Source: Nitratireductor thuwali
GTDB lineage: Bacteria; Pseudomonadota; Alphaproteobacteria; Rhizobiales; Rhizobiaceae
Assembly (NCBI RefSeq): GCF_036621415.1
Contig: NZ_CP030941.1
Location: 2,044,001-2,108,000 of the forward strand
DNA: 64,000 nt
Direction: 5' to 3'
Shown piece after piece: positions 1 through 64,000 of this stretch. The translations under genes were made by a program, and so were the position numbers. Position 1 is the stretch's first letter. The number at the start of each line of letters is the position of its first letter. The notes under the pieces are model-generated. The model did no database searches and was not told the DNA's origin. It saw nothing but the letters and a program-made list of their open reading frames with translations.

Positions 1-137
1 AGCCTAACGCCGTCATCTGCAAGAGGCGGAATCCGTAGGATGTCGGTTCCCTACTCGGCACAATCCAAATAGCGAGAAGAACGGGCTGCGGAACCGGAGG
101 GCTCCGGCGCCTCCGGCTCGCAACGCGGAACCTGCCT

Positions 138-2093
138 TCACCCGCGCTTGTTCTGACGGTTCTCCACGAGGTCCTCGACGACGGCCGGGTCGGCCAGCGT
201 CGAGGTGTCGCCGAGCGCCCTATAGTCGTCCTCGGCTATCTTGCGCAGGATGCGGCGCATGATCTTGCCGGAGCGGGTCTTGGGCAGGCCGGGCGCGAAC
301 TGGATTTTGTCGGGAGAAGCGATCGGCCCGATCTCGTTGCGGACATGGGCCACCAGCTCCTTTTTGAGTTCCTCCGAACCCTTCTCGCCGGACATCAGCG
401 TGACGTAGCAATAGATGCCCTGGCCCTTCACATCGTGAGGATAGCCGACCACCGCCGCCTCGGAGACCTTCGGGTGCGAGACGAGCGCCGATTCCACCTC
501 GGCCGTGCCCATGCGGTGGCCGGAGACGTTGATCACGTCATCGACCCGGCCCGTGATCCAGTAATAGCCGTCCTCGTCGCGGCGGCAGCCGTCGCCTGTG
601 AAGTACTTGCCCTTGTAGGTCGAGAAATAGGTCTGGATGAAGCGCTCATGGTCGCCATAGACGGTGCGCATCTGCCCGGGCCAGGAATCGGCAATGCACA
701 GATTGCCGCTGGCCGGGCCCTCCAGAACCTTGCCGTCGCCGTCGACAAGCTGCGGCCTCACGCCGAAGAAGGGACGCGTGGCCGAACCCGGCTTCAGGTC
801 CGTCGCACCGGGCAACGGCGATATGAGAATGCCGCCGGTCTCCGTCTGCCACCAGGTGTCGACGATGGGCGAGCGCTCGTCGCCGACGACCTTGTAGTAC
901 CATTCCCAGGCTTCCGGATTGATCGGCTCGCCGACCGTGCCGAGGACGCGCAGCGACTTGCGCGAGGTCTTCTTCACATGATCGTCGCCGGCGCCCATCA
1001 GCGCCCGGATGGCGGTGGGGGCGGTATAGAAGATGTTGACCTTGTGCTTGTCGATGACCTGCCAGAAGCGCGAGGCGTCGGGATAGTTGGGCACGCCCTC
1101 GAACATCAGCGTTTGCGCGCCGTTGGCCAGCGGGCCGTAGACGATATAGCTGTGGCCGGTCACCCAGCCGACATCCGCGGTGCACCAGTAGATATCGCCT
1201 TCGTGATAATCGAATACATATTGGTGCGTCATCGACGTATAGACGAGATAGCCGCCGGTGGTGTGCAGCACGCCCTTGGGCTTTCCGGTGGAGCCGGAGG
1301 TATAGAGGATGAAGAGCGGATCCTCCGCGTTCATCTTCTCCGGTTCGCAATCCGTCGACGCCTTCGAGGTCTCATCGTCATAGGACAGGTCGCGGCCGTC
1401 GACCCAGTTCACGTCGGCGCCGGTGCGGCGCACGACCAGGACGTTGCGCACCTTGGCGCCGGCCTTCTCGGCGATCTCGATGGCCTTGTCCGTGTTTGCC
1501 TTGAGCGGGACCTTCTTGCCGCCGCGCAGGCCTTCGTCGGCGGTGATGACGAAATCGGACCTGCAGTCTTCGATGCGGCCGGCCAGCGAATCGGGCGAGA
1601 AGCCGCCGAACACGACCGAGTGGACCGCGCCGATGCGGGCGCAAGCCAGCATCGCGTAGGCGGCCTCCGGTATCATGGGCATATAGATCGTGACGCGGTC
1701 GCCCTTCTTCACGCCGTTCGACTTCATCACATTGGCAAGCCGGCACACGTGCTCATGAAGCTCGCGATAGCTGATCTTCTGGTCTTCGGCCGGATCGTCG
1801 CCCTCCCAGAGGATCGCGGTCTGGTCGCCGCGCTTTTCCAAGTGGCGGTCGATGCAATTGTAGGAGGCGTTGGTGGTGCCGTCCTCGAACCATTTGATGG
1901 AGACGTCGCCGTTAAAGGACGTGTTCTTCACTTTCGTGAACGGCGTGAACCAGTCGATGCGCTTGCCGTGCTTCGCCCAGAAGGCTTCCGGGTCGTCGAT
2001 GCTGTCCTTGTACCACTTCTCATAGGTGTCCTTGTCGATCAGAGCGTCCTTCTTCCACTCCGGCTTGACCTGATGAACGTGTACTTCGGACAT
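138..2093 (-). CDS. acs: Acetyl-CoA synthetase (AMP-forming)
   Basis: Activates acetate with ATP and CoA, via acetyl-AMP, to acetyl-CoA in the cytosol. The 651-residue product has the usual length for Acs (E. coli 652). It carries the adenylation motif [11 protein letters not shown] at residues 264-274 and the C-terminal SGKIMRR motif, whose Lys610 is the residue that acyltransferases modify in this family. I start at 2093 because ATG there follows a strong GGAGGAGG ribosome site; an in-frame start 24 nt upstream would add eight non-conserved residues. The gene is monocistronic and divergent from usg. A perfect inverted repeat lies in the shared upstream region. Confidence 0.97.
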
Positions 2094-2229
2094 GATACCT
2101 CCTCCGGATGAATGCACGGCACAGCCGCGGCAGGCGCAAGAGGCGCCCCGCTTTCGCGCGCATTATTAACATTCTCGCGGTCACCACAACATTAGACGAT
2201 GGCCGGACTGGCAGCCGAGGGGTCGTGGC

Positions 2230-2260
2230 TGTTAGCAGCAGATCGCGGTGGCTGCTAACA
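2230..2260. promoter_or_regulatory. Perfect 10-bp inverted repeat between acs and usg
   Basis: TGTTAGCAGC (2230-2239) is repeated in perfect inverted orientation as GCTGCTAACA (2251-2260) with an 11-nt spacer. It lies 137-167 bp upstream of the acs start and 75-105 bp upstream of usg, in a 241-bp divergent intergenic region. A dimeric-regulator operator is likely; a hairpin in a leader RNA is the alternative. No regulator gene is adjacent. Confidence 0.5.
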
Positions 2261-2334
2261 TGTTGCTTTCATGAAACTTTTACGGCCCTAGGAGCATTTT
2301 GGTTATAGACGGTCAAGTCACACGAGGACAAAAT

Positions 2335-2640
2335 ATGGCTATGTTCAACGAATCGGAAAGGGAATCGATGCGTCCACATGCCGATATGGAGATGATGTTG
2401 AAAGGCTACGGCCTGACGACCGCCCACTTCCTCTATCATCTGCCGGATCATCCGCATCTTCTGCAGACCTTCATCTGGCAGCAATACGATCTCGCGCCGA
2501 AATTTCCCGCGCTTTACGGGTTCATCGAGTTCTGGAAGGAAAAGCTCGACGGGCCGCTCCACTCGGTAACCTATACCCACCGGGAACTGGTGAGCGAAAG
2601 GGAATGGCGCAACGTCACAGGCGAACTGGTTCTGCACTGA
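2335..2640 (+). CDS. usg: Usg family protein (function unknown)
   Basis: This 101-residue protein matches the small alphaproteobacterial Usg family, first noted near a trp locus in Caulobacter and without a known function. The family core is visible: MLKGYGLTTA, then a tryptophan-rich central part with DLAPKFP, then EKLDGPLHSV and a GELVLH end. ATG at 2335 follows a GAGG ribosome site. A TTG 36 nt upstream in frame would add a non-conserved leader, and a second ATG two codons in is also possible. It is transcribed alone, divergent from acs and convergent with yggS. Confidence 0.85.
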   Translation: MAMFNESERESMRPHADMEMMLKGYGLTTAHFLYHLPDHPHLLQTFIWQQYDLAPKFPALYGFIEFWKEKLDGPLHSVTYTHRELVSEREWRNVTGELVLH

Positions 2641-2685
2641 GATCGGCTGATCGCCGGCCTTGCCGGCCGACGTCGAAATGAAGGC

Positions 2686-3351
2686 TCAGCTTCGGCTGCC
2701 GAAGATGGCGGAGCCCAAGCGCACGCTCGTCGCGCCAAAGGCGATCGCCGTTTCGTAGTCGCCAGACATTCCCATGGAGAGCCTTTCCACGCCTGCCTCG
2801 CCGGCCAGTTTCTCGAGCAGCGCGAAGTGCGGTCCCGGAGTCTCCTCGAGGGGCGGGATGCACATCAGGCCGGCGACGGTGAGGCCGTGGGCCCGCCGGC
2901 AACGGTCGACGAAATCGACGGCCATGCGCGGGTCCACGCCGGCCTTCTGTTCTTCCAGCCCCGTATTGACCTGCACATAGACCGGCAGTTGCCTTTCCTG
3001 CTTTCGCATCTCGTCGGCCAGTGCCTTGGCGATCTTTTCCCGGTCGACCGTTTCGATGACGTCGAAGAGGGCGACGGCTTCCTTCGCCTTGTTGGACTGC
3101 AGGGGGCCTATCAGATGCAGATCTACGTCGGGAAACTCCTGCCGCAGTTCCGGCCACTTTCCCTGCGCTTCCTGGACCCGGTTTTCGCCGAAGATGCGTT
3201 GACCGGCTTTCAGCACAGGCCGGATGTCGCGGGCCTCGAACGTCTTGGAAACGGCCACGAGCGAGATCGATCCGGCCGGCCGGCCGGCTCGGCGCGCGGC
3301 CTGTTCGATCCGCTCCCTGACTTTGCGCAGATTGTCGATCATATCATTCAT
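2686..3351 (-). CDS. yggS: YggS-family pyridoxal-phosphate homeostasis protein
   Basis: A single-domain, alanine-racemase-like (fold III) PLP protein that buffers the cofactor and affects amino/keto-acid balance; no catalytic reaction is established for the family. The 221-residue product has the PLP lysine in LVAVSKTF (Lys36, the same position as E. coli YggS), followed by [18 protein letters not shown] and GLMCIPP, all family signatures. A start at 3351 (MNDMIDNL) gives the family length; the reading frame is open for 43 more codons upstream with no similarity. The gene is divergent from leuS with a 127-bp gap. Confidence 0.93.
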
Positions 3352-3478
3352 CGTCTGTCGCTCCAGCCTAAACGGTCCGTCAATCATAAGCCGAATCGGA
3401 GCCTTGCAGTTGACGCTCGCCACAAAGCGTGGTGAAGGTCCCGACCGACAATCAGCTTCTATCTGTGAAAATCCGGGC

Positions 3479-6097
3479 ATGGCAACCGAACGTTACAATC
3501 CGCGCGTTTCTGAACCCCGCTGGCAGAAGGCTTGGGACGAGGCGAAGCTATTCGAGACCCGCGACGACGACGGGCGTCCGACCTATTACGTGCTGGAGAT
3601 GTTTCCCTATCCATCGGGTCGCATCCATATCGGCCATACGCGCAACTACACGATGGGCGACGTGGTGGCCCGCTATAAGCGGGCAAAGGGCTTCAACGTT
3701 CTGCACCCCATGGGCTGGGATGCTTTCGGCATGCCGGCGGAAAATGCGGCGATGCAGAACAAGGTGCATCCCAAGGAATGGACCTACCAGAACATCGCGG
3801 TGATGCGCGACCAGCTCAAGACCTTCGGCCTGTCGCTCGACTGGAGCCGCGAGTTCGCAACCTGCGACGTCGATTATTACCACCGCCAGCAGATGCTCTT
3901 CGTGGATTTCTTCGAGAAAGGCCTGGTCGGGCGCAAGATCTCGAAGGTGAACTGGGACCCCGTGGACCAGACGGTGCTGGCCAATGAGCAGGTGATCGAC
4001 GGCCGCGGCTGGCGCTCGGGCGCACAGGTGGAGCAGCGCGAGCTGGCGCAGTGGATCTTCAAGATCACCGACTATGCGCAGGACCTGCTCGACGCCATCG
4101 ACGGCCTCGACCACTGGCCGGAGAAGGTGCGCCTGATGCAGCGCAACTGGATCGGCCGGTCCGAAGGCATGGCGATACGCTGGGCGCTGACGGAAGAGAC
4201 CGCGCCGCCGGGCGAGAGCGAGCTGGAGGTCTACACGACCCGCCCTGACACGCTGTTCGGCGCTTCCTTCATGGCGATCGCCGCCGATCACCCGCTGGCC
4301 AGGAAAGCGGCCGCCGAAAATCTCGAGCTCGCCAGGTTCTGCGAGGAGTGCCGGCGCATGGGCACCTCCGCCGCTGCGCTTGAGACGGCGGAAAAGAAGG
4401 GCTTCGACACCGGGATCAAAGTACGGCATCCGTTCGACCCGGAATGGACGCTGCCCGTCTATGTCGCGAATTTCGTACTGATGGAATATGGCACCGGCGC
4501 CATTTTCGGCTGCCCGTCGGGCGACCAGCGCGACCTTGATTTCGCCAACAAGTACGGGCTGCCGGTCATACCGGTCGTGATGCCGGAAGGAGCCGATGCG
4601 GCGACTTTCCAGATCACAGAGGAAGCCTTCACCGATGACGGCGTGATGATCAATTCCCGCTTCCTCGACGGCATGAAGCCGAAGGAGGCTTTCGACGAGG
4701 TCGCCCGGCGTCTCGAAGAGGCGACGCTCGCCGGCCGGCCGGTGGGCGTCCGGAAGGTGAACTTCCGCCTGCGCGACTGGGGCATTTCGCGACAGCGCTA
4801 TTGGGGCTGTCCTATCCCCATGATCCACTGCGAAAGCTGCGGCGTCGTGCCGGTGCCGAAGGAAGACCTGCCGGTCAAGCTGCCCGACGATGTGGATTTC
4901 GAAAAACCCGGCAATCCCCTCGACCGCCACCCGACCTGGCGGCACGTGACGTGCCCGCAATGCGGCGCTGAGGCGCGGCGCGAGACGGACACGATGGATA
5001 CCTTTGTCGATTCGTCCTGGTACTTCGCCCGGTTCACGAGCCCTCACGCGCAAACGCCCACGGACCCGGAAGCGGCCAATCACTGGCTGCCGGTGGATCA
5101 GTATATCGGCGGCATCGAGCACGCGATCCTGCATCTGCTGTATTCGCGCTTCTTCACCCGCGCGATGAAGGCGACGGGACATCTCGATCTGGAGGAGCCT
5201 TTCAAGGGCCTATTCACCCAGGGAATGGTGGTTCACGAGACATACCGGGCGGAGGATGGCCGCTGGCTGTCGCCGGCCGAAGTGCGTCTCGAGGGATCGG
5301 GCTCCGAACGCACGGCCATCGAGATGGCCACGGGCAAGCCGGCCACAATCGGCCCGCTCGAAAAGATGTCGAAGTCGAAAAAGAACACGGTAAGCCCGGA
5401 GGAGATCACCGAATCGTTCGGCGCCGATACCGCGCGCTGGTTCATGCTGTCCGATTCGCCGCCCGAACGGGACGTGGAATGGACGGATGACGGCGCTGCG
5501 GGCGCGCACCGCTTCGTGCAGCGCGTTTGGCGGCTGGTGTCGGACATCGCGCCAATCGTCCGGGGCGTCGGGCCGCAGGCCGCGGCGGAGGGTGATGCAG
5601 CCGCTATCTCGAAACCCGCGCACAAGGCATTGAAAGCCGTCGGCGAGGATATCGAGCGGCTGGCGTTCAACCGCGCCATTGCCCGCGCGCACGAGCTGGT
5701 GAACGAGCTGAGCGCCGGCTTTTCCGGCCTCGACGCCGACGCTCCGCGCGAAGCAAAGGCTGCGGCGCGCGAGGCGGTGGAAATCCTCGTGCATCTCATC
5801 GCGCCGTTCATGCCGCATCTGGCGGAAGAATGCTGGGCTGCGATCGGCGGCACCGGATTGGTCGCCGCCAGCGCCTGGCCTTCATTCGACCCGACGCTGG
5901 TCGTGGACGACGAGATCGTGCTGCCGGTGCAGATCAACGGCAAGAAGCGCGGAGATTTGACAATTGCCCGCGACGCGGACAAATCTGCGGTTGAAGATGC
6001 GGTCCTGAAGCTCGATTTCGTGCAGAAGGCGCTGGACGGCGCCGCGCCGCGCAAGGTGATTGTCGTGCCGCAGCGCATCGTCAATGTCGTGGCCTAA
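3479..6097 (+). CDS. leuS: Leucyl-tRNA synthetase
   Basis: Class I aminoacyl-tRNA synthetase that charges tRNA-Leu, with a CP1 editing domain for mischarged amino acids. The 872-residue protein has the HIGH motif at residues 50-53, the [17 protein letters not shown] segment, and KMSKS at 629-633 followed by a C-terminal anticodon-binding domain. ATG at 3479 (MATERYNP) is the family start; the frame is open further upstream but that part is antisense to yggS. lptE follows after 9 nt, as in related genomes, but holA, usually next, is about 26 kb away here. Confidence 0.98.
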
Positions 6098-6106
6098 GCT
6101 GGAGCA

Positions 6107-6649
6107 GTGAAGGTGGAAATTCGCACATTGGCCGGGGCCGGCCTTGGCCTGATACTGGCGCTTGCCGCCGGCTGCACCGTCCAGCCGCTGTACGAGAGCA
6201 CCCCGGACAGGGCCGGCCTTGGCGCGCCGGCGGTCGATCTGTCGAGCATCGCAATCGAGCCTGTTTCCACGCGCTATGCGCAGGAAGTGCGAAACCATCT
6301 CATATTCCTCCTGTCCGGGGGCGCGGGCGAACCCGCCTCGCCCCGCTATGTCCTCGATCTCACGGTAACGCACAACACCAGCTCGTCGGTCCAGATCCAG
6401 TCGGGCAACGAGAATGAGCCGACGGCCGGTACGGTGACGATGACCGGCGCCTACCGTCTCAAGGACACGGCGACGGGGTCGGTCGTGGCCACCGGCCGGC
6501 GGAGCGTGTCATCATCCTTCGACAGGCCGCAACAGGAATATGCCGTGCTGCGGGCAGAGCGCGACGCCGAGAACCGTGCTGCCCGGGAACTCGCCGAGTT
6601 TCTACGCCTGGCCGTGGCGCAGGACATTGCGCGCCTCGACAAGCGTTGA
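6107..6649 (+). CDS. lptE: LPS-assembly lipoprotein LptE
   Basis: Outer-membrane lipoprotein that plugs and assists LptD in inserting lipopolysaccharide. The 180-residue product has a lipoprotein signal with lipobox LAAG-C (Cys23), then VQPLYES and SIAIEPVSTRYAQEVRN, which fit alphaproteobacterial LptE. It starts 9 nt after leuS. The GTG at 6107 has its GGAG only two bases away; the in-frame GTG at 6113 has better spacing, so the true start may be two codons later. In relatives holA follows directly; here an unrelated acyltransferase gene follows after 126 bp. Confidence 0.85.
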   Translation: MKVEIRTLAGAGLGLILALAAGCTVQPLYESTPDRAGLGAPAVDLSSIAIEPVSTRYAQEVRNHLIFLLSGGAGEPASPRYVLDLTVTHNTSSSVQIQSGNENEPTAGTVTMTGAYRLKDTATGSVVATGRRSVSSSFDRPQQEYAVLRAERDAENRAARELAEFLRLAVAQDIARLDKR

Positions 6650-6775
6650 CCGGCTATTATATTGATCTGGAACTAAATCCTCGGGGGACCTTCGGGTGCG
6701 GGCGGTAATTGAAGCGTGTTGTCATTGCGACGTCACAGATTTCGGTGAAACAGCCGCCAGTGGAGTGCTTCGCTC

Positions 6776-7690
6776 ATGGATATTCACACGACGCTCACAT
6801 CGGTGGCCGGGGTGCTTGGAAGCCGGGTCCTGAAACGCGAGGTGCTCGACGCCGGCGCTCCTTCTCACGTCGTCGACCAGCTGATCGCCGAACGCACGAC
6901 GCATTTGTCCCAGCATCCGCTATGGCCGGTGGCCAAGCCGCTGCTTTACCGCTACTTCCACTACCGGCAGGCGGTTGCGATGGCCGACACGGTGGCCCAG
7001 CTCTCGGGATGGGATGCCTTTACCTATATCAGCCAACTGCTGCTGCTGGATATTTCGGCGCGGGGCACCGAGAACATTCCGGCTGACGGCGGATTTATTC
7101 TGGCGCCGACCCACCCTACCGGCATTGCCGACGGCATCGCTGTTTTCGACCTGATGAAGGAGATCCGGCCCGATCTGGCGATCTTCGCCAACCGCGACGC
7201 ACTCCGCGTCAATCCGCGCTTCCGCGACCTGATCATTCCGGTGGAATGGCGGCAGCACGAGAAGTCCCATGCCAAGAGCCGCGATACGCTGGAAATGACG
7301 GCCAAGGCTTTTGCTTCCAAGAAGGCGGTGGTGCTGTTTCCCGCCGGGCGGATTGCCTATTGGCACAAGGACAAGCTTACCGAACGGCCCTGGCAGCCTT
7401 CGGTGGTCGCGCTTGCCCGGCGCTACGAGGTGCCGGTCATCCCCGTCAACATTACCGCGCGCAATTCCGGGCTGTTTTATCTGTTGTCCAAATATTCGAC
7501 CGAACTGAGGGACATGACGCTGTTTCACGAGCTTCTGAACAAGAAGGGGCGCGCGATCCAGATAACGATCGGCAGGCCTATCGCGCCGGCGCTCCTGGAC
7601 GGGGAGCCGTCGGAAGTGGCCGAGAAGTTGCAGGAACATGCGGTCGGCCGGCTGCTGGAAGAGCCGGACGCGGCGTTCGCCCCCGGATAG
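6776..7690 (+). CDS. PlsC-like glycerolipid acyltransferase
   Basis: A 304-residue protein with a glycerol-phosphate/lysophospholipid acyltransferase domain in its central part. The catalytic block reads APTHPTGIADG, with His and Asp separated by five residues (HPTGIAD) instead of the commoner four. The downstream LFPAGRIAY segment corresponds to the FPEG substrate-binding motif, and VPVIPVNI to the last conserved block. It probably acylates a lysolipid or glycerol-phosphate-like acceptor at the inner membrane; the exact acceptor cannot be told. ATG at 6776 has GGAG about ten bases upstream. It stands alone between lptE and a membrane-protein gene. Confidence 0.8.
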   Translation: MDIHTTLTSVAGVLGSRVLKREVLDAGAPSHVVDQLIAERTTHLSQHPLWPVAKPLLYRYFHYRQAVAMADTVAQLSGWDAFTYISQLLLLDISARGTENIPADGGFILAPTHPTGIADGIAVFDLMKEIRPDLAIFANRDALRVNPRFRDLIIPVEWRQHEKSHAKSRDTLEMTAKAFASKKAVVLFPAGRIAYWHKDKLTERPWQPSVVALARRYEVPVIPVNITARNSGLFYLLSKYSTELRDMTLFHELLNKKGRAIQITIGRPIAPALLDGEPSEVAEKLQEHAVGRLLEEPDAAFAPG

Positions 7691-7840
7691 CGCCTTACCG
7701 ATCCGCAGTACGGCGCGAGCCGGAACATGCCGAACGCTCGGCAGCAGAAGCGGGTAGGCAGGCAAAGCCGGTGGAAGTTGTTCGGGCACGGCCGCCACGG
7801 TCGCTTTCCATCTGCGCCGCCTTCGGCCAAAGTGCGCACC

Positions 7841-9250
7841 ATGCACCTGAAGCTCTCCGGCATCGCCAGATGCGTCATCTCCTGCTGTGTCCTGCCGGCA
7901 GGCACCCTCGCCGCCTTTGCCCACGCCTCTGAAAGGGGGCATGTGCTGCTCCTGCCGACCGGATACTACCTCATGGGCGGGGCGATGGCGGTCGTGCTCA
8001 GCTTCGCCATCCTGGCCTTGGCGCCGCCGGGCGCGCTGTTGCGTGCCGGCGCCTGGCGGCTTCCGCTCTGGCGCTACCGGCCCTTCGGCAAGGCCGCCGT
8101 CAGCACACTCTCCTTCGCCGCTTTCGGCTTCCTGATCTTCGTGGGCTGGGCCGGCAGCCGCGACCCGCTGGTCAATCTCCTGCCCTTGACCGTATGGACC
8201 CTGCTCTGGCTTTGCCTGACCCTGGCGCAGGGAGTTTTCGGCTTCTGGTGGCCATGGCTGAACCCCTGGTACGGGCCATGGCGTATCTGGACAGCCATGA
8301 CCAGCAGGAGCCAGCCCGTCCTGATCCTGCCGAACCCGGTGGGCAAATGGCCCGCCTTTGTGCTTCTGTTCGCCTTCGCCTGGTTCGAACTTGTCTCGCT
8401 TGCGCCCGAAGATCCCGGCAATCTTGCCAAGGTAGTGGCCGCCTATTGGCTGTTCACCTTCGTCTGCATCATTCTCTTCGGCTATGCAGCGTGGATGGAA
8501 AGAGGCGAGTTCCTGTCGGTCTTCTTCCGCCTGGTCTCCCGTCTCGCCGTATTCGCTGCCGGCGCCGGGCGCCTCTGGCTGGTTCTGCCGGGAGCGAAGC
8601 TGCGGCATGCGCCGGTTCTGCCGGCAAGCGGTGTCGCCTTCGTGCTCCTGGCGCTGGCCTACATTTCCTTTGACGGGCTGATGCGCACCTTCGCCTGGCT
8701 CCAGCTTATCGGCGTCAACCCGCTCGAATTTCCCGGCCGCTCTGCAGTCGTGGTGCAGAACACGCTCGGGCTGGCCGGCACGACTCTCCTGTTTGCCGCG
8801 CTTTTTCTCACGGCGATCCTTGCGGGCGAAAGCTTGGCCGGCGCCAAGGGAACCGCGCGTGCGGCCGGCGCGCTGGTGTGGTCGCTTACACCCATCGCGC
8901 TCGCCTATCACTTTTCCCACTATCTCGTCGTCATGCTGGTGAACGGGCAGTACGCGCTGGTCGCCGCCTCGGATCCGCTGGCGCGCGGCTGGAACCTGTT
9001 CGGCACCGCGGACATGCCCGTCCGCGCCGGCGTGACGCTGGGTGCCGATGCCGCCTGGGTCATCTGGAATGCGCAGGCGGCGGCAATCGTCGGCGGCCAC
9101 GTGCTGGCGGTGATTCTCGCGCACGCCACCGCCTACCGGCTTTACGGCAGTGCACGGCGCGCCGCGCTGAGCCAGATTCCGATGGCGATCCTGATGATAT
9201 TCTACACCGTTTTCGGCCTGTGGTTGCTGTCCACGCCCACCGCGGGCTGA
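7841..9250 (+). CDS. Polytopic membrane protein of unknown function
   Basis: A 469-residue, very hydrophobic protein. An N-terminal signal-like segment ending near FAHASERGH is followed by roughly ten to twelve membrane spans. Distinctive pieces are the tryptophan-rich GFWWPWLNPWYGPW, PNPVGKWPAF, AWFELVSLAPEDPG and AYHFSHYLVVML with two conserved-looking histidines. It recalls a family that databases sometimes label fenitrothion hydrolase, but I would not transfer that function. ATG at 7841 (MHLKLSG) puts the signal segment at the N-terminus; an in-frame ATG at 7727 would add 38 basic residues. It ends 149 bp before the ABC transporter genes, and no functional link is evident. Confidence 0.65.
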   Translation: MHLKLSGIARCVISCCVLPAGTLAAFAHASERGHVLLLPTGYYLMGGAMAVVLSFAILALAPPGALLRAGAWRLPLWRYRPFGKAAVSTLSFAAFGFLIFVGWAGSRDPLVNLLPLTVWTLLWLCLTLAQGVFGFWWPWLNPWYGPWRIWTAMTSRSQPVLILPNPVGKWPAFVLLFAFAWFELVSLAPEDPGNLAKVVAAYWLFTFVCIILFGYAAWMERGEFLSVFFRLVSRLAVFAAGAGRLWLVLPGAKLRHAPVLPASGVAFVLLALAYISFDGLMRTFAWLQLIGVNPLEFPGRSAVVVQNTLGLAGTTLLFAALFLTAILAGESLAGAKGTARAAGALVWSLTPIALAYHFSHYLVVMLVNGQYALVAASDPLARGWNLFGTADMPVRAGVTLGADAAWVIWNAQAAAIVGGHVLAVILAHATAYRLYGSARRAALSQIPMAILMIFYTVFGLWLLSTPTAG

Positions 9251-9306
9251 CATGCCCTCGCATAACGCTGCGTCATGTTGTATTGCCAATGGCCGGGAAT
9301 GGTGAT

Positions 9307-9326
9307 TTAGTTTGTACACAAGTGAT
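9307..9326. promoter_or_regulatory. Candidate operator shared with the 21.5-kb site
   Basis: The element reads GTTTGTACACAAGTGAT in its last 17 bases. Fifteen of 20 positions are identical to 21531-21550. The core TTGTacACAA is a palindrome except for its two central bases, as expected for a dimeric MarR- or GntR-type regulator. It lies 74-93 bp upstream of the substrate-binding protein gene. The likely ligand is the MarR protein encoded at 14343-14807, by inference from position only. Confidence 0.6.
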
Positions 9327-9353
9327 TTTTGTGGCGAGAGAGGGCACAAAAAA
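9326..9353. promoter_or_regulatory. Inverted repeat in the importer leader
   Basis: TTTTTGTG (9326-9333) and CACAAAAA (9345-9352) form a perfect 8-bp inverted repeat with an 11-nt spacer, directly downstream of the candidate operator and 47 bp before the first importer gene. It may be a second operator half-pair or a 5' UTR hairpin. Confidence 0.45.
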
Positions 9354-9399
9354 GCGCCCCACCGCCCGGTTGGACTGTCTTGAACAGAGGGGAACCGGT

Positions 9400-10704
9400 A
9401 TGACTGAAAATCGCAAATCCACCATTCTCACGCCGCACGGCCTGACGCGCCGAAATGCGTTGAAAGGCCTTGGAGCAGCAGCCGGCCTGATCGCCGCGCC
9501 CGGCTTTGTCCGCTATGGACAGGCCCAGTCCTCCGAACCCATCAAGATCGGCTTTCAGTGCCATCGCACCGGCATCGGCGCCGCCTATGGCCGCTGGTAT
9601 GAACGCACCACGACGGCCGCGGCCAAGCTGATCAACGAGGCCGGCGGCATCAACGGCCGGCCGCTCGAAATCATCATCGAGGACGATGGCACCGATCCCA
9701 AGCGCGGTGCCGAAGTGGTCGAGAAATTCGCCAACCAACATAAGGTCGATCTCGTCTACGGCACGCTGTTCAGCCACGTCGTCGTCGGCTCCGCGCCTGC
9801 CGCGGGCGAACTGAAGATGCCCTACTATGTGGTCAGCGAGGGCTACCACGTCGCCTCGGGCAAGATGAATCGCTATTGCGTGCAGCCGGGCATCACCGAC
9901 GTGAAGGCGCAGGTCCGCTCGGTTGCGCCGTGGATCGCCAATAATCTCGGCAAGAAGATCACCCTGATCTATCCCGACTACGCATTCGGCCACGATCACC
10001 GCGACTTCTTCGAGCCGGCGATCCAGGCCCAGGGCGGACAGGTGGTCGCCAAAGTGCCGATCCCGCCGACGGAGACCTCGTTCACCCGCTATCTGCCGCA
10101 GATCCCTTCCGACACGGATGTGATCTATCATGTCATGGTCGGCCCGGCGGTCCTCACCTTCGTCAAGGAACTCGGCGAGTTCTTCGGCAATTCCGGACCG
10201 CAGCTCTTCGGCTTCATCGATTCCCTCGAAGCCGTCGACATCAACAGCCCCGGCCTGGAATTTCTGGACGGCAGCCATTTCTGGGAAGGCATGCCGCGCT
10301 ATGCGCAGCCCGACCAGCCGGATTACGTATCCTTTTACCGCGAGACGGTCGGCATCGACGAAAACGGCGCCAGTGTCGACGATCCGAAGGATGTCTCCAC
10401 CGCTGCCCACATGTTCGGCTGCTGGGAGACGCTGTATGTCATCAAGGCGGCGATGGAAGCCTCCGGCTATGCCGGCCCCGGCGACCGCGCCAAGCTGATC
10501 GAAGCGACCGAGGCCATGACCGAAATGGAGGCCGGCCGCGAGCACCCGCAGGGCAAGAAGCGCTTCAACGGCAAGATTCACCAGGTCTTCGGCGAACAGA
10601 ATATCTCCAGGGTCGAAGGTGGCAGGCTCAACGTCGTGCATCGCACGTCGATCGAGGACGGTCTTTACGAGCCGGAGGCCGATTACACGACGATGTCGTT
10701 CTGA
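9400..10704 (+). CDS. ABC importer periplasmic binding protein (Peripla_BP_6), Tat signal
   Basis: A 434-residue solute-binding protein of the branched-chain amino acid/urea/amide type (type I fold). It begins with a twin-arginine signal, TRRNALKGLG at residues 16-25, followed by a hydrophobic stretch and a cleavage region near GQAQS. Export by Tat suggests folding, and perhaps ligand loading, before export. The mature part starts IKIGFQCHRTGIG and contains the INEAGGINGRPLEIIIEDD block of this family. ATG at 9400 follows an AGAGGGGAA ribosome site. It is the first gene of the importer operon. Ligand specificity cannot be read from sequence; the neighbouring operon suggests an aromatic N-heterocycle or amide. 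Confidence 0.9.
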   Translation: MTENRKSTILTPHGLTRRNALKGLGAAAGLIAAPGFVRYGQAQSSEPIKIGFQCHRTGIGAAYGRWYERTTTAAAKLINEAGGINGRPLEIIIEDDGTDPKRGAEVVEKFANQHKVDLVYGTLFSHVVVGSAPAAGELKMPYYVVSEGYHVASGKMNRYCVQPGITDVKAQVRSVAPWIANNLGKKITLIYPDYAFGHDHRDFFEPAIQAQGGQVVAKVPIPPTETSFTRYLPQIPSDTDVIYHVMVGPAVLTFVKELGEFFGNSGPQLFGFIDSLEAVDINSPGLEFLDGSHFWEGMPRYAQPDQPDYVSFYRETVGIDENGASVDDPKDVSTAAHMFGCWETLYVIKAAMEASGYAGPGDRAKLIEATEAMTEMEAGREHPQGKKRFNGKIHQVFGEQNISRVEGGRLNVVHRTSIEDGLYEPEADYTTMSF

Positions 10705-10995
10705 TCCGGCAACCGGACGCGCAGTGCTCCTACCGACGCCATCAACGCCGAGGAAGCTCGTGGATGTGTTTTGGAGGGCCCAGGGTGCCCATCCCGCCGA
10801 CTCCTGGGACCCATTGGAAGAGTATCGGGAACATCGCCCCGGCGCGCCTCAACACCGGCAGCTCTTTCTGCGCAGACCGGCCGGACCTCTCAATGGGGCC
10901 CGGCTCTCCCTCCGGTTCGGCCGGGATAGCGCGCGCGGTGCCTGGTATTGACCTCACAGCCCATTCCACTGCTTCCAGGAGTTCGCCGCTAACCC
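10705..10995. other. Intergenic segment between binding protein and permease genes
   Basis: A 291-bp segment with no convincing gene. A small hairpin, TCCGG-CAA-CCGGA (10705-10717), begins at the first base after the binding-protein stop codon. Such stem-loops often stabilise the upstream message, so that binding protein is made in excess over the membrane components. I see no T-run that would make it a full terminator. Confidence 0.4.
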
Positions 10996-11877
10996 ATGGC
11001 CTTCGGACCCTATCTTCTCCTCGCCACGCTTGAAGGCCTCGTGACGGCGGCGGTGCTGTCGCTCATGGCGCTGGGCCTCTCGCTGGTCTTCGGCGTCATG
11101 CGCGTCGTCAACGTCGCCCATGGCGAGTTCTACATGCTGGGCGCGGTGCTGGCCTGGTGGTTCTCGACCATGCTGGGCGGCCATCCGGCCGTCGGCTTTC
11201 TGCTTGCGCTGGTGCTGAGCCCGCTCGTCGTCGCCGCTGTCGCCTTCGTCGCCGAGCGCCTTGTCCTTAGCCGGCTCAATTATGAGCCGGAGGCGACCAT
11301 CGTCGCCACCATCGGCCTGCTCTACATCATCCAGCAGCTCGCGCTCAGCTTTTACGGCGCGGACGCCCGCCCGGTGGAAGCGCCGTTCAGCTATCGCATC
11401 CAGCTGCCCTGGTTCGGCTATTCCGCCTATAAGCTCGCCGTCATCGCTGCGTCCATGGTTATGATGATCGGCACATGGTTGGTGCTTACCCGCACGAAGA
11501 TCGGGCTCGTCATGCGCGCCACGCAGTACGACCGCGAGACGGCGCAGGCCTTCGGCATTCCCGTCGGCAAGGTCTATGCCGGTGTCTTCGCGCTGGGCGC
11601 GGCGCTGGCCGCCTTTGCCGCTGTCCTCATCGTGCCGATCCAGCAGGCGCACTACCTGATGGGCCACGATCCGCTGCTTCTGTCCTTCATCGTCGTCATC
11701 ATCGGCGGGCTCGGCTCGCTGCGCGGCACGGTCGTCGCCGCCATTCTCATCGGGCTTTCGGACGGCATCGTCTCCATGTTCTTTTCGCCGACGCTCGCCA
11801 AGATGCTTGCGACGTTCCTCGTTGCCATGGTCCTCGTCTTCCGCCCGCAGGGCCTGTTCGGAGCGGCCGCGCGATGA
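10996..11877 (+). CDS. ABC importer permease, LivH type
   Basis: Inner-membrane permease of a HAAT-family importer (BPD_transp_2). The 293-residue protein has about eight hydrophobic spans and the family motif LGLSLVFGVMRVVNVAHGEFYM near the N-terminus (about residues 26-47). The cytoplasmic coupling segment is RATQYDRETAQAFGIPVGKVY and the C-terminal block is IVVIIGGLGSLRGTVVAAILIG. It overlaps the next permease gene by four nucleotides (ATGA), so the two are translationally coupled. It should pair with the LivM-type protein to form the translocation path. Confidence 0.93.
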   Translation: MAFGPYLLLATLEGLVTAAVLSLMALGLSLVFGVMRVVNVAHGEFYMLGAVLAWWFSTMLGGHPAVGFLLALVLSPLVVAAVAFVAERLVLSRLNYEPEATIVATIGLLYIIQQLALSFYGADARPVEAPFSYRIQLPWFGYSAYKLAVIAASMVMMIGTWLVLTRTKIGLVMRATQYDRETAQAFGIPVGKVYAGVFALGAALAAFAAVLIVPIQQAHYLMGHDPLLLSFIVVIIGGLGSLRGTVVAAILIGLSDGIVSMFFSPTLAKMLATFLVAMVLVFRPQGLFGAAAR

Positions 11878-12839
11878 TTTCCCTTCTCCCGCGCGGCAAG
11901 ACGCTGGTTCTGCATATCGGGATCGTCCTGGTGCTGCTCGCGCTCAATTTCATCCTTCCCGAATATCACCGCGGCGTCTTCTCGCGCGTCCTCGTGCTCG
12001 CCGTATTCGCCATGGGCTACAACATCGCGTTTGGCTACACGGGCCTGCTCAGCCTCGGGCATGCCATGTTCTTCGCCGCCGGCCTCTACGGCGCGGGGCT
12101 GACCATCTATCATCTGGACTGGGGCGTCTGGCCTGCTTTCGCGACGGGGCTTGCGGCCGGCCTCGCGCTGGCGCTTCTGGTGGGCGCGCTGGCGCTGCGG
12201 ACGACCGGCGTCGCCTTCATGATCGTGACACTGATGTTCGCCCAGGTCTTCTACCTCACCACCCTTTATTTCACGACCTATACGCGCGGCGAGGAAGGGC
12301 TGGTCCTGCGGCAGCAAGCCCGCGTTCTTGCGTTTCCCGGCGGCGCGCTCGATCTCTCCGACCCATCGACACGCTATCTGGTCGCGCTCACGCTCTTCAC
12401 CCTCGTCCTCGGCGCCGTGCTGTTTCTGGTCCGTGCGCCGTTCGGCCGTTCGCTGGTGGCCATAAAGGAGAACGAGGAGCGCATGCGCATGCTGGGCTAC
12501 GACGTCTTTGCCAACAAGCTTCTGTCCGTCGCTCTTTCGGGCCTCGTCTGCGCGGCCTCGGGCGCGGCCTATGCGGTGCTGTTCGGCTATGTCGGATCCG
12601 GTTTCGCGGCGATCCAGTATTCGATACTGCCGCTGCTCTGGGTGCTTTTAGGCGGCGCGGCGACGACGCTCGGACCCCTGATCGGCACGCTGCTCATGTT
12701 CTATGTGATCGACCTTGCCTCCAGCCACACGACGGCGCATCTCCTGGTCGTCGGCCTCGTCCTGATCGGTCTCATCCTTTACTTCCCGAAGGGCATCGTC
12801 GGCACGATACGAGAAAGGTGGGCGCCATGGCTGCCGTGA
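11874..12839 (+). CDS. ABC importer permease, LivM type
   Basis: Second inner-membrane permease of the importer, 321 residues with about nine to ten spans. It carries the LivM signature GYTGLLSLGHAMFFAAGLYG near residue 57 and the coupling-helix segment AIKENEERMRMLGYDVFANKLLSV. ATG at 11874 overlaps the LivH stop by four bases. Its own stop lies 13 nt inside the LivG reading frame. It should heterodimerise with the preceding permease and contact the LivG/LivF ATPases. Confidence 0.93.
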   Translation: MISLLPRGKTLVLHIGIVLVLLALNFILPEYHRGVFSRVLVLAVFAMGYNIAFGYTGLLSLGHAMFFAAGLYGAGLTIYHLDWGVWPAFATGLAAGLALALLVGALALRTTGVAFMIVTLMFAQVFYLTTLYFTTYTRGEEGLVLRQQARVLAFPGGALDLSDPSTRYLVALTLFTLVLGAVLFLVRAPFGRSLVAIKENEERMRMLGYDVFANKLLSVALSGLVCAASGAAYAVLFGYVGSGFAAIQYSILPLLWVLLGGAATTLGPLIGTLLMFYVIDLASSHTTAHLLVVGLVLIGLILYFPKGIVGTIRERWAPWLP

Positions 12840-13569
12840 ACCCCCTTCTTTCCACCAACGCGCTCAGCCGCTCCTTCGGCGGGCTGAAGGCCGTCGAGAA
12901 GGTGGATTTTTCGCTGCCTGAGGGCCAGACCCGCGCCATCATCGGGCCCAATGGTGCCGGAAAGACCACCTTCGTCAGCCTCGTCTGCGGCCGCGTTGTC
13001 CCCAGTTCGGGCACCGTGGTCTTCGACGGAAGCGACATCTCGCGGATGCCTGCCCACAAGCGCGTGCGCGCCGGCATCGCCTACACGTTTCAGATCACCT
13101 CCATCTTCGCCAATCTTACGGTGTTCGACAATGTGGCGCTTGCCGTCCAGCGGCGGCTGCTCGGCGACAGGCAGAACGGGCTCTCCAGCCGCCTGCTGCT
13201 GAAACACGGCCTCGACGCACTGGAAAAGGTCGGACTCGGCAGCTATGCCGAAGCGCTGGCGGGCAACCTCGCCTATGGCCACCAGCGCCTGCTGGAAGTG
13301 GCGATGGGGCTGGCGCTCAAGCCGCGCCTGCTGATCCTCGACGAGCCCACGCAGGGACTGTCGGACGGCGAGATCGAAAGCTTCATCGCGCTTGTCCGCG
13401 AGATCGGCAGCGAGGCGACCGTGCTTCTCATCGAGCACAATATGGACGTGGTCATGGCACTGGCCGAGCGCATCACTGTCATGGAACAGGGCCGCATCCT
13501 GGCCGAAGGCACGCCGGACGAAATCCGCGCGGACAAGGCCGTGCAACGAGCCTACCTCGGAGGCGATGC

Positions 13570-13573
<4 letters not shown>
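12827..13573 (+). CDS. ABC importer ATPase, LivG type
   Basis: Cytoplasmic ATPase subunit, 248 residues. Walker A GPNGAGKT is at residues 40-47, Walker B reads LLILDEPTQGL, and the switch histidine is in LLIEHNMDVVM. The ABC signature is in the variant form LAYGHQR, normal for LivG (LSYGxQ). ATG at 12827 has a GAGAAAGG ribosome site eight bases upstream; the frame is open far upstream but that part is the livM region in another frame. It overlaps livM by 13 nt and livF by 4 nt. Confidence 0.93.
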
Positions 13574-14277
<704 letters not shown>

Positions 14278-14336
14278 GAGCGATCCCAGGAAAAGTGGAA
14301 GCCGGTTTCCGCCGGGGGGTAGCGTAAAATGATCCA
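14278..14336. repeat. Degenerate rhizobial intergenic repeat
   Basis: Between the convergent livF and MarR genes the sequence contains CCAGGAAAAGTGGAAGCCGG, then TTTCCGCCGGGG and GCGTAAAATGATC. From memory this resembles a dispersed intergenic palindrome of Mesorhizobium and related genera (CCAGGAAAAGTG...CGGTTTTCCG...GCGT), here somewhat decayed. I did not find a second copy in this window. The internal CCGG/CCGG arms could fold. Confidence 0.5.
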
Positions 14337-14342
14337 CCGCGC

Positions 14343-14807
14343 CTACCCGTCCGCGATCTTTCCCAAGAGCTTCAGAAAGATCTCCGCCTCGCGCGCGTTC
14401 AGCGGCTTCAGCGTTTCGGCCGTGATCCGCATCGCCACCGGCAACAGCCTCTCGACGAGCACGCGCCCCTCATCCGAAAGCCCCACCACCAGCCGCCGCC
14501 GGTCCAGGGCATGCGGCTTCAGTGTCACAAGTCCCCGCTTCTTCAGCCGGTCGATCACGCCCTTGATGGTCGCCGCATCCATGGCGATGAGCTGGCCGAG
14601 CTGGTTCTGCGATGTTTCGCCCACCTCATGAAGCCGCGCCAGAGCGGCGAACTGCGGCGGCGTGAGGTCGCCCACATGCGCCGCGAAAATGGACAGATGA
14701 CGCTGGTTCGCCTTGCGCAGGACGAAGCCGACCTGCTCGTGCAGGCGGTATTCTCCGCCCGCTTCCAGACTGTCCCGCGGCGGCGCCGGCTTGTCGGCCA
14801 GGCTCAT
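14343..14807 (-). CDS. MarR-family transcriptional regulator
   Basis: A 154-residue winged-helix regulator. The recognition part reads LTPPQFAALARLHEVGETSQNQLG, then DAATIKGVIDRLKKRGL, then the wing with DRRRLVVGLSDEG, all typical of MarR. It is the last gene of the six-gene minus operon and overlaps the preceding AA_synth gene by four bases, so it is made together with the enzymes. I infer that it controls the operon, pncA and the importer through the shared elements at 9307-9326 and 21531-21550, with the substrate or a pathway intermediate as inducer. Confidence 0.9.
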   Translation of the reverse strand: MSLADKPAPPRDSLEAGGEYRLHEQVGFVLRKANQRHLSIFAAHVGDLTPPQFAALARLHEVGETSQNQLGQLIAMDAATIKGVIDRLKKRGLVTLKPHALDRRRLVVGLSDEGRVLVERLLPVAMRITAETLKPLNAREAEIFLKLLGKIADG

Positions 14808-15388
14808 CGCAGCCCGTCCTGGCCTTTGATGTCTTCGGCACGAAGACCGCCCATGCGCGCATGGACGCGGGGTCCGCAGGTCATGGCGAGCACGAACAGG
14901 ATCTCATCGGGACGCGGCCCGTCGGCCATCCCGACTTCCATGGCGTCGAAATGGCTGCGCACATAGGCGGCGTTGATATGGCCGAGCGGGATGTCGATGC
15001 GCGCGCCGAAGGCGCCCACCTTCTTGGCCGAGGGCACGATGGCCCGGGAATCGCCGAGCCGCTCGCGCATGGCATAGCCGCCCGGCACATGCCAGAGCGC
15101 GCCGTGCTCCAGCTCGCCCGCCACGCCCACAATGGCCCCCTTGCCGAAACCGTCGATGACCGACGTGTCGCCGCCCAAGGCAGCGATCAGCCGGTCGGAG
15201 AGCTCCAGCCCCAGCGGTTTCAGATCGTCCATCGCGCTTTCGAGCTCGGAGACATAGCGCCCGGCAAAGGGATTGGCCACCAGAGCCATGGCCGCCGCCC
15301 GGCGGCGCGGCGTCTCGCGCACCGGCCCGCCCTCGTGAAATATCTCCTCGGTAAGCAACGCGATCTTTCGGACGAAAAACTCAGGCAT
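14804..15388 (-). CDS. AA_synth family protein (PF06684), possible ring-processing enzyme
   Basis: A 194-residue protein of the family called amino acid synthesis (PF06684, formerly DUF1185), whose biochemical function is not established. Visible family blocks are RKIALLTEEIFHEGG near the N-terminus, VGVAGELEHGALWHVPGG, and VPSAKKVGAFGARIDIPLGH in the middle. From memory the fold is chorismate-mutase-like, the fold also used by cyanurate/barbiturate ring-opening hydrolases, so a hydrolytic or tautomerase role on a cyclic amide is conceivable. That is inference. ATG at 15388 has a GAGGAAACG ribosome site; it overlaps UPF0280 by eight bases and MarR by four. Confidence 0.8.
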   Translation of the reverse strand: MPEFFVRKIALLTEEIFHEGGPVRETPRRRAAAMALVANPFAGRYVSELESAMDDLKPLGLELSDRLIAALGGDTSVIDGFGKGAIVGVAGELEHGALWHVPGGYAMRERLGDSRAIVPSAKKVGAFGARIDIPLGHINAAYVRSHFDAMEVGMADGPRPDEILFVLAMTCGPRVHARMGGLRAEDIKGQDGLR

Positions 15389-16295
15389 GGCTCGTTTCCT
15401 CAAGTAGAAGCATTTCATTGACTGGAATGGGACGTTGCCGCGGCGCTTCGCCGAAGCAAGACCGGGAGCCGCCCACCAGACGATGCCGGCCCTGCAGGAA
15501 AAGCGCCGCGCCCGCGATCAGGCCACGATCCCGCATGTCTTGCGCCACGGCAAGCCCTGCGTCGAGTGCTGTCGATGCTTCTTTCCCCGACAAAGGTCCG
15601 ACCGCCACCGTCACCATCTGGTCACCGAGATCGCTGTCCGGCGACAATTCATTAGCCGGCAATCGTTCTATGCCGCCATGGCCCGGCAGATTGACAGCGT
15701 TGGCGATCAGCGTTGCCGCCACATCGGCCTGCGCCGCGCTTGCCGCCAGCACCGTCACGGCGTCGGCGATGCCCAGCGAATGGCTTCGGCCGCGCCAGCC
15801 GCTGGTGGCGAGCCCGCGCACCGGGTCGCCGGCGCGGATCGTCAGCCGGTCGGAAAGGCCATGGCCGGTGCCGGCGATCGCCACCGTCGTCTCAGTGCCT
15901 GCGGCAAGGTGCAGCGCGGTATCGCCGCCATTGTTGACATAGGCGCGCCGGAGCCGCCGGCCGTCGACCATAGCAGCCAGCATCTCATCGGCGACGCCCC
16001 CGGCAACCGCTGCCATCGGCGTCACAAAGGCCGGATGGTGCCGGGCGCTGGCCGCTTCCATCCGGCGCGCGGTCGAGTGGCGGAAACGGCGTGCCCGCAG
16101 CCCGACCGGGCGGCGTAGCGCGGGCAACTCGCTCACGAGCTCTTCCAGAATGCTCCGGAACCGGGCGGCCGCCTGCGCATAAGCCTGCCTCACCTCGTTC
16201 TCCGGGCCGAAAGCTTCGACGATCAGGTCGATCGGCCCGTGGTTCATATGCAGCCGCCGCTTGTCGGGCAGCCAATGCACGGTCGGGCCCATCAT
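15381..16295 (-). CDS. UPF0280 family protein, ApbE-like
   Basis: A 304-residue protein of the uncharacterised UPF0280 family. Three blocks parallel the FMN transferase ApbE: NNGGD at 121-125 (ApbE N-x-GGD), ATSGWRGRSHSLGIADAV at 163-180 (ApbE TSG followed by the ADA motif), and the following TVLAAS helix. A role in flavin attachment or another nucleotide-dependent modification is therefore plausible. The neighbouring reductase is the obvious client, since the clostridial 6-hydroxynicotinate reductase is, as I recall, a flavoprotein with bound flavin. No signal peptide is seen, unlike periplasmic ApbE. It overlaps both neighbours (4 and 8 nt). Confidence 0.82.
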   Translation of the reverse strand: MMGPTVHWLPDKRRLHMNHGPIDLIVEAFGPENEVRQAYAQAAARFRSILEELVSELPALRRPVGLRARRFRHSTARRMEAASARHHPAFVTPMAAVAGGVADEMLAAMVDGRRLRRAYVNNGGDTALHLAAGTETTVAIAGTGHGLSDRLTIRAGDPVRGLATSGWRGRSHSLGIADAVTVLAASAAQADVAATLIANAVNLPGHGGIERLPANELSPDSDLGDQMVTVAVGPLSGKEASTALDAGLAVAQDMRDRGLIAGAALFLQGRHRLVGGSRSCFGEAPRQRPIPVNEMLLLEETSHA

Positions 16296-17818
16296 TTCCG
16301 GGGCTCCCGCCGCAATTGTGCCAGCGGCGGCCAGGGGCTGGCTGCCGGGGCTGCCTCCAGCCGCCGCTCGTTTAAATATTCGCCGCCCCGCTCCAGCACA
16401 TCCTCCAGCGAACGGATCTCGGCCTCATGGCCGCCGAGACGGATATAATCGTCGCGGCGCATGGTGAACTCGATCGGCGCGACCAGCGCCGGAGTCGGCA
16501 CATAGCCGAACGCATTGTCCGGCGTGCGCGAGACGTCCACCATGATGGTGATTCCCCCGCCCGGCCAGACATAGACCGGCGCCCCGCCGCAGGTGACATA
16601 AGTCTTCAGCCCCTGCACGGAGCGGGTGAGGTTGACCGGGTTTTCGGTCACGCCGGCGCGCAGGCTGCCGCCCGCCCCGCCCATGAAAAGCACGGTGCAA
16701 AGCGCGGGCTCGCAATTCTCCTCAATCAGGTCGACGGATCTGCGCAGCCGCTCGGGAAAGGCCTTCTCCACCGGCTTCAGATCCTCGTCGAGCTCGTAAT
16801 AGGCGAACTGCTCACCGGTGGTCGATACCATCAGCAGCGAGAGCCCCGGCCGGGCGCCTTTCTTTGCGTTGAAGCCGCCCAGGATCTCCAGCGGGTCGTC
16901 AATGGTGGTTCCGCCCCAGCCGAGCCCCGGCTCGGAGACCTTGAAATAGCGGCCGGGCGTCGATTTGCGTCCGACGATCTTTATCCCGGTGTCCTCCCAG
17001 CCGATCACCTTGCCGGCCTGATGCTCGGATACGACGCCGGTTATATGGTCGTCCACCACGACCACCTCGTCCACCAGCCCTTTCCATTGGGTCGCGAACA
17101 TGCCGATGGTGGCCGACCCGCAGCCGACCCGCATGCGGGCTTCGCGCTGGCCGTCGATCACCGGCGCCTTGCCGGCTTCCACGATGACCGTCGCGCCGCC
17201 GTCGATGGAAAGTTCGACCGGCTTCTTGTTGCACAGATCCATAAGCGCACGGCAGGTCACGCGGCCCTCGGACTTGGAGCCCCCGGTCAGGTGCTGCACG
17301 CCGCCCAGCGAGAGCATCTGGCTTCCATATTCGGCGGTGGTGACATGGCCTATCACCTCTCCCTCGGCCCGCACGGCAGCCGTCTCCGGGCCAAGATGCC
17401 GGTCGGTGTCGATCTTCACCTTGACCCCGCAATAGGAGAAGATCGCCTCGGTCACCACGGTGATTAGATCGACGCCCTCGACGTCCTGGCTCACGATAAA
17501 GGGTGCCGGCTTGTAATCCGGATAGGTCGTGCCTGCGCCAATGGCGCTGACGAACCGGCGTCTGGTATTGACCAGCCCGCCGTCCCAGGATCGCTCTTCC
17601 TCGAACGGCACCAGCGCCGCGCCATCCTCCGCCGCATGCTCCAATATGGTCACTGGATCGCAGCGCGTGATCCGCCCGCCGAAATTGCCGTAGCGGTCGC
17701 AGGCGCCGGTGCGGCCCTCGGCGATGTAGCACATGACGGGGCAGGCATCGCAGCGCAGCTTTTCTTCCTGGGCCTTCTTCGGCGGTTCCGCCTCGAAACG
17801 TTCGGAAAGCTCGTTCAT
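16292..17818 (-). CDS. 6-hydroxynicotinate reductase-like iron-sulfur protein
   Basis: A 508-residue protein resembling 6-hydroxynicotinate reductase (Hnr) of clostridial nicotinate fermentation, which reduces 6-hydroxynicotinate to 1,4,5,6-tetrahydro-6-oxonicotinate. Near the N-terminus four cysteines, C23-x2-C26-x3-C30-x9-C40 (in CDACPVMCYIAEGRTGAC), look like [4Fe-4S] ligands; further cysteines are C53, C130, C189 and C233. Partial matches to flavinylation motifs occur at 206-210 (DGGAT) and 234-237 (GSAT), but neither is canonical. Its place next to a molybdenum hydroxylase copies the ndh-hnr arrangement. Substrate identity is inferred by homology and context only. It overlaps both neighbours by four bases. 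Confidence 0.78.
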   Translation of the reverse strand: MNELSERFEAEPPKKAQEEKLRCDACPVMCYIAEGRTGACDRYGNFGGRITRCDPVTILEHAAEDGAALVPFEEERSWDGGLVNTRRRFVSAIGAGTTYPDYKPAPFIVSQDVEGVDLITVVTEAIFSYCGVKVKIDTDRHLGPETAAVRAEGEVIGHVTTAEYGSQMLSLGGVQHLTGGSKSEGRVTCRALMDLCNKKPVELSIDGGATVIVEAGKAPVIDGQREARMRVGCGSATIGMFATQWKGLVDEVVVVDDHITGVVSEHQAGKVIGWEDTGIKIVGRKSTPGRYFKVSEPGLGWGGTTIDDPLEILGGFNAKKGARPGLSLLMVSTTGEQFAYYELDEDLKPVEKAFPERLRRSVDLIEENCEPALCTVLFMGGAGGSLRAGVTENPVNLTRSVQGLKTYVTCGGAPVYVWPGGGITIMVDVSRTPDNAFGYVPTPALVAPIEFTMRRDDYIRLGGHEAEIRSLEDVLERGGEYLNERRLEAAPAASPWPPLAQLRREPRK

Positions 17819-20562
17819 GGCTTCCGCCCCGCTGCCTGAATGGCCGCCAGAACGCGCGACGGCGTTGCCGGCACCTTTTGGATCTCGGCGCCGCTGGCAT
17901 GGCGGATGGCGTTGAGGATGGCCGGCGCCGTGGGAATGAGCACGTGCTCGCCCAGCCCCTTGGCGCCAAAGGGACCTTCAGGGTCCGGCACCTCCACCAG
18001 GATCGTCTCGATCGGCGGCACATCGCCGATTGTGGGGATGAGGTAGTCGTGCAGGTTTTCCGTGCGGCCCGGCACATACTCCTCCATCAGCGCAAGGCCG
18101 ATCCCCTGGGCGATGCCGCCCTCGATCTGCCCTTCGGCCAGGATCGGATTGATGGCCCGGCCGACATCGTGGGCGGCGGTGATCTTCAACAGTCTCACCG
18201 TGCCCAGCCTCATGTCCACCTCCAGCTCCACGATCTGGGCGCCATAGCCATAGACGGCATAGGGCTTGCCCTGGCCCTTCCCGTCGAGCGCGGTGGTCGG
18301 CGGATCGTAGGTCTCCTCGGCCGAGAAGACATAGCCATGCGCATCGGCTGGAAGATTATCGAGTGCCACATGGCGCACCGCCTGGCCTTCGCGAATGACC
18401 AGCACCGTGCCCTCCAGCGATATTTCCGCCGCGTCCGACACGTTCGCGAAACGCAGGATCGTCTCACGCAGCGCGCGCCCCGCCTTCTCCGCCGCCTTTC
18501 CCGAAATGAAGGTCTGGCGGGAGGCGGATGTCTTGCCCGCGTCGGGCGTGATGCCGGTATCGCCGCCAAGCAGCGTGAAGGCCGACAGCGGCAGGCCGCT
18601 GGCGTCGGCGCATATCTGCGCGATCACCGTGTTCGATCCCTGGCCGATATCGACGGCGCCCTGGTGCAGGACGACGGCGCCGTCACGCGAAATCCCGACC
18701 CTGATCGTGGAGGGATTGGGCAGCGCCGTGTTTCCGCAGCCATACCAGCAAGAGGCGACGCCAATCCCCCGCCGCGTCTTAAAGCTCTCCTTGTTGAAGC
18801 TTTCCGCATCAGCCAGCGCGCGCTCCCAGTGCGGCCGCAGTTGCTCCAGACATTGGCGGATGCCGACGCCATGAAGTTCCTGGCCGCAGGTCGTCCGGTC
18901 GCCGTCCGACAGCGCATTGACCAGCCGGAATTCCAGCCGGTCCATCCCCAGCTTCCCGGCCAGGCGGTCGTAGAGCGTCTCCTGCATGATGGTCGCCTGC
19001 GGCACGCCGAAGCCACGAAACGCACCGGAGATCGGCCCGTTAGTATGGATCGCGCGGCCGACCGCCCGGTAGTTCGGCGTTCTGTATGGGCCCGACGCGT
19101 GCACCGGCACGCGATTGGCCACCGTCGGACCCCAGCTTGCGTATGCGCCTGTGTTGAAGTCGCCCTCGAAGATCATGCCTGTGATCCGGCCTTCCGCATC
19201 GGCGCCGATGCGGGCCTGCATCCTGGCGGGGTGGCGCTTGGTGGTCGACCGCATGGAATCGCCGCGGCTATAGACGAGAGCCGCGGGCCTGCCGGTTTTA
19301 AGCGCCACGAGGCCGATGAGCGGTTGAAGCGAGACGTCGAGCTTGGACCCGAACCCGCCGCCCGTCGCCAGCGGCACGATCCGCACCTTTTCCGGCGGCA
19401 GGCCCAACACCTTGGCCGTGTCGTCGCGATCCATGAAAGGGGCCTGGGTGCAGGCTTTTATGACCAGCGTGTCGCCATCGACCATGGCATAGCCGGCTTC
19501 CGGCTCGATATAGGCATGCTCCACATAGGACGTCTCCATCGAGCCCTCGACTATGGCCTCGGCGCGGGCGAAACCGGCCTCGGGATCGCCGCTTTCAACG
19601 AGCCCCTGCGTCAGGAGGTTGTCCGGGCGTTCCTCATGAACCAGCTTTGCGCCGGGGGTTCTGGCCTCTTCCGTCGTCAGGCAATACGGCAGTTCGGTCC
19701 AGGCGATCGGAAAACGGGCCGGATCGAGCGCCTCGATGGCGTCGCGTTCCCCTGCGATCAGCGCGACCGCTTCGCCCCGGAACCGGGCGCGTCCTTCCGC
19801 CAGAGCCGGCTGGTCGGCAAAGGGCGGAATGACGCCGAAGCGGTTTTCGCCGGGGATATCCGCCGCCGTGAAGACGCCGACGATGCCCGGATGCGCCGCG
19901 ATAAAAGCTTCCCTGTCGCCGATCTCGAAGGTCGCGTGCCAAAAAGGCGAACGCATCACCAGCACCGATAGCGCATCGGGCGGCCGCTCGTCGGCGCCGA
20001 AGATCTCCCGCCCCGTTATCTTGCGCTCGCCGTCAAGGCGGATGGGCGAAGCACCAACGGCCGCGCGCGGGGCGATGGTTCCGCTGTCGACGGCAACCGG
20101 CCTGTTAGCGTTCATCACCGCCTGCACGATCTTGCGGTAGCCCGTACAGCGGCACAAAACGCCGCCCAGCGCGTCCTGGACCTCCGCCTCCGAAGGTGTC
20201 GGGTTTTCATCCAGAAGCGCGCTTGCCGTAATCAGAAGACCCGGCGTGCAGATGCCGCACTGTGCCGCGCCATGGCGCAAAAAAGACTGCTGAAGGGCCG
20301 AAAGGCGACCATTCGAAAGCCCCTCCACCGTGCTCACCCGGCGGCCCGCGACGTCGGACGCGGGAACGAGGCAGGCGCAGACGACCTCGCCGTCGACCAG
20401 CACCGAGCACGCGCCGCAATCGCCGGCGTCGCAGCCGACCTTGGTTCCCGTCAACCCGACCTTATCGCGCAGAAGCGCGGAAAGCCGCTGAACCGGAGCA
20501 GTTTCGACGACGATCGGCCGCCCGTTGACCTCAAACGATAGGGAAATGCTTCCACCGCTCAT
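17815..20562 (-). CDS. Molybdenum hydroxylase, fused [2Fe-2S] and Mo-cofactor subunits (xanthine dehydrogenase family)
   Basis: A 915-residue fusion of the two-cluster iron-sulfur subunit and the molybdopterin subunit. Plant-type cluster ligands are C44, C49, C52 and C64; the second cluster uses C102, C105, C137 and C139. The Mo domain follows from about residue 170, with GGGFGSK, AFRGFGVPQ and the catalytic glutamate in GAKGLGE (Glu872). Layout and length match aldehyde oxidoreductase Mop, but here a separate FAD subunit precedes it, so electrons probably leave through FAD. Expected chemistry is hydroxylation of an aromatic heterocycle, such as nicotinate to 6-hydroxynicotinate. No Mo-insertion chaperone (XdhC) gene is in the operon. 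Confidence 0.9.
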   Translation of the reverse strand: MSGGSISLSFEVNGRPIVVETAPVQRLSALLRDKVGLTGTKVGCDAGDCGACSVLVDGEVVCACLVPASDVAGRRVSTVEGLSNGRLSALQQSFLRHGAAQCGICTPGLLITASALLDENPTPSEAEVQDALGGVLCRCTGYRKIVQAVMNANRPVAVDSGTIAPRAAVGASPIRLDGERKITGREIFGADERPPDALSVLVMRSPFWHATFEIGDREAFIAAHPGIVGVFTAADIPGENRFGVIPPFADQPALAEGRARFRGEAVALIAGERDAIEALDPARFPIAWTELPYCLTTEEARTPGAKLVHEERPDNLLTQGLVESGDPEAGFARAEAIVEGSMETSYVEHAYIEPEAGYAMVDGDTLVIKACTQAPFMDRDDTAKVLGLPPEKVRIVPLATGGGFGSKLDVSLQPLIGLVALKTGRPAALVYSRGDSMRSTTKRHPARMQARIGADAEGRITGMIFEGDFNTGAYASWGPTVANRVPVHASGPYRTPNYRAVGRAIHTNGPISGAFRGFGVPQATIMQETLYDRLAGKLGMDRLEFRLVNALSDGDRTTCGQELHGVGIRQCLEQLRPHWERALADAESFNKESFKTRRGIGVASCWYGCGNTALPNPSTIRVGISRDGAVVLHQGAVDIGQGSNTVIAQICADASGLPLSAFTLLGGDTGITPDAGKTSASRQTFISGKAAEKAGRALRETILRFANVSDAAEISLEGTVLVIREGQAVRHVALDNLPADAHGYVFSAEETYDPPTTALDGKGQGKPYAVYGYGAQIVELEVDMRLGTVRLLKITAAHDVGRAINPILAEGQIEGGIAQGIGLALMEEYVPGRTENLHDYLIPTIGDVPPIETILVEVPDPEGPFGAKGLGEHVLIPTAPAILNAIRHASGAEIQKVPATPSRVLAAIQAAGRKP

Positions 20563-21416
20563 GCCGCAACGCCTCGCTCTGCATCGGTGAAAGCGGCTTG
20601 GAGCAGCGCCCTTTCAACGATCTCTCGCGCCCCCAGCCTGCGATATTCGGCACTGCCGCGAACGTCGTCGATGGGGGACAATTCCGAAAGTGGATAATCT
20701 GCGACAAGTTCTGATATATTACTGATATATCTACCGATCAGCGCTTGCTCCAATCCCTCGATCCGCTGCGCCACTGCCGAGCAGGAGCCGACGGCGACCG
20801 CCGCCTCCACGATTCGCTCTCCTTCCAGTGCGATGCGCGCCGCAGCCATGGCGATGGATATGACGAGGTAGCGCCGCGAACCCAGCTTCACGAAGCTGGA
20901 CCGGCCGGCCGTCGCGTGCCTGGGCACATGCACCGCCGTTACGAGCTCGCCGGGCCGAAGCGCCGTTTTGCGGTTGCCGAGAACGAATTCAGACAGCCGG
21001 ACCAGGCGCTGGCCTTCATCGGCAGAACGCAGCTCAACGCGCGCGTCCAGCGCCAAGAGAGGCGGCATCCCATCGGCGGCGGGAGAAGCGTTGCACAGAT
21101 TGCCGGCCACCGTCCCACGGTTCTGGATCTGGATGGACCCTACCTCGCGTGCGGCCTGCTTGAGCATGTCGAAGGCCGGCGGCAGGGGATGGCGTATTAT
21201 CTCGGTCCAGCTCGTCCGCGCGCCGATGGCGACATGGTCGTCGGTCTCGGTGATGCCGGCGAGCTCCGGCAGGCCGTTGATGTCGAGCACGTCCTGCTTG
21301 AGGGGCCCGGCACCCAGTGCCGGGTAGAAATCGGTGCCGCCCGCAAGCACGGTCCATGGCTTCTGCTTCAGCAGAAGCAGCGCCTCCTCGAGTTCGGTCG
21401 GTCTGGCATAGTCCAT
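20559..21416 (-). CDS. FAD-binding subunit of the molybdenum hydroxylase
   Basis: The medium subunit of a xanthine dehydrogenase-type enzyme, 285 residues. FAD-binding motifs are AGGTDF at 25-30 and GTVAGNLCNASPAAD at 101-115, followed by the CO dehydrogenase flavoprotein C-terminal domain. It is the first gene of the minus operon and overlaps the Mo subunit gene by four bases. I start at ATG 21416 (MDYARPTE), the family start; a GTG 36 nt upstream is possible. Near the 3' end an AT-rich inverted repeat (20713-20731) stands out against the GC-rich background but lies within coding sequence. Confidence 0.9.
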   Translation of the reverse strand: MDYARPTELEEALLLLKQKPWTVLAGGTDFYPALGAGPLKQDVLDINGLPELAGITETDDHVAIGARTSWTEIIRHPLPPAFDMLKQAAREVGSIQIQNRGTVAGNLCNASPAADGMPPLLALDARVELRSADEGQRLVRLSEFVLGNRKTALRPGELVTAVHVPRHATAGRSSFVKLGSRRYLVISIAMAAARIALEGERIVEAAVAVGSCSAVAQRIEGLEQALIGRYISNISELVADYPLSELSPIDDVRGSAEYRRLGAREIVERALLQAAFTDAERGVAA

Positions 21417-21530
21417 GGCTTGCCTGCCTGCCTCGTCTTGCACGCCGCACACCGCCGCTGCCTTTGGTCAGTGTCGAACCGGGCGGCACGCTCCTGTCCC
21501 TGCGCCATTCTTGTTGGTCTGCGGCGCAAA

Positions 21531-21550
21531 CTCGTTTGTATACGAATGAT
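21531..21550. promoter_or_regulatory. Candidate operator between the Mo-hydroxylase operon and pncA
   Basis: The element ends in GTTTGTATACGAATGAT and shares 15 of 20 positions with 9307-9326. Its core T-x-GTATAC-x-A is palindromic. It lies about 115 bp upstream of the FAD-subunit gene and 78 bp upstream of pncA, so one site could serve both divergent promoters. The joint consensus is GTTTGTAYACRARTGAT. Confidence 0.6.
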
Positions 21551-21627
21551 ACGCCGATGCGCCTGCTTGTCAAAGGGGAACATCCGGTCCACCCTTGCAC
21601 CGATCACTCATTATGCGGAGGCAAGGC

Positions 21628-22233
21628 ATGGCCGATGAGGCGCTGATCGTCATCGACGTCCAGAACGATTTCTGCCCGGGCGGCGCACTCGCGGTGAACG
21701 AGGGCGACCAGGTGGTGCCGCTCATCAACCGGCTGATCCAGCGGTTCGACCATGTGGTGCTGACCCAGGACTGGCATCCCGCCGGGCATTCGAGCTTCGC
21801 GTCCCGCCATACCGGCAAGCAGCCCTTCGAGACCATCGCCATGCCCTACGGCGAACAGACACTGTGGCCGGACCATTGCGTGCAGGGCACGCACGGGGCG
21901 GAGTTTCACGATGACCTGGAATGGACGAAGGCGGAGCTGGTGATCAGGAAGGGTTTCCGCAGGGAAATCGACAGCTACTCGGCCTTCTTCGAGAACGACC
22001 ACAGAACCCCGACGGGCCTTTCTGGCTATCTGCGCGAGCGCGGCATCACAAGGGTCACGCTGGCCGGGCTCGCTACCGACTACTGCGTGGCCTATTCGGC
22101 GCTGGACGCGCGCAGGCAGGGCTTCGAGGCAGCTGTCCTGCTCGACGCCTGCCGCGGCATCGATCTCGGCGGATCAATGGCGGCGATGGAGAAAAGGATG
22201 CGCGAGGCGGGTGTGGCGCTGGCCCAAACGTGA
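21628..22233 (+). CDS. pncA: Nicotinamidase
   Basis: Hydrolyses nicotinamide to nicotinate and ammonia. The 201-residue protein has the catalytic triad Asp10, Lys108 and Cys153 (in LATDYCVAYSALD) and metal ligands Asp48, His50 and His83 (DWHPAGHSSF, PDHCVQGT), as in PncA. ATG at 21628 follows GGAGG with six bases spacing. It is divergent from the molybdenum-hydroxylase operon across a 211-bp region holding the candidate operator, so it may feed nicotinate into that pathway besides its NAD-salvage role. It converges on asd, whose terminator hairpin begins at the last base of the pncA stop codon. Confidence 0.95.
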   Translation: MADEALIVIDVQNDFCPGGALAVNEGDQVVPLINRLIQRFDHVVLTQDWHPAGHSSFASRHTGKQPFETIAMPYGEQTLWPDHCVQGTHGAEFHDDLEWTKAELVIRKGFRREIDSYSAFFENDHRTPTGLSGYLRERGITRVTLAGLATDYCVAYSALDARRQGFEAAVLLDACRGIDLGGSMAAMEKRMREAGVALAQT

Positions 22234-22260
22234 AAAACGGCGCGAAACGCTCCGCGCCGT
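22233..22260 (-). terminator. Intrinsic terminator of asd
   Basis: Read on the minus strand, ACGGCGCG and CGCGCCGT form a perfect 8-bp stem (22237-22244 with 22253-22260) around an 8-nt loop, followed by five T (22237-22233). It lies 25 nt past the asd stop. On the plus strand no T-run follows, so it serves asd better than pncA. Confidence 0.8.
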
Positions 22261-22284
22261 CGCTGCTTTCGGGCAAAAAAGGGC

Positions 22285-23319
22285 CTAAGCTGCCTGCCTT
22301 TTGGGCTGGATCAGCCCCTTTGCGACCAGCAATTCGGCGATCTGGACCGTATTCAGCGCCGCGCCCTTGCGCAGATTGTCGGAGACGACCCACATGGCCA
22401 GGCCATTGTCGATGGTCGAATCTTCGCGCAACCGGCTGATATAGGTGGCGTCCTCGCCGGCGCTCTCATAGGGCGTGATGTAGCCGCCGTCCTCGCGCTT
22501 GTCGATGACCTGGCAGCCCGGTGCCTCGCGCAGGATCTCGCGCGCCTCGTCGGCGGTGATCGGCTTTGCGAACTCGATGTTCACTGATTCGGCATGGCCG
22601 ATGAAGACCGGCACGCGGACGCAGGTTGCCGTCAGCTTTATCTTGGGGTCGAGCATCTTCTTGGTCTCGGCCACCATCTTCCATTCTTCCTTCGTGAAGC
22701 CGTCGTCCATGAAGACGTCGATATGCGGGATCACGTTGAAGGCGATGCGCTTGGTGAACTTCTTGGTGGAGATGGGATCGGCGACGAAGACGGCGCGCGT
22801 CTGCTCGAACAGCTCGTCCATGCCCTCTTTGCCCGCGCCGGAGACCGACTGATAGGTGGATACGATCACGCGCCTGATCGTCGCCGCATCGTGCAGCGGC
22901 TTCAGCGCCACGACGAGTTGGGCCGTGGAGCAGTTGGGATTGGCAATGATGTTTTTCTTACGGAAGCCTTCAACCGCATCCGGATTGACCTCCGGCACGA
23001 TCAGCGGCACGTCCTGGTCGTAACGAAAGGCCGACGAATTATCGATAACCACGCAGCCCTGCTTGCCGATCCTCGGCGAATATTCCTGGGAAACGCCGCC
23101 GCCCGCCGACATCAGGCAGATGTCGGTGTCGGAGAAATCGTAATTTTCCAGCGCCTTCACCTTCAGCGTCTTGTCGCCGTAGGAAGCCTCCTGCCCCACT
23201 GACCGGCGCGAGGCGAGCGCCACCACCTCATCGGCGGGAAATCCGCGCTCTTCGAGGATGTTGAGCATTTCGCGGCCGACATTTCCGGTGGCGCCGGCTA
23301 CGGCTATCTTGAAACCCAT
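22285..23319 (-). CDS. asd: Aspartate-semialdehyde dehydrogenase
   Basis: Reduces aspartyl phosphate with NADPH to aspartate semialdehyde, the branch point to lysine/diaminopimelate, threonine and methionine. The 344-residue protein begins with the nucleotide-binding MGFKIAVAGATGNVG, has the catalytic Cys130 in NPNCSTAQ and the catalytic His242 in FIGHAES. ATG at 23319 is the family start; the frame is open 34 codons further upstream without similarity. A strong intrinsic terminator follows. A putative 39-residue reading frame lies 108 bp upstream on the same strand. Confidence 0.97.
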   Translation of the reverse strand: MGFKIAVAGATGNVGREMLNILEERGFPADEVVALASRRSVGQEASYGDKTLKVKALENYDFSDTDICLMSAGGGVSQEYSPRIGKQGCVVIDNSSAFRYDQDVPLIVPEVNPDAVEGFRKKNIIANPNCSTAQLVVALKPLHDAATIRRVIVSTYQSVSGAGKEGMDELFEQTRAVFVADPISTKKFTKRIAFNVIPHIDVFMDDGFTKEEWKMVAETKKMLDPKIKLTATCVRVPVFIGHAESVNIEFAKPITADEAREILREAPGCQVIDKREDGGYITPYESAGEDATYISRLREDSTIDNGLAMWVVSDNLRKGAALNTVQIAELLVAKGLIQPKRQAA

Positions 23320-23427
23320 GATCTTGAACTCCTGTCCCTCTCCGCTTGCTTTGGAAGATGCCCGCCGACCTGCGGGTTTCTCTTCCCCGGGCCGGACCCG
23401 GGGAGAGCGCGAGCGGGCCAAGGGAAA

Positions 23428-23547
23428 TCAGACCGTCTTGGCGGTCGTTTTTTTGGCCGTCGTGGTGGTGAAGCGGAGGCGCGCGCCGACATTCCCGGCG
23501 GTGCGGGGCGAAAGGCCCGAAAAATGCATCGCGATGGGATCGCGCAT
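23428..23547 (-). CDS. Putative 39-residue basic protein
   Basis: A short reading frame in the 380-bp gap upstream of asd. It begins MRDPIAMHFSGLSPRTAG, continues with NVGARLRF and ends TTTTAKKTTAKTV, a threonine/lysine/alanine tail like those of histone H1-like proteins. A GGAG sits about nine bases before the ATG at 23547. The same DNA contains a hairpin with T7 on the other strand (23431-23454), which here simply encodes the tail. I do not know a family for it. Small size makes chance occurrence possible. Confidence 0.4.
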   Translation of the reverse strand: MRDPIAMHFSGLSPRTAGNVGARLRFTTTTAKKTTAKTV

Positions 23548-23699
23548 CAAAGTCAGCTCCGTTTACGCGCGTTGTTTTACGCTGAATTGGCGCGGAGTCA
23601 ACGTGGTGCATCGGGCACGGCTTGCCGAAACGTGACTTGACCGGCAGCCGCCGCGCCATACTCTGGTCGGGACCGTCTAACGAATGCAGGAAAGCGATC

Positions 23700-24101
23700 A
23701 TGCATACGAACCGGACGATTTCACCCTTGCCGCTGGCTGCCCTGTTTATCGCGGCCCTCGTGTTTTTCGGCCTCGCCGCCCCGGCCTTTGCCCACCATGG
23801 CTGGGCCTGGACCGACGGCGAGCCTTTCGAGCTGAGCGGGACGATCGAGGAGATCTATATCGGCAATCCGCATGTCACCTTGACGGTGAGGGCCGAAGAC
23901 GGCACCTGGCATGTCGACCTCGCCCCACTCGCGCGGACCTTGCGTGCCGGTTTCGACGAGGATGCCGCCAGCGTCGGCGATAGGGTGACCTGCCTCGGCT
24001 TCCGCTCCAGCGATCCGGCGGAAAGGACAATGAAAGCGGCTCGGGTGACGGTGAACGGCACAGCTTACGACGTTTATCCACGCCGCGTCCCCGACATCTG
24101 A
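23700..24101 (+). CDS. DUF6152-type periplasmic protein with N-terminal His-His
   Basis: A 133-residue secreted protein. A classical signal peptide ends APAFA, with predicted cleavage after residue 31, so the mature chain would start HHGWAW. The rest is a small beta-rich domain (FELSGTIEEIYIGNPHVTLTVRAEDG). This pattern fits the DUF6152 family, whose function is not known to me. An exposed N-terminal histidine can bind copper, as in CopC or LPMO proteins, but no other metal motif is proven here. ATG at 23700 follows AGGAAAG. The next gene, a four-span membrane protein, starts 12 nt downstream and is probably its partner. Confidence 0.7.
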   Translation: MHTNRTISPLPLAALFIAALVFFGLAAPAFAHHGWAWTDGEPFELSGTIEEIYIGNPHVTLTVRAEDGTWHVDLAPLARTLRAGFDEDAASVGDRVTCLGFRSSDPAERTMKAARVTVNGTAYDVYPRRVPDI

Positions 24102-24113
24102 CAGGCGCGGCCC

Positions 24114-24590
24114 ATGCTCGCCGAGTGGCTCCAGGCACTGCACGACTGGCCGCTGGCGGCATTCTTTCGCCGCTCGGTCTATGCCTATCCGCTGCTCAAC
24201 GCGACGCATATATTCGCGCTGACGCTGCTTGTCGGCACCATCCTGCCGGCCGACCTCAAGATGCTTGGCCTGTTCCCGAGATTGGCGGCCGATCCCTTTC
24301 TGCGGCTGATGACGGCAATCTCAGCCACGGGGCTGGTGCTGGCCGTGGCCACTGGCATTCTGCTGTTTTCGGTTCAGCCGCTGGAATATGCCGCCAACGC
24401 GGCCTTCCTGACCAAGATCTCCCTGGTTGCGCTGGGCATCGCCAACGCGATTGTCGTCCGCACGAGCCAGGCTTGGCGAAGGGCTTCGGCGGGCGGGGCC
24501 ATAGGCCCCGGCCTGCGGCTCGGCGCCTTGCTGTCGCTGGCCATATGGGTGACGGCGCTTTTCGCCGGACGCTGGATCGCCTTCATCTGA
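24114..24590 (+). CDS. Small polytopic membrane protein, DUF6644-like
   Basis: A 158-residue inner-membrane protein with about four hydrophobic spans and a start MLAEWLQALHDWPLAAFFR. An ATHIFALTLLVGTILPADLKMLG block places a histidine inside or beside the first full span. It resembles the DUF6644 family (function unknown). It lies 12 nt after the DUF6152-type gene and is followed after 51 bp by a 48-residue membrane peptide gene, so the three may be one operon. A heme- or copper-related role is conceivable from the histidines but not supported further. Confidence 0.65.
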   Translation: MLAEWLQALHDWPLAAFFRRSVYAYPLLNATHIFALTLLVGTILPADLKMLGLFPRLAADPFLRLMTAISATGLVLAVATGILLFSVQPLEYAANAAFLTKISLVALGIANAIVVRTSQAWRRASAGGAIGPGLRLGALLSLAIWVTALFAGRWIAFI

Positions 24591-24641
24591 ACGCCGGAAC
24601 AAACGGAGTTGGCCGGCCGTTGCAGGAAGACGGAGGCCGCC

Positions 24642-24788
24642 ATGAACGAGCAGAAAGAGCAGAAGACCTATCGCGCCCGCGACACCCGCCAGGGCGACAT
24701 CATCTTGCGCACGCCCCTGCGCAAGACGATCTTCATCGCCGGGCTCGTAGGCTTTGTCCTGCTTGCCTTGCTGCTGACCTTTCTGTGA
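24642..24788 (+). CDS. 48-residue single-span membrane protein
   Basis: ATG at 24642 follows a GGAGG ribosome site with good spacing. The product has a charged N-terminus (MNEQKEQKTYRARDTRQGD), then IILRTPLRKT, then one hydrophobic span ending LLLTFL at the C-terminus. Similar peptides with the RxGDIILR-then-membrane-span pattern occur in other rhizobia, where they are sometimes mislabelled as permeases. No function is known. It is convergent with leuB, whose stop lies 26 bp away. Confidence 0.7.
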   Translation: MNEQKEQKTYRARDTRQGDIILRTPLRKTIFIAGLVGFVLLALLLTFL

Positions 24789-24813
24789 GGGAAAGTCCGG
24801 TCAGGCCGCCCGG

Positions 24814-25926
24814 TCAGGATGAAAGCGACCTGAATTTCTCCACGATGGCATCCCCCATGGCGCCGGTGCCCAGTTCGGTCATGCCTTCCGACATGACGTC
24901 CCTTGTGCGGCAACCCTCGTCAAGAACGGCAGAAATCGCCTTCTCCAGGCGGTCCGCTTCCTCCACCATGTTGAAGGAGTAGCGCAGGCACATGGCGAAG
25001 GAGGCGATCATGGCGATCGGATTGGCGATGCCCTGCCCGGCGATGTCCGGTGCGGAGCCGTGCACGGGCTCGTATAGCGCCTTGCGGCTGCCCGTTTTCG
25101 GATCCGGCGCGCCGAGCGAGGCCGACGGCAGCATGCCGAGCGAGCCGGTCAGCATCGCCGCCACGTCGGACAACATGTCGCCGAACAGATTGTCGGTAAC
25201 GATCACGTCGAACTGCTTGGGCCACCGCACGAGCTGCATGCCGCCGGCATCGGCCAGCATATGGGTGAGCTCGACATCGGAATATCTTTCCTTGTGCGTG
25301 GCCGTCACCACCTCGTTCCACAGCACGCCCGACTTCATGACGTTGCGCTTTTCCATCGAGCAGACCTTGTTCCGGCGCGTGCGTGCCAGCTCGAAGGCCA
25401 CGCCCGATATCCGCTCGATCTCGAACGTATCGTAGACCTGCGTGTCGATGCCGCGCTTCTGGCCGTTGCCGAGATCGATGATCTCCTTGGGCTCGCCGAA
25501 ATAGACGCCACCCGTCAGCTCGCGAATGATGAGAATGTCGAGGCCCTCGACCACCTCCTGCTTTAGCGAGGAGGAAGCGGCAAGGGCGGGATAGCAGATG
25601 GCGGGGCGCAGATTGGCGAAAAGCTCCATCTCCTTGCGCAGCCGCAGAAGGCCGGCCTCGGGGCGAACCTCATAGGGAATGCCGTCCCATTTCGGCCCGC
25701 CCACCGCGCCGAAAAGCACGGCGTCCGCGGCCAGCGCCTTGGCCATATCGGCGTCGGAAATGGCCTGGCCATGCGCGTCATAGGCCGAGCCGCCCACAAG
25801 CCCTTCCTCCGTCTCGAAGCCGGCCCCAAGCTCGGTGTTCATCATATCGATGAGCTTGGCGACCTCGGCCATCGCCTCGGGGCCGATTCCGTCGCCGGGA
25901 AGAAGAAGGAGCTTTTTCGTTGCCAT
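24814..25926 (-). CDS. leuB: 3-isopropylmalate dehydrogenase
   Basis: Third enzyme of leucine synthesis: oxidises and decarboxylates 3-isopropylmalate with NAD. The 370-residue protein begins [14 protein letters not shown] and has [10 protein letters not shown] (substrate loop), the [12 protein letters not shown] metal-binding block and [18 protein letters not shown], all standard for LeuB. ATG is at 25926. leuD lies about 0.5 kb upstream on the same strand with a RidA-family gene between, so the three may be one minus-strand unit. Confidence 0.97.
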
Positions 25927-26020
25927 GGAAGCCTCTCAGAAAACATTCGACGCCTTGCTAAGGCACGGAAAACCGGGGCGCAAGGCTCATGCGCCCTGCT
26001 CCGGTACTGCGCCACGAAGT

Positions 26021-26404
26021 TCAGGCACCACGCAGCCGCGCCGTGACCTCGATCTCGATCTTCATTTCCGGCTTGATGAGATCGCATACGATCATCGTGG
26101 CGGCGGGCCGAATGCCGCCGAAGGCTTCGCCGAGGACCGGGAACACGCGCTCCGCGTAGGCCGCGTCCGTCACGTAATAATGCGCGCGCACGACGTCCTC
26201 GAGTGCGAAGCCGGCATCCGCCAGAGCCGCGCGGATCGTGGCGATGCAGTTTCGCGTCTGCTCTTCCACGCTGTCCGGCATCACCATCGATGCATAGTCA
26301 TAGCCCGTCGTGCCGGAGACGAAACACCAGGGGCCATCAACGACCGCGCGGCTGTAGCCCGCGGTCTTTTCGAAAGGCGATCCGGTCGAGATCAGCCGCC
26401 GCAT
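26021..26404 (-). CDS. RidA/YjgF-family protein
   Basis: A 127-residue protein of the RidA superfamily, whose archetype hydrolyses reactive enamine/imine intermediates of PLP enzymes. The N-terminal ISTGSPFEKTAGYSRAV and the C-terminal IRPAATMIVCDLIKPEMKIEIEVTA fit the fold, but the last block lacks the catalytic-type Arg of RidA (usually VxVxRLPxxxxVEIE), so it is a divergent subgroup of uncertain activity. It sits between leuD and leuB on the same strand, suggesting co-expression with leucine synthesis. Confidence 0.85.
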   Translation of the reverse strand: MRRLISTGSPFEKTAGYSRAVVDGPWCFVSGTTGYDYASMVMPDSVEEQTRNCIATIRAALADAGFALEDVVRAHYYVTDAAYAERVFPVLGEAFGGIRPAATMIVCDLIKPEMKIEIEVTARLRGA

Positions 26405-26434
26405 CGCGAGGCACCGATCCTCATATCCATCTTA

Positions 26435-27040
26435 TCAGGCCCACGGGCGGCTCTGGCTGTACTGGCTCTCGAAGCTGTCGATGGCGGCGGCTTTCTCAAG
26501 CGTCAGACCGATGTCGTCGAGCCCGTTCAGCAGGCAGTGCCGCTTGAAGGCGTCGATCTCGAACTTGATGGCGCCGCCGTCCGGCCCGCGGATCTCCTGC
26601 TCCTGGAGATCGACCGTCAGCGTGGCGTTGGAGCCGCGCTCGGCGTCGTCCATCAGCTTCCCAAGCTCTTCCTCGCTCACCTTGATGGGCAGGATGCCGT
26701 TCTTGAAGCAGTTATTGTAGAAAATATCCGCAAAGCTGGTGGCGATCACGCAGCGAATGCCGAAGTCAAGCAGAGCCCATGGCGCATGCTCACGGCTGGA
26801 ACCGCAGCCGAAATTATCGCCCGCAACCAGGATCTTGGCATTGCGGTAGGCTGGCTGGTTAAGCACGAAATCCGAGTTCTCCGAGCCGTCCTCATTATAG
26901 CGCATCTCGGCAAAAAGACCGGTTCCCAGCCCCGTACGTTTGATCGTCTTGAGATAATCCTTGGGTATGATCATGTCTGTATCGACATTGACGATCGGAA
27001 GGGGAGCGGCGACGCCGGTGAGCGTGGTGAACTTTTCCAT
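26435..27040 (-). CDS. leuD: 3-isopropylmalate dehydratase small subunit
   Basis: Small subunit of isopropylmalate isomerase, which with LeuC converts 2- to 3-isopropylmalate. The 201-residue protein starts [16 protein letters not shown] and has [15 protein letters not shown], the substrate loop [17 protein letters not shown] and [13 protein letters not shown], as in LeuD. ATG at 27040 follows AAGG; the frame stays open for 267 codons upstream, but that is antisense to the CitE-like gene. leuC is not in the window, so the large subunit must be encoded elsewhere. Confidence 0.97.
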
Positions 27041-27130
27041 GAACCTTAGACCCGTCTGCCGTGGATTTTGCGGCTGGCACTGTTTTGCATAGGAGTTTTG
27101 TTTGCACAACCCCGATGCGTACCAAGACAT

Positions 27131-27146
27131 CTTGCGTAAACGTAAG
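27131..27146. promoter_or_regulatory. Imperfect palindrome upstream of the CitE-like gene
   Basis: CTTGCGTAAACGTAAG agrees with its own reverse complement at 10 of 16 positions and ends 20 bp before the ATG at 27167. The core resembles the TTACGTnnACGTAA type of operator used by LiuR/TetR-like regulators of acyl-CoA metabolism, an analogy from memory. Confidence 0.35.
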
Positions 27147-27166
27147 GGCTGAGCGAAGAATTGCTT

Positions 27167-28060
27167 ATGAGTGATTCGCCGATCAAGCTGCGCCGCTCGG
27201 CGCTCTATGTTCCCGCGAGCAATGAAAAGGCCTTGGCCAAGGCCAGGGACCTGTCTTGCGACGCGGTGATTTTCGACCTTGAGGATTCCGCCGCGCCGGA
27301 AGAAAAGGCGACGGCCAGGGAACGCCTGCGCAAGCTGCTTTCGTCCGATATGCGTCCGTCCCGCGAAATCATCATCCGGATCAATCCCCTTTCCAGCGAA
27401 TGGGGCACGGAAGACCTGCTGGCCGCGCGCGCCATGCGGCCGGACGGCATACTGCTTCCCAAGGTGGAGGGCCCGGACGACATATTGGCGGCCGACGAGG
27501 CTCTGGACGAAGCGGACGCGCCGCCCTCGCTGAAGCTCTGGGCGATGATGGAGACGTCGCGCTCCATCGTCAACGCCGCCCCGATCGCCGAACTCGGCCG
27601 CAACCCCGCTGCCCGCCTCGCCTGCCTGGTGGCCGGCGTCAACGACCTCGTCAAGGAGACGCGAATCGCGCCGCTCCGGGAGAATCTGCGGCCCTGGCTC
27701 ATGCAGATCGTTCTGGCCGGGCGCGCTGCCGGCATCGATGTGCTTGCCGGCGTCACCAACAACTTTCGCGACATGGAAGTTTTTGCGAGGGATTGCTCGG
27801 ACGCGCGCTCCATGGGCTTCGACGGAAAGACGCTCATCCACCCGGCCCAGATCTACCCCGCCAACGCGATTTTCGCACCCTCATCCGAGGAGCTCGCCGA
27901 AGCGCGCAGGATCGTGGAAGCGTTCTCGAAGCCCGAAAATCAGGAAAAGAACGTCGTCGCCCTCAACGGGCGCATGATGGAGCGGCTCCACCTCGAGCAG
28001 GCAAGGGCGCTGATAAGGCGGGCGCAGGCGGTCGAGGAGCTGGAGGACAGGGACGATTGA
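27167..28060 (+). CDS. CitE-like lyase (HpcH/HpaI aldolase family; possible malyl-CoA lyase or thioesterase)
   Basis: A 297-residue TIM-barrel protein of the CitE/malyl-CoA lyase group, which cleaves or hydrolyses beta-hydroxyacyl-CoA thioesters with a divalent metal. Visible blocks are [28 protein letters not shown] (metal site), the KVEGPDDI and [13 protein letters not shown] strands, and [13 protein letters not shown] near the C-terminus. It lacks partner citrate-lyase genes, so a malyl-CoA, citramalyl-CoA or similar substrate is more likely. It is divergent from leuD, and its stop overlaps the start of a DUF1737 gene by three bases (TTGA junction). Confidence 0.88.
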
Positions 28061-28263
28061 GGCTGTATCGCTTTCTGACCGGCCCCGACGACGCAAGCTT
28101 GTGCCACAAGGTGACGGCAGCTCTGAATGGAGGATGGCTCCTGCACGGCTCGCCGACATATGCCTATGACGGGGAAGCCCGGGCCATGCGCTGCGGCCAG
28201 GCCGTCTGCAAGGAGGTCGAAGGCGTCGACTACACTGCGGATACCAGGCTCGGCGAATGGTAA
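28057..28263 (+). CDS. DUF1737 small protein
   Basis: A 68-residue protein beginning [19 protein letters not shown] and containing ALNGGWLLHGSPTYA and MRCGQAVCKEVEG, which fits the DUF1737 family (function unknown). The start is a TTG at 28057 whose last two bases belong to the TGA stop of the CitE-like gene, so it is translationally coupled to it. No ATG or GTG lies near a better position for the conserved N-terminus. Confidence 0.8.
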   Translation: MRLYRFLTGPDDASLCHKVTAALNGGWLLHGSPTYAYDGEARAMRCGQAVCKEVEGVDYTADTRLGEW

Positions 28264-28279
28264 TTTGGCCGGCATGCGA

Positions 28280-28702
28280 TCAGGCGACGTCTTCCTCGAT
28301 CCGCGCCATGTCGTCGTCCGACAGGCCGAAATGATGGCCGATCTCGTGGATAAGCACATGGGCGACGATGTCGCCCAGCGTTTCCTCGTTCTCCGCCCAA
28401 TAGTCGAGGATGGCGCGGCGGTATAGCGTGACCCGGTTGGGACCCTCGCCGGTGGCCGGATTCCAGCGTTCGGCAATGCCGCGACCCTCGAAAAGCCCCA
28501 GAAGGTCAAAGGGCGTCTCCAACGCCAGGTCGTCCATGATCTCTTCGGTGGGGAATTCCGCAATCTGGATGACGATCTCGCCCGTCAGCTCGCGAAAATC
28601 CCGGGGCAACGTGGCGTAGGTCTCAAGCGCCAGGAGTTCCAGCTCCGGCAGCGAGGGCGAAAGCTGGTCCTGCCAAGCTCGTGTCTGATAAATGCGTGCC
28701 AT
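28280..28702 (-). CDS. Zincin-like metallopeptidase family protein (DUF1025)
   Basis: A 140-residue soluble protein with the zinc-protease motif HVLIHEIGHHFGLSDDD (HExxH at 119-123, further acidic ligand at about 129-131), the hallmark of the minimal metallopeptidase family once called DUF1025. The substrate is unknown. ATG at 28702 (MARIYQTR) follows AGGACAAG; fourteen codons of extra open frame upstream lack similarity. It converges on the DUF1737 gene with a 16-bp gap. Confidence 0.87.
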   Translation of the reverse strand: MARIYQTRAWQDQLSPSLPELELLALETYATLPRDFRELTGEIVIQIAEFPTEEIMDDLALETPFDLLGLFEGRGIAERWNPATGEGPNRVTLYRRAILDYWAENEETLGDIVAHVLIHEIGHHFGLSDDDMARIEEDVA

Positions 28703-29014
28703 TTCTTGTCCTTGTGGAAGCGCATATAGCGGTTTCCTTTCCAAGATTCGAGAGCACGGCGCATTTCCGCTGCTATCGCTGTCACCTCTTGGACCGGCAT
28801 GGCGCCTCGTGGCATCGTTTTCTCGACCTAAGCCTTTGTTCTTGCTCGTGATCCTTGTCCGGGAGGCCTGCGCCTCCGGGTATCATGGCAAAACCCGGCT
28901 TTCCTTCAGCTCCACCAGGAAAGGTGCAAGCGCCGGAATCAGAGCATGCCGCTGCGTCCAGATAGCAAAAAGGCCGGATACCCGAGCCCTAAGCCATTCA
29001 AATCTAAGAGATTT
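28703..29014. other. Gene-free segment upstream of the metallopeptidase and downstream of tRNA-Gly
   Basis: No convincing gene is seen. A compact hairpin, GGAGGC-CTGC-GCCTCC (28862-28877), lacks a T-run on either strand. The segment should hold the promoter of the metallopeptidase gene and the trailer of the tRNA, but no clear promoter motif can be pointed out. Confidence 0.4.
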
Positions 29015-29089
29015 TGGAGCGGGCGAAGGGATTCGAACCCTCGACCCCAACCTTGGCAAGGTTGTGCTCTACCCCTGAGCTACACCCGC
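29015..29089 (-). tRNA. tRNA-Gly (anticodon GCC)
   Basis: Read on the minus strand the gene runs from GCGGGTG to CGCCCGC plus discriminator T and an encoded CCA (29017-29015). The acceptor stem pairs fully with one wobble. The anticodon arm CAACC-TTGCCAA-GGTTG gives anticodon GCC, and the T-loop reads GGTTCGAATCCC. No integrase or att duplication is seen beside it. Confidence 0.97.
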
Positions 29090-29286
29090 TCGCGCGGCGA
29101 AAGCCGCAAGCGGCGCTTATATGGCTGAACTGGAAGGCGATTGCAACAGGGAATTCGCACCGTTCTGCGTATTGGATGCGATTCGGCCGGCCGGGCTCGA
29201 AAGGACGCGCTTATGCGGCATCTTGCAACCGGAGCCGCCTGTGAATAGACGAAGGTCGGAGCAGAACCCGTGGGGGCAGGCAGGCC

Positions 29287-29784
29287 ATGGCGAAGACGGC
29301 TGACGATCTATTCAAGTTCTTGCACGAGATGGGGATCGAGACCGAAACCAGGGAGCATCCGCCGCTCTTTACGGTCGACGAATCGCAAACGCTGCGCGGC
29401 AGCATCCCCGGCGCGCACACCAAGAACCTCTTCCTGAAGGACAAGAAGGGGCGCTACTTTCTCGTGACCGTGGAGGAGCGTGCGGTAGTCGATCTGAAAA
29501 CCATACATCAGGTCATCGGCGCCTCGGGACGGGTCTCCTTCGGCAAGGAAGATGCGCTGATGGAGCTGCTCGGCGTGACGCCGGGCGCCGTGACCTTGTT
29601 CGGCCTCATCAATGACGAGGACCGCAAGGTCACGCTCGTTCTCGACGAGCCGCTGATGGAAGACGAGGTCATTAACGGCCACCCGCTGCACAACAGGGCG
29701 ACGACATCGATCGGCAGGGATGATCTTCTCCGTTTTCTGAGGGCCACAGGACACGACCCGCTCGTCTTGAAAGTCTCGATTTGA
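29287..29784 (+). CDS. Prolyl-tRNA editing protein ProX/YbaK type
   Basis: A 165-residue trans-editing domain that deacylates mischarged tRNA-Pro (Ala or Cys). It has ETREHPPLFTVDES at the N-terminus, then GSIPGAHTKNLFLKDKKGRYFLV with the family lysine, then VTPGAVTLFGLIND, and HPLHNRATTSIGRDDLLRFL at the end, matching ProX more than Cys-specific YbaK. ATG at 29287 has a GGCAGG ribosome site. It stands alone, 72 bp before the cnoX-like gene. Confidence 0.92.
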   Translation: MAKTADDLFKFLHEMGIETETREHPPLFTVDESQTLRGSIPGAHTKNLFLKDKKGRYFLVTVEERAVVDLKTIHQVIGASGRVSFGKEDALMELLGVTPGAVTLFGLINDEDRKVTLVLDEPLMEDEVINGHPLHNRATTSIGRDDLLRFLRATGHDPLVLKVSI

Positions 29785-29855
29785 TGGCCACATCTGGCCA
29801 TAGCATCATATACTGACCCGAATCCGGCTGCGGCCGGCGCAACAGAGGGATCTCC

Positions 29856-30863
29856 ATGAGCACGCGCGACAATCCTTATGCAGTCCCCGGGGACACGGCA
29901 GGCGGCACGATGAGGGCCGGCGTCGACTTCGGCGCGCCGGAGCAGAGCCGGACGCCGGGGCGGCCATCCCTTCTGGATCTGGAGAACGGCCCTGTTGCGG
30001 AAGGACTGATCAAGGAAGCGTCCACCGCCAGCTTTACCGCCGACGTCATCCAGGAATCGCGCCGGCAGCCCGTACTGGTCGACTTCTGGGCTCCCTGGTG
30101 CGGGCCCTGCAAGCAGCTGACGCCCGTTCTGGAGCAGGCGGTGAGGCAGGCCGGTGGCAAGGTGCGGCTGGTCAAGATGAATATTGACGAGCATCCTGCA
30201 ATCGCCGGACAACTTGGCATCCAGTCGATCCCCGCCGTCATCGCCTTTAAGGATGGCCAGCCGGTGGACGGCTTCATGGGAGCCGTGCCGGAAAGCCAGA
30301 TCAAGCAGTTCATCGACAAGCTGGGCGGCGGTGGCGACCGGATAGGCGAAGCGCTGGAAACTGCGAAGGCGGCCGCGGACGAAGGCGACAGCCAGACGGC
30401 TGCCCAGATATATTCCGCCATTCTCCAGGAAGAACCTGATCAGGTCGATGCATTGGCAGGGCTTGCCGGGCTGCTCTTTGACGCCGGGCAGGCCGACAAG
30501 GCCGCCGCGCTGCTCGATCGGGTGCCAGCGGCCAAGAGCGATGCGCCGGCGGTCGCGGCCATTCGTGCGCGCATGGCCCTTGCCGAGCAGGTGGCAGCGC
30601 TCGGCGACCCGGAGGCGCTGGCGGCTCGTCTTGAAGCCGATCCCGACGATCACCAGGCACGGTTTGACCTCGCCCTGATCGCCAATGCACAGGGCCGCCG
30701 CGAGGAAGCCGCCGAGCATCTTCTGCACATCATTCGCAAGGACCGCAGCTGGAACGACGATGCAGCGAGAGCAAAGCTGCTCGAGCTTTTCGAAGCTTGG
30801 GGGCCGGGCGATCCGGCGACCCTTTCGGCACGCAGGCGTCTTTCATCCTTGCTCTTTTCCTGA
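29856..30863 (+). CDS. CnoX/YbbN-type thioredoxin-TPR protein
   Basis: A 335-residue protein with an N-terminal thioredoxin domain (residues about 55-165) and a C-terminal TPR-like region. The active site WCGPC at residues 81-85 is intact, as in Caulobacter CnoX, which is a redox-active chaperedoxin, and unlike E. coli YbbN, which lost one cysteine. It should protect clients from oxidative aggregation and hand them to GroEL. A LON-domain gene and a Trm112-like gene follow on the same strand, an order I recall from other rhizobia. Confidence 0.9.
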   Translation: MSTRDNPYAVPGDTAGGTMRAGVDFGAPEQSRTPGRPSLLDLENGPVAEGLIKEASTASFTADVIQESRRQPVLVDFWAPWCGPCKQLTPVLEQAVRQAGGKVRLVKMNIDEHPAIAGQLGIQSIPAVIAFKDGQPVDGFMGAVPESQIKQFIDKLGGGGDRIGEALETAKAAADEGDSQTAAQIYSAILQEEPDQVDALAGLAGLLFDAGQADKAAALLDRVPAAKSDAPAVAAIRARMALAEQVAALGDPEALAARLEADPDDHQARFDLALIANAQGRREEAAEHLLHIIRKDRSWNDDAARAKLLELFEAWGPGDPATLSARRRLSSLLFS

Positions 30864-31017
30864 ACCCTTGAAGCATTGGCTTGCCGCGGAACTCGCACCG
30901 CATTGAGTTTTGAAACCCGTGACACATATTGCCAGATGGTAATACGCGAGCGCCGGCAAGCTGCCTCACCGGTGCTGGGCCGTGCGGGCCTGAGATTGGC
31001 TCGATGGAGGTGAATCC

Positions 31018-31701
31018 TTGAAGGCGGGAAATGCCGACTACTGCGATGCCGCCGACCTGCCGCGGGTGGTGCCCGTATTCCCGCTCGCCGGCGCCTTGCT
31101 CCTGCCGGGAGGGCGGCTTCCGCTGAACATCTTCGAGCCCCGCTATCTCGCCATGGTCGATCACGCCCTCGCCGATCGGCGGCTGATCGGGATGATACAG
31201 CCCAGCATCGAGCGGACCGGAAGCAAGGCCGAAGCCCATGCGGCTGGCCCGCCGCTTTGCGCCGTCGGCTGCCTCGGAAGGCTGGTCTCGCTGTCAGAAA
31301 CGGGTGACGGCCGGTATCTGATCTCGCTCCAGGGCGTCTGCCGGTTCTCCTGCATAGAGGAAGTTGCGACGGACACGCCGTTCCGGCTGTGCCGCATAGA
31401 GCCGTTTGCCCGGGATCTGCGCAAGGACGCGACCGCCGAGACGATCGACCGCAAAGGCCTGATTCATGCGCTGCGGGCCTATCTGGCTGCCCATGAGCTG
31501 GAAGCGGACTGGCGCAGCGTGAGCAGGGCGGAAAACGGGCCGCTCGTCAACGCCCTGTCGATGATGGCGCCCTACGGACCGGCTGAAAAGCAGGCGCTGC
31601 TCGAGGCTCCAGACGTGAAGGCCCGCGCCGAGACGCTCATCGCACTGACGGAAATGGTGACCGCCCGGCGTGGCGGCGACAATGACCGCAATCTGCAGTA
31701 A
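31018..31701 (+). CDS. LON substrate-binding domain protein
   Basis: A 227-residue protein with only the N-terminal (substrate-binding) domain of Lon, lacking ATPase and protease domains. Family blocks are LPRVVPVFPLAGALLLPGG, LNIFEPRYLAMV, GCLGRLVSLSETGDGRY and LIGMIQP. The start is a TTG at 31018 behind a strong GGAGG; the nearby ATG at 31004 runs into a stop. The role is unknown; it may act as a protein-interaction module. It lies between cnoX and the Trm112-like gene. Confidence 0.87.
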   Translation: MKAGNADYCDAADLPRVVPVFPLAGALLLPGGRLPLNIFEPRYLAMVDHALADRRLIGMIQPSIERTGSKAEAHAAGPPLCAVGCLGRLVSLSETGDGRYLISLQGVCRFSCIEEVATDTPFRLCRIEPFARDLRKDATAETIDRKGLIHALRAYLAAHELEADWRSVSRAENGPLVNALSMMAPYGPAEKQALLEAPDVKARAETLIALTEMVTARRGGDNDRNLQ

Positions 31702-31815
31702 TGTCGGCGCTCCCGTCAGGGAGCAGGGGCGGCGGGACGCTACCTCTTGCCGAACCGCTCCTGTGCGGCGGTTCCAGCCATTTCGATGCGAACAGATGAC
31801 CGTGGAAGGACCTCG

Positions 31816-32028
31816 ATGAGACGGACCCAGGACGACATCGTCGATGTAAAGCTGCTGGAACTTCTGGTCTGCCCCATCAGCAAGGCACCGCTGAAGTGGG
31901 ACCGGGAGCGGAACGAGCTGGTTTCACGTGCCGCAGGCCTGGCCTATCCGGTGCGCGACGGCATTCCCGTCATGCTGCCTTCGGAGGCGCGGCCGCTCTC
32001 ACAGGACGTCCCCGGCCGGCCCGGCTGA
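31816..32028 (+). CDS. Trm112/UPF0434-like zinc-ribbon remnant protein
   Basis: A 70-residue protein beginning [20 protein letters not shown], then [21 protein letters not shown], the Trm112/YcaR (UPF0434) pattern. Only one of the usual cysteine pairs is kept (VCPIS), so it probably does not bind zinc through four cysteines. In eukaryotes Trm112 activates methyltransferases; the bacterial role is unclear. ATG at 31816 follows AAGGA; an upstream ATG at 31786 would add ten residues. A parS-like half site (GTTTCACGTG) lies within it. Confidence 0.85.
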
Positions 32029-32112
32029 AATTGCCGCTCCGTGCGAGGGCGGTTGACAATCCGGCTCCCGCAGGCGCTTTCCAACGGTGGGATGGGCGCT
32101 TAATGTGATTCC

Positions 32113-33153
32113 ATGGCACAAAAGAAAGCACATGAAGTCGACGGCTGGCTGGCAAGGCCTGACCCCCTTTTCTGGATCGTGCTGATCTATGGGCCGGATC
32201 GCGGGCTGGTCTCCGAGAGGGCGCGGCGCTACGCCGTTGCGACCGGCCTGCCGCTGGATGATCCCTTTACCGTGATCAAGCTGGATGCCGGAGAGGTCGA
32301 GCAACAGCCGGGGCGCCTGTCCGATGAAGTGCGAACCGTGCCGATGTTCGCCGAACGGCGGTTGATCTGGCTGCGCGGCGCCGGCGCGCAGGCCGGGCTC
32401 GGTCGCGACATTGGGCGGCTGATCGCCGAGCCATCCAGCGACTGCACGATATTGATCGAAGCCGGCGACCTGAAGAAGGGCGCCGCCCTGCGCAGCGCCG
32501 TGGAGCGCGGCGATGGCGCGATGGCGCTTCCATGCTATGCCGACGATGGCCGCGGCCTCGACGCGCTCATCGACGAGGTGCTGTCGGCCAGCGGTCTGTC
32601 CATCGATCTTGAGGCGCGCCAACTGCTGAAGGCCAATCTCGGCGGCGACCGGTTGGCGACCCGGGGCGAGCTTGAAAAGCTCGCGCTTTACTGTGCCGGC
32701 AGCAAAACGGTTCTTGCCGCCGACATTCGCGAGCTTGTCGGCGATGTTGCGCGTTCGAGTGCCGACGATACGGTCGACGCGGTCCTGTGCGGTCGCATAG
32801 CCGAGTTCGACACGCTCTTTTCGCGGCATCTGGCGACGGGAAGCCCTGCCTTCCTCGTTCTCTCGGCAGCGCTGCGGCAGGTGCATCAGCTTCAGATCCT
32901 GCGCGAGCAGGTGGAACGGGAAGGCAAGTCGCCGGCCAGCGCGATCGGCGCGGCCCGCCCGCCGGTCTTCTTCGCCCGCCGCCGTGCCGTGGAGACGGCC
33001 CTGCAGCGCTGGGATCTCGGCAGGCTCGCCGCGGCGGGCGTACGCCTCCACGGTGCCATTCTGCGCACGAGGCAGCACCCTGCGGCGGCCGAGGCCTCGA
33101 CCCGACAGGCGCTGCTGGCCCTCGCCATAGAAAGCGCTCGGACGGGCCGCTGA
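32113..33153 (+). CDS. holA: DNA polymerase III delta subunit
   Basis: Clamp-loader subunit that opens the beta sliding clamp. The 346-residue protein begins with VLIYGPDRGLVSERA, a degenerate P-loop region, and ends with the HolA C-terminal helical domain (RQVHQLQILREQ, AIGAARPPVFFARR, ATRGELEKLALY). The length is normal. In related genomes holA directly follows lptE; here it follows the Trm112-like gene, and convergent parB lies 45 bp downstream. Confidence 0.95.
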   Translation: MAQKKAHEVDGWLARPDPLFWIVLIYGPDRGLVSERARRYAVATGLPLDDPFTVIKLDAGEVEQQPGRLSDEVRTVPMFAERRLIWLRGAGAQAGLGRDIGRLIAEPSSDCTILIEAGDLKKGAALRSAVERGDGAMALPCYADDGRGLDALIDEVLSASGLSIDLEARQLLKANLGGDRLATRGELEKLALYCAGSKTVLAADIRELVGDVARSSADDTVDAVLCGRIAEFDTLFSRHLATGSPAFLVLSAALRQVHQLQILREQVEREGKSPASAIGAARPPVFFARRRAVETALQRWDLGRLAAAGVRLHGAILRTRQHPAAAEASTRQALLALAIESARTGR

Positions 33154-33198
33154 AACCCGGCCTGTACGGCTGCCGCGAGCAAACCTTAGCCGGCTATA

Positions 33199-34071
33199 CT
33201 AACGCTGGAGAAGCCGGCAGAGTTCGTCAAGCTGCTCAAGCGAACGGTAGGCGATCTTCAACTCGCCGCCCTTGTTCTTATGATTGATGCTCACCTTCAT
33301 CCCGGTATTGTCGCTGAGGAGCTTCTCCAGCGACAAGGTGTCGGCATCCTTCTCCTTGCCGCGGCTGGCCCCATTGGACGTCGGGGTCGGTTGATCCGGC
33401 GCGCTTGCCAAGGCCTCGGCCTGCCGCACGGAAAGCCCCTCTTCAACGATCCGCCGGGCGAGGGCCGCCGGATCGGCGGCGCTGACCAGCGTGCGGGCAT
33501 GACCCGCCGTCAGCGAGCCGTCGACAATGAGATCGCTGACGGCGGAGGGCAGCTTCAACAGGCGCAGGGTGTTCGCCACGTGGCTGCGGCTCTTGCCGAT
33601 CACCTGGCCGAGGTCCGCCTGCGTATAGTGATGCTCGTCCATGAGCTGCTGGTAGCCACGCGCTTCTTCGAGCGGATTCAGATCGGAGCGCTGCACATTT
33701 TCGATGATGGCCAGTTCCAGTGCCGCCTTGTCATCGACGTCGCGCACAATAACCGGAACTTCCGTGAGCCCGGCGCGCTGCGCGGCGCGCCACCGCCTCT
33801 CGCCGGCGATGATCTCGTAACGGCCTTCAGCCGCCGGCCTCACCACGACAGGCTGGACGATGCCGTGCTCGCGGATGGACTGGGTGAGATCAGCCAGATC
33901 CGCTTCGCCGAAATTCCGCCGGGGATTACGCGGATTGGGCGACACGAACTCTATTGGAACAAAGCGATCGGCGCGAAACGTCTCTTTTTCGCTGGCGGAA
34001 GGCTTGTCCATTTCCCCGATGAGTGCGGCGAGGCCGCGACCGAGGCGCTTGCGGGAAGGATCTTCGTTCAT
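33199..34071 (-). CDS. parB: Chromosome-partitioning protein ParB
   Basis: CTP-dependent clamp that loads at parS and spreads along origin-proximal DNA. The 290-residue protein has the ParA-interacting N-terminus (KRLGRGLAALIGE), the CTP-binding motifs GERRWRA (90-96) and ENVQR (124-128), and the parS-reading helix-turn-helix (about 149-175, YTQADLGQVIGKSRSHVA). The C-terminal dimerisation domain follows. It lies 25 bp after parA and close to the parS cluster. Confidence 0.97.
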   Translation of the reverse strand: MNEDPSRKRLGRGLAALIGEMDKPSASEKETFRADRFVPIEFVSPNPRNPRRNFGEADLADLTQSIREHGIVQPVVVRPAAEGRYEIIAGERRWRAAQRAGLTEVPVIVRDVDDKAALELAIIENVQRSDLNPLEEARGYQQLMDEHHYTQADLGQVIGKSRSHVANTLRLLKLPSAVSDLIVDGSLTAGHARTLVSAADPAALARRIVEEGLSVRQAEALASAPDQPTPTSNGASRGKEKDADTLSLEKLLSDNTGMKVSINHKNKGGELKIAYRSLEQLDELCRLLQR

Positions 34072-34096
34072 TTTACGTCCATACTCTTGATGACAC

Positions 34097-34888
34097 TCAA
34101 GCGGCCCGCAAGCGGCGTTCCCGCCGAATAACCTCGGAGGCGAGCTGCAAATAGGCCTGGCTGCCAGAGCATTTCAGATCATATAAAATGGCCGGCTTGC
34201 CGTAGGATGGGGCTTCGGAGACCCGGACATTGCGCGGAATCACCGTTTCATATACGGCATCGCCCATATGCGCTCGCACATCCTCGACCACCTGATTGGC
34301 CAGGTTGTTGCGACGGTCGAACATCGTCAGGACGATGCCCTGTATGGTTAAGCTGGGGTTAATCGAGCCCTTGATCTGCTCCACCGTCTCCAGAAGTTGA
34401 CTGAGGCCCTCCAGCGCGAAAAATTCGCATTGCAGCGGAACAAGCACCGAGTCGGCGGCAGCCATTGCATTGAGCGTGAGCAGGTTCAGCGAGGGCGGAC
34501 AGTCCACCAACACGTAGGAGTAGGGGCTGTCCTCGGCTTCGCGCAGCGCCCGGCGGAGCTTTAGCACCCGGTCGGGCGCCTCCGATATCTCCATTTCGAT
34601 GCCAAGAAGATCGAGGGTCGACGGAATGATCGAAAGACCCGGAACCGCGGTCTCCATCGCCGCATCGGCAATCGTGGAGCGACCCGTCAGCACGTCATAG
34701 GAGGACAGGAGCCGCGCCTGACGGTCGATACCGAGCCCGGTGCTTGCATTTCCCTGGGGATCCAGGTCGGCGATGAGAACCTTCTCGCCAATGGCGGCCA
34801 AGGCAGTAGCCAGATTGATTGCCGTCGTCGTTTTTCCAACGCCGCCCTTCTGGTTGGCAACCGTGATGATGCGCGTGCGCTTATTCAT
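34097..34888 (-). CDS. parA: Chromosome-partitioning ATPase ParA
   Basis: Walker-type ATPase that forms a DNA-bound gradient and pulls ParB-parS complexes. The 263-residue protein carries the deviant Walker A KGGVGKTT at 14-21 with the signature lysine, IADLDPQGNAS, and VLVDCPPSL as Walker B. ATG at 34888 (MNKRTRII) follows an AGGGAGC site; twelve additional codons upstream are open. It follows rsmG by 51 bp, the classical gidA-gidB-parA-parB order. Confidence 0.97.
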   Translation of the reverse strand: MNKRTRIITVANQKGGVGKTTTAINLATALAAIGEKVLIADLDPQGNASTGLGIDRQARLLSSYDVLTGRSTIADAAMETAVPGLSIIPSTLDLLGIEMEISEAPDRVLKLRRALREAEDSPYSYVLVDCPPSLNLLTLNAMAAADSVLVPLQCEFFALEGLSQLLETVEQIKGSINPSLTIQGIVLTMFDRRNNLANQVVEDVRAHMGDAVYETVIPRNVRVSEAPSYGKPAILYDLKCSGSQAYLQLASEVIRRERRLRAA

Positions 34889-34939
34889 GGCTCCCTGCCA
34901 CCCGTCCATCCGTTCCAAAAACATCGCAGTCCTCGGCTA

Positions 34940-35572
34940 TCAACGGCGCTGAAGATTGCTGATCTCCAGAATCACACCTTCACCTGCAATCAGGTCGCAA
35001 TGTTCTACCAGATCGTATTTCCAAGCGGCACCGCTTTCTGCCACTTCCAACCGATAATCCCGGCCTTTATGAAAGAGCGCTCTCGCGCCGCCTGAAATCC
35101 AGGGCTCGGCCAGCGTCAGAAGCGTCCCCAGCGGCGCCAGCGCGCGTGCCGTGACAACATCCGGCACGCCGAGCGCCGCGTGGCACATCTCGATGCGTCT
35201 CGCATGCACCTTGGCCGGACATTGAAGGCCGGCGAGGGTCGTCTGGAGGAACGATGCCTTTTTCCGGTTGCTCTCCACCAGATCCACATGGGCCGAAGGG
35301 CGCTCACGCGCCAGGACGGCGATCACTGCGCCGGGAAACCCTCCTCCGGACCCCAGATCCAGCCAATGCAGCGCCTTCGGCGCGAGCCGCCACAACTGGG
35401 CGCTGTCGAGAATGTGGCGCTCCCACAGGGCTGGCAAGGTGGACGGCGCAGCAAGATTGATGTGCGGCGCCCAACGCCTGAAGGTGGACTCGAAGCTCTC
35501 CAGCCCCATGAATGTTTCACGTGAAACCGGGCCGGCCGCGGCGCGCAGGCTCTCGAAACGATCGGTAGTCAC
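34940..35572 (-). CDS. rsmG: 16S rRNA (guanine527-N7)-methyltransferase
   Basis: SAM-dependent methyltransferase (GidB) that modifies G527 of 16S rRNA in the decoding region. The 210-residue protein has [16 protein letters not shown] as the SAM motif, [13 protein letters not shown] and [14 protein letters not shown], as in the family. The gene overlaps mnmG by four bases. A near-perfect parS lies inside its 5' part (35513-35528), where it encodes VSRETF. Confidence 0.96.
35513..35528. other. parS-like site inside rsmG
   Basis: TGTTTCACGTGAAACC differs from the consensus TGTTTCACGTGAAACA only in the last base. It lies in the rsmG coding sequence near the parAB genes, a placement also known in other bacteria. 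Confidence 0.85.
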
Positions 35573-37434
35573 GCGGCCCCACGCGCCTCGCGGGCTTGCT
35601 GCCGGGATGCCATGAGCACCAGCGCAAGCGCCGTCGGTGTCATTCCATCGACATGCCGCGCCTCCGCCAACGTGGCCGGCTGCCGTTGCCGCAGCTTGCT
35701 CTTCAACTCATTGGAGAGTCCGGCAATGGCATCGAAATCGAGGCCTTCGGGGATCAGTGCCCCGTCTTCCCGGCGCAGTTGCTCCGCGTCTGCCACCTGC
35801 CGATCAAGATAGACCGCATATCTGGCCTCGGTCTCCAAAAATCGTGCCGCATCCGAATCGATTCGTTCCAGCTCGGGCCAGGTGGCAGCCAAGCGCCGCA
35901 GGTCCACCTCCGGATAGGATAGGAGATCGTAGGCCGAGCGCCGGACTCCGTCGCGGTTGAGCCTGATGTCTTTCGAAGCGGCTTCATTCGGAGACATCGT
36001 GAGCGACTGCAACAGTTCCCGCGCCTGGTCGAGCCGCCGCTGCAGGTCGCGGTACCGCGAGGCGCGTTCTTTTCCAGCTATTCCCCAGGCCTCCGCCGTC
36101 GGCGTAAGCCGGAGGTCCGCGTTGTCGGCGCGCAGCGACAGACGGAACTCGGCCCGAGAGGTGAACATACGGTAGGGCTCAGTCACGCCACGCGATACCA
36201 GGTCGTCGATCATGACCCCGATATAGGCATCCGCGCGGCCGAGACGGACGGCATCCAGACCACCCGCACGGCGGGCGGCGTTCAACCCGGCCACCAGGCC
36301 TTGGGCGGCCGCCTCCTCATAACCCGTGGTCCCGTTGATCTGCCCCGCAAGAAAAAGGCCGCCGATCCGGCGCGCCTCCAGTGAGCCGGTAAGCTCCCGC
36401 GGGTCCACGTGATCATACTCGATGGCGTAGCCCGGTTGGAGAACGACAGCCTTCTCGAGCCCCGGTATGGTTGCCAGCAGAGCATGCTGAACATCTTCAG
36501 GAAGCGACGTGGAAATGCCATTCGGATAGACCGTGTCATCCGACAGGCCCTCGGGCTCCAGAAATATCTGATGGCCTTCGCGATCGCCGAACTTGACGAT
36601 CTTATCTTCGATCGACGGACAGTAGCGCGGCCCCACGCCTTCGATCGCCCCCGAATACATCGCCGAGCGATGCAGGTTGGCGCGGATGATCGCATGCGTC
36701 TCGGCCGTCGTCCGCGTTATCCCGCACTCGATCTGGCGGTTGGTGATCCGGTCGGTCATCAGCGAGAAGGGCACCGGTTCCGCATCCGCCGACTGCATGT
36801 TCAGCGACGCCCAGTCGATGGTCCGGCCATCAAGCCTGGGCGGCGTGCCGGTCTTAAGCCGTCCCAGACGAAAACCGGCCTGCTCGAGCGAGGCCGACAG
36901 GCGCTTGGCGGCGGGTTCTCCCGCCCGGCCGGCGACGACCGTTTTCTCGCCGATATGGATGAGCCCCCGCAGGAATGTCCCCGTTGTCAGAACGATCGCG
37001 CCGCAGTCTATGCGCCGTTCCCCAGAGATAATGACATGCGAGACCTCGCCATTCTGGATACCGATCTCCCATGCCTCGGCCTCGATCACATCCAAATGAT
37101 CCTGCGCGTCGATGGCCTGTTGAACGGCTGCCCTATAGAGCGCCCGATCGGCCTGCGTGCGCGGGCCTCGCACTGCTGGTCCTTTGCGGCGGTTGAGCAT
37201 CCGGAACTGAATGCCCGCGGCATCGGCCGCCCGTCCCATCAGGCCGTCAAGCGCGTCGACCTCCCGCACCAACTGGCCCTTGCCGATCCCGCCGATCGCG
37301 GGATTGCAGGACATCACGCCGATGGTTCCCTTGCTGAGCGTTACGAGGGCGGTGTTAGCGCCTGCGCGCGCGGACGCAGCCGCAGCCTCGCAGCCCGCAT
37401 GGCCTCCCCCGATCACGACGACGTCATATTTCAT
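35569..37434 (-). CDS. mnmG: tRNA uridine-5-carboxymethylaminomethyl modification enzyme, FAD subunit
   Basis: MnmG (GidA) works with MnmE to place the carboxymethylaminomethyl group on wobble U34 of certain tRNAs, using FAD, glycine or ammonium and methylene-THF. The 621-residue protein has the dinucleotide motif GGGHAGCE at 9-16, [27 protein letters not shown] and GTGYCPSI-type [14 protein letters not shown]. It is first in the mnmG-rsmG-parA-parB run and overlaps rsmG by four bases. Four parS-like sites lie immediately upstream. Confidence 0.97.
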
Positions 37435-37502
37435 CTGAACTGCCTACCGATAACCACGCCTGAAATGCGGGCTTCAGAGCTCCGCGTCAAGCGCCTTCGG
37501 CA

Positions 37503-37518
37503 CGTTTCACGTGAAACC
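37503..37518. other. parS-like site 1 of the mnmG-mnmE cluster
   Basis: CGTTTCACGTGAAACC matches the parS consensus at 14 of 16 positions; only the outermost bases differ. It lies in the mnmG upstream gap. Confidence 0.85.
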
Positions 37519-37539
37519 CGCGGATGATGGGTGCGCAAA

Positions 37540-37555
37540 TGTTTCACGTGAGTCA
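37540..37555. other. parS-like site 2 of the mnmG-mnmE cluster
   Basis: TGTTTCACGTGAGTCA matches the consensus at 14 of 16 positions, with the left half perfect. The identical 16-mer recurs at 37619-37634. Confidence 0.75.
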
Positions 37556-37580
37556 CGCCAGCGCCACTGAACCTGCTGCA

Positions 37581-37596
37581 CGTTTCACGTGAATCG
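37581..37596. other. parS-like site 3 of the mnmG-mnmE cluster
   Basis: CGTTTCACGTGAATCG matches the consensus at 13 of 16 positions; the central TTTCACGTGA is intact. Confidence 0.65.
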
Positions 37597-37618
37597 TTCC
37601 CGCGCACGGTTCATTGAA

Positions 37619-37634
37619 TGTTTCACGTGAGTCA
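37619..37634. other. parS-like site 4, containing the mnmE stop codon
   Basis: TGTTTCACGTGAGTCA, identical to site 2. Its last three bases, read on the minus strand, are the TGA stop codon of mnmE. Confidence 0.75.
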
Positions 37635-38960
37635 TTTTCCGATGCAGAAACTCGAGAATATTTCACCCAGGATGTCTTCGGTCCCGATCTCTCCACATAT
37701 TCGCCCCAAGGCATCGGCGGCCTGCCTCAGATCCTCTGCCCTGAGTTCCAGATCCAGTTCCTCGTTCGCCACGGCAGCCTTTATCTGCTCTGCTGCCTTC
37801 TGCAATTCTTCGACGTGCCGGCCTCGAAAGGGCAGGATCTCGCCCGTCGCGTCCTGCAAGGGCTGGCACAGCTTCTCAATGTCGTCCAGAAGCTGCGGCA
37901 GGCCTTCGCCGCTGACCGCCGATACCAGTCGATCCCACTTCCCCACAGGCGGCATCGGCAGAAGATCGGCCTTTGTTCCGACCTGCAGGATCCGGAGTCT
38001 TTCCGGCAGTTGCACGGTCTGCGGATCGGTGGCGTCCTGAAGATAAAGAATGAGGTCCGCCTCGCTTGCCCGCTTCAACGCGCGTTCGATGCCGATCGCC
38101 TCTACCTTTGCGGCATGCTCCCGTATCCCAGCCGTATCGACCATGTTCACTTTCATGCCGCCAATGTCGAGGCTGACTTCCAGCAGATCCCTAGTCGTTC
38201 CCGCTTCATCGGTAACGATAGCTACCTCGCGCTTGGCCAGCGCATTCAGCAGGCTCGACTTGCCCGAGTTCGGGGCCCCGAGGATGACGATGCTCAGCCC
38301 TTCCCGCACGATCTCGGCACGGCGGTAGCCGGCTGCGTGGGCTTCAATCATCTTCTGGAGCGCCTTCAGTTCGTCCCATACCCTGTCCGATACCGAGCCC
38401 GGAACATCTGCCTCGTCGGCGAAATCCAGTTCGGCCTCCAGGAAAGCCCGCGCCTGCAGAAGGCTTTGGCGCCAGCCCCCGTAAAGCCGCCTGTGGGCGT
38501 CACTGCCGTTGACAATTGCGAAGCGCCGTTGTGCCTCCGTCTCCGCATCGATCAGGTCTGCAAGCGCCTCGGCCCCCGTCAAATCCATCTTGCCGTTCAA
38601 GAAAGCCCGCTGGGTGAAGGCTCCGGCCTCCGCTGCCCGGGTCCCCTTGCACGAAGAGATCATCTCCAGCATCGCGCGGACGACGCCCCTCCCGCCGTGC
38701 AGATGAAACTCGGCGCAATCCTCCCCGGTGAAGCTGGTCGGTCCCGGAAAGAAGATGCATAGGCCGCGGTCGATTGTCTCTCCGCCTCCATTGCGAAACC
38801 TGCTCAATCTTGCATGGCGCGCCGGTGGAACCGAGCCGGCGATCTGCTCGACGATCGACCGCGTGTGCGGACCCGACAGTCGCACCACAGCAACGCCGGA
38901 CGGCAGACCGCCGCTGGACAGCGCGTAGATGGTCTCGCGATGCAGGATTTGATTGATCAT
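37632..38960 (-). CDS. mnmE: tRNA modification GTPase MnmE
   Basis: K-loop GTPase partner of MnmG in wobble-uridine modification. The 442-residue protein has the N-terminal folate-binding domain, a helical domain, and an inserted G domain with Walker A GAPNSGKS at 228-235, DTAGIRE (G3) and GTKAD (G4). It ends with the signature CIGK. The start at 38960 ([10 protein letters not shown]) is the family start; 24 more upstream codons are open but antisense to the DUF255 gene. Its stop codon lies within a parS-like site. Confidence 0.97.
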
Positions 38961-38997
38961 GCCAGGCGCTCTACCTAAGGGCAAGTCGACTGCAGCC

Positions 38998-41022
38998 ATG
39001 GAGGCCCCATTGCCGTTGCCCGCTAAGAACATGCTTTCGGCTGAAACCAGCCCTTATCTCAAACAGCATCAGTCGAACCCGGTGCACTGGCGCCCGTGGT
39101 CCGACGAGGCCTTGGCCGAGGCGCGTGAGTTGAATAGGCCCATCCTTCTCTCCATAGGATACGCCGCCTGCCACTGGTGCCATGTCATGGCTCACGAGAG
39201 CTTCGAAGACGGTGACGTCGCCGATCTCATGAACCGGCTCTTCGTGAATATCAAGGTCGACCGCGAAGAACGGCCGGATATCGACCAGATCTATATGGCC
39301 GCGCTGACGGCGACAGGCGAGCAGGGCGGCTGGCCGCTGACCATGTTCCTGACGCCGGATGCCAAACCCTTCTGGGGCGGAACGTATTTTCCGCCGACCC
39401 AGCGCTTCGGCCGGCCCTCCTTTCGCGACCTTCTCAATGCCGTGCACCAGGCCTGGACAGAGAAGAACGACGAGTTGATGCGCAGCGCGGATGCGCTCAA
39501 TGCCCATGTAGAAGCGCGGCTCGCGCCTGCCGGCACCACTGCTGCAGGCGTCGAGCCTCCGTTGGCACAGCTTGCTTCCCGCATTCATTCCCTCATCGAC
39601 ACCGAGCAGGGGGGCCTGCGCGGCGCGCCCAAATTCCCAAACACGCCCTTCATGAACATTCTTTGGCTGGACTGGCTGGAAACGGCAAATGCGGGCTATC
39701 GGGACGCGGTGGTCTTCAGCCTCAGAAAAATGCTTTCGGGCGGCATCTACGACCATATAGGCGGCGGGCTTGCGCGCTACGCCACCGACGCGCGCTGGCT
39801 GGTGCCTCACTTTGAGAAGATGCTGTACGACAACGCACAACTGATCAGCCTCGCCTCGCAGGCCTATGCCGCGACTGGAGACCAGCTTTTCCATACGCGT
39901 ATCGAGGAAACCATTGGTTGGCTCCTGCGTGAAATGCGCACGGAAGGCGGCGCCTTCACGGCCAGCTTGGACGCCGACTCCGAGGGGAAGGAAGGCAAAT
40001 ATTATCTATGGACCGAAAGTCAGATAAAGGACGTACTGGGTTCGGATACCGAACGGTTCCTGGAAACATATGAGCTGGCGAAACCGGAAGGGTGGGAAGG
40101 CGATCCCATTCTCCACCGCAGTTACCGTAGTGCCATTACTCCGCGGGACGAGCCCTGGCTGGCCGAGCAGCGGGACAAGCTCCTTGCAGCACGCCAGCAC
40201 CGGGTACCGCCAGGGCGCGACGATAAGGTGCTGGTCGACTGGAACGGATCGGCGATTGCAGCCATCGTGCAGGCCGGCCGGCAGTTCCAGCGCCCCGACT
40301 GGATTGAAGCCGCCCAATCGGCATTTCATTTCATATCCGAATCGACTGCCGAAGGCCGCTTGCCCCACAGTATAGGCGGCGGCAAAGGTCAGCTCCCGGG
40401 TCTTTCCAGCGACTATGCGGCGATGATCAAAGCCGCTGTGGCGCTCTATCAGGCAACCGGCGACCACGATGTGATAGCACGGGCAGTGGAGTGGTATGAG
40501 GCGCTGCAAACCTGGCACACGGCACCCGGCGACCACGGCCACTTTCTCACTGCATCCGACGCATCCGACGTGCCGATCCGGGTGAGGGGCGACATCGACG
40601 AGGCGATACCATCCGCCACGGCGCAGATCATCGAGGCTCTCACCCAGCTGTCGATGGCAACTGGCGATCAACCGATCTACGATGCTGCGGCCGATGCGGC
40701 TCAGCATGCGCTGTCCCGCATCGGCCAGCAGGCCTACGGCCAGGCAGGCATCGTCTATGCCGCAGCCCTCGCGCGCAAGCCGATCAAGCTGCTCATCGTC
40801 GACAACAGGGAAGGGGCGTTCTTCCAGGTGGCGGCAGCCAATCCCGATCCCCGCCGCGTCGATATTGCTCTATCGGATCAGCCCCACCCGTCCGAAACTG
40901 CCAGCGGCATCACCATTGATCGCGCACGGCCTGGCGCCTGGTTGTGCGTTGGGACACGCTGTCTGCCGCCGATCCGAAACCCGGAAGAACTGGCAGCGCT
41001 GCTGCCGGATCACGGAGCTTAG
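38998..41022 (+). CDS. Thioredoxin-domain protein, DUF255/YyaL (spermatogenesis-associated protein 20-like)
   Basis: A 674-residue cytoplasmic protein: N-terminal thioredoxin-like DUF255 domain with the redox motif CHWC at 58-61 (in [17 protein letters not shown]), then a large alpha/alpha-barrel domain like N-acylglucosamine 2-epimerases. Other family blocks are [25 protein letters not shown] and [17 protein letters not shown]. Its function is unknown. The start is uncertain: ATGs at 38959, 38998 and 39031 are in frame and none has a clear ribosome site; the conserved part begins near [10 protein letters not shown]. It is divergent from mnmE. Confidence 0.9.
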
Positions 41023-41065
41023 GTCACTTTATCGGCTCCCTTAAGCGCCAGATTGTTCCTGAGAC

Positions 41066-41100
41066 CAGGAAAAGAAGATAGCCGGCGTAGTTACCGGCTA
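41066..41100 (-). terminator. Terminator-like hairpin at the rho stop codon
   Basis: On the minus strand TAGCCGG and CCGGCTA (41100-41094 with 41085-41079) form a 7-bp stem that includes the rho TAG stop codon, and a T-rich stretch (TCTTCTTTTCC) follows. It could end rho transcription without Rho itself. Confidence 0.55.
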
Positions 41101-42363
41101 CGTATTCATCGAATCGAAGAACTCCGCATTGCTCTTGGTCTGCTTGAGCTTGTCGATCAGGAATTCGATCGCATCCGTAGTGCCCATCGGAGCAAGAATG
41201 CGGCGCAGAACGAAGATCTTCTGCAGATCCTGCCGTGCGATGAGAAGGTCTTCCTTGCGCGTGCCGGACTTCAGAATGTCGATTGCCGGGAAGATGCGCT
41301 TGTCGGCAACCTTCCTGTCGAGGACGATTTCCGAGTTGCCAGTGCCCTTGAACTCTTCGAAGATGACTTCGTCCATGCGGCTGCCCGTATCGATCAGCGC
41401 GGTGGCGATGATCGTCAGCGATCCACCCTCTTCTATATTGCGTGCCGCGCCGAAGAAGCGCTTGGGGCGCTGCAGCGCGTTGGCGTCGACGCCGCCGGTC
41501 AGCACCTTGCCGGAGGACGGAACCACCGTATTGTACGCACGGCCCAGCCGCGTAATCGAATCGAGCAGGATCACAACGTCGCGCCCATGCTCGACCAGCC
41601 GCTTGGCCTTCTCGATCACCATTTCCGCCACCTGCACATGACGCGTGGCCGGCTCGTCGAAGGTCGATGACACGACCTCGCCCTTCACCGATCGCTGCAT
41701 ATCCGTCACCTCTTCCGGTCGCTCGTCGATCAGAAGGACGATCAGATAACACTCCGGATGGTTCGACGTGACCGAATGGGCGATGTTCTGCAGGATCACC
41801 GTCTTACCGGTGCGGGGCGGCGCCACGATGAGGCCGCGCTGGCCCTTGCCCAGCGGCGCGACCAGATCAATCACGCGCGGCGTGTTGTCCTTGGTCGTCG
41901 GGTTCTCTATCTCCATTCGCAGACGCTCGTCCGGATAGAGCGGTGTAAGGTTGTCGAAGTGAATCTTGTGACGGATCTTCTCCGGATCCTCGAAGTTGAT
42001 CGTGTTGACCTTCAAGAGCGCGAAATAGCGCTCCCCTTCCTTCGGGCCGCGGATGGGACCCTCAACCGTATCGCCCGTCTTCAACGAGAAGCGGCGGATC
42101 TGGGAGGGAGAGATGTATATATCGTCCGGTCCCGGAAGGTAATTTGCCGAAGCCGAGCGCAAGAACCCAAAACCGTCCTGCAGAACCTCGACGACACCTT
42201 CGCCGATGATCTCGAAGTCCTGGATCGCAAGCTTCTTCAGGATGGCGAACATGAGCTCTTGCTTGCGCATGATGCTCGCATTCTCCACCTCGAGCGATTC
42301 GGCGAACGCAATGAGATCGGTCGGCGACTTGCTCTTAAGCTCTTGAAGTTTCATTTCCTGCAT
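41098..42363 (-). CDS. rho: Transcription termination factor Rho
   Basis: Hexameric RNA helicase that ends transcription at Rho-dependent sites. The 421-residue protein has the N-terminal RNA-binding OB fold (DGFGFLRS near 63-70), Walker A APPRTGKT at 181-188, [13 protein letters not shown], and the Q/R-loop region [12 protein letters not shown]. The length is standard, with no large insertion. It precedes hemJ/hemE on the same strand, part of the conserved origin neighbourhood of this class. Confidence 0.98.
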
Positions 42364-42535
42364 GGTGCGGACTCTGGATCGATCATGGGAATTTGGGATG
42401 CGGCACGCCCCGGAGCGCTTGAAGCGTCCCGAAATCCGGAAGGAAACAACGCCGGACGTGCAAAGGAAGGAACGCCCTTTTATCGTCCCGGCCCCAAAAG
42501 AGCAAGGCGCCTTTTGTTCCGCCCGCCGAAAACGC

Positions 42536-43069
42536 TCAGAACGGTTTCACGACGACCAAAATGACGATAGCGATCATGAGCAATGTAGGTATTTCGTTGA
42601 CGATGCGCCAGTGCCGCGCCGGCTTTTCGTTGCGGTCGGCTGCAAATGTCCTCACGCCCCTGGCCAGATAGCCGTGCAAGCCGGAAAGCAGCACCACCGC
42701 CGCGATCTTGGCATGAAGCCAGCCGCCGGAAAAGCCGAAGCCCTTCCATGCGAGCCAGAGCCCGAACACCCAAGTCGCCATCATCGCAGGGTTGATGATG
42801 AAGCGCAGAAGCCGGTATTCCATCACCTTGAAGGTTTCGCTCTGCGGCGAGCCGACAGCAGTCTCGGCGTGATAGACGAAAAGCCGCGGCAGATAGAGCA
42901 TTCCCGCCATCCAGGAGATCACGGCAACGATGTGGAACGCCTTGATCCAATTATAGAGCCCATCCGGCGCCGCCAAAAACAGAAGCAGTACCAGAACGGC
43001 AAGGATGGCGAGCGCAACGACGGCTCTCATGCCGGCTTTCCTGCCGCTGATCTCACCGCTCGCGGTCAT
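42536..43069 (-). CDS. hemJ: Protoporphyrinogen IX oxidase, HemJ type
   Basis: Inner-membrane protein that oxidises protoporphyrinogen IX to protoporphyrin IX, the oxidase of bacteria lacking HemG/HemY. The 177-residue product has four to five spans; the conserved histidine lies in [27 protein letters not shown], followed by [13 protein letters not shown] and [16 protein letters not shown]. It overlaps hemE by four bases (ATGA at 43066-43069), coupling two heme-synthesis steps. A later ATG at 43030 is possible. Confidence 0.93.
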
Positions 43070-44094
43070 CGGTTCGCCCCGCGCACACGCTGCACCATCG
43101 CCTCCACATGGGCGATCGGCGTTTCCGGCGTGATGCCATGGCCGAGGTTGAACACGAGAGGGCCATCTCCCAGAGCCTCCAGGATCCGATCGACCCCCTC
43201 CTCCAGTGCTTTGCCGCCCGCCCTGAGCCGCATCGGATCGAGATTGCCTTGCACCGGACCGAGCGCCTGCAAACGACGCGCCTGGGACAAAGGCACCGAC
43301 CAATCGAGGCCGAGGGTCGTTATGCCTGTTTTCGCCCGATAGCTGTCGTAAAGCATGCCTGCCCCTTTCGGGAATCCGACGATCGGCACCTCCGGATGCT
43401 TCTCCCGCACGCGCCTGACCATCTCGGCAACCGGCTTCATGCACCAGGCCTCAAAACTCGCCTCGTCCAGGACCCCTGCCCAGGAATCAAAGATCTGCAC
43501 AGCGTCGGCGCCGGCGTCGATCTGCCGGATGAGATATTCCGCCGATTGTGCGGCAAGCTTCGCGAGCAGGGCCTCCATGGCCTCTGGGTCGGAAAATCCG
43601 AACAATCGTCCAGGCGCCTGATCCGGCGTTCCATGACCGGCGATCATATAGGTCGCCACGGTCCAGGGCGCGCCGCAAAAGCCGATCAGCGCCGTTTCCG
43701 GCGGCAATTCACGCCGCAACCGCCGTACGGTCTCGTAGACCGGCTCGAGATTCACGTGAAACAACGACCGATCCAGCACATCGACGTCCTGCGGCTTGAT
43801 GGGCGTCATCATCGGTCCGCGGCCCTCCACGAAACGCAGCTCGCGGCCAAGCGCGTGGGGCACCACCAGAATATCGGAAAAAAGTATCGATGCGTCGAAA
43901 CCGAAACGGCGGATCGGCTGCAGCGTCACCTCGACAGCCATAGCCGGGTCATAGCAAAGATCAAGAAAGCTTCCGGCGCGCTTCCGCGTTTCCCTATACT
44001 CCGGCAGATATCGGCCGGCCTGGCGCATCATCCAGATGGGAGGGGGAAACACGGTTTTCCCTCTCATGACCTCCAGGAATTTCATTTCCGCCAA
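43066..44094 (-). CDS. hemE: Uroporphyrinogen decarboxylase
   Basis: Decarboxylates four acetate side chains of uroporphyrinogen III to give coproporphyrinogen III. The 342-residue protein has [17 protein letters not shown] with the substrate-binding arginine, the [10 protein letters not shown] block, [13 protein letters not shown] and [13 protein letters not shown]. It borders the presumed origin: 397 bp without genes separate its start from the DUF299 gene. A parS-like site (43748-43763) lies within it. Confidence 0.98.
43748..43763. other. parS-like site inside hemE
   Basis: AGATTCACGTGAAACA matches the consensus at 14 of 16 positions, with the right half perfect. It is about 0.35 kb from the origin segment. 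Confidence 0.6.
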
Positions 44095-44356
44095 GGCGAC
44101 GCCTCCGTTTAGGAATTAATTAAGAATCTATCGATTAGTCTTCTTTTGATTCTAAGAGTCTGTTTGGAACGTGGATTAAATCCTGTCCACCGAACCGGCC
44201 AAGCGGGCATTGCGCATATTGCCGCGTCCTTGACCCATACATGTGGGAAAAGGCCGTGGACAGTCATGATTCAGCAATCTGAATCAAATGCCTAAGCGGC
44301 ATGGCTCGATGCGAAGAATATCGAGCGGCTGTGGACGGCCCCGTTCGTCCACATTC

Positions 44357-44365
44357 TTTTGCACA
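44357..44365 (+). other. DnaA box
   Basis: TTTTGCACA fits the relaxed consensus TTWTNCACA. Confidence 0.6.
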
Positions 44366-44465
44366 TGCGCGGTTCGCATCCTCCTGTGCGGTGAATTGTG
44401 GATTTCCACCCATCTTTTCCCCTGCTCCTGGTCTCGTCAGAAACTATCCCACGCGCTATCAACAC

Positions 44466-44474
44466 TTCTCCACA
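44466..44474 (+). other. DnaA box (one mismatch)
   Basis: TTCTCCACA differs from TTATCCACA at one position. Confidence 0.55.
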
Positions 44475-44490
44475 GCAAGTGAGCGCACGG

Positions 44491-44499
44491 TGTGCATAA
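44491..44499 (-). other. DnaA box overlapping the ppsR start
   Basis: Minus-strand TTATGCACA fits TTWTNCACA; it covers the GTG start codon of the DUF299 gene, so DnaA bound here could also affect its transcription. Confidence 0.6.
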
Positions 44500-45334
44500 A
44501 CCTCAAAGCTTCTTCCACCTGCATCTGATTTCAGACGCGACCGGTGAAACATTGCTGGCGGCTGGTCGGGCCGCCGCCGCCCAGTACAAGAACGCGCGCG
44601 CCATCGAGCACATCTATCCGCTCATCCGCACGGAAAAGCAGCTCGCCCGGGTCTTCGCCGAAATCGACGAGGAGCCGGGCATCGTCCTTTATACGATCGT
44701 CGACCAGTCCCTTGCCCGCCAGATCGACGAGCGCTGCGCCGCGATGGGCCTGCCCTGCGTCTCGGTTCTGGAGCCGGTTCTGACGGTCTTCCAGTCATAT
44801 CTGGGAACACCGGCCGGTCGTCGGGTCGGTGCTCAGCACGTGCTCGACGCGGACTATTTCCGCCGCATCGACGCGCTTAACTTCACTATGGAGCATGATG
44901 ACGGACAGCTTCCCAGCGACATAGATGAAGCCGAGATCATCCTCGTCGGCGTTTCGCGCACCTCCAAGACGCCGACCAGCATCTATCTGGCCAATCGCGG
45001 CATCAAAACCGCCAACGTTCCCATAGTACTCGACGTGCCGCCTCCTGAAAGCCTTGCGCGAGCGGAAAAGCCTCTGATCGTCGGCCTCATCGCCTCGGCC
45101 GAGCGCATCGCCCAGATCCGCCAGAATCGCATCCTTGGCACGCCGGGAACGGACAATTTCGACACCTATACCGACCGCAGCACGATCGCGCGCGAACTCG
45201 CCTACGCCCGTCAGCTTTGTGCGCGCCATGGCTGGCCGGTAATCGATGTCACGAGGCGCTCCATCGAGGAAACCGCTGCAGCCATCATGGCGTTGCGGTC
45301 AAAACCGCAAAGATCCCAAGGGGAATCGCTATGA
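44492..45334 (+). CDS. ppsR: Pyruvate,phosphate dikinase / PEP synthase regulatory protein (DUF299)
   Basis: Bifunctional kinase/pyrophosphorylase that switches PPDK or PEP synthase off and on by ADP-dependent phosphorylation of a threonine. The 280-residue protein begins [11 protein letters not shown] and contains the P-loop [15 protein letters not shown] and [12 protein letters not shown]. The start is GTG at 44492, within a DnaA box; other starts in frame do not keep the conserved N-terminus. It heads the run ppsR-maf-aroE-coaE with 4-8 nt overlaps. Confidence 0.95.
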
Positions 45335-45930
45335 CAGAGAAAATCGTCCTGGCTTCCACGAGCCCGTTTCGCCGCCAGTTGCTGGAAAATGCAGGCATTT
45401 CCGTGGAGGCCGTTGCCCCGGAAGTCGATGAGCGCGTTGTCGAGGCGCCTTTGGAAAATGCCGGGGTAAGTCCGGAAGACGTCGCGCTCATCCTGGCCGA
45501 GGCCAAGGCGGTGGACGTTTCGGAGCGTCATCCCCATGCCCTCGTCATCGGCTGCGACCAGACGCTCTCCCTCGGCGACCGGGTTTTTCACAAGCCCAAG
45601 GATATGGAGGGCGCGCGCAGGCATCTTCTCGATCTGTCCGGCAAGACGCACCAGCTCAACAGTGCGATTGTGCTGGCGCGCGCGGGCCAGCCGATCTGGC
45701 GGCATCTTTCCCAGGGCAGCTTGACCATGCGGAAACTCGATCCGGGCTTCATCGGGCGGCATCTTTCACAGGTTGGCGAAAAGGCGCTCTCCAGTGTCGG
45801 CGCCTATCAGGTCGAAGGGCCGGGCATCCAGCTTTTCACGAAGATCGAAGGCGACTACTTCACCATCATCGGCCTGCCCCTCCTTCCGCTCCTGGAGAAA
45901 CTGCGTGAAGAAGGAGCCATCGATGGCTGA
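45331..45930 (+). CDS. maf: Maf-family nucleotide pyrophosphatase
   Basis: House-cleaning nucleoside triphosphate pyrophosphatase for modified or non-canonical nucleotides. The 199-residue protein opens with [18 protein letters not shown], has [19 protein letters not shown] and the [16 protein letters not shown] block. It overlaps ppsR by four bases and aroE by eight. The exact nucleotide preference (YhdE dTTP/UTP type or YceF m7GTP type) cannot be decided safely. Confidence 0.95.
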
Positions 45931-46765
45931 AGCCTTGCCGCGCGCCTTCGTCTGCGGCCACCCTATCGCTCATTCCCGTTCGCCGCTTATTCATGGATAT
46001 TGGCTCCAGCACTACGGGATAGAGGGAACATACGAGCGTCTGGATGTGCCGCCGGAGGCACTGGAAGGATTCCTTCGGGATATGCCTGGCTCCGCCTATG
46101 TCGGTGGCAACGTGACGATCCCTCACAAGGAAAACGCCTGCCGGCTTGTAGACCACCTCGATGAGGCGGCCCATCGCATCGGCGCCGTCAACACGCTTTG
46201 GATGGACGGCGGCCGTCTGCACGGCGGCAACACCGATGCCTACGGCTTCGCCGCCAATCTGGATGCCGAGACGCCCGGCTGGAGCCAGAGCGGCGTTGCC
46301 ACGATCCTGGGTGCGGGCGGCGCGGCCCGAGCCATCGTTCACGCCCTTCAGGAGCGGGCTTTCCGCCAGATCCGCATCGTCAACAGAACCTCCTCCCGCG
46401 CACAGGCCTTGGCCGCGCATTTCCGCGGAGCCGCCAGTGCCCACGCTTGGGATGCTCTGCCGGAGCTGCTTCCCGAGACCGGTCTGCTGATCAACACAAC
46501 TTCGCTTGGCATGGACGGTGGGCCGGGTCTGGAACTGGACCTTTCACTGCTGCCTTCCACGGTCATCGTCAGCGACATCGTCTACGCCCCTCTCCTCACG
46601 CCACTGCTGGCGATGGCGCGGGACCGTGGGTTGCGGACGGTGGATGGCCTCGGGATGCTGCTGCATCAAGCCGTCCCAGGCTTCGAAAAGTGGTTCGGCC
46701 GCCGCCCCGAAGTGACGCCCGAACTGCGCGCGCTCGTCATTGCCGATCTGGAGTTGCACCAATGA
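45923..46765 (+). CDS. aroE: Shikimate dehydrogenase
   Basis: NADPH-dependent reduction of 3-dehydroshikimate to shikimate in aromatic amino acid synthesis. The 280-residue protein has [17 protein letters not shown] at the N-terminus, catalytic Lys69 in [10 protein letters not shown] and Asp105 in GGNTDAYGF, the NADP site GAGGAAR and the end motif [20 protein letters not shown] at 45923 overlaps maf by eight bases; it overlaps coaE by four. Confidence 0.97.
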
Positions 46766-47346
46766 TCGTTCTGGGCCTGACCGGCTCCATCGGCATGGGC
46801 AAATCCACCACGGCGAAGATGTTTGCCGAAGCGGGCGTGCCGGTGCACGATTCGGATGCCGCTGTGCATCGCCTGTATGAGGGTGCCGCCGCGCCGGAGG
46901 TGGAAAAGCTGTTCCCAGGCACCACTTCAAGGGGCAAAGTCGACCGCGACAGGCTGGCCAAGGCGGTCGTCGGAAATCCGCAAGCACTGAAAAAGCTTGA
47001 GGCGCTCATTCACCCTATGGTCCGGCAGGACGCCGACAGGTTCGTTGCCGAGCATCGTGCCCGCGGCACGCCTCTCGTCCTCCTCGATATTCCGCTTCTG
47101 TTCGAGACCGGCGGCACCGACCGGGTCGACAAGGTCGTGGTCGTCACGGCGCCGGCCGAGGTGCAACGAAGGCGCGTCCTGGCGCGGCCGGGCATGTCGG
47201 AGGACAAGTTCAAGGCCATGCTGGACCGGCAGGTGCCCGATGCCGAAAAGCGCGCCCGCGCCGACTTCATCATCGACACGAGCCAGGGCATGGATGCGGC
47301 ACGCGCCGAAGTGAGCCGTATCGTCGAGAGCCTTCAACAGGATTGA
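46762..47346 (+). CDS. coaE: Dephospho-CoA kinase
   Basis: Last enzyme of coenzyme A synthesis, phosphorylating the 3'-hydroxyl of dephospho-CoA. The 194-residue protein has the P-loop GSIGMGKS at 8-15, [11 protein letters not shown], the [11 protein letters not shown] segment and [10 protein letters not shown] with the CoA-binding region. ATG at 46762 overlaps the aroE stop by four bases. coaA, for the first CoA step, is also in this window but 14 kb away. Confidence 0.97.
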
Positions 47347-47406
47347 GTGTTCTCCGTCTTGCCTGGCCCGGCTTCCCACGTGCATGCTGCGCCCAGGAGC
47401 GAATCG

Positions 47407-48093
47407 ATGCGTGAGATAATTTTCGACACGGAGACGACGGGATTGGATCCGCGTGAGGATCGCATCATCGAGCTTGGCTGCGTCGAGCTCGACAACCGCT
47501 TTCCCACGGGCCGCAGCCTGCACAAGTTTATCAACCCGCAAGGCCGCAAAGTGCATCCGGATGCTCAGGCCGTACATGGCATCTCCGACAGCGACCTCTC
47601 CGACAAGCCGGTCTTCGGCAAGATTCTCGACGAGTTCCTGGAGTTTATCGACGGGGCCAAGCTGGTCGCCCACAACGCCAATTTCGATATGGGTTTCATC
47701 AATGCCGAGTTCGGGCGCCTCGGTCAGCCCTTCGTCGATCCTTCGCGCGTGGTCGACACGCTGGCCATTGCCCGGCGCAAGCATCCGATGGGTCCAAATT
47801 CGCTCGACGCGCTGTGCCGGCGATACGGCATAGACAATTCCAGGCGCACCAAACACGGCGCCCTGCTCGACGCCGAACTTCTGGCGGAAGTGTATATCGA
47901 ACTGGTCGGCGGCAAGCAGGCGGCGTTCGGATTGGAAGTCGTGGACAAATCTTCGCGGCCCGACGGCCCGGCGCGGCAAGTGCAGGTCGTCCTGCCCCCC
48001 GCCCGAGACCGCTTCCCGGCCGGCTCACTGCGGAGGAGCGCGAGGCGCACAGGGCCATGGTCTCCGGGCTTGGCGACAACGCAATCTGGCTGA
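47407..48093 (+). CDS. dnaQ: DNA polymerase III epsilon subunit, 3' end frameshifted
   Basis: The 3'-5' proofreading exonuclease of the replicase. The catalytic domain (residues 1 to about 180) is intact: FDTETTG (Asp7, Glu9), AHNANFDMGF and TKHGALLDAELLAEVY with its His and Asp. After residue 198 the frame runs into unrelated codons and stops at 48093 (228 aa). The expected C-terminus (RPRPLPGRLTAEEREAHRA, then GLGDNAIW) is in the frame shifted by one base and ends at 48137. The shift lies at a run of six C (47995-48000); one more C, or a -1 slip, restores a 243-residue protein. Confidence 0.88.
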   Translation: MREIIFDTETTGLDPREDRIIELGCVELDNRFPTGRSLHKFINPQGRKVHPDAQAVHGISDSDLSDKPVFGKILDEFLEFIDGAKLVAHNANFDMGFINAEFGRLGQPFVDPSRVVDTLAIARRKHPMGPNSLDALCRRYGIDNSRRTKHGALLDAELLAEVYIELVGGKQAAFGLEVVDKSSRPDGPARQVQVVLPPARDRFPAGSLRRSARRTGPWSPGLATTQSG

Positions 48094-48140
48094 AAATCAT
48101 CCACGCTGAAGACGAACCGCCCGCGCTCGCAAAGTAAAAG

Positions 48141-48174
48141 CCGGAGCGGATGCCGCCCCGGCCTGAAAATCAGG
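48141..48174 (+). terminator. Hairpins downstream of dnaQ
   Basis: CCGGAGCGG-ATG-CCGCCCCGG (48141-48161, one mismatched pair) is followed at once by CCTGA-AAA-TCAGG (48162-48174). No long T-run follows, so intrinsic termination is only possible. It would have served the convergent dnaQ/secB ends before the IS arrived. Confidence 0.35.
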
Positions 48175-48194
48175 TCACGGTTTTCCTGGACCAG

Positions 48195-48200
48195 TAAGGA
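48195..48200. repeat. Target-site duplication, left copy
   Basis: TAAGGA, identical to 49746-49751 on the other side of the IS. Confidence 0.75.
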
Positions 48201-49745
48201 GCCGATCGTGAACAATCCGGGTTCTAAGCGGCGGCCTGCATCGGCCGGAATTGAAGCACAGCGATCAAGAACGACAAAAACACCTTCAGCCACCTGAGCA
48301 GGAGGGAGAAGTTGTAGCCGGCGGTGGCCAGGATGGCGTTGATGGCATCGCCCTGGGCGTGGGCGAGGTAGTTGCGGCCCATCCTTGCTCGTTCTTGATA
48401 TGGCCGATCACCGGCTCGACGGCGGGTCGTCGTCGCATCTGGCGCTTGATGGCCGGCGTCACGCGACGCTTCTGGCCTGCGGTGAAGACCCTGAACCTGT
48501 GGCTTTGCGGCGCGTTGTGGCCGCGGTAGCCAGCGTCGGCGAGGATGCGCTCGATCTCGGCGCCGACGGTGTCTTGCATCGCGGGGATGACCGTTCCCAG
48601 GGTATGGCCGTCATAGGGGTTGCCGGGAAGGGCCATGACGTGCAGAGCGAACTGGCCGCCCTTCGAGCGCTTCAGCGTGGTGGCGATCGAGACTTTGACG
48701 CCGAATTCATAAGGGGCGTGGGCCTTGCCCTTGCCGATGCACTCGACCTCATGGGCGTGCAGGCTGTAGATCTTGCGGCCACGCTGGCGTTGCCTCTGCT
48801 CGAGAACGGTGGAGGCTTGGTAGAGCGGCCACTTGAAGACCGCGTCCAGCTCCGCATCGCCGGCGATCTGGCGCTTGATGTCGCGGATGGTCCGTCCGAG
48901 ATAGGTCTTCAGCTTGCGCAGCGCCTTGCCCGCTCGCTTGAATTGCTTGGCGTGGGCATAGCGCTGATGCTTGATCAGCGCCAGCTTGCCGACCCGGACA
49001 TAGGACTGGCGCAGGTCGAGCCCCGTCTTCTTGGCCAGCCGTACCAGCCGCTCGCGGGCACGATGGATGAGCTTGGCGCCGGTCGGAAACATGACATTCT
49101 TGGGCTGCACCGTCGTGTCGACGATGACCCGCCGCGTGTCCTGCGGCTTCATCGCGCCAGTCTTCACCGCCACCGCAAGGCTTTCCTGCAGCAGGACTGC
49201 GATCCGTTCCTCGCCCATGCGCTGACGCCAGCGCGTCATCGAGGAGCGGTCAAAAGGCAGTTCGTGCTGGAAGAACTCCTCGCCGCACAGATACTGGTAA
49301 TAAGCGTTCTCGATCCACCGCTCGCACAGTGCCTCGTCCGACAGGTTGAAGGTGTGCTTGAGGAGCGCCAGCCCAGCCATCAGCCGTGTCGGCAAGGGCG
49401 GCATACCCGGCCCGTCGGAATAGACCGCGCCGAAACGCTCTTCCAGCACCGACCAGTCGATGGCCTGCGTCAACCGCACCAGCTCGTGCTTCATGTTGAG
49501 AATCTGATCAAGGCGGGCGCGGAACAGATCCTGTTCTCCCGTCTCACGCCGCTCGCGTGGTTTGCCCATCGCCTGGCTCTCCGATTCACCGCGATAAAGG
49601 CAGTGAATCATGCTTCGCCGGGCAGACCATAAACTGGAATTGCAAGAAAACGACCCACAACAAGGCTGTTTCCTGCAATCTCGAAAACAAAACTGCAGCC
49701 TTTTTCTACGGAATATCAGTGTCTTCCGGATTCTTCGCGGCCGAC
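48201..49745 (-). mobile_element. IS5-like insertion sequence (1545 bp)
   Basis: The element is bounded by terminal inverted repeats: GCCGATCGTGAACAATCCGG (48201-48220) and, on the minus strand, GTCGGCCGCGAAGAATCCGG (49745-49726), 14 of 20 identical. It is flanked by the direct repeat TAAGGA (48195-48200 and 49746-49751). It carries one transposase gene on the minus strand and lies between dnaQ and secB; the right duplication directly abuts the secB stop codon. Retained duplications point to a fairly recent insertion. The family name rests on the transposase only; a 6-bp duplication is longer than the usual 4 bp of IS5. Confidence 0.85.
48224..49569 (-). pseudogene. IS5-family transposase with a -1 frameshift near its end
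   Basis: A DDE transposase beginning MGKPRERRETGEQDLF, with the N-terminal DUF772-type domain (PPLPTRLMAGLALLKH, RWRQRMGEERI), catalytic regions VIVDTTVQPKN and ADAGYRGHNAP, and the final acidic block AVEPVIGHIKNE. After that the frame turns into non-matching residues. One missing base between 48385 and 48386 would restore HRMGRNYLAHAQGDA and the normal end at 48224. Without it translation stops at 48286. The three catalytic acids precede the shift, so partial activity cannot be excluded. A start at 49611 is also possible. Confidence 0.82.
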
Positions 49746-49751
49746 TAAGGA
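49746..49751. repeat. Target-site duplication, right copy
   Basis: TAAGGA, matching 48195-48200; it ends one base before the secB stop codon. Confidence 0.75.
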
Positions 49752-50261
49752 TCAGGTCGCCTGAACCTTGGCCTTGGCCTGCTCCTCGGCCATGCGCTGC
49801 TGGAACATCCGCGCGAAGTCGATCGGGTCGATCATCAGGGGCGGGAAGCCGCCATTGCGCGTGGCGTCGGCGATGATCTGCCGGGCAAACGGAAAGAGCA
49901 GCCGCGGGCACTCGATGAAAAGCAGCGGGAGCATGTGCTCCTGCGGAAAGCCTTCGATGCGGAAGACGCCGCCATAGATCAGCTCGACATTGAAGAGGAC
50001 GTTCTTGTCCGCTTCCGCCCGCGCGCTCAGCGTGAGAACCACGTCATAGTCCGCGCCGCTGATCGGGTTGGCGTTCACATTGACGTTGATATTGATCGCC
50101 GGAGCTTTGTCGCGACCGCGCAGGGACTGCGGAGCACCCGGGCTTTCGAAGGAAAGATCCTTCACATATTGCGTAAGCACGTTCAGGCTGGGCTGCTTGC
50201 CGTTCCCGCTCTTCGCCGCCGCCCCTTGCGCTTCCTTTTTATCCTGCGGTTCTTTGGCCAT
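49752..50261 (-). CDS. secB: Protein-export chaperone SecB
   Basis: Tetrameric chaperone that keeps preproteins unfolded and delivers them to SecA. The 169-residue protein has the SecB core: [19 protein letters not shown], a beta-sheet with [28 protein letters not shown] sequence and [28 protein letters not shown] at 50261 follows AAGGCGG; six more open codons upstream are unlikely. The IS insertion lies directly after its stop codon and may have removed its natural terminator. Confidence 0.96.
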
Positions 50262-50365
50262 CCGCCTTGTCCTCGTCATGTGCTGGCGCCCGCGGGCGCG
50301 GTTCTGTAAATCGAGCGTTCGCTACCATGGGCGCTCGTTCAAGACAAGTTTAAGCGGGGCGGCGG

Positions 50366-50857
50366 CTAGTCGTCACGCCGGCCGGGCTCCCTCCAGGGCG
50401 AGTGCTCGTTCTTTTCCCTTGTGTAGTCGTCCAAATCGAGGTCGATCGTCTTGTCCGTCTTCTTCGGGTGCTGCCCGCCGCCCGCCGCGCCGGCACTGAC
50501 CACGGTGATGCGATCGCGCAGAAAACGCCAGCCGATATCGCGAATGGCGGGCACGAACAGCAAAAAGCCGAGCGTGTCGGTCACGAAGCCCGGGGTCAGC
50601 AGCAAGACACCCGCTATCATGATCATGACACCATGCACCAGGTCGCGGCCGGGCATCCGCCCCTCATCAAGCGTATGGCGGACGCGGGCGAGGAGCCCGA
50701 AGCCTTGGATGCGCAGCAGGATCGTGCCGGCCACGGCCGTTAGAAGAACCAGCCCAAGGGTCGGCAGCACGCCGATCTGGCTTCCGACAACCACAAAAAC
50801 GGCAATTTCCAGGAGCGGTATCGCCAGCAGGAGAAATGGGACAACAGAGAAGGGCAC
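50366..50857 (-). CDS. fxsA: FxsA family membrane protein
   Basis: A 163-residue inner-membrane protein with about three hydrophobic segments and a hydrophilic, charged C-terminal tail. The FxsA signature is seen as PLLEIAVFVVVGSQIG, LLTAVAGTILLRIQG, and LVHGVMIMIAGVLLLTPGFVTDTLGFLLFVPAIR. In E. coli FxsA relieves exclusion of phage T7 by the F plasmid; its normal role is not known. It is divergent from timA across 224 bp. Confidence 0.93.
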   Translation of the reverse strand: MPFSVVPFLLLAIPLLEIAVFVVVGSQIGVLPTLGLVLLTAVAGTILLRIQGFGLLARVRHTLDEGRMPGRDLVHGVMIMIAGVLLLTPGFVTDTLGFLLFVPAIRDIGWRFLRDRITVVSAGAAGGGQHPKKTDKTIDLDLDDYTREKNEHSPWREPGRRDD

Positions 50858-51081
50858 TTTTTTGTTCTAACCTTGTTGGAGAAACGGGAGAAAAGCCGTC
50901 AAGGTGCCGATATCGACGTCTCTTGGTGGCACTCCGCTACAGGAGATAGTAACGCGCGGACAGGATTTGAATGATAGGCTCGCGCGTTCTATATGAAATC
51001 AAGTTGCGGTGGATCGGTTTCACCGCTGTTTGCCCTGGAGTTCAAGGGCGGTGCGACAAAGGCGGCTAGCGGCTGAACGAT

Positions 51082-51783
51082 ATGGAATTCTTTGATTTCG
51101 GCACAATTTTCTTCCTGGTCGCGGCGGTCGTGATCTTCTTTCAATTGCGAAACGTCCTCGGACGCCGCACGGGCAATGAGCGTCCGCCGTTCGATCCGTA
51201 TACGGCCTCCCGTCGCAAGACTGCCGACAAAAGCGCCGAGGACAACGTCATTTCCCTGCCGCGGCGCAAGGACGCGCCTGAAACCGCGGAAGCTTATGCG
51301 GCGATCGATGCCATCGCCAAGCCTGGCACCAGCGTGAACAGAGGCCTGCGCGCAATCATGGACGCCGACCCCTCCTTCGATCCGCGCGGTTTCATCGAGG
51401 GCGCAAAGATGGCCTACGAGATGATAGTCATGGCCTTTGCCGACGGCGACCGAAAGACCCTGAAGAATCTTCTTTCGCGGGACGTATATGAGGGCTTCGT
51501 GTCTGCCATCGACGAGCGTGAGAAGCGGTCGGAGAAAATTGAATCGTCCTTTGTCGGTATCGACAAGGCGACGATCGTCGGCGCCGAGATGAAAGGGACC
51601 GAGGCCCATGTCACGCTGCGCATCGTCAGCGAGCTGATCTCGGCCACCCGCGACAATGCCGGCAGCGTAATCGACGGCGATCCCGAGACAGTCGCCGAAG
51701 TCAAGGACGTCTGGACCTTCGCACGCGATACGCGCTCCGGCGATCCCAACTGGAAGCTGGTGGCCACCGAAGCAGAGGAATAG
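51082..51783 (+). CDS. timA: Tim44/TimA family adaptor protein
   Basis: A 233-residue protein with one N-terminal membrane segment (FGTIFFLVAAVVIFFQLRNVLG), a charged linker, and a C-terminal Tim44-like domain (FIEGAKMAYEMIVMAFADGDRKTLKNLLS, then VDVWTFARD-type VKDVWTFARDTRSGDPNWKLV). In Alphaproteobacteria TimA is a putative membrane adaptor. It leads the operon timA-mltA-Smr-XRE; mltA begins 5 nt after its stop. Confidence 0.92.
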   Translation: MEFFDFGTIFFLVAAVVIFFQLRNVLGRRTGNERPPFDPYTASRRKTADKSAEDNVISLPRRKDAPETAEAYAAIDAIAKPGTSVNRGLRAIMDADPSFDPRGFIEGAKMAYEMIVMAFADGDRKTLKNLLSRDVYEGFVSAIDEREKRSEKIESSFVGIDKATIVGAEMKGTEAHVTLRIVSELISATRDNAGSVIDGDPETVAEVKDVWTFARDTRSGDPNWKLVATEAEE

Positions 51784-51788
51784 GTCAG

Positions 51789-52928
51789 GTGGCTGAGCCG
51801 GGGCGGAACCCGGAAGGCTGGCAGGGGCCTATTCCAGCCGTTCGGCCGGTAGCCTTCCCAGACATTGCCGGCTGGATGTCCGACGACCTCCTGTCGGCGT
51901 TTGCTGCCTTCCGTCGCTCCGCGGAATACGCCAAGACCGTAAAGCCGTACCGTACCGGCAGCTTCGGCATCTCGGCCGCGTCCTTCGGCGAGTCCTTTGA
52001 AGCGGCCCTGTCGTCCCGTGGCGATATCGGCCCGGCCGATTCCCGCGCCTTCTTCGAACATTTCTTCCGCCCCCATCGCGTTTTGCCGGAGACGGGTGGG
52101 CAGGGCTTCGTCACGGGCTATTACGAACCTGAGGCGAAAGCGTCCCTTGTGCGGACCGAGCGTTTCCAGGTTCCTGTATATGGCAGACCGCTCGATCTGG
52201 TCGAAATCGACCCCGACGATCCGCCCCCCGGCATAGAGCCGGGTTATGCGTTTGCTAGGCGCGAGGGCGAGCGCCTGATCCCTTACTTCGATCGCAGGGC
52301 CATTGACACCGGTGCGCTGGAAGGCAGGGGACTGGAGCTGTTCTGGCTGGACGATCGGGTCGATGCGTTCTTCATTCATGTTCAGGGCGCCGCGCGTCTC
52401 CACATGCCGGACGGCGGCGTGCGGCGGATCACTTACGCGGGCAAGACCGGCCATCCTTTCACCGGAATTGGCCGCGTTTTGGCAGGTATGGACGAGATTC
52501 CGCCGTCCGAGGTCACTATGCAGTCCATTCGCGCCTGGCTCGCCGACAATCCCAGCCGCGTCGATGACATTCTCTGGCGCAACCGCTCCTACATTTTCTT
52601 TCGGGAAACCGAACCGGGCGATGCCGCGCTCGGACCGGTCGCTGCGGCAAAGGTGCAGCTCACGCCCGGCCGCTCCGTCGCCGTCGACCGCCTTCTGCAC
52701 ACTTTCGCGACCCCCTTCTTCATCCTATCGCCGGCCCTGGACGCGGGGGGACGGCCGTTCCAGCGCCTGATGATCGCTCAGGACACCGGATCGGCAATCA
52801 CCGGCCCGGCGCGCGGCGATCTGTTCATGGGCACGGGAAAAGATGCCGGCGAAACCGCCGGTGTCATCCGGCATCCCGCTGATTTTCATATGCTCGTTCC
52901 CCGGGCAATGGACGGGTTGCCGGGATGA
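51789..52928 (+). CDS. mltA: Membrane-bound lytic murein transglycosylase A
   Basis: Lytic transglycosylase that cleaves glycan strands of peptidoglycan with anhydro-sugar formation. The 379-residue protein has the MltA barrel domain (GYYEPEAKAS, PVYGRPLDLV, FWLDDRVDAFFIHVQGAARL, YAGKTGHPFTGIGR) and the 3D domain with catalytic aspartates in IAQDTGSAITGPARGDLFMGTG. The start is GTG at 51789. No clear lipobox or signal peptide is visible at this start, so export or anchoring is uncertain. It overlaps the Smr gene by four bases. Confidence 0.93.
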   Translation: MAEPGRNPEGWQGPIPAVRPVAFPDIAGWMSDDLLSAFAAFRRSAEYAKTVKPYRTGSFGISAASFGESFEAALSSRGDIGPADSRAFFEHFFRPHRVLPETGGQGFVTGYYEPEAKASLVRTERFQVPVYGRPLDLVEIDPDDPPPGIEPGYAFARREGERLIPYFDRRAIDTGALEGRGLELFWLDDRVDAFFIHVQGAARLHMPDGGVRRITYAGKTGHPFTGIGRVLAGMDEIPPSEVTMQSIRAWLADNPSRVDDILWRNRSYIFFRETEPGDAALGPVAAAKVQLTPGRSVAVDRLLHTFATPFFILSPALDAGGRPFQRLMIAQDTGSAITGPARGDLFMGTGKDAGETAGVIRHPADFHMLVPRAMDGLPG

Positions 52929-53476
52929 AAAGGACGGCCCGAAAGAGCCTCACCCGGGAGGATCGCGTCCTGTGGACCAAAGTGGCGCGCACCGCGAAGC
53001 CGCTGCCAGGAAAAGCCGTTCCCGAAGAAGATGAGGCCGAAGCACCGGCAGAGCCGCCGCGCGCCAGGGCGGCGGCGGTCAAGGCACCGCCAGGTCAATC
53101 GCCACGCCCGGAAATATCAACGCCGGGCAGCAACGCTCCACGCAAGATGGATGCAGCTACCCGTGAAAAGATCGCCCGCGGCCGGCTTGCGATTGCGGGG
53201 CGGGTCGACCTGCATGGCTTGAGGCAGGAGGAGGCGCATATGCTGCTATTGTCGTTTCTGCGCCGGGCCTATGAGGCGGATCGCCGCTACCTGCTTGTCA
53301 TCACCGGCAAGGGCTCCTCGCCCGCAAGCGAGGGGATATTGCGGCGGGCGGTTCCGCAATGGTTTGCCACTGCTCCATTCCGGCAACTCATTAGTGGCTA
53401 CGAGGAAGCATCGCGCCAGCATGGCGGCGAGGGAGCGATCTATGTGCGTCTGCGCCGCAGGGAGCAGGCCGGATGA
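52925..53476 (+). CDS. Smr domain protein
   Basis: A 183-residue protein: a basic, alanine/proline-rich N-terminal half and a C-terminal Smr (small MutS-related) domain with VDLHGLRQEEAHMLL and LLVITGKGSSP, the DLHG and TGKG hallmarks. Smr domains are nucleases or nucleic-acid-binding modules; some act at stalled ribosomes. There is no MutS part. It overlaps mltA and the XRE gene by four bases each. Confidence 0.92.
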   Translation: MKRTARKSLTREDRVLWTKVARTAKPLPGKAVPEEDEAEAPAEPPRARAAAVKAPPGQSPRPEISTPGSNAPRKMDAATREKIARGRLAIAGRVDLHGLRQEEAHMLLLSFLRRAYEADRRYLLVITGKGSSPASEGILRRAVPQWFATAPFRQLISGYEEASRQHGGEGAIYVRLRRREQAG

Positions 53477-53877
53477 CGCCTTTCGGGGAACGCATCCGGC
53501 AGCTTCGCCAATCCCGGGGCGCCAGCCAAAAGGAGATGGCGGCCGCCCTTAATGTCAGTCCGGCCTATCTATCGGCGCTGGAGCACGGCCGGCGCAGCCC
53601 GCCGAACTGGGCGATGGTGCAGAAGATCATCGGCTATTTCAACGTGATCTGGGACGAGGCGGACGAGCTTCAGCGTCTGGCCGAAATTTCCGACCCGCGC
53701 GTCGTCGTGAACACGGCGGGCCTTTCCGACAAAGCGACCGCGCTCGCCAATCTGCTGGCGCGCAACATCGCCACCCTCGATGATGCGCAGATCGATGAGC
53801 TTTTCCGGCGCCTGGAGGCAATGCTGGAGGATGATGGATCGAAAACCAGCGACGCGGCCCGGCGGCGGCGCTCATGA
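53473..53877 (+). CDS. XRE-family transcriptional regulator
   Basis: A 134-residue protein with an N-terminal helix-turn-helix (FGERIRQLRQSRGASQKEMAAALNVSPAYLSALEHGRRSPP) and a helical C-terminal part (DKATALANLLARNIATLDDAQIDELFRRLEAML). It closes the timA-mltA-Smr operon through a 4-nt overlap and ends six bases inside the end of the convergent DUF1402 gene. Its targets are unknown; self-regulation of the operon is possible. Confidence 0.9.
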   Translation: MTPFGERIRQLRQSRGASQKEMAAALNVSPAYLSALEHGRRSPPNWAMVQKIIGYFNVIWDEADELQRLAEISDPRVVVNTAGLSDKATALANLLARNIATLDDAQIDELFRRLEAMLEDDGSKTSDAARRRRS

Positions 53878-54840
53878 AGCGGGAACGAGCGCCTGCAGCT
53901 CTTCCAGCCGGTCGTTGACCAGCCAGCCATAGTAGTTTTCTTCCGGGAGTTTGATGTCCTGGCCGTGCTTGCGGCGCAGCCGGTTCTCCGCAGCCAGCTT
54001 GGCTGCCCGGGTCGCGGGGTTGCCGACATTATAGAGCGTCGCCGTGATTCCCGGGTTTTTCGAGATATCGAACCCGGCTATCTCGCGGTAGGCGTCGATG
54101 GATTTCTTGATCGTTGCCGATATGTAGGCCAGCGTTATGTCGGGGTCCATGATGGTCTGGTAGACCTTCTGCGGATCGCGATGATCGATCTTCTCGTAAC
54201 CGGAAACGCGGTTGACGATGTCGGTCATCTGCAGCGCCGTCAGCGGATTGAGCTGCCCTATGCCGAATGTCTGGCCCGCATAGAGCGGCTGGAAGAAGAC
54301 CGCGCTGAACCGGTCGTCGGGAAAGCGTTTTCCGTCCACCTTCCTGCCGCGGAACGCCTTGTCCCAGACTACCTCGCGGCAGCTCCACAGGGCGTAGCTG
54401 CCCTTCCTGTCATCGCACTCGGCGAATTCCGGCCGCTCAATGAAATCCGCGATGCCCTCACCCTCATAGGAGAAGCTGAAGTTGCTGTTCAGATAGGAGA
54501 CGGCCTTCACATAATAGGTCTGCAGCCGGTCGTAGACATCCACGTTGTAGGTATGTTCCCCGATGATGGCGCCGATGACGTGGGTGGGGTCGATGCCATA
54601 CTCGTCGGCTGTGACGCGGATCTTCTCGCGCAGCGCGACGTCGTTCTTCAGGAGCTGGTAGACCCGCTTGTATTTGGCCTCGAATGTCGTTTTCCCGGCG
54701 CTCGTGCGCGAGGCCGACGCGCCCGGCACGGGCGGCTGTTCTTCGTGCCTGTTGCCGGGCGGCACGAGGCTGGCCGCTTCCACGGCGTTCGCCGCGCAAA
54801 CCAACAAAAGCCCTGCCAGGATGCTGTGCCTCAGCGCCAT
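53872..54840 (-). CDS. DUF1402 family exported protein
   Basis: A 322-residue protein with a cleavable signal peptide ending NAVEAAS. The mature part has IGAIIGEHTYNVDVYDRLQTYYVKA and FGIGQLNPLTALQM, a pattern like the catalytic glutamate helix and the G-x-GQ segment of lysozyme-like transglycosylases, so peptidoglycan binding or cleavage is plausible but unproven. The family is, as far as I know, mostly restricted to Rhizobiales. It lies 94 bp after hslU on the same strand and overlaps the convergent XRE gene by six bases. Confidence 0.88.
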   Translation of the reverse strand: MALRHSILAGLLLVCAANAVEAASLVPPGNRHEEQPPVPGASASRTSAGKTTFEAKYKRVYQLLKNDVALREKIRVTADEYGIDPTHVIGAIIGEHTYNVDVYDRLQTYYVKAVSYLNSNFSFSYEGEGIADFIERPEFAECDDRKGSYALWSCREVVWDKAFRGRKVDGKRFPDDRFSAVFFQPLYAGQTFGIGQLNPLTALQMTDIVNRVSGYEKIDHRDPQKVYQTIMDPDITLAYISATIKKSIDAYREIAGFDISKNPGITATLYNVGNPATRAAKLAAENRLRRKHGQDIKLPEENYYGWLVNDRLEELQALVPAS

Positions 54841-54934
54841 GCGCCGCCCGCCGTCATATGCTTGTTCTGATTGCGCGCAACCTATGGAAACACATGCATT
54901 GAGTCGAGCCCTAATATTGTGCGGAGAACGGGCG

Positions 54935-56245
54935 CTAGAGGATGAAGCGCGAAAGGTCCGTGTTCTTCGCTAGGTCGCCGACATTGGTGTCGACATAGCC
55001 GGCATCGATCGTGACCTTGGAGCCCGACCGGTCGGGCGCGTTGTACGAGATGTCGTCCAGAACACGCTCCATCACGGTCTGCAGCCTGCGGGCCCCGATG
55101 TTCTCCACGCTGGCGTTGAGGTCGACGGCAATCGCCGCGAGCCGGTCGATGGCATCGTCGGTGAACTCCAGCTCGACGCCTTCGGTGTCCATCAGCGCGA
55201 TATACTGCTTGATGAGGCTCGCCTCCGTCTCGGTCAGGATGCGGCGGAAATCGTCCTTCTCCAGCGCCCGCAACTCGACTCTGATCGGCAGGCGGCCCTG
55301 CAGTTCCGGCAGAAGATCGGACGGCTTCGACACGTGGAACGCGCCGGAGGCGATGAACAGGATATGATCGGTTTTGACCGGCCCGTACTTCGTGGCCACG
55401 GTCGTTCCCTCCACCAGCGGCAGCAGGTCGCGCTGCACGCCTTCCCGGGAGACGCCGGCACCCATGCCGCCTTCGCGGGATGCGATCTTGTCGATTTCGT
55501 CAAGGAAGACGATGCCGTCGTTCTGCGCCGATGACAGCGCGGCCTGTATGACGGCGTCCTGGTCGAGCAGCTTGTCGGACTCGTCGTCGATCAGTTGCCC
55601 GTAGGACTCCTTGACCGTGGTCTTGCGCACTTTGGTGCGGCTGCCGCCCATAGCTTTTTGCAGCATGTCGTTGATGTTGAGGACGCCGATATTGGCTCCC
55701 GGCATGCCGGGAATCTCGAAGCCGGGCATGCCGCCGCCGGTATCGGAAACCTCGATCTCGATCTCCTTGTCGTCGAGCTCGCCGTTGCGCAGCTTCTTGC
55801 GGAAGCTGTCCCTTGTGGCCGGGCTGGCCGTTTTGCCGACCAGCGCTTCCAGCACGCGCTCCTCAGCCGCAACGTGAGCCCGGGCTTTCACTTCCTCGCG
55901 CATTTTCTCGCGGGTCAGCCCGATAGCGACCTCCACGAGATCGCGGATGATCTGCTCCACGTCGCGGCCGACATAGCCGACCTCCGTGAATTTCGTGGCC
56001 TCCACTTTCATGAACGGCGCGCCTGCCAGCTTGGCCAGCCGCCGCGAAATCTCGGTCTTGCCGACGCCGGTGGGGCCGATCATGAGGATGTTCTTTGGCA
56101 TCACCTCTTCGCGCAACCCCTCATCGAGCTGCTGGCGGCGCCAGCGATTGCGCAGCGCGATGGCGACCGCACGCTTGGCGTCCTTCTGGCCGATGATGAA
56201 GCGGTCAAGCTCCGAAACGATCTCGCGCGGGGAAAAATTCGTCAT
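54935..56245 (-). CDS. hslU: ATP-dependent protease ATPase subunit HslU
   Basis: AAA+ unfoldase that feeds proteins to HslV. The 436-residue protein begins [17 protein letters not shown], has Walker A GPTGVGKT at 57-64, the pore motif GYVGRDV, Walker [12 protein letters not shown], an intermediate domain, and ends in LSRFIL, the tail that docks on HslV. It overlaps the GNAT gene by four bases; the GNAT gene overlaps hslV, so the three are one operon. Confidence 0.98.
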
Positions 56246-56784
56246 AGGTTGGTCTCGCTTGCGTGTCGGTCGTATTGCATGATGAGTGCATCGCCGGTGC
56301 GGCCCTCAAGGTGGGGAACAGGGCGGAACCCGGCTTTTTCATAGGCGCGTATGGCGCGCGCATTGCCGCGGTCCGGATCGATGATGATGCTTCGGTGCCC
56401 TTCCTCGATCAACCGGCGAACGAAAGCGGCAAGGGCGGCGGAGCCGATGCCCTTGGACAGAAGTTCGGGATCGCCGAGGGAAAGATCGACGCCGATCGTC
56501 TCGGACGGAAGCTCCATGAGCCAGGGATGTTCCTTCACCCATTGCTCATTCTGATGATGGCCGATGAACCAGTACTGGATGTATCCCACTGGCCGGTCGT
56601 CGAGCACGATGAGGAACGGCCGCGTGGAATCGTGTCCTTCGACCATGTCGCGGATGAAACCCAGTTCCTCCTCCGGATCGCCCCACCATTCCCGCATGTG
56701 GGGGGCGCCGAGCCATTGCGCGAGCATCGGCAGATCGGCCTCCATCACCGGATTGAAGCGGATATTTGACCCTTCATTCTTCAT
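56242..56784 (-). CDS. GNAT-family acetyltransferase (AAC(6')-like)
   Basis: A 180-residue acyltransferase. The order [34 protein letters not shown], then [14 protein letters not shown] with the acetyl-CoA pyrophosphate loop, and [13 protein letters not shown] fits the AAC(6')/AacC4-like or siderophore-type GNAT subgroup. The substrate is unknown, so resistance should not be inferred from this alone. It is squeezed between hslV (11-nt overlap) and hslU (4-nt overlap), an arrangement also seen in some relatives. ATG at 56784 gives the family N-terminus. Confidence 0.9.
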
Positions 56785-57322
56785 CCAGCGATTCCAGGAC
56801 GACGTTGTCGTTGGTGTAGATGCAGATGCTAGCTGCGATGGCCATCGCCTTGCGCGCCACTTCCTCGGCATCCTTGTCCGTATCCAGAAGCGCGCGGGCG
56901 GCCGCGAGCGCGTAGTTTCCGCCCGATCCGATCGCCATCACGCCCTGCTCGGGCTCCAGCACGTCCCCATTGCCGGTAAGCGCCAGCGTGATCGATTTGT
57001 CCGCAACCAGCATCATCGCCTCCAGCCGGCGCAGATACCGGTCGGTGCGCCAGTCTTTGGCCAGTTCCACACAGGCGCGCATCAGCTGGTCGGGATACTG
57101 CTCGAGCTTGCTTTCCAGCCGCTCCAGCAGCGTGAACGCATCCGCCGTCGCGCCGGCGAAACCGGCGATGACATTGCCCTTACCGATCCGGCGTACCTTG
57201 CGTGCATTGCCCTTCATCACTGTCTGGCCCAGGCTGACCTGCCCGTCGCCGGCGATCACCACCTTGCCGCCCTTGCGAACGGTGACGATGGTGGTGGCGT
57301 GCATGGAAGGGGCTTCACTCAT
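56774..57322 (-). CDS. hslV: ATP-dependent protease proteolytic subunit HslV
   Basis: Proteasome-related threonine protease of the HslUV complex. The 182-residue product has the nucleophile region [27 protein letters not shown], where the mature chain starts at a threonine after a short propeptide, then [10 protein letters not shown] and [17 protein letters not shown]. The start is ATG at 57322, or ATG 57304 with a shorter propeptide. It is divergent from hisB across 189 bp, the usual arrangement in this order. Confidence 0.97.
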
Positions 57323-57511
57323 GGCGGGTCCTTTCGAACGGCGGGCGTCTCCAGAGCGGTTATGTAAGCGGCCCGCCGGCAATTGCAAACCGGGCATGTT
57401 GCCCGAGGCCGCCATCTTCCGGCGCAAGGATACCCACGACGCCGGCTGGCGCTGGCGTTCCGGCGGACATGCTGCTAGAAGGCTGGCCTTCTGACCGCCA
57501 AGAGGACAGCC

Positions 57512-58120
57512 ATGGCTCAAGGGACGGCGCGCAAGGCCGAAATCAGCCGCAGGACCAACGAGACGGATATCGCCGTTTCGGTCGATCTCGATGGGGAAGG
57601 GCGCTTCGACGTCGCATCCGGCGTCGGCTTTTTCGACCATATGCTCGAGCAGCTTTGCCGCCACAGCCTCATCGACATCACGCTTAGAGCCAAGGGCGAT
57701 CTGCACATCGACGACCACCACACGGTGGAGGATTGCGGCATTGCCATCGGTCAGGCGCTTGCGAAGGCGCTGGGCGAGCGGCGCGGCATCATGCGCTATG
57801 CTTCGCTCGACCTTGCCATGGACGAATGCCTGACACGGGCAGCCGTCGACGTTTCGGGCCGGCCGTTCCTGGTCTGGAATGTGACCTTTCCGACCGCCAA
57901 AATCGGCACGTTCGACACGGAACTGGTTCGGGAGTTCTTCCAGGCCCTGGCGCAGAGCGCCGGCATTACGCTGCACGTCGCCAACCACTATGGCGCCAAC
58001 AGCCACCATATCGCCGAGACCTGCTTCAAAGCCGTGGCGCGGGTGCTGCGCGCCGCGCTTGAGGCCGATCCCCGTCAGCCCGATGCCGTCCCCTCCACCA
58101 AGGGAACGCTGAACGGCTGA
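57512..58120 (+). CDS. hisB: Imidazoleglycerol-phosphate dehydratase
   Basis: Manganese enzyme of histidine synthesis that dehydrates imidazole glycerol phosphate. The 202-residue protein is the monofunctional form, without the phosphatase domain, and carries both metal motifs: [15 protein letters not shown] and [12 protein letters not shown] (HHxxE). ATG is at 57512. It is followed after 33 nt by a DUF2628 gene and then hisH-hisA-hisF-hisE. Confidence 0.98.
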
Positions 58121-58153
58121 CCGTCGTAACGCCTGCATGGGGCGAAGAGTTGA

Positions 58154-58657
58154 ATGGCAAGCTATCTCGTAGTCGAACCTGAAACCGAAACGGGCGATGC
58201 CGCGGAAAAGGCAGTGGTGCTGCGCGACGGCTTTTCCTTTTTTGCCTTTCTGGCGCCCGTCATTTGGTTCCTCGTCCACCGCATGTGGTGGGAGGCGCTC
58301 GCCGCACTGGCGCTGGCACTGGCACTGGCGGCGCTGGGAACGGTCGCCGGATACTCGGCCGCGGCCTTCATCGTCTCCTTGTGCGTTTCGTTTCTGATAG
58401 GCATGGAGGCGCAGAGCTGGCGGGTCGCGTCCCTGCAGCGCAGAGGCTGGCATGTATGGGGCGTTGTGGAGGCCAATTCCAAGGACGAGGCAGAAATCCG
58501 CTACGCGGCCGAATCGGCGTCCGGTCCCCAATATGTCCGCACGAGCCAGAGGCCGGCCGCGGCGCCTCCGCCAGTGCCTTGGGGATCGGCCGGAAACCCC
58601 GTCGCACAGCGCCGCCATTCCACCTTCGGCCTGATCGACTACCCCCGGAAGTCCTGA
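58154..58657 (+). CDS. DUF2628 membrane protein
   Basis: A 167-residue protein with a soluble start, two to three central hydrophobic spans ([14 protein letters not shown], an [12 protein letters not shown] repeat, [17 protein letters not shown]) and a cytoplasmic proline-rich tail. The NERRRxxLxRRGW-like segment is [18 protein letters not shown]. It fits DUF2628, which sits at this place in the his operon of many rhizobia; its role in histidine synthesis, if any, is unknown. hisH starts 2 nt after it. Confidence 0.9.
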
Positions 58658-58659
58658 AC

Positions 58660-59310
58660 ATGCGCGTTGCGATCATCGACTATGGCTCCGGCAATCTGCG
58701 TTCGGCCACCAAGGCCTTCGAGCGTGCTGCCCGAGAGGCCGGCATTGCCGCAGAGATCGAACTGACGGCCGACGCCGCCCGCGTTCGCACCGCGGACCGC
58801 ATCGTTCTGCCCGGCGTTGGCGCCTATGCGGCCTGCCGGGCGGGCCTCGATGCCGTGCCCGGCATGGTCGAGGCGATCCGCGAAACGGCGATCGACAGGG
58901 CGCGGCCCTTCCTCGGCATCTGCGTCGGCCTTCAACTCATGTCGTCGCGTGGGCTGGAGAAAACGGTCACGGAAGGTCTTGGCTGGATCAAGGGCGACGT
59001 GAAGGAAATGACGCCTTCCGACCCGACCCTCAAGATACCACAGATCGGCTGGAACACGATTCACGTGAAACATGACCACCCGCTGTTTGCCGGCATCCCC
59101 ACCGGGCCGGATGGGCTGCATGCCTATTTCGTGCATTCGTATCATCTCGACGCGCAGCACGAGGAGGACGTGCTGGCGGTGACCGATTACGGCGGTTCCG
59201 TCACCGCGGCGGTGGGCCGGGACAATCTTGCCGGCACCCAGTTTCATCCCGAAAAGAGCCAGCAGCTGGGCTTGGCGCTCATCGCCAATTTCCTGAAGTG
59301 GAAGCCATGA
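58660..59310 (+). CDS. hisH: Imidazole glycerol phosphate synthase, glutamine amidotransferase subunit
   Basis: Supplies ammonia from glutamine to HisF. The 216-residue class I amidotransferase begins [15 protein letters not shown], has the nucleophile Cys88 in GICVGLQL and the His/Glu pair in QFHPEKSQ. It overlaps hisA by four bases. A parS-like site (59057-59072) is contained in its coding sequence. Confidence 0.98.
59057..59072. other. parS-like site inside hisH
   Basis: CGATTCACGTGAAACA matches the parS consensus at 14 of 16 positions; 14 of the 16 bases also equal the hemE site. It lies about 14.7 kb from the origin segment. Confidence 0.55.
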
Positions 59311-60041
59311 TCCTTTTCCCCGCCATCGACCTCAAGGAAGGTCAATGCGTGCGCCTGAAGCTCGGCGAGATGAGCCAGGCGACCGTCTACAACGCCGATC
59401 CCGCCGCCCAGGCAAAGGCCTTCGAGGAGCAGGGGTTCGAATGGCTGCATGTGGTCGACCTCGACGGCGCCTTCGCAGGAACGAGCGTCAATGGTGCCGC
59501 GGTCGAGGCGATCCTGGCAGCGACGAAGAACCCGGTGCAGCTCGGCGGCGGCATCCGCACAATTGAGCAGATCGAGGCATGGCTGGACAAGGGTCTCGCC
59601 CGCGTCATCCTCGGCACGGTGGCGGTGCGCGACCCTGATCTGGTGCGCGGAGCCTGCCGCCGGTTTCCAGGCAGGATCGCCGTCGGCATAGATGCGCGCG
59701 GTGGCTACGTCGCGGTGGAGGGCTGGGCCGAAATCTCGGAGCTTTCGGCGGCGGAGCTTGCGAAACGTTTCGAAGGAGCCGGCGTTGCTGCGATCATCTA
59801 CACCGACATCGACCGCGACGGCGTCCTGACCGGCATCAACTGGGAGGCAACCATCGACCTTGCAGAAGCGGTCGACATACCGGTCATCGCCTCCGGAGGG
59901 CTCGCCTCCATTGCCGATATCGTGCGCATGACGATGCCGGACGCGGCGAAGCTGGAAGGCGCCATCTCCGGCCGCGCTCTCTATGACGGGCGCGTCGATC
60001 CGGCCGAGGCGCTGCGGATCCTGCGCGAGGCGCAATCATGA
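59307..60041 (+). CDS. hisA: ProFAR isomerase
   Basis: TIM-barrel isomerase that converts ProFAR to PRFAR in histidine synthesis. The 244-residue protein has catalytic Asp8 in [17 protein letters not shown], the phosphate loop [21 protein letters not shown] with the second catalytic aspartate, and [11 protein letters not shown] at 59307 overlaps the hisH stop; hisF overlaps its end by four bases. Confidence 0.98.
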
Positions 60042-60853
60042 CGCTCAAATCCCGCGTCATCCCCTGTCTGGACGTCAAGGACGGCCGTGTCGTCAAGGGC
60101 GTCAACTTTGTCGACCTGGTCGATGCCGGCGATCCGGTGGAAGCGGCCAAGGCCTATGACGCGGCCGGGGCGGACGAATTGTGCTTTCTCGACATCACCG
60201 CTTCGAGCGAGAACCGCGAGACGATCTTCGACGTCGTGGCGCGGACGGCCGAGCAGTGTTTCATGCCGCTGACCGTGGGCGGCGGCGTTCGCGAGGTGGC
60301 GGATATCCGCAAGCTGCTGCTTGCCGGTGCCGACAAGGTGTCGATCAACACGGCGGCGGTGAAGGACCCGGATTTCGTCGCCCGCGCGGCCGACCGGTTC
60401 GGCGATCAGTGCATCGTCGTCGCAATCGACGCCAAGAAGGTGTCCGGGGAAGGCGCGGCCGCGCGCTGGGAAATCTTCACCCATGGCGGGCGCAACGCCA
60501 CCGGCATCGACGCCATCGAGTTCGCCCGCCGCGTTGTCGACCTCGGCGCCGGCGAAATCCTGCTGACTTCCATGGACCGAGACGGCACCAAGGCCGGCTA
60601 CGACATAGCGCTGACGCGGACGGTGGCCGATGCGGTGCGCGTGCCGGTGATCGCCTCGGGCGGTGTCGGTACGCTCGATCATCTGGTCGACGGCGTTAAG
60701 CAGGGCCATGCTGCCGCTGTGCTGGCGGCATCGATTTTCCACTTCGGCACCTATACGATCGGCGAAGCAAAACGCTTCATGGCCGATCATGGCCTGGCCA
60801 TGCGGCTCGATCCGGCACAAGGCCCAGAACAGGGCGAGGCAGCGACACGATGA
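60038..60853 (+). CDS. hisF: Imidazole glycerol phosphate synthase, cyclase subunit
   Basis: Closes the imidazole ring with ammonia from HisH, releasing AICAR. The 271-residue TIM barrel shows catalytic Asp12 in [38 protein letters not shown] with the second aspartate, and [12 protein letters not shown]. The C-terminal residues after LAMRLDP are slightly longer than usual. It overlaps hisA and hisE by four bases each. Confidence 0.98.
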
Positions 60854-61173
60854 GCACTTTCGATCTGGCGCGGCTGGAATCCATCATCGCCGAGCGCGCC
60901 CGCTCTGGCGACACCAATTCCTGGACGGCCAAGCTCTATGCCGCAGGCATGGAAAAAGCCGCTCAGAAGCTTGGCGAGGAGGCCGTCGAGACGGTCATTG
61001 CCGCGGTGCGCGGGAACCGTGAAGCCGTCATTTCCGAAAGCGCTGATCTTCTGTATCATTGGCTGGTTGTCCTGAATCTGGCCGAGGTGCCGCTGGACGA
61101 GGTGATGGCCGAACTGGAAAGCCGCACATCGCGCACGGGCATTGCCGAGAAGGCCGCCCGCCCGGCGAATTGA
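60850..61173 (+). CDS. hisE: Phosphoribosyl-ATP pyrophosphatase
   Basis: Hydrolyses phosphoribosyl-ATP to phosphoribosyl-AMP, an early step of histidine synthesis. The 107-residue protein is the standalone all-alpha MazG-fold form, without HisI, and has the metal motif [18 protein letters not shown] and [13 protein letters not shown]. It overlaps hisF by four bases; coaA begins 32 nt later. hisI, hisG and hisD are not in the window. Confidence 0.97.
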
Positions 61174-61205
61174 AACGGTTGCGGGCGGAAGAGGGATTAC
61201 GGCGC

Positions 61206-62165
61206 ATGGATCAGTTGGTTGCGGGGGAACGCTACTCTCCCTACCGCTTCTTCTCCGCAGAGCGCTGGGCCAATTTCCGCGCCGACACGCCGCTCACCCT
61301 CACCGAGGACGAGGTTCGCCGGCTTCGTTCGCTGAACGACCCTATCGACCTGGATGAAGTGCGCCGCATCTACCTGTCCATGTCGCGGCTGCTGTCGGCG
61401 CATGTCGAGGCAAGCCAGCTCCTGTTCCGTCAACGCCAGGTCTTTTTCGAGGCGGACGATGCGGTGAAGGCGCCATTCATCATCGGCATCGCCGGATCGG
61501 TCGCCGTCGGCAAATCCACCACGGCGCGCGTGCTGAAGGAGCTTCTTGCGCGCTGGCCGTCGAGCCCCAAGGTCGATCTGGTTACCACCGACGGCTTCCT
61601 CTATCCCAACGAGGTGCTGCGGCGCGAGGGCCTGATGGACCGCAAGGGATTTCCCGACAGCTACGACGTCGGCGCGATCCTCCGCTTCCTGTCGGGCATC
61701 AAGGCGGGGCTTCCGAATGTGCGCGCGCCCCTCTATTCGCACCTGACTTATGATGTGTTGCCGGGCGAATTCGTCACCATCGACAGGCCCGACATTCTCA
61801 TTTTCGAAGGCATCAATGTGCTGCAGACCCGCGAGTTACCCGAGGACGGCAAGGCGGTGCCCGTGGTCTCGGACTTCTTCGACTTCTCGATCTATATCGA
61901 TGCGCCCGAAGAACTGATCCATCACTGGTATGTCGACCGCTTCATGCGGCTGCGCGATACCGCCTTCAGGGATCCGAAATCCTTCTTCCATCGCTATTCA
62001 CGGCTTTCAGCCGATGCCGCGCGCACCATCGCCGAACAGCTCTGGAAAAACATCAACCTGAAGAACCTGAAGGAAAACATTCTTCCCACCCGCCCCCGCG
62101 CCGACCTTATCCTGCGCAAGGGCGCGAACCATCTGGTGGAGGAAGTGGCGCTGCGTAAGCTTTAG
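61206..62165 (+). CDS. coaA: Pantothenate kinase (type I)
   Basis: Phosphorylates pantothenate, the first and regulated step of CoA synthesis. The 319-residue protein has the P-loop GSVAVGKS at 97-104, [35 protein letters not shown] and FEGINVLQ, as in E. coli CoaA. ATG at 61206 follows GAGGGA. It sits downstream of hisE, as in other rhizobia, probably co-transcribed with the his genes. Confidence 0.97.
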
Positions 62166-62237
62166 ATTTAAGCAATCGCGCACCGACAACCGGTATATGC
62201 TTGTCTGGAATAGCTATCATTTCACCATGTCGGACCG

Positions 62238-62855
62238 TCAGGCCGGCTTCGTCACCCGGCGCAGGGTGAGATTGATGCGGCCAACGCCTTTCAACAGGGT
62301 CGAGGTGCCGGGATAGATGCGGTCGACGCCGTGGTGGCAAAGCCGCCCCTCGCCGGCGAGCAGCAGTAGGTCGCCGCTCTCCAGCCGCAGCGATACGGTG
62401 CGGTCCGCACGCTTCGTGCCGCCCACGCGAAACAGGCAGGCGTCGCCCAGCGATACGGAGACGACGGGAGCGTCGAACTCCTCCTCATCGCGATCCTGGT
62501 GCAGTCCCATTCTGGCGTCGGAATCATAGAAATTCACCAGGCAGGCCTCCGGCGGATGAGGATAGGAGGAGAACTCGTCCCATAGCCGCAGAAGCGAGGC
62601 TGGTATCGGCGGCCAGGGCCTGCCGCTCACCGGATGGGTTGCCTGGTAGCGGTAGCCCCGCTCCTTGTCGGTGACCCAGCCGAGCGTGCCGCAATTGGTC
62701 ATGCGTACGCGCATCGGCTTGCCCGTGCGCGGCATGGCGGGCACATAGAGCGGCGCTTCGGCCACGACTGCCCGAATCTCGTCGACCAGCGACTGCTGGG
62801 CCTCAAGGTCGAGGCAGCCGGGGAGGTGACGTACGCCTGATGGCAGCTGAACCAT
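62238..62855 (-). CDS. alkB: AlkB-like 2-oxoglutarate/Fe(II) dioxygenase
   Basis: Removes methyl groups from N1-methyladenine and N3-methylcytosine in DNA or RNA by oxidative demethylation. The 205-residue protein has the iron ligands His119 and Asp121 (LHQDRDEE), a distal His at 174/175 (CHHGVDRI), and the 2-oxoglutarate motif RINLTLR at 193-199. ATG at 62855 follows GGGGAG; in-frame ATGs up to 62888 are less likely. It is convergent with coaA. Confidence 0.94.
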   Translation of the reverse strand: MVQLPSGVRHLPGCLDLEAQQSLVDEIRAVVAEAPLYVPAMPRTGKPMRVRMTNCGTLGWVTDKERGYRYQATHPVSGRPWPPIPASLLRLWDEFSSYPHPPEACLVNFYDSDARMGLHQDRDEEEFDAPVVSVSLGDACLFRVGGTKRADRTVSLRLESGDLLLLAGEGRLCHHGVDRIYPGTSTLLKGVGRINLTLRRVTKPA

Positions 62856-62974
62856 GATCTCCCCATACGGCATTTGATAGTAGCACAAAACCCCGGACGT
62901 CCGGGCCCGGGAGTTGATGATGCCACATGGAAATCAGTGCGCCGCCCGATTCCTGGCGGCGCCGCTTCCCGTTC

Positions 62975-63427
62975 TTACAGCGCCGGAATGCGAAGCACCT
63001 GCCCGGGATAGATCTTGTCCGGATGGGTCAGCATGGGCTTGTTTGCCTCGAAAATCACGGTGTACTTCGCACCATTGCTCTTGCCGTAATTGGCCTCTGC
63101 AATCTTCCAGAGATTGTCGCCCTTCTTGACCGTGTAGAAAACCGGTTCGCTGGTCTCGCCGCCCGCGTCGGCCACTTTCAGCTCGCCTGCCTCGACCTTG
63201 GAAACGCCAAGCGTGTTGCCGACGGCGATAACCGCCTTTTCGAAGGCCGACTGATCGGCGACCTCGCCTTTGAGCACCACCTTGTCGCCCTGCACCTCGA
63301 CCTCGACCTTGTCGGTACCGAGCTTGTGCGAATCGAGCTCCTTCTTCAGCTCGGCGGCTTCCGGGGCTTCGTCATCGACCACGCCCAGCTTCTTCCCCAC
63401 CGACTTAACGAAATCAAAAATTCCCAT
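62975..63427 (-). CDS. BON-LysM protein, Kbp/YgaU type
   Basis: A 150-residue cytoplasmic protein with an N-terminal BON domain (about 30-90) and a C-terminal LysM domain (about 104-150: YTVKKGDNLWKIAEANYG, ending PGQVLRIPAL). It has the length and order of E. coli YgaU/Kbp, which binds potassium and stabilises cells under salt stress. No signal peptide is present, which fits Kbp rather than a peptidoglycan binder. ATG is at 63427. Confidence 0.92.
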   Translation of the reverse strand: MGIFDFVKSVGKKLGVVDDEAPEAAELKKELDSHKLGTDKVEVEVQGDKVVLKGEVADQSAFEKAVIAVGNTLGVSKVEAGELKVADAGGETSEPVFYTVKKGDNLWKIAEANYGKSNGAKYTVIFEANKPMLTHPDKIYPGQVLRIPAL

Positions 63428-63530
63428 GGCAATATGCTCCTGTTTGAACAGCATGTCATTTGACGTGTAACGGCAATATATTTCAACCGTAAAACGGTGG
63501 TCCCTCGCTGACGCCGGTAAGGCCCCTCGA

Positions 63531-63965
63531 TCAATCCGGCTTAATCGGCCCCCGCATCTTTTTCACCTGGGAGCGCCCTGCCTTTGCCTTGAGGCGGCGC
63601 TCGACCGCACCGCGCGAGGGCTTGGTCTTCTTGCGCGGCTTGGGCGGCGGCTCGGCGGCACGCTTGAGCAGTTCCATAAGCCGGTCGCGCGCATCGGTCC
63701 GGTTGAGCTCCTGCGTCCGGTAACGTCCTGCTTCGATCAGTATCTCGCCATCCTTGGTCGCCCGGCTGCCGGCCAGATGCAGCGCCCGCTGCCTCACGGG
63801 CTCGGGCAGGTTGCGGGCGTTGGCGGCGTCGAACCGCAACTGCACCGCCGTCGCCACCTTGTTGACGTTCTGGCCGCCGGGGCCGGAAGACCGGATGAAC
63901 TGCTCATCCAGCTCGTCTTCGTCGACGAAAATGCCAGGCCGGATGATGAGAGCTGGTTCGGGCAT
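63531..63965 (-). CDS. arfB: Alternative ribosome-rescue peptidyl-tRNA hydrolase ArfB
   Basis: Releases nascent chains from ribosomes stalled on broken messages. The 144-residue protein has the GGQ motif at 30-32 in SSGPGGQNVNKVAT and the essential basic C-terminal tail (KPRKKTKPSRGAVERRLKAKAGRSQVKK), which sits in the empty mRNA channel. It is complete in the window, starting at 63965. Nothing else is seen in the last 35 bases. Confidence 0.96.
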   Translation of the reverse strand: MPEPALIIRPGIFVDEDELDEQFIRSSGPGGQNVNKVATAVQLRFDAANARNLPEPVRQRALHLAGSRATKDGEILIEAGRYRTQELNRTDARDRLMELLKRAAEPPPKPRKKTKPSRGAVERRLKAKAGRSQVKKMRGPIKPD

Positions 63966-64000
63966 TGGCTTGTCAGTCAGGCTTTGCTGATTGCAGACGA

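Follow-up and report, generated by a model that had tools for sequence, protein, structure and literature searches.

What does the six-gene operon in this stretch of Nitratireductor thuwali DNA (64,000 nucleotides, hereafter the window) degrade, and by which enzyme is the ring opened? An earlier note had described six overlapping genes and likened them to a reductive N-heterocycle degradation module, and both points are confirmed. The ORF coordinates place all six on the minus strand with junction overlaps of 4, 4, 4, 8 and 4 nt, the families are as described (Table 1), and an Hnr-type reductase 42% identical to that of Eubacterium barkeri lies alongside a molybdenum hydroxylase. These two enzymes together are the combination by which we recognize the reductive nicotinate pathway. 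The importer said to converge from the other side is likewise present, with a binding protein, two permeases and two ATPases extending up to position 14277. The operon is very probably a set for the reductive degradation of nicotinate (vitamin B3), a route originally known from an anaerobic bacterium. We assign a probability of roughly 0.7 to a fuller reading, in which it is a nicotinamide/nicotinate module of the reductive THON (tetrahydro-oxonicotinate) pathway, with ring opening by CapAB, UPF0280 serving Hnr, and control by the MarR protein.

Table 1. Features of the operon and its flanks, in window coordinates.
Feature	Position	Strand	Basis
LIV-type importer, periplasmic substrate-binding protein	9361..10704	+	Peripla_BP_6 E 2e-53
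Importer permease (LivH type)	10996..11877	+	BPD_transp_2 E 8e-38
Importer permease (LivM type)	11874..12839	+	BPD_transp_2 in 454-aa ORF; putative start, from relative L045
Importer ATPase (LivG type)	12818..13573	+	ABC_tran in 588-aa ORF; putative start, from relative L045
Importer ATPase (LivF type)	13570..14277	+	ORF and translation
MarR-family regulator	14343..14807	-	MarR/MarR_2 matches
AA_synth (DUF1185) protein	14804..15388	-	PF06684 E 1e-66, 223.8 bits vs 27; 3byq E 7e-54
UPF0280 protein, ApbE-like fold (predicted)	15381..16295	-	above NF003322 cut-off; partner of Hnr, putative maturation role
6-Hydroxynicotinate reductase Hnr, core form	16292..17818	-	named homologues; 42% identity to E. 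barkeri Hnr
Fused [2Fe-2S] + molybdopterin hydroxylase subunit	17815..20562	-	Fer2, Fer2_2, MoCoBD_1 E 2e-72, MoCoBD_2 E 2e-71
FAD subunit of molybdenum hydroxylase (putative nicotinate hydroxylase)	20559..21416	-	FAD_binding_5 E 1e-42, CO_deh_flav_C E 3e-14
Palindrome TTTGTATACGAA, probable operator between operon and pncA	21535..21546	.	exact TTNGYATACNAA site
Nicotinamidase PncA, divergent neighbour	21628..22233	+	NF008623 224.3 bits vs cut-off 174; PDB 2wt9 E 5.8e-79

The comparison of Hnr neighbourhoods that the earlier note had called for covered 40 of the 48 Hnr-positive genomes, the window being among the remaining eight. The operon arrangement is beyond chance, since UPF0280 adjoins Hnr or lies within about 0.6 kb of it in all 40 fetched neighbourhoods and AA_synth is near it in 37. 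A molybdenum-hydroxylase Fe-S subunit occurs in 36, and these loci contradict the note's counter-case of an Hnr-like protein that never occurs with heterocycle hydroxylases. The first-step enzyme is orthologous to that of the window in 24 of the 40 loci and of a distant type in 12, with none seen in four.

The nicotinate fermentation cluster of E. barkeri, with Hnr and enamidase, was reportedly described by Alhapel in 2006. Its DNA (L119), like the window, has Hnr followed by an overlapping UPF0280 gene, FAD, Fe-S and molybdenum hydroxylase genes, and AA_synth. Unlike the window, it encodes an enamidase, a molybdenum subunit split in two, and an Hnr with an N-terminal 2x[4Fe-4S] domain; the window has a fused molybdenum subunit and a core Hnr, and its genome yields no enamidase match at E 1e-30, with CapA there instead. 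A nicotinate cluster of Azorhizobium, Bradyrhizobium, Rhodopseudomonas and strain SG-6C was printed in 2012, and excerpts of that paper report growth of SG-6C on nicotinate and 6-hydroxynicotinate (PMC3511419). According to these excerpts, steps one to three are all encoded there, the third being ring opening by a protein homologous to one in the E. barkeri cluster, and the figure legend and text suggest what the cluster's two unknown proteins are (PMC3511419); the third step is missing from the window, and CapAB is encoded elsewhere. Because E. barkeri holds both of the genes that had been called unknown and a rhizobial cluster was in print by 2012 (PMC3511419, as excerpted), the module is not the undescribed system that the earlier note took it for.

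The distribution of the ring-opening enzymes addresses the second part of the question. In related loci, the amidohydrolase adjoining Hnr is enamidase (PDB 2vun, E 1.5e-109; the 2vun sequence and that of E. barkeri VPI 5359 agree at 100% identity). In the genome of the window, CapAB lies about 160 kb from the operon on the same chromosome. Among 397 genomes sampled across the phylum, 38 carry Hnr; 22 of these have enamidase (at least 64% identity), 18 have CapA (at least 62%), two have both and none has neither, and neither enzyme reaches those levels in any of the 359 Hnr-negative genomes. Across all 48 Hnr-positive genomes, which are non-independent because one genus supplies 10 of the 23 with enamidase, CapA occurs in 27, both enzymes occur in two, and every genome has at least one. 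By genus, 14 of 25 are of the CapA type and 11 of the enamidase type, and the swap occurred more than once, since both types are found within families f1, f18 and f32. An independent set of 26 plasmids with Hnr, 12 of them from Sulfitobacter and so likewise non-independent, divides into 16 with enamidase and 10 with CapA, with none carrying both or neither and each enzyme within 10 kb of Hnr. The P values calculated for the co-occurrence take no account of this non-independence.

The lines used for these counts (CapA at E 1e-215; identities of at least 60% and at least 64%) were chosen after a gap had been seen in the data, which separates CapA at 60% or more from 46% or less and enamidase at 64% or more from 41-42%. 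Left out before counting were G417 as Hnr (a 35-residue match, E 7e-4) and, as enamidase, G028 (a 41% amidohydrolase) and the Hnr-negative G239 and G275 (41-42%). The Hnr, CapA and enamidase surveys were taken to cover the same 397 genomes, as their settings, totals and the handles among the matches listed agree. In this lineage, the missing enamidase appears to have been replaced by an unrelated enzyme, an ATP-dependent lactamase of the CapA type. Because CapAB takes the place of enamidase in the phylogenetic profile, the absence of enamidase need not mean another substrate, as had been suggested. The companion suggestion, that UPF0280 or AA_synth fills the later steps, is unlikely, because both are equally present where enamidase is; for the same reason, each was rejected as a replacement for enamidase.

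CapA and CapB of the window's genome (L099) match PDB 6yra and 7hk5 and contain PF01968, PF05378 and PF02538, so that both Hydantoinase_A and Hydantoinase_B are represented. ATP motifs are visible by eye in CapA. In CapB the metal-site motifs NDPYLGGTHLMD and GHWPDIGG are conserved, which excerpts of a caprolactamase study also describe (PMC8453981). The pair belongs to the same ATP-dependent lactamase family as N-methylhydantoinase, 5-oxoprolinase and, from those excerpts, the caprolactamase CapAB of Pseudomonas jessenii (PMC8453981). CapAB of this type differs from caprolactamase in being tied to Hnr, not to caprolactam genes, and in the low curated scores of two representatives, L052 and L054: against the 1000-bit cut-offs of NF050156 and NF050157, CapA reaches 463-490 bits and CapB 323. 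Because CapA attains roughly half of its cut-off and CapB roughly a third, the family does not give the substrate. Nor is the CapA type confined to Hnr clusters, since 7 of 17 plasmids that do not themselves carry Hnr have CapA of at least 60% identity. The one examined, from Sinorhizobium medicae, has AA_synth, a MarR protein, an isochorismatase-type hydrolase and nucleoside hydrolases in place of the Hnr cluster.

A shared palindrome connects the operon with CapAB. The window has a single exact TTNGYATACNAA site and the 4.75-Mb genome has four, against two for the reversed control pattern; two of the four are perfect-core palindromes, located exactly before this operon and before CapA. These two promoters carry TTNGTATACNAA and are candidate targets of the MarR protein. 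Of 41 loci, 21 have the palindrome ahead of the operon and 20 lack it there; of 26 genomes examined for CapA, 17 have it ahead of that gene and nine lack it. In Neorhizobium the promoters of the importer, hnr and capA all carry it, whereas the stretches examined in Pleomorphomonas and S. medicae do not. The 23 background matches count palindromes twice and include sites before capA and enamidase. Because the palindrome is not significant in the window alone (two matches at one place with 0.67 expected; 14 of 100 shuffles also reach two), the case for an operator relies on the related loci and the genome-wide count. The MarR protein is probably a repressor responsive to 6-hydroxynicotinate or nicotinate; in Pleomorphomonas, the regulator of the cluster bears the annotation NicR.

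Read from protein families and gene context, the steps probably proceed as follows. The LIV-type importer would bring the substrate in, PncA would convert nicotinamide to nicotinate, and the Mo/Fe-S/FAD hydroxylase would yield 6-hydroxynicotinate, which Hnr probably reduces to THON. CapA-CapB, a pair of the hydantoinase/oxoprolinase/caprolactamase family, would then open the six-membered lactam in place of enamidase. CapA would phosphorylate the lactam and CapB hydrolyse it to an enamine acid, which would lose ammonia to give 2-formylglutarate. UPF0280 would serve Hnr one-to-one, most likely in cofactor insertion or maturation and in no pathway step, and AA_synth would be part of the ring-opening step. 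Through the common palindrome, the MarR protein would control not only the operon but also pncA, CapAB and a ferredoxin-NADP reductase. The LivF-type importer ATPase, used as a tblastn query, was found in related loci. The earlier note had overlooked PncA, at 21628-22233; this gene adjoins the operon in 16 of the 40 loci.

The substrate is very probably nicotinate or nicotinamide because PncA adjoins the operon, enamidase lies beside Hnr in related loci, and E. barkeri has the same parts. Strains of the CapAB type could instead degrade another N-heterocycle, such as a substituted pyridine or another lactam precursor. The variable first-step hydroxylase described above would suit such a substrate, CapAB and enamidase are after all different enzymes, and the S. 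medicae plasmid carries CapAB and AA_synth without Hnr. We nevertheless regard this as very unlikely, given that PncA adjoins CapAB-type operons in the window's genus and in a Mesorhizobium-like group, and that Hnr, UPF0280, the hydroxylase and the operator all recur in enamidase-type clusters.

AA_synth, which in this operon matches structure 2qtp besides 3byq, tracks the ring-opening enzyme. It adjoins CapAB in G005, whose Hnr operon is without it, comes directly after enamidase in E. barkeri, forms a pair beside an extra enamidase in G162 and G210, overlaps capA in Pleomorphomonas, and accompanies CapAB on the S. medicae plasmid. RidA-type proteins act on enamines, and by analogy AA_synth, being chorismate-mutase-like, might hydrolyse or tautomerise the enamine formed upon ring opening. 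We consider this specific role distinctly unlikely. Excerpts of a 2010 paper give its BCM fold (PMC2954203), but the analogy between the BCM and RidA folds is loose, and the same excerpts propose a role in amino-acid metabolism or sensing (PMC2954203). The absence of AA_synth from one Hnr-positive genome (G174) also speaks against this role and, together with its presence in 6 of 18 Hnr-negative genomes, against the main reading.

UPF0280 occurs in exactly one copy in each of the 48 Hnr-positive genomes and in none of the 18 Hnr-negative genomes tested, and it is probably a maturation factor for Hnr and not a pathway enzyme. Its modelled fold is predicted to be ApbE-like, and E. barkeri Hnr reportedly contains a covalently bound flavin (Alhapel 2006), which would be explained if UPF0280 attached flavin covalently to Hnr in the way that ApbE does with other flavoproteins. 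Several observations make this rather unlikely. The window protein falls below the Pfam cut-off for ApbE (E 1.5, 8.7 bits vs 25.6), although the E. barkeri UPF0280 passes it (29.3 bits). UPF0280 alignment A2 shows no His in its 29 invariant columns or in those conserved to at least 90%, and the active-site His region of ApbE aligns to an invariant Gly, through an alignment that spans the region solely with the H257G mutant chain. The obvious ApbE-like target in Hnr, GCGSA[T], is not retained: at position 237, 10 of 120 close relatives have Ala, and 117 of 120 deltaproteobacterial relatives have Ser. Attachment at the Thr of GCGSAT was rejected as a general rule because this Thr is unconserved. 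Finally, for COG2122, the homology to ApbE seems not to extend into the flavin-binding region, according to excerpts of PMC5764234.

Alternatively, UPF0280 might deliver sulfur, persulfide or Fe-S to Hnr, like its paralogue in the DUF39 homocysteine system, which also uses a UPF0280 (COG2122) partner together with DUF39 and NIL-ferredoxin proteins. In Desulfovibrio, COG2122 is genetically required along with DUF39, and a persulfide role has been proposed (PMC5764234, as excerpted). Among ten genomes reached via other phyla, exactly the three with DUF39 (PF01837) have a second UPF0280 copy, which in two of the three lies in a DUF39-NIL/ferredoxin-UPF0280 row, and the invariant cysteines of Hnr (four N-terminal ones, C233 and C369) would suit such delivery. 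The DUF39 system acts on another substrate. UPF0280 of the Hnr-linked type, however, has no conserved Cys. The idea that Hnr is a remote DUF39 homologue was unsupported (hhalign P 0.073 over 22 columns, similar to 0.065 for the unrelated control pair A2/A4; the value for pair A3/A2 was 0.57). Delivery to Hnr thus seems to us somewhat unlikely.

We would tentatively, at a little under even odds, go further and propose that one reductase serves two interchangeable ring-opening chemistries, enamidase and a THON-specific ATP-dependent lactamase, and that UPF0280 represents a new class of cofactor-maturation proteins with paralogues dedicated to Hnr and to the DUF39 homocysteine synthase. What looked like an incomplete pathway would become a complete and testable hypothesis for widespread soil and marine bacteria, in which one reductase may feed one of two enzymes, a metal amidohydrolase or a lactamase that depends on ATP. 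A substrate is also proposed for a lactamase subfamily annotated as hydantoinase, oxoprolinase or acetophenone carboxylase; among the matches listed from the openly licensed PMC literature, nicotinate catabolism is not linked with a CapAB-type lactamase, oxoprolinase or hydantoinase. Besides DUF39, UPF0280/COG2122 would gain a second, easily assayed client, and an ordinary aerobic bacterium would suffice for testing its function. The name UPF0280 was not found in that openly licensed literature, although COG2122 does occur there.

Hnr itself occurs in two forms. No Pfam match was found for the Hnr of this species at E 1e-3, and its named top matches are mostly annotated as 6-hydroxynicotinate reductase. 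Its likeness to the E. barkeri enzyme is full-length, with the core conserved, and the four-cysteine motif C23-C26-C30-C40 is also conserved. Motifs of the N-terminal 2x[4Fe-4S] ferredoxin domain number zero in the window protein and in 120 of 120 of its closest relatives. E. barkeri Hnr has two, as do 120 of 120 deltaproteobacterial relatives. The family annotation spans both forms, with and without this domain.

The operon has all six genes and all five overlaps that were claimed for it, and its gene families were verified by Pfam and NCBIfam. Its divergent neighbor encodes nicotinamidase (PncA), and the converging importer proved to be a complete LIV-type system that points at the operon. 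A 507-aa membrane-protein-like ORF adjoining the importer's binding-protein gene has no Pfam or NCBIfam match; its relatives occupy the same position in three other loci (L045, L061, and L067).

The earlier note saw here its best candidate for an undescribed system, but the pathway is known and its outline is already in print. What is new is a proposed variant of its ring-opening step, together with a testable proposal for UPF0280. The amidohydrolase adjoining many operons for Hnr (6-hydroxynicotinate reductase) is enamidase (2vun match, E 1.5e-109), for which the window's genome yields no match at E 1e-30. Hnr neighborhoods without enamidase often carry a gene pair matching caprolactamase/acetophenone carboxylase subunits. 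When CapA from this pair was used as a query against 66 genomes (48 Hnr+, 18 Hnr-), identities split by a clean gap (at least 60% versus at most 46%). CapA is present in 27 of the Hnr+ genomes and enamidase in 23, with both in two and neither in none; both enzymes are absent from all 18 Hnr- genomes. Among 397 genomes sampled across the phylum, CapA (18 genomes) and enamidase (22, at least 64% identity) jointly mark exactly the 38 that are Hnr+; among Hnr- genomes, the search met two amidohydrolases of lower similarity (41-42%). The two genomes with both ring-opening enzymes (G162 and G210) also hold two AA_synth genes each beside their extra enamidase, away from Hnr.

The same test was repeated on plasmids (72,556 records searched). 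Of 26 Hnr plasmids, 16 carry enamidase (67-76%), 10 carry CapA (63-70%), and none carries both, with each Hnr/ring-opening pair at most 10 kb apart. Seven more plasmids (six Sinorhizobium medicae, one Rhizobium rhododendri) have CapA at 60% or higher without Hnr. The one opened, from S. medicae, encodes a CapA-type lactamase, AA_synth, MarR, an isochorismatase-type hydrolase, two nucleoside hydrolases, and ABC transporter components, and Hnr is absent from this stretch (L146). The cluster is related to, but different from, the Hnr/CapA clusters, and perhaps represents a nucleoside-derived lactam pathway. On a Sulfitobacter pontiacus sequence (L145), genes for an AMP-binding protein, 3-hydroxyacyl-CoA dehydrogenase, enoyl-CoA hydratase, and acyl-CoA dehydrogenase adjoin enamidase and could account for the reactions that follow ring opening.

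The expected Hnr product, tetrahydro-6-oxonicotinate, is a six-membered lactam. The CapA/CapB pair of the window's genome matches caprolactamase structures, and CapB retains its metal motifs. In the known caprolactamase, as described in PMC8453981, CapA phosphorylates the lactam with ATP and CapB hydrolyzes it at a metal site. Ring opening would give an enamine, followed by ammonia release. AA_synth tracks the ring-opening enzyme, adjoining CapAB in a same-genus relative (G005), enamidase in E. barkeri, and, as a pair, the extra enamidase of G162 and G210; our guess is that it may act at this enamine/ammonia-release step.

In 21 of 41 loci, the operon is preceded by a shared palindrome, TTNGYATACNAA, which suggests a single regulon. 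The window's genome has four sites, two with a palindromic GTATAC core: one in the operon/pncA interval and one in the interval that separates capA from a ferredoxin-NADP reductase gene. Of the 27 CapA genomes, 26 were examined, and 17 of them have the palindrome at the CapA start or within 400 bp upstream. For enamidase, 12 loci were compared, two of these with the gene start outside the stretch, and 5 have the palindrome upstream. In Neorhizobium, it precedes the importer, hnr, and capA. For the window's own strain, the palindrome thus provides a link between CapAB and nicotinate that does not depend on the genes being neighbors.

Hnr was found by genome search in 11 of 41 relatives and matched in 39 of the 397 genomes, including a 35-residue chance-level match in G417; the pooled samples hold 48 distinct Hnr+ genomes. 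In the neighborhood comparison proposed in the earlier note, made on 40 fetched neighborhoods, UPF0280 co-occurs with Hnr in all 40, AA_synth in 37, and PncA in 16. The orthologous FAD/Mo hydroxylase is encoded in 24, and another 12 have the Fe-S subunit of a distant hydroxylase. Whole-genome counts give exactly one UPF0280 copy in all 48 Hnr+ genomes and zero in the 18 Hnr- genomes. AA_synth occurs in 47 of the 48 Hnr+ genomes, and coordinates put it no more than about 3 kb from Hnr in 45 of the 48; it also occurs in 6 of the 18 Hnr- genomes. In L140 and L141, genes for DUF39, NIL/ferredoxin, and UPF0280 stand in a row; this UPF0280 is a second copy, the genomes concerned having the Hnr-linked one as well. 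At L081, Hnr is split into two adjacent matches (query residues 16-248 and 249-497), and the gene looks broken or frame-shifted.

Using the 2vun enamidase sequence as a query led to E. barkeri VPI 5359 (100% identity), where the cluster runs Hnr, a UPF0280 ORF that overlaps it, an ORF, FAD, [2Fe-2S], two Mo subunits, an ORF, enamidase, and AA_synth. UPF0280 also directly follows Hnr in L120, L122, L125, and L128. Since UPF0280 and AA_synth both lie within the E. barkeri cluster, these two "unknown" proteins belonged to the gene cluster of the known pathway from the start. In Hnr of E. barkeri, a conserved C-x2-C-x3-C-x9-C is preceded by two Cys motifs of the ferredoxin type, whereas the window's Hnr has none; such motifs number zero in all 120 of its closest relatives and two in all 120 deltaproteobacterial relatives. 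Hence the aerobic form has lost the ferredoxin domain and retained UPF0280, and this retention indicates that UPF0280 serves the Hnr core.

Coordinates of the operon and of features discussed in the text
Feature	Sequence	Positions	Strand
Operon	Window	14343..21416	-
507-aa ORF	Window	7727-9250	+
Split Hnr (L081)	G056:C1	2969808-2971252	
AA_synth with enamidase	G162:C11	55955-58299	
AA_synth with enamidase	G210:C11	29775-32191	
Lactamase cluster (L146)	Sinorhizobium medicae CP140910	559720-577753	
Enamidase neighbors (L145)	Sulfitobacter pontiacus NZ_CP049345	74000-79078	
Alternative hydroxylase large subunit	L063	11309-14863	

The first enzyme of the module is exchangeable too, since the large subunit examined in L063 is of another type, resembling nicotinate hydroxylase and containing MoCo and cytochrome c domains. 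Similar ORFs occur in nine other loci; they are divergently oriented and adjoin Hnr in Bradyrhizobium-type clusters.
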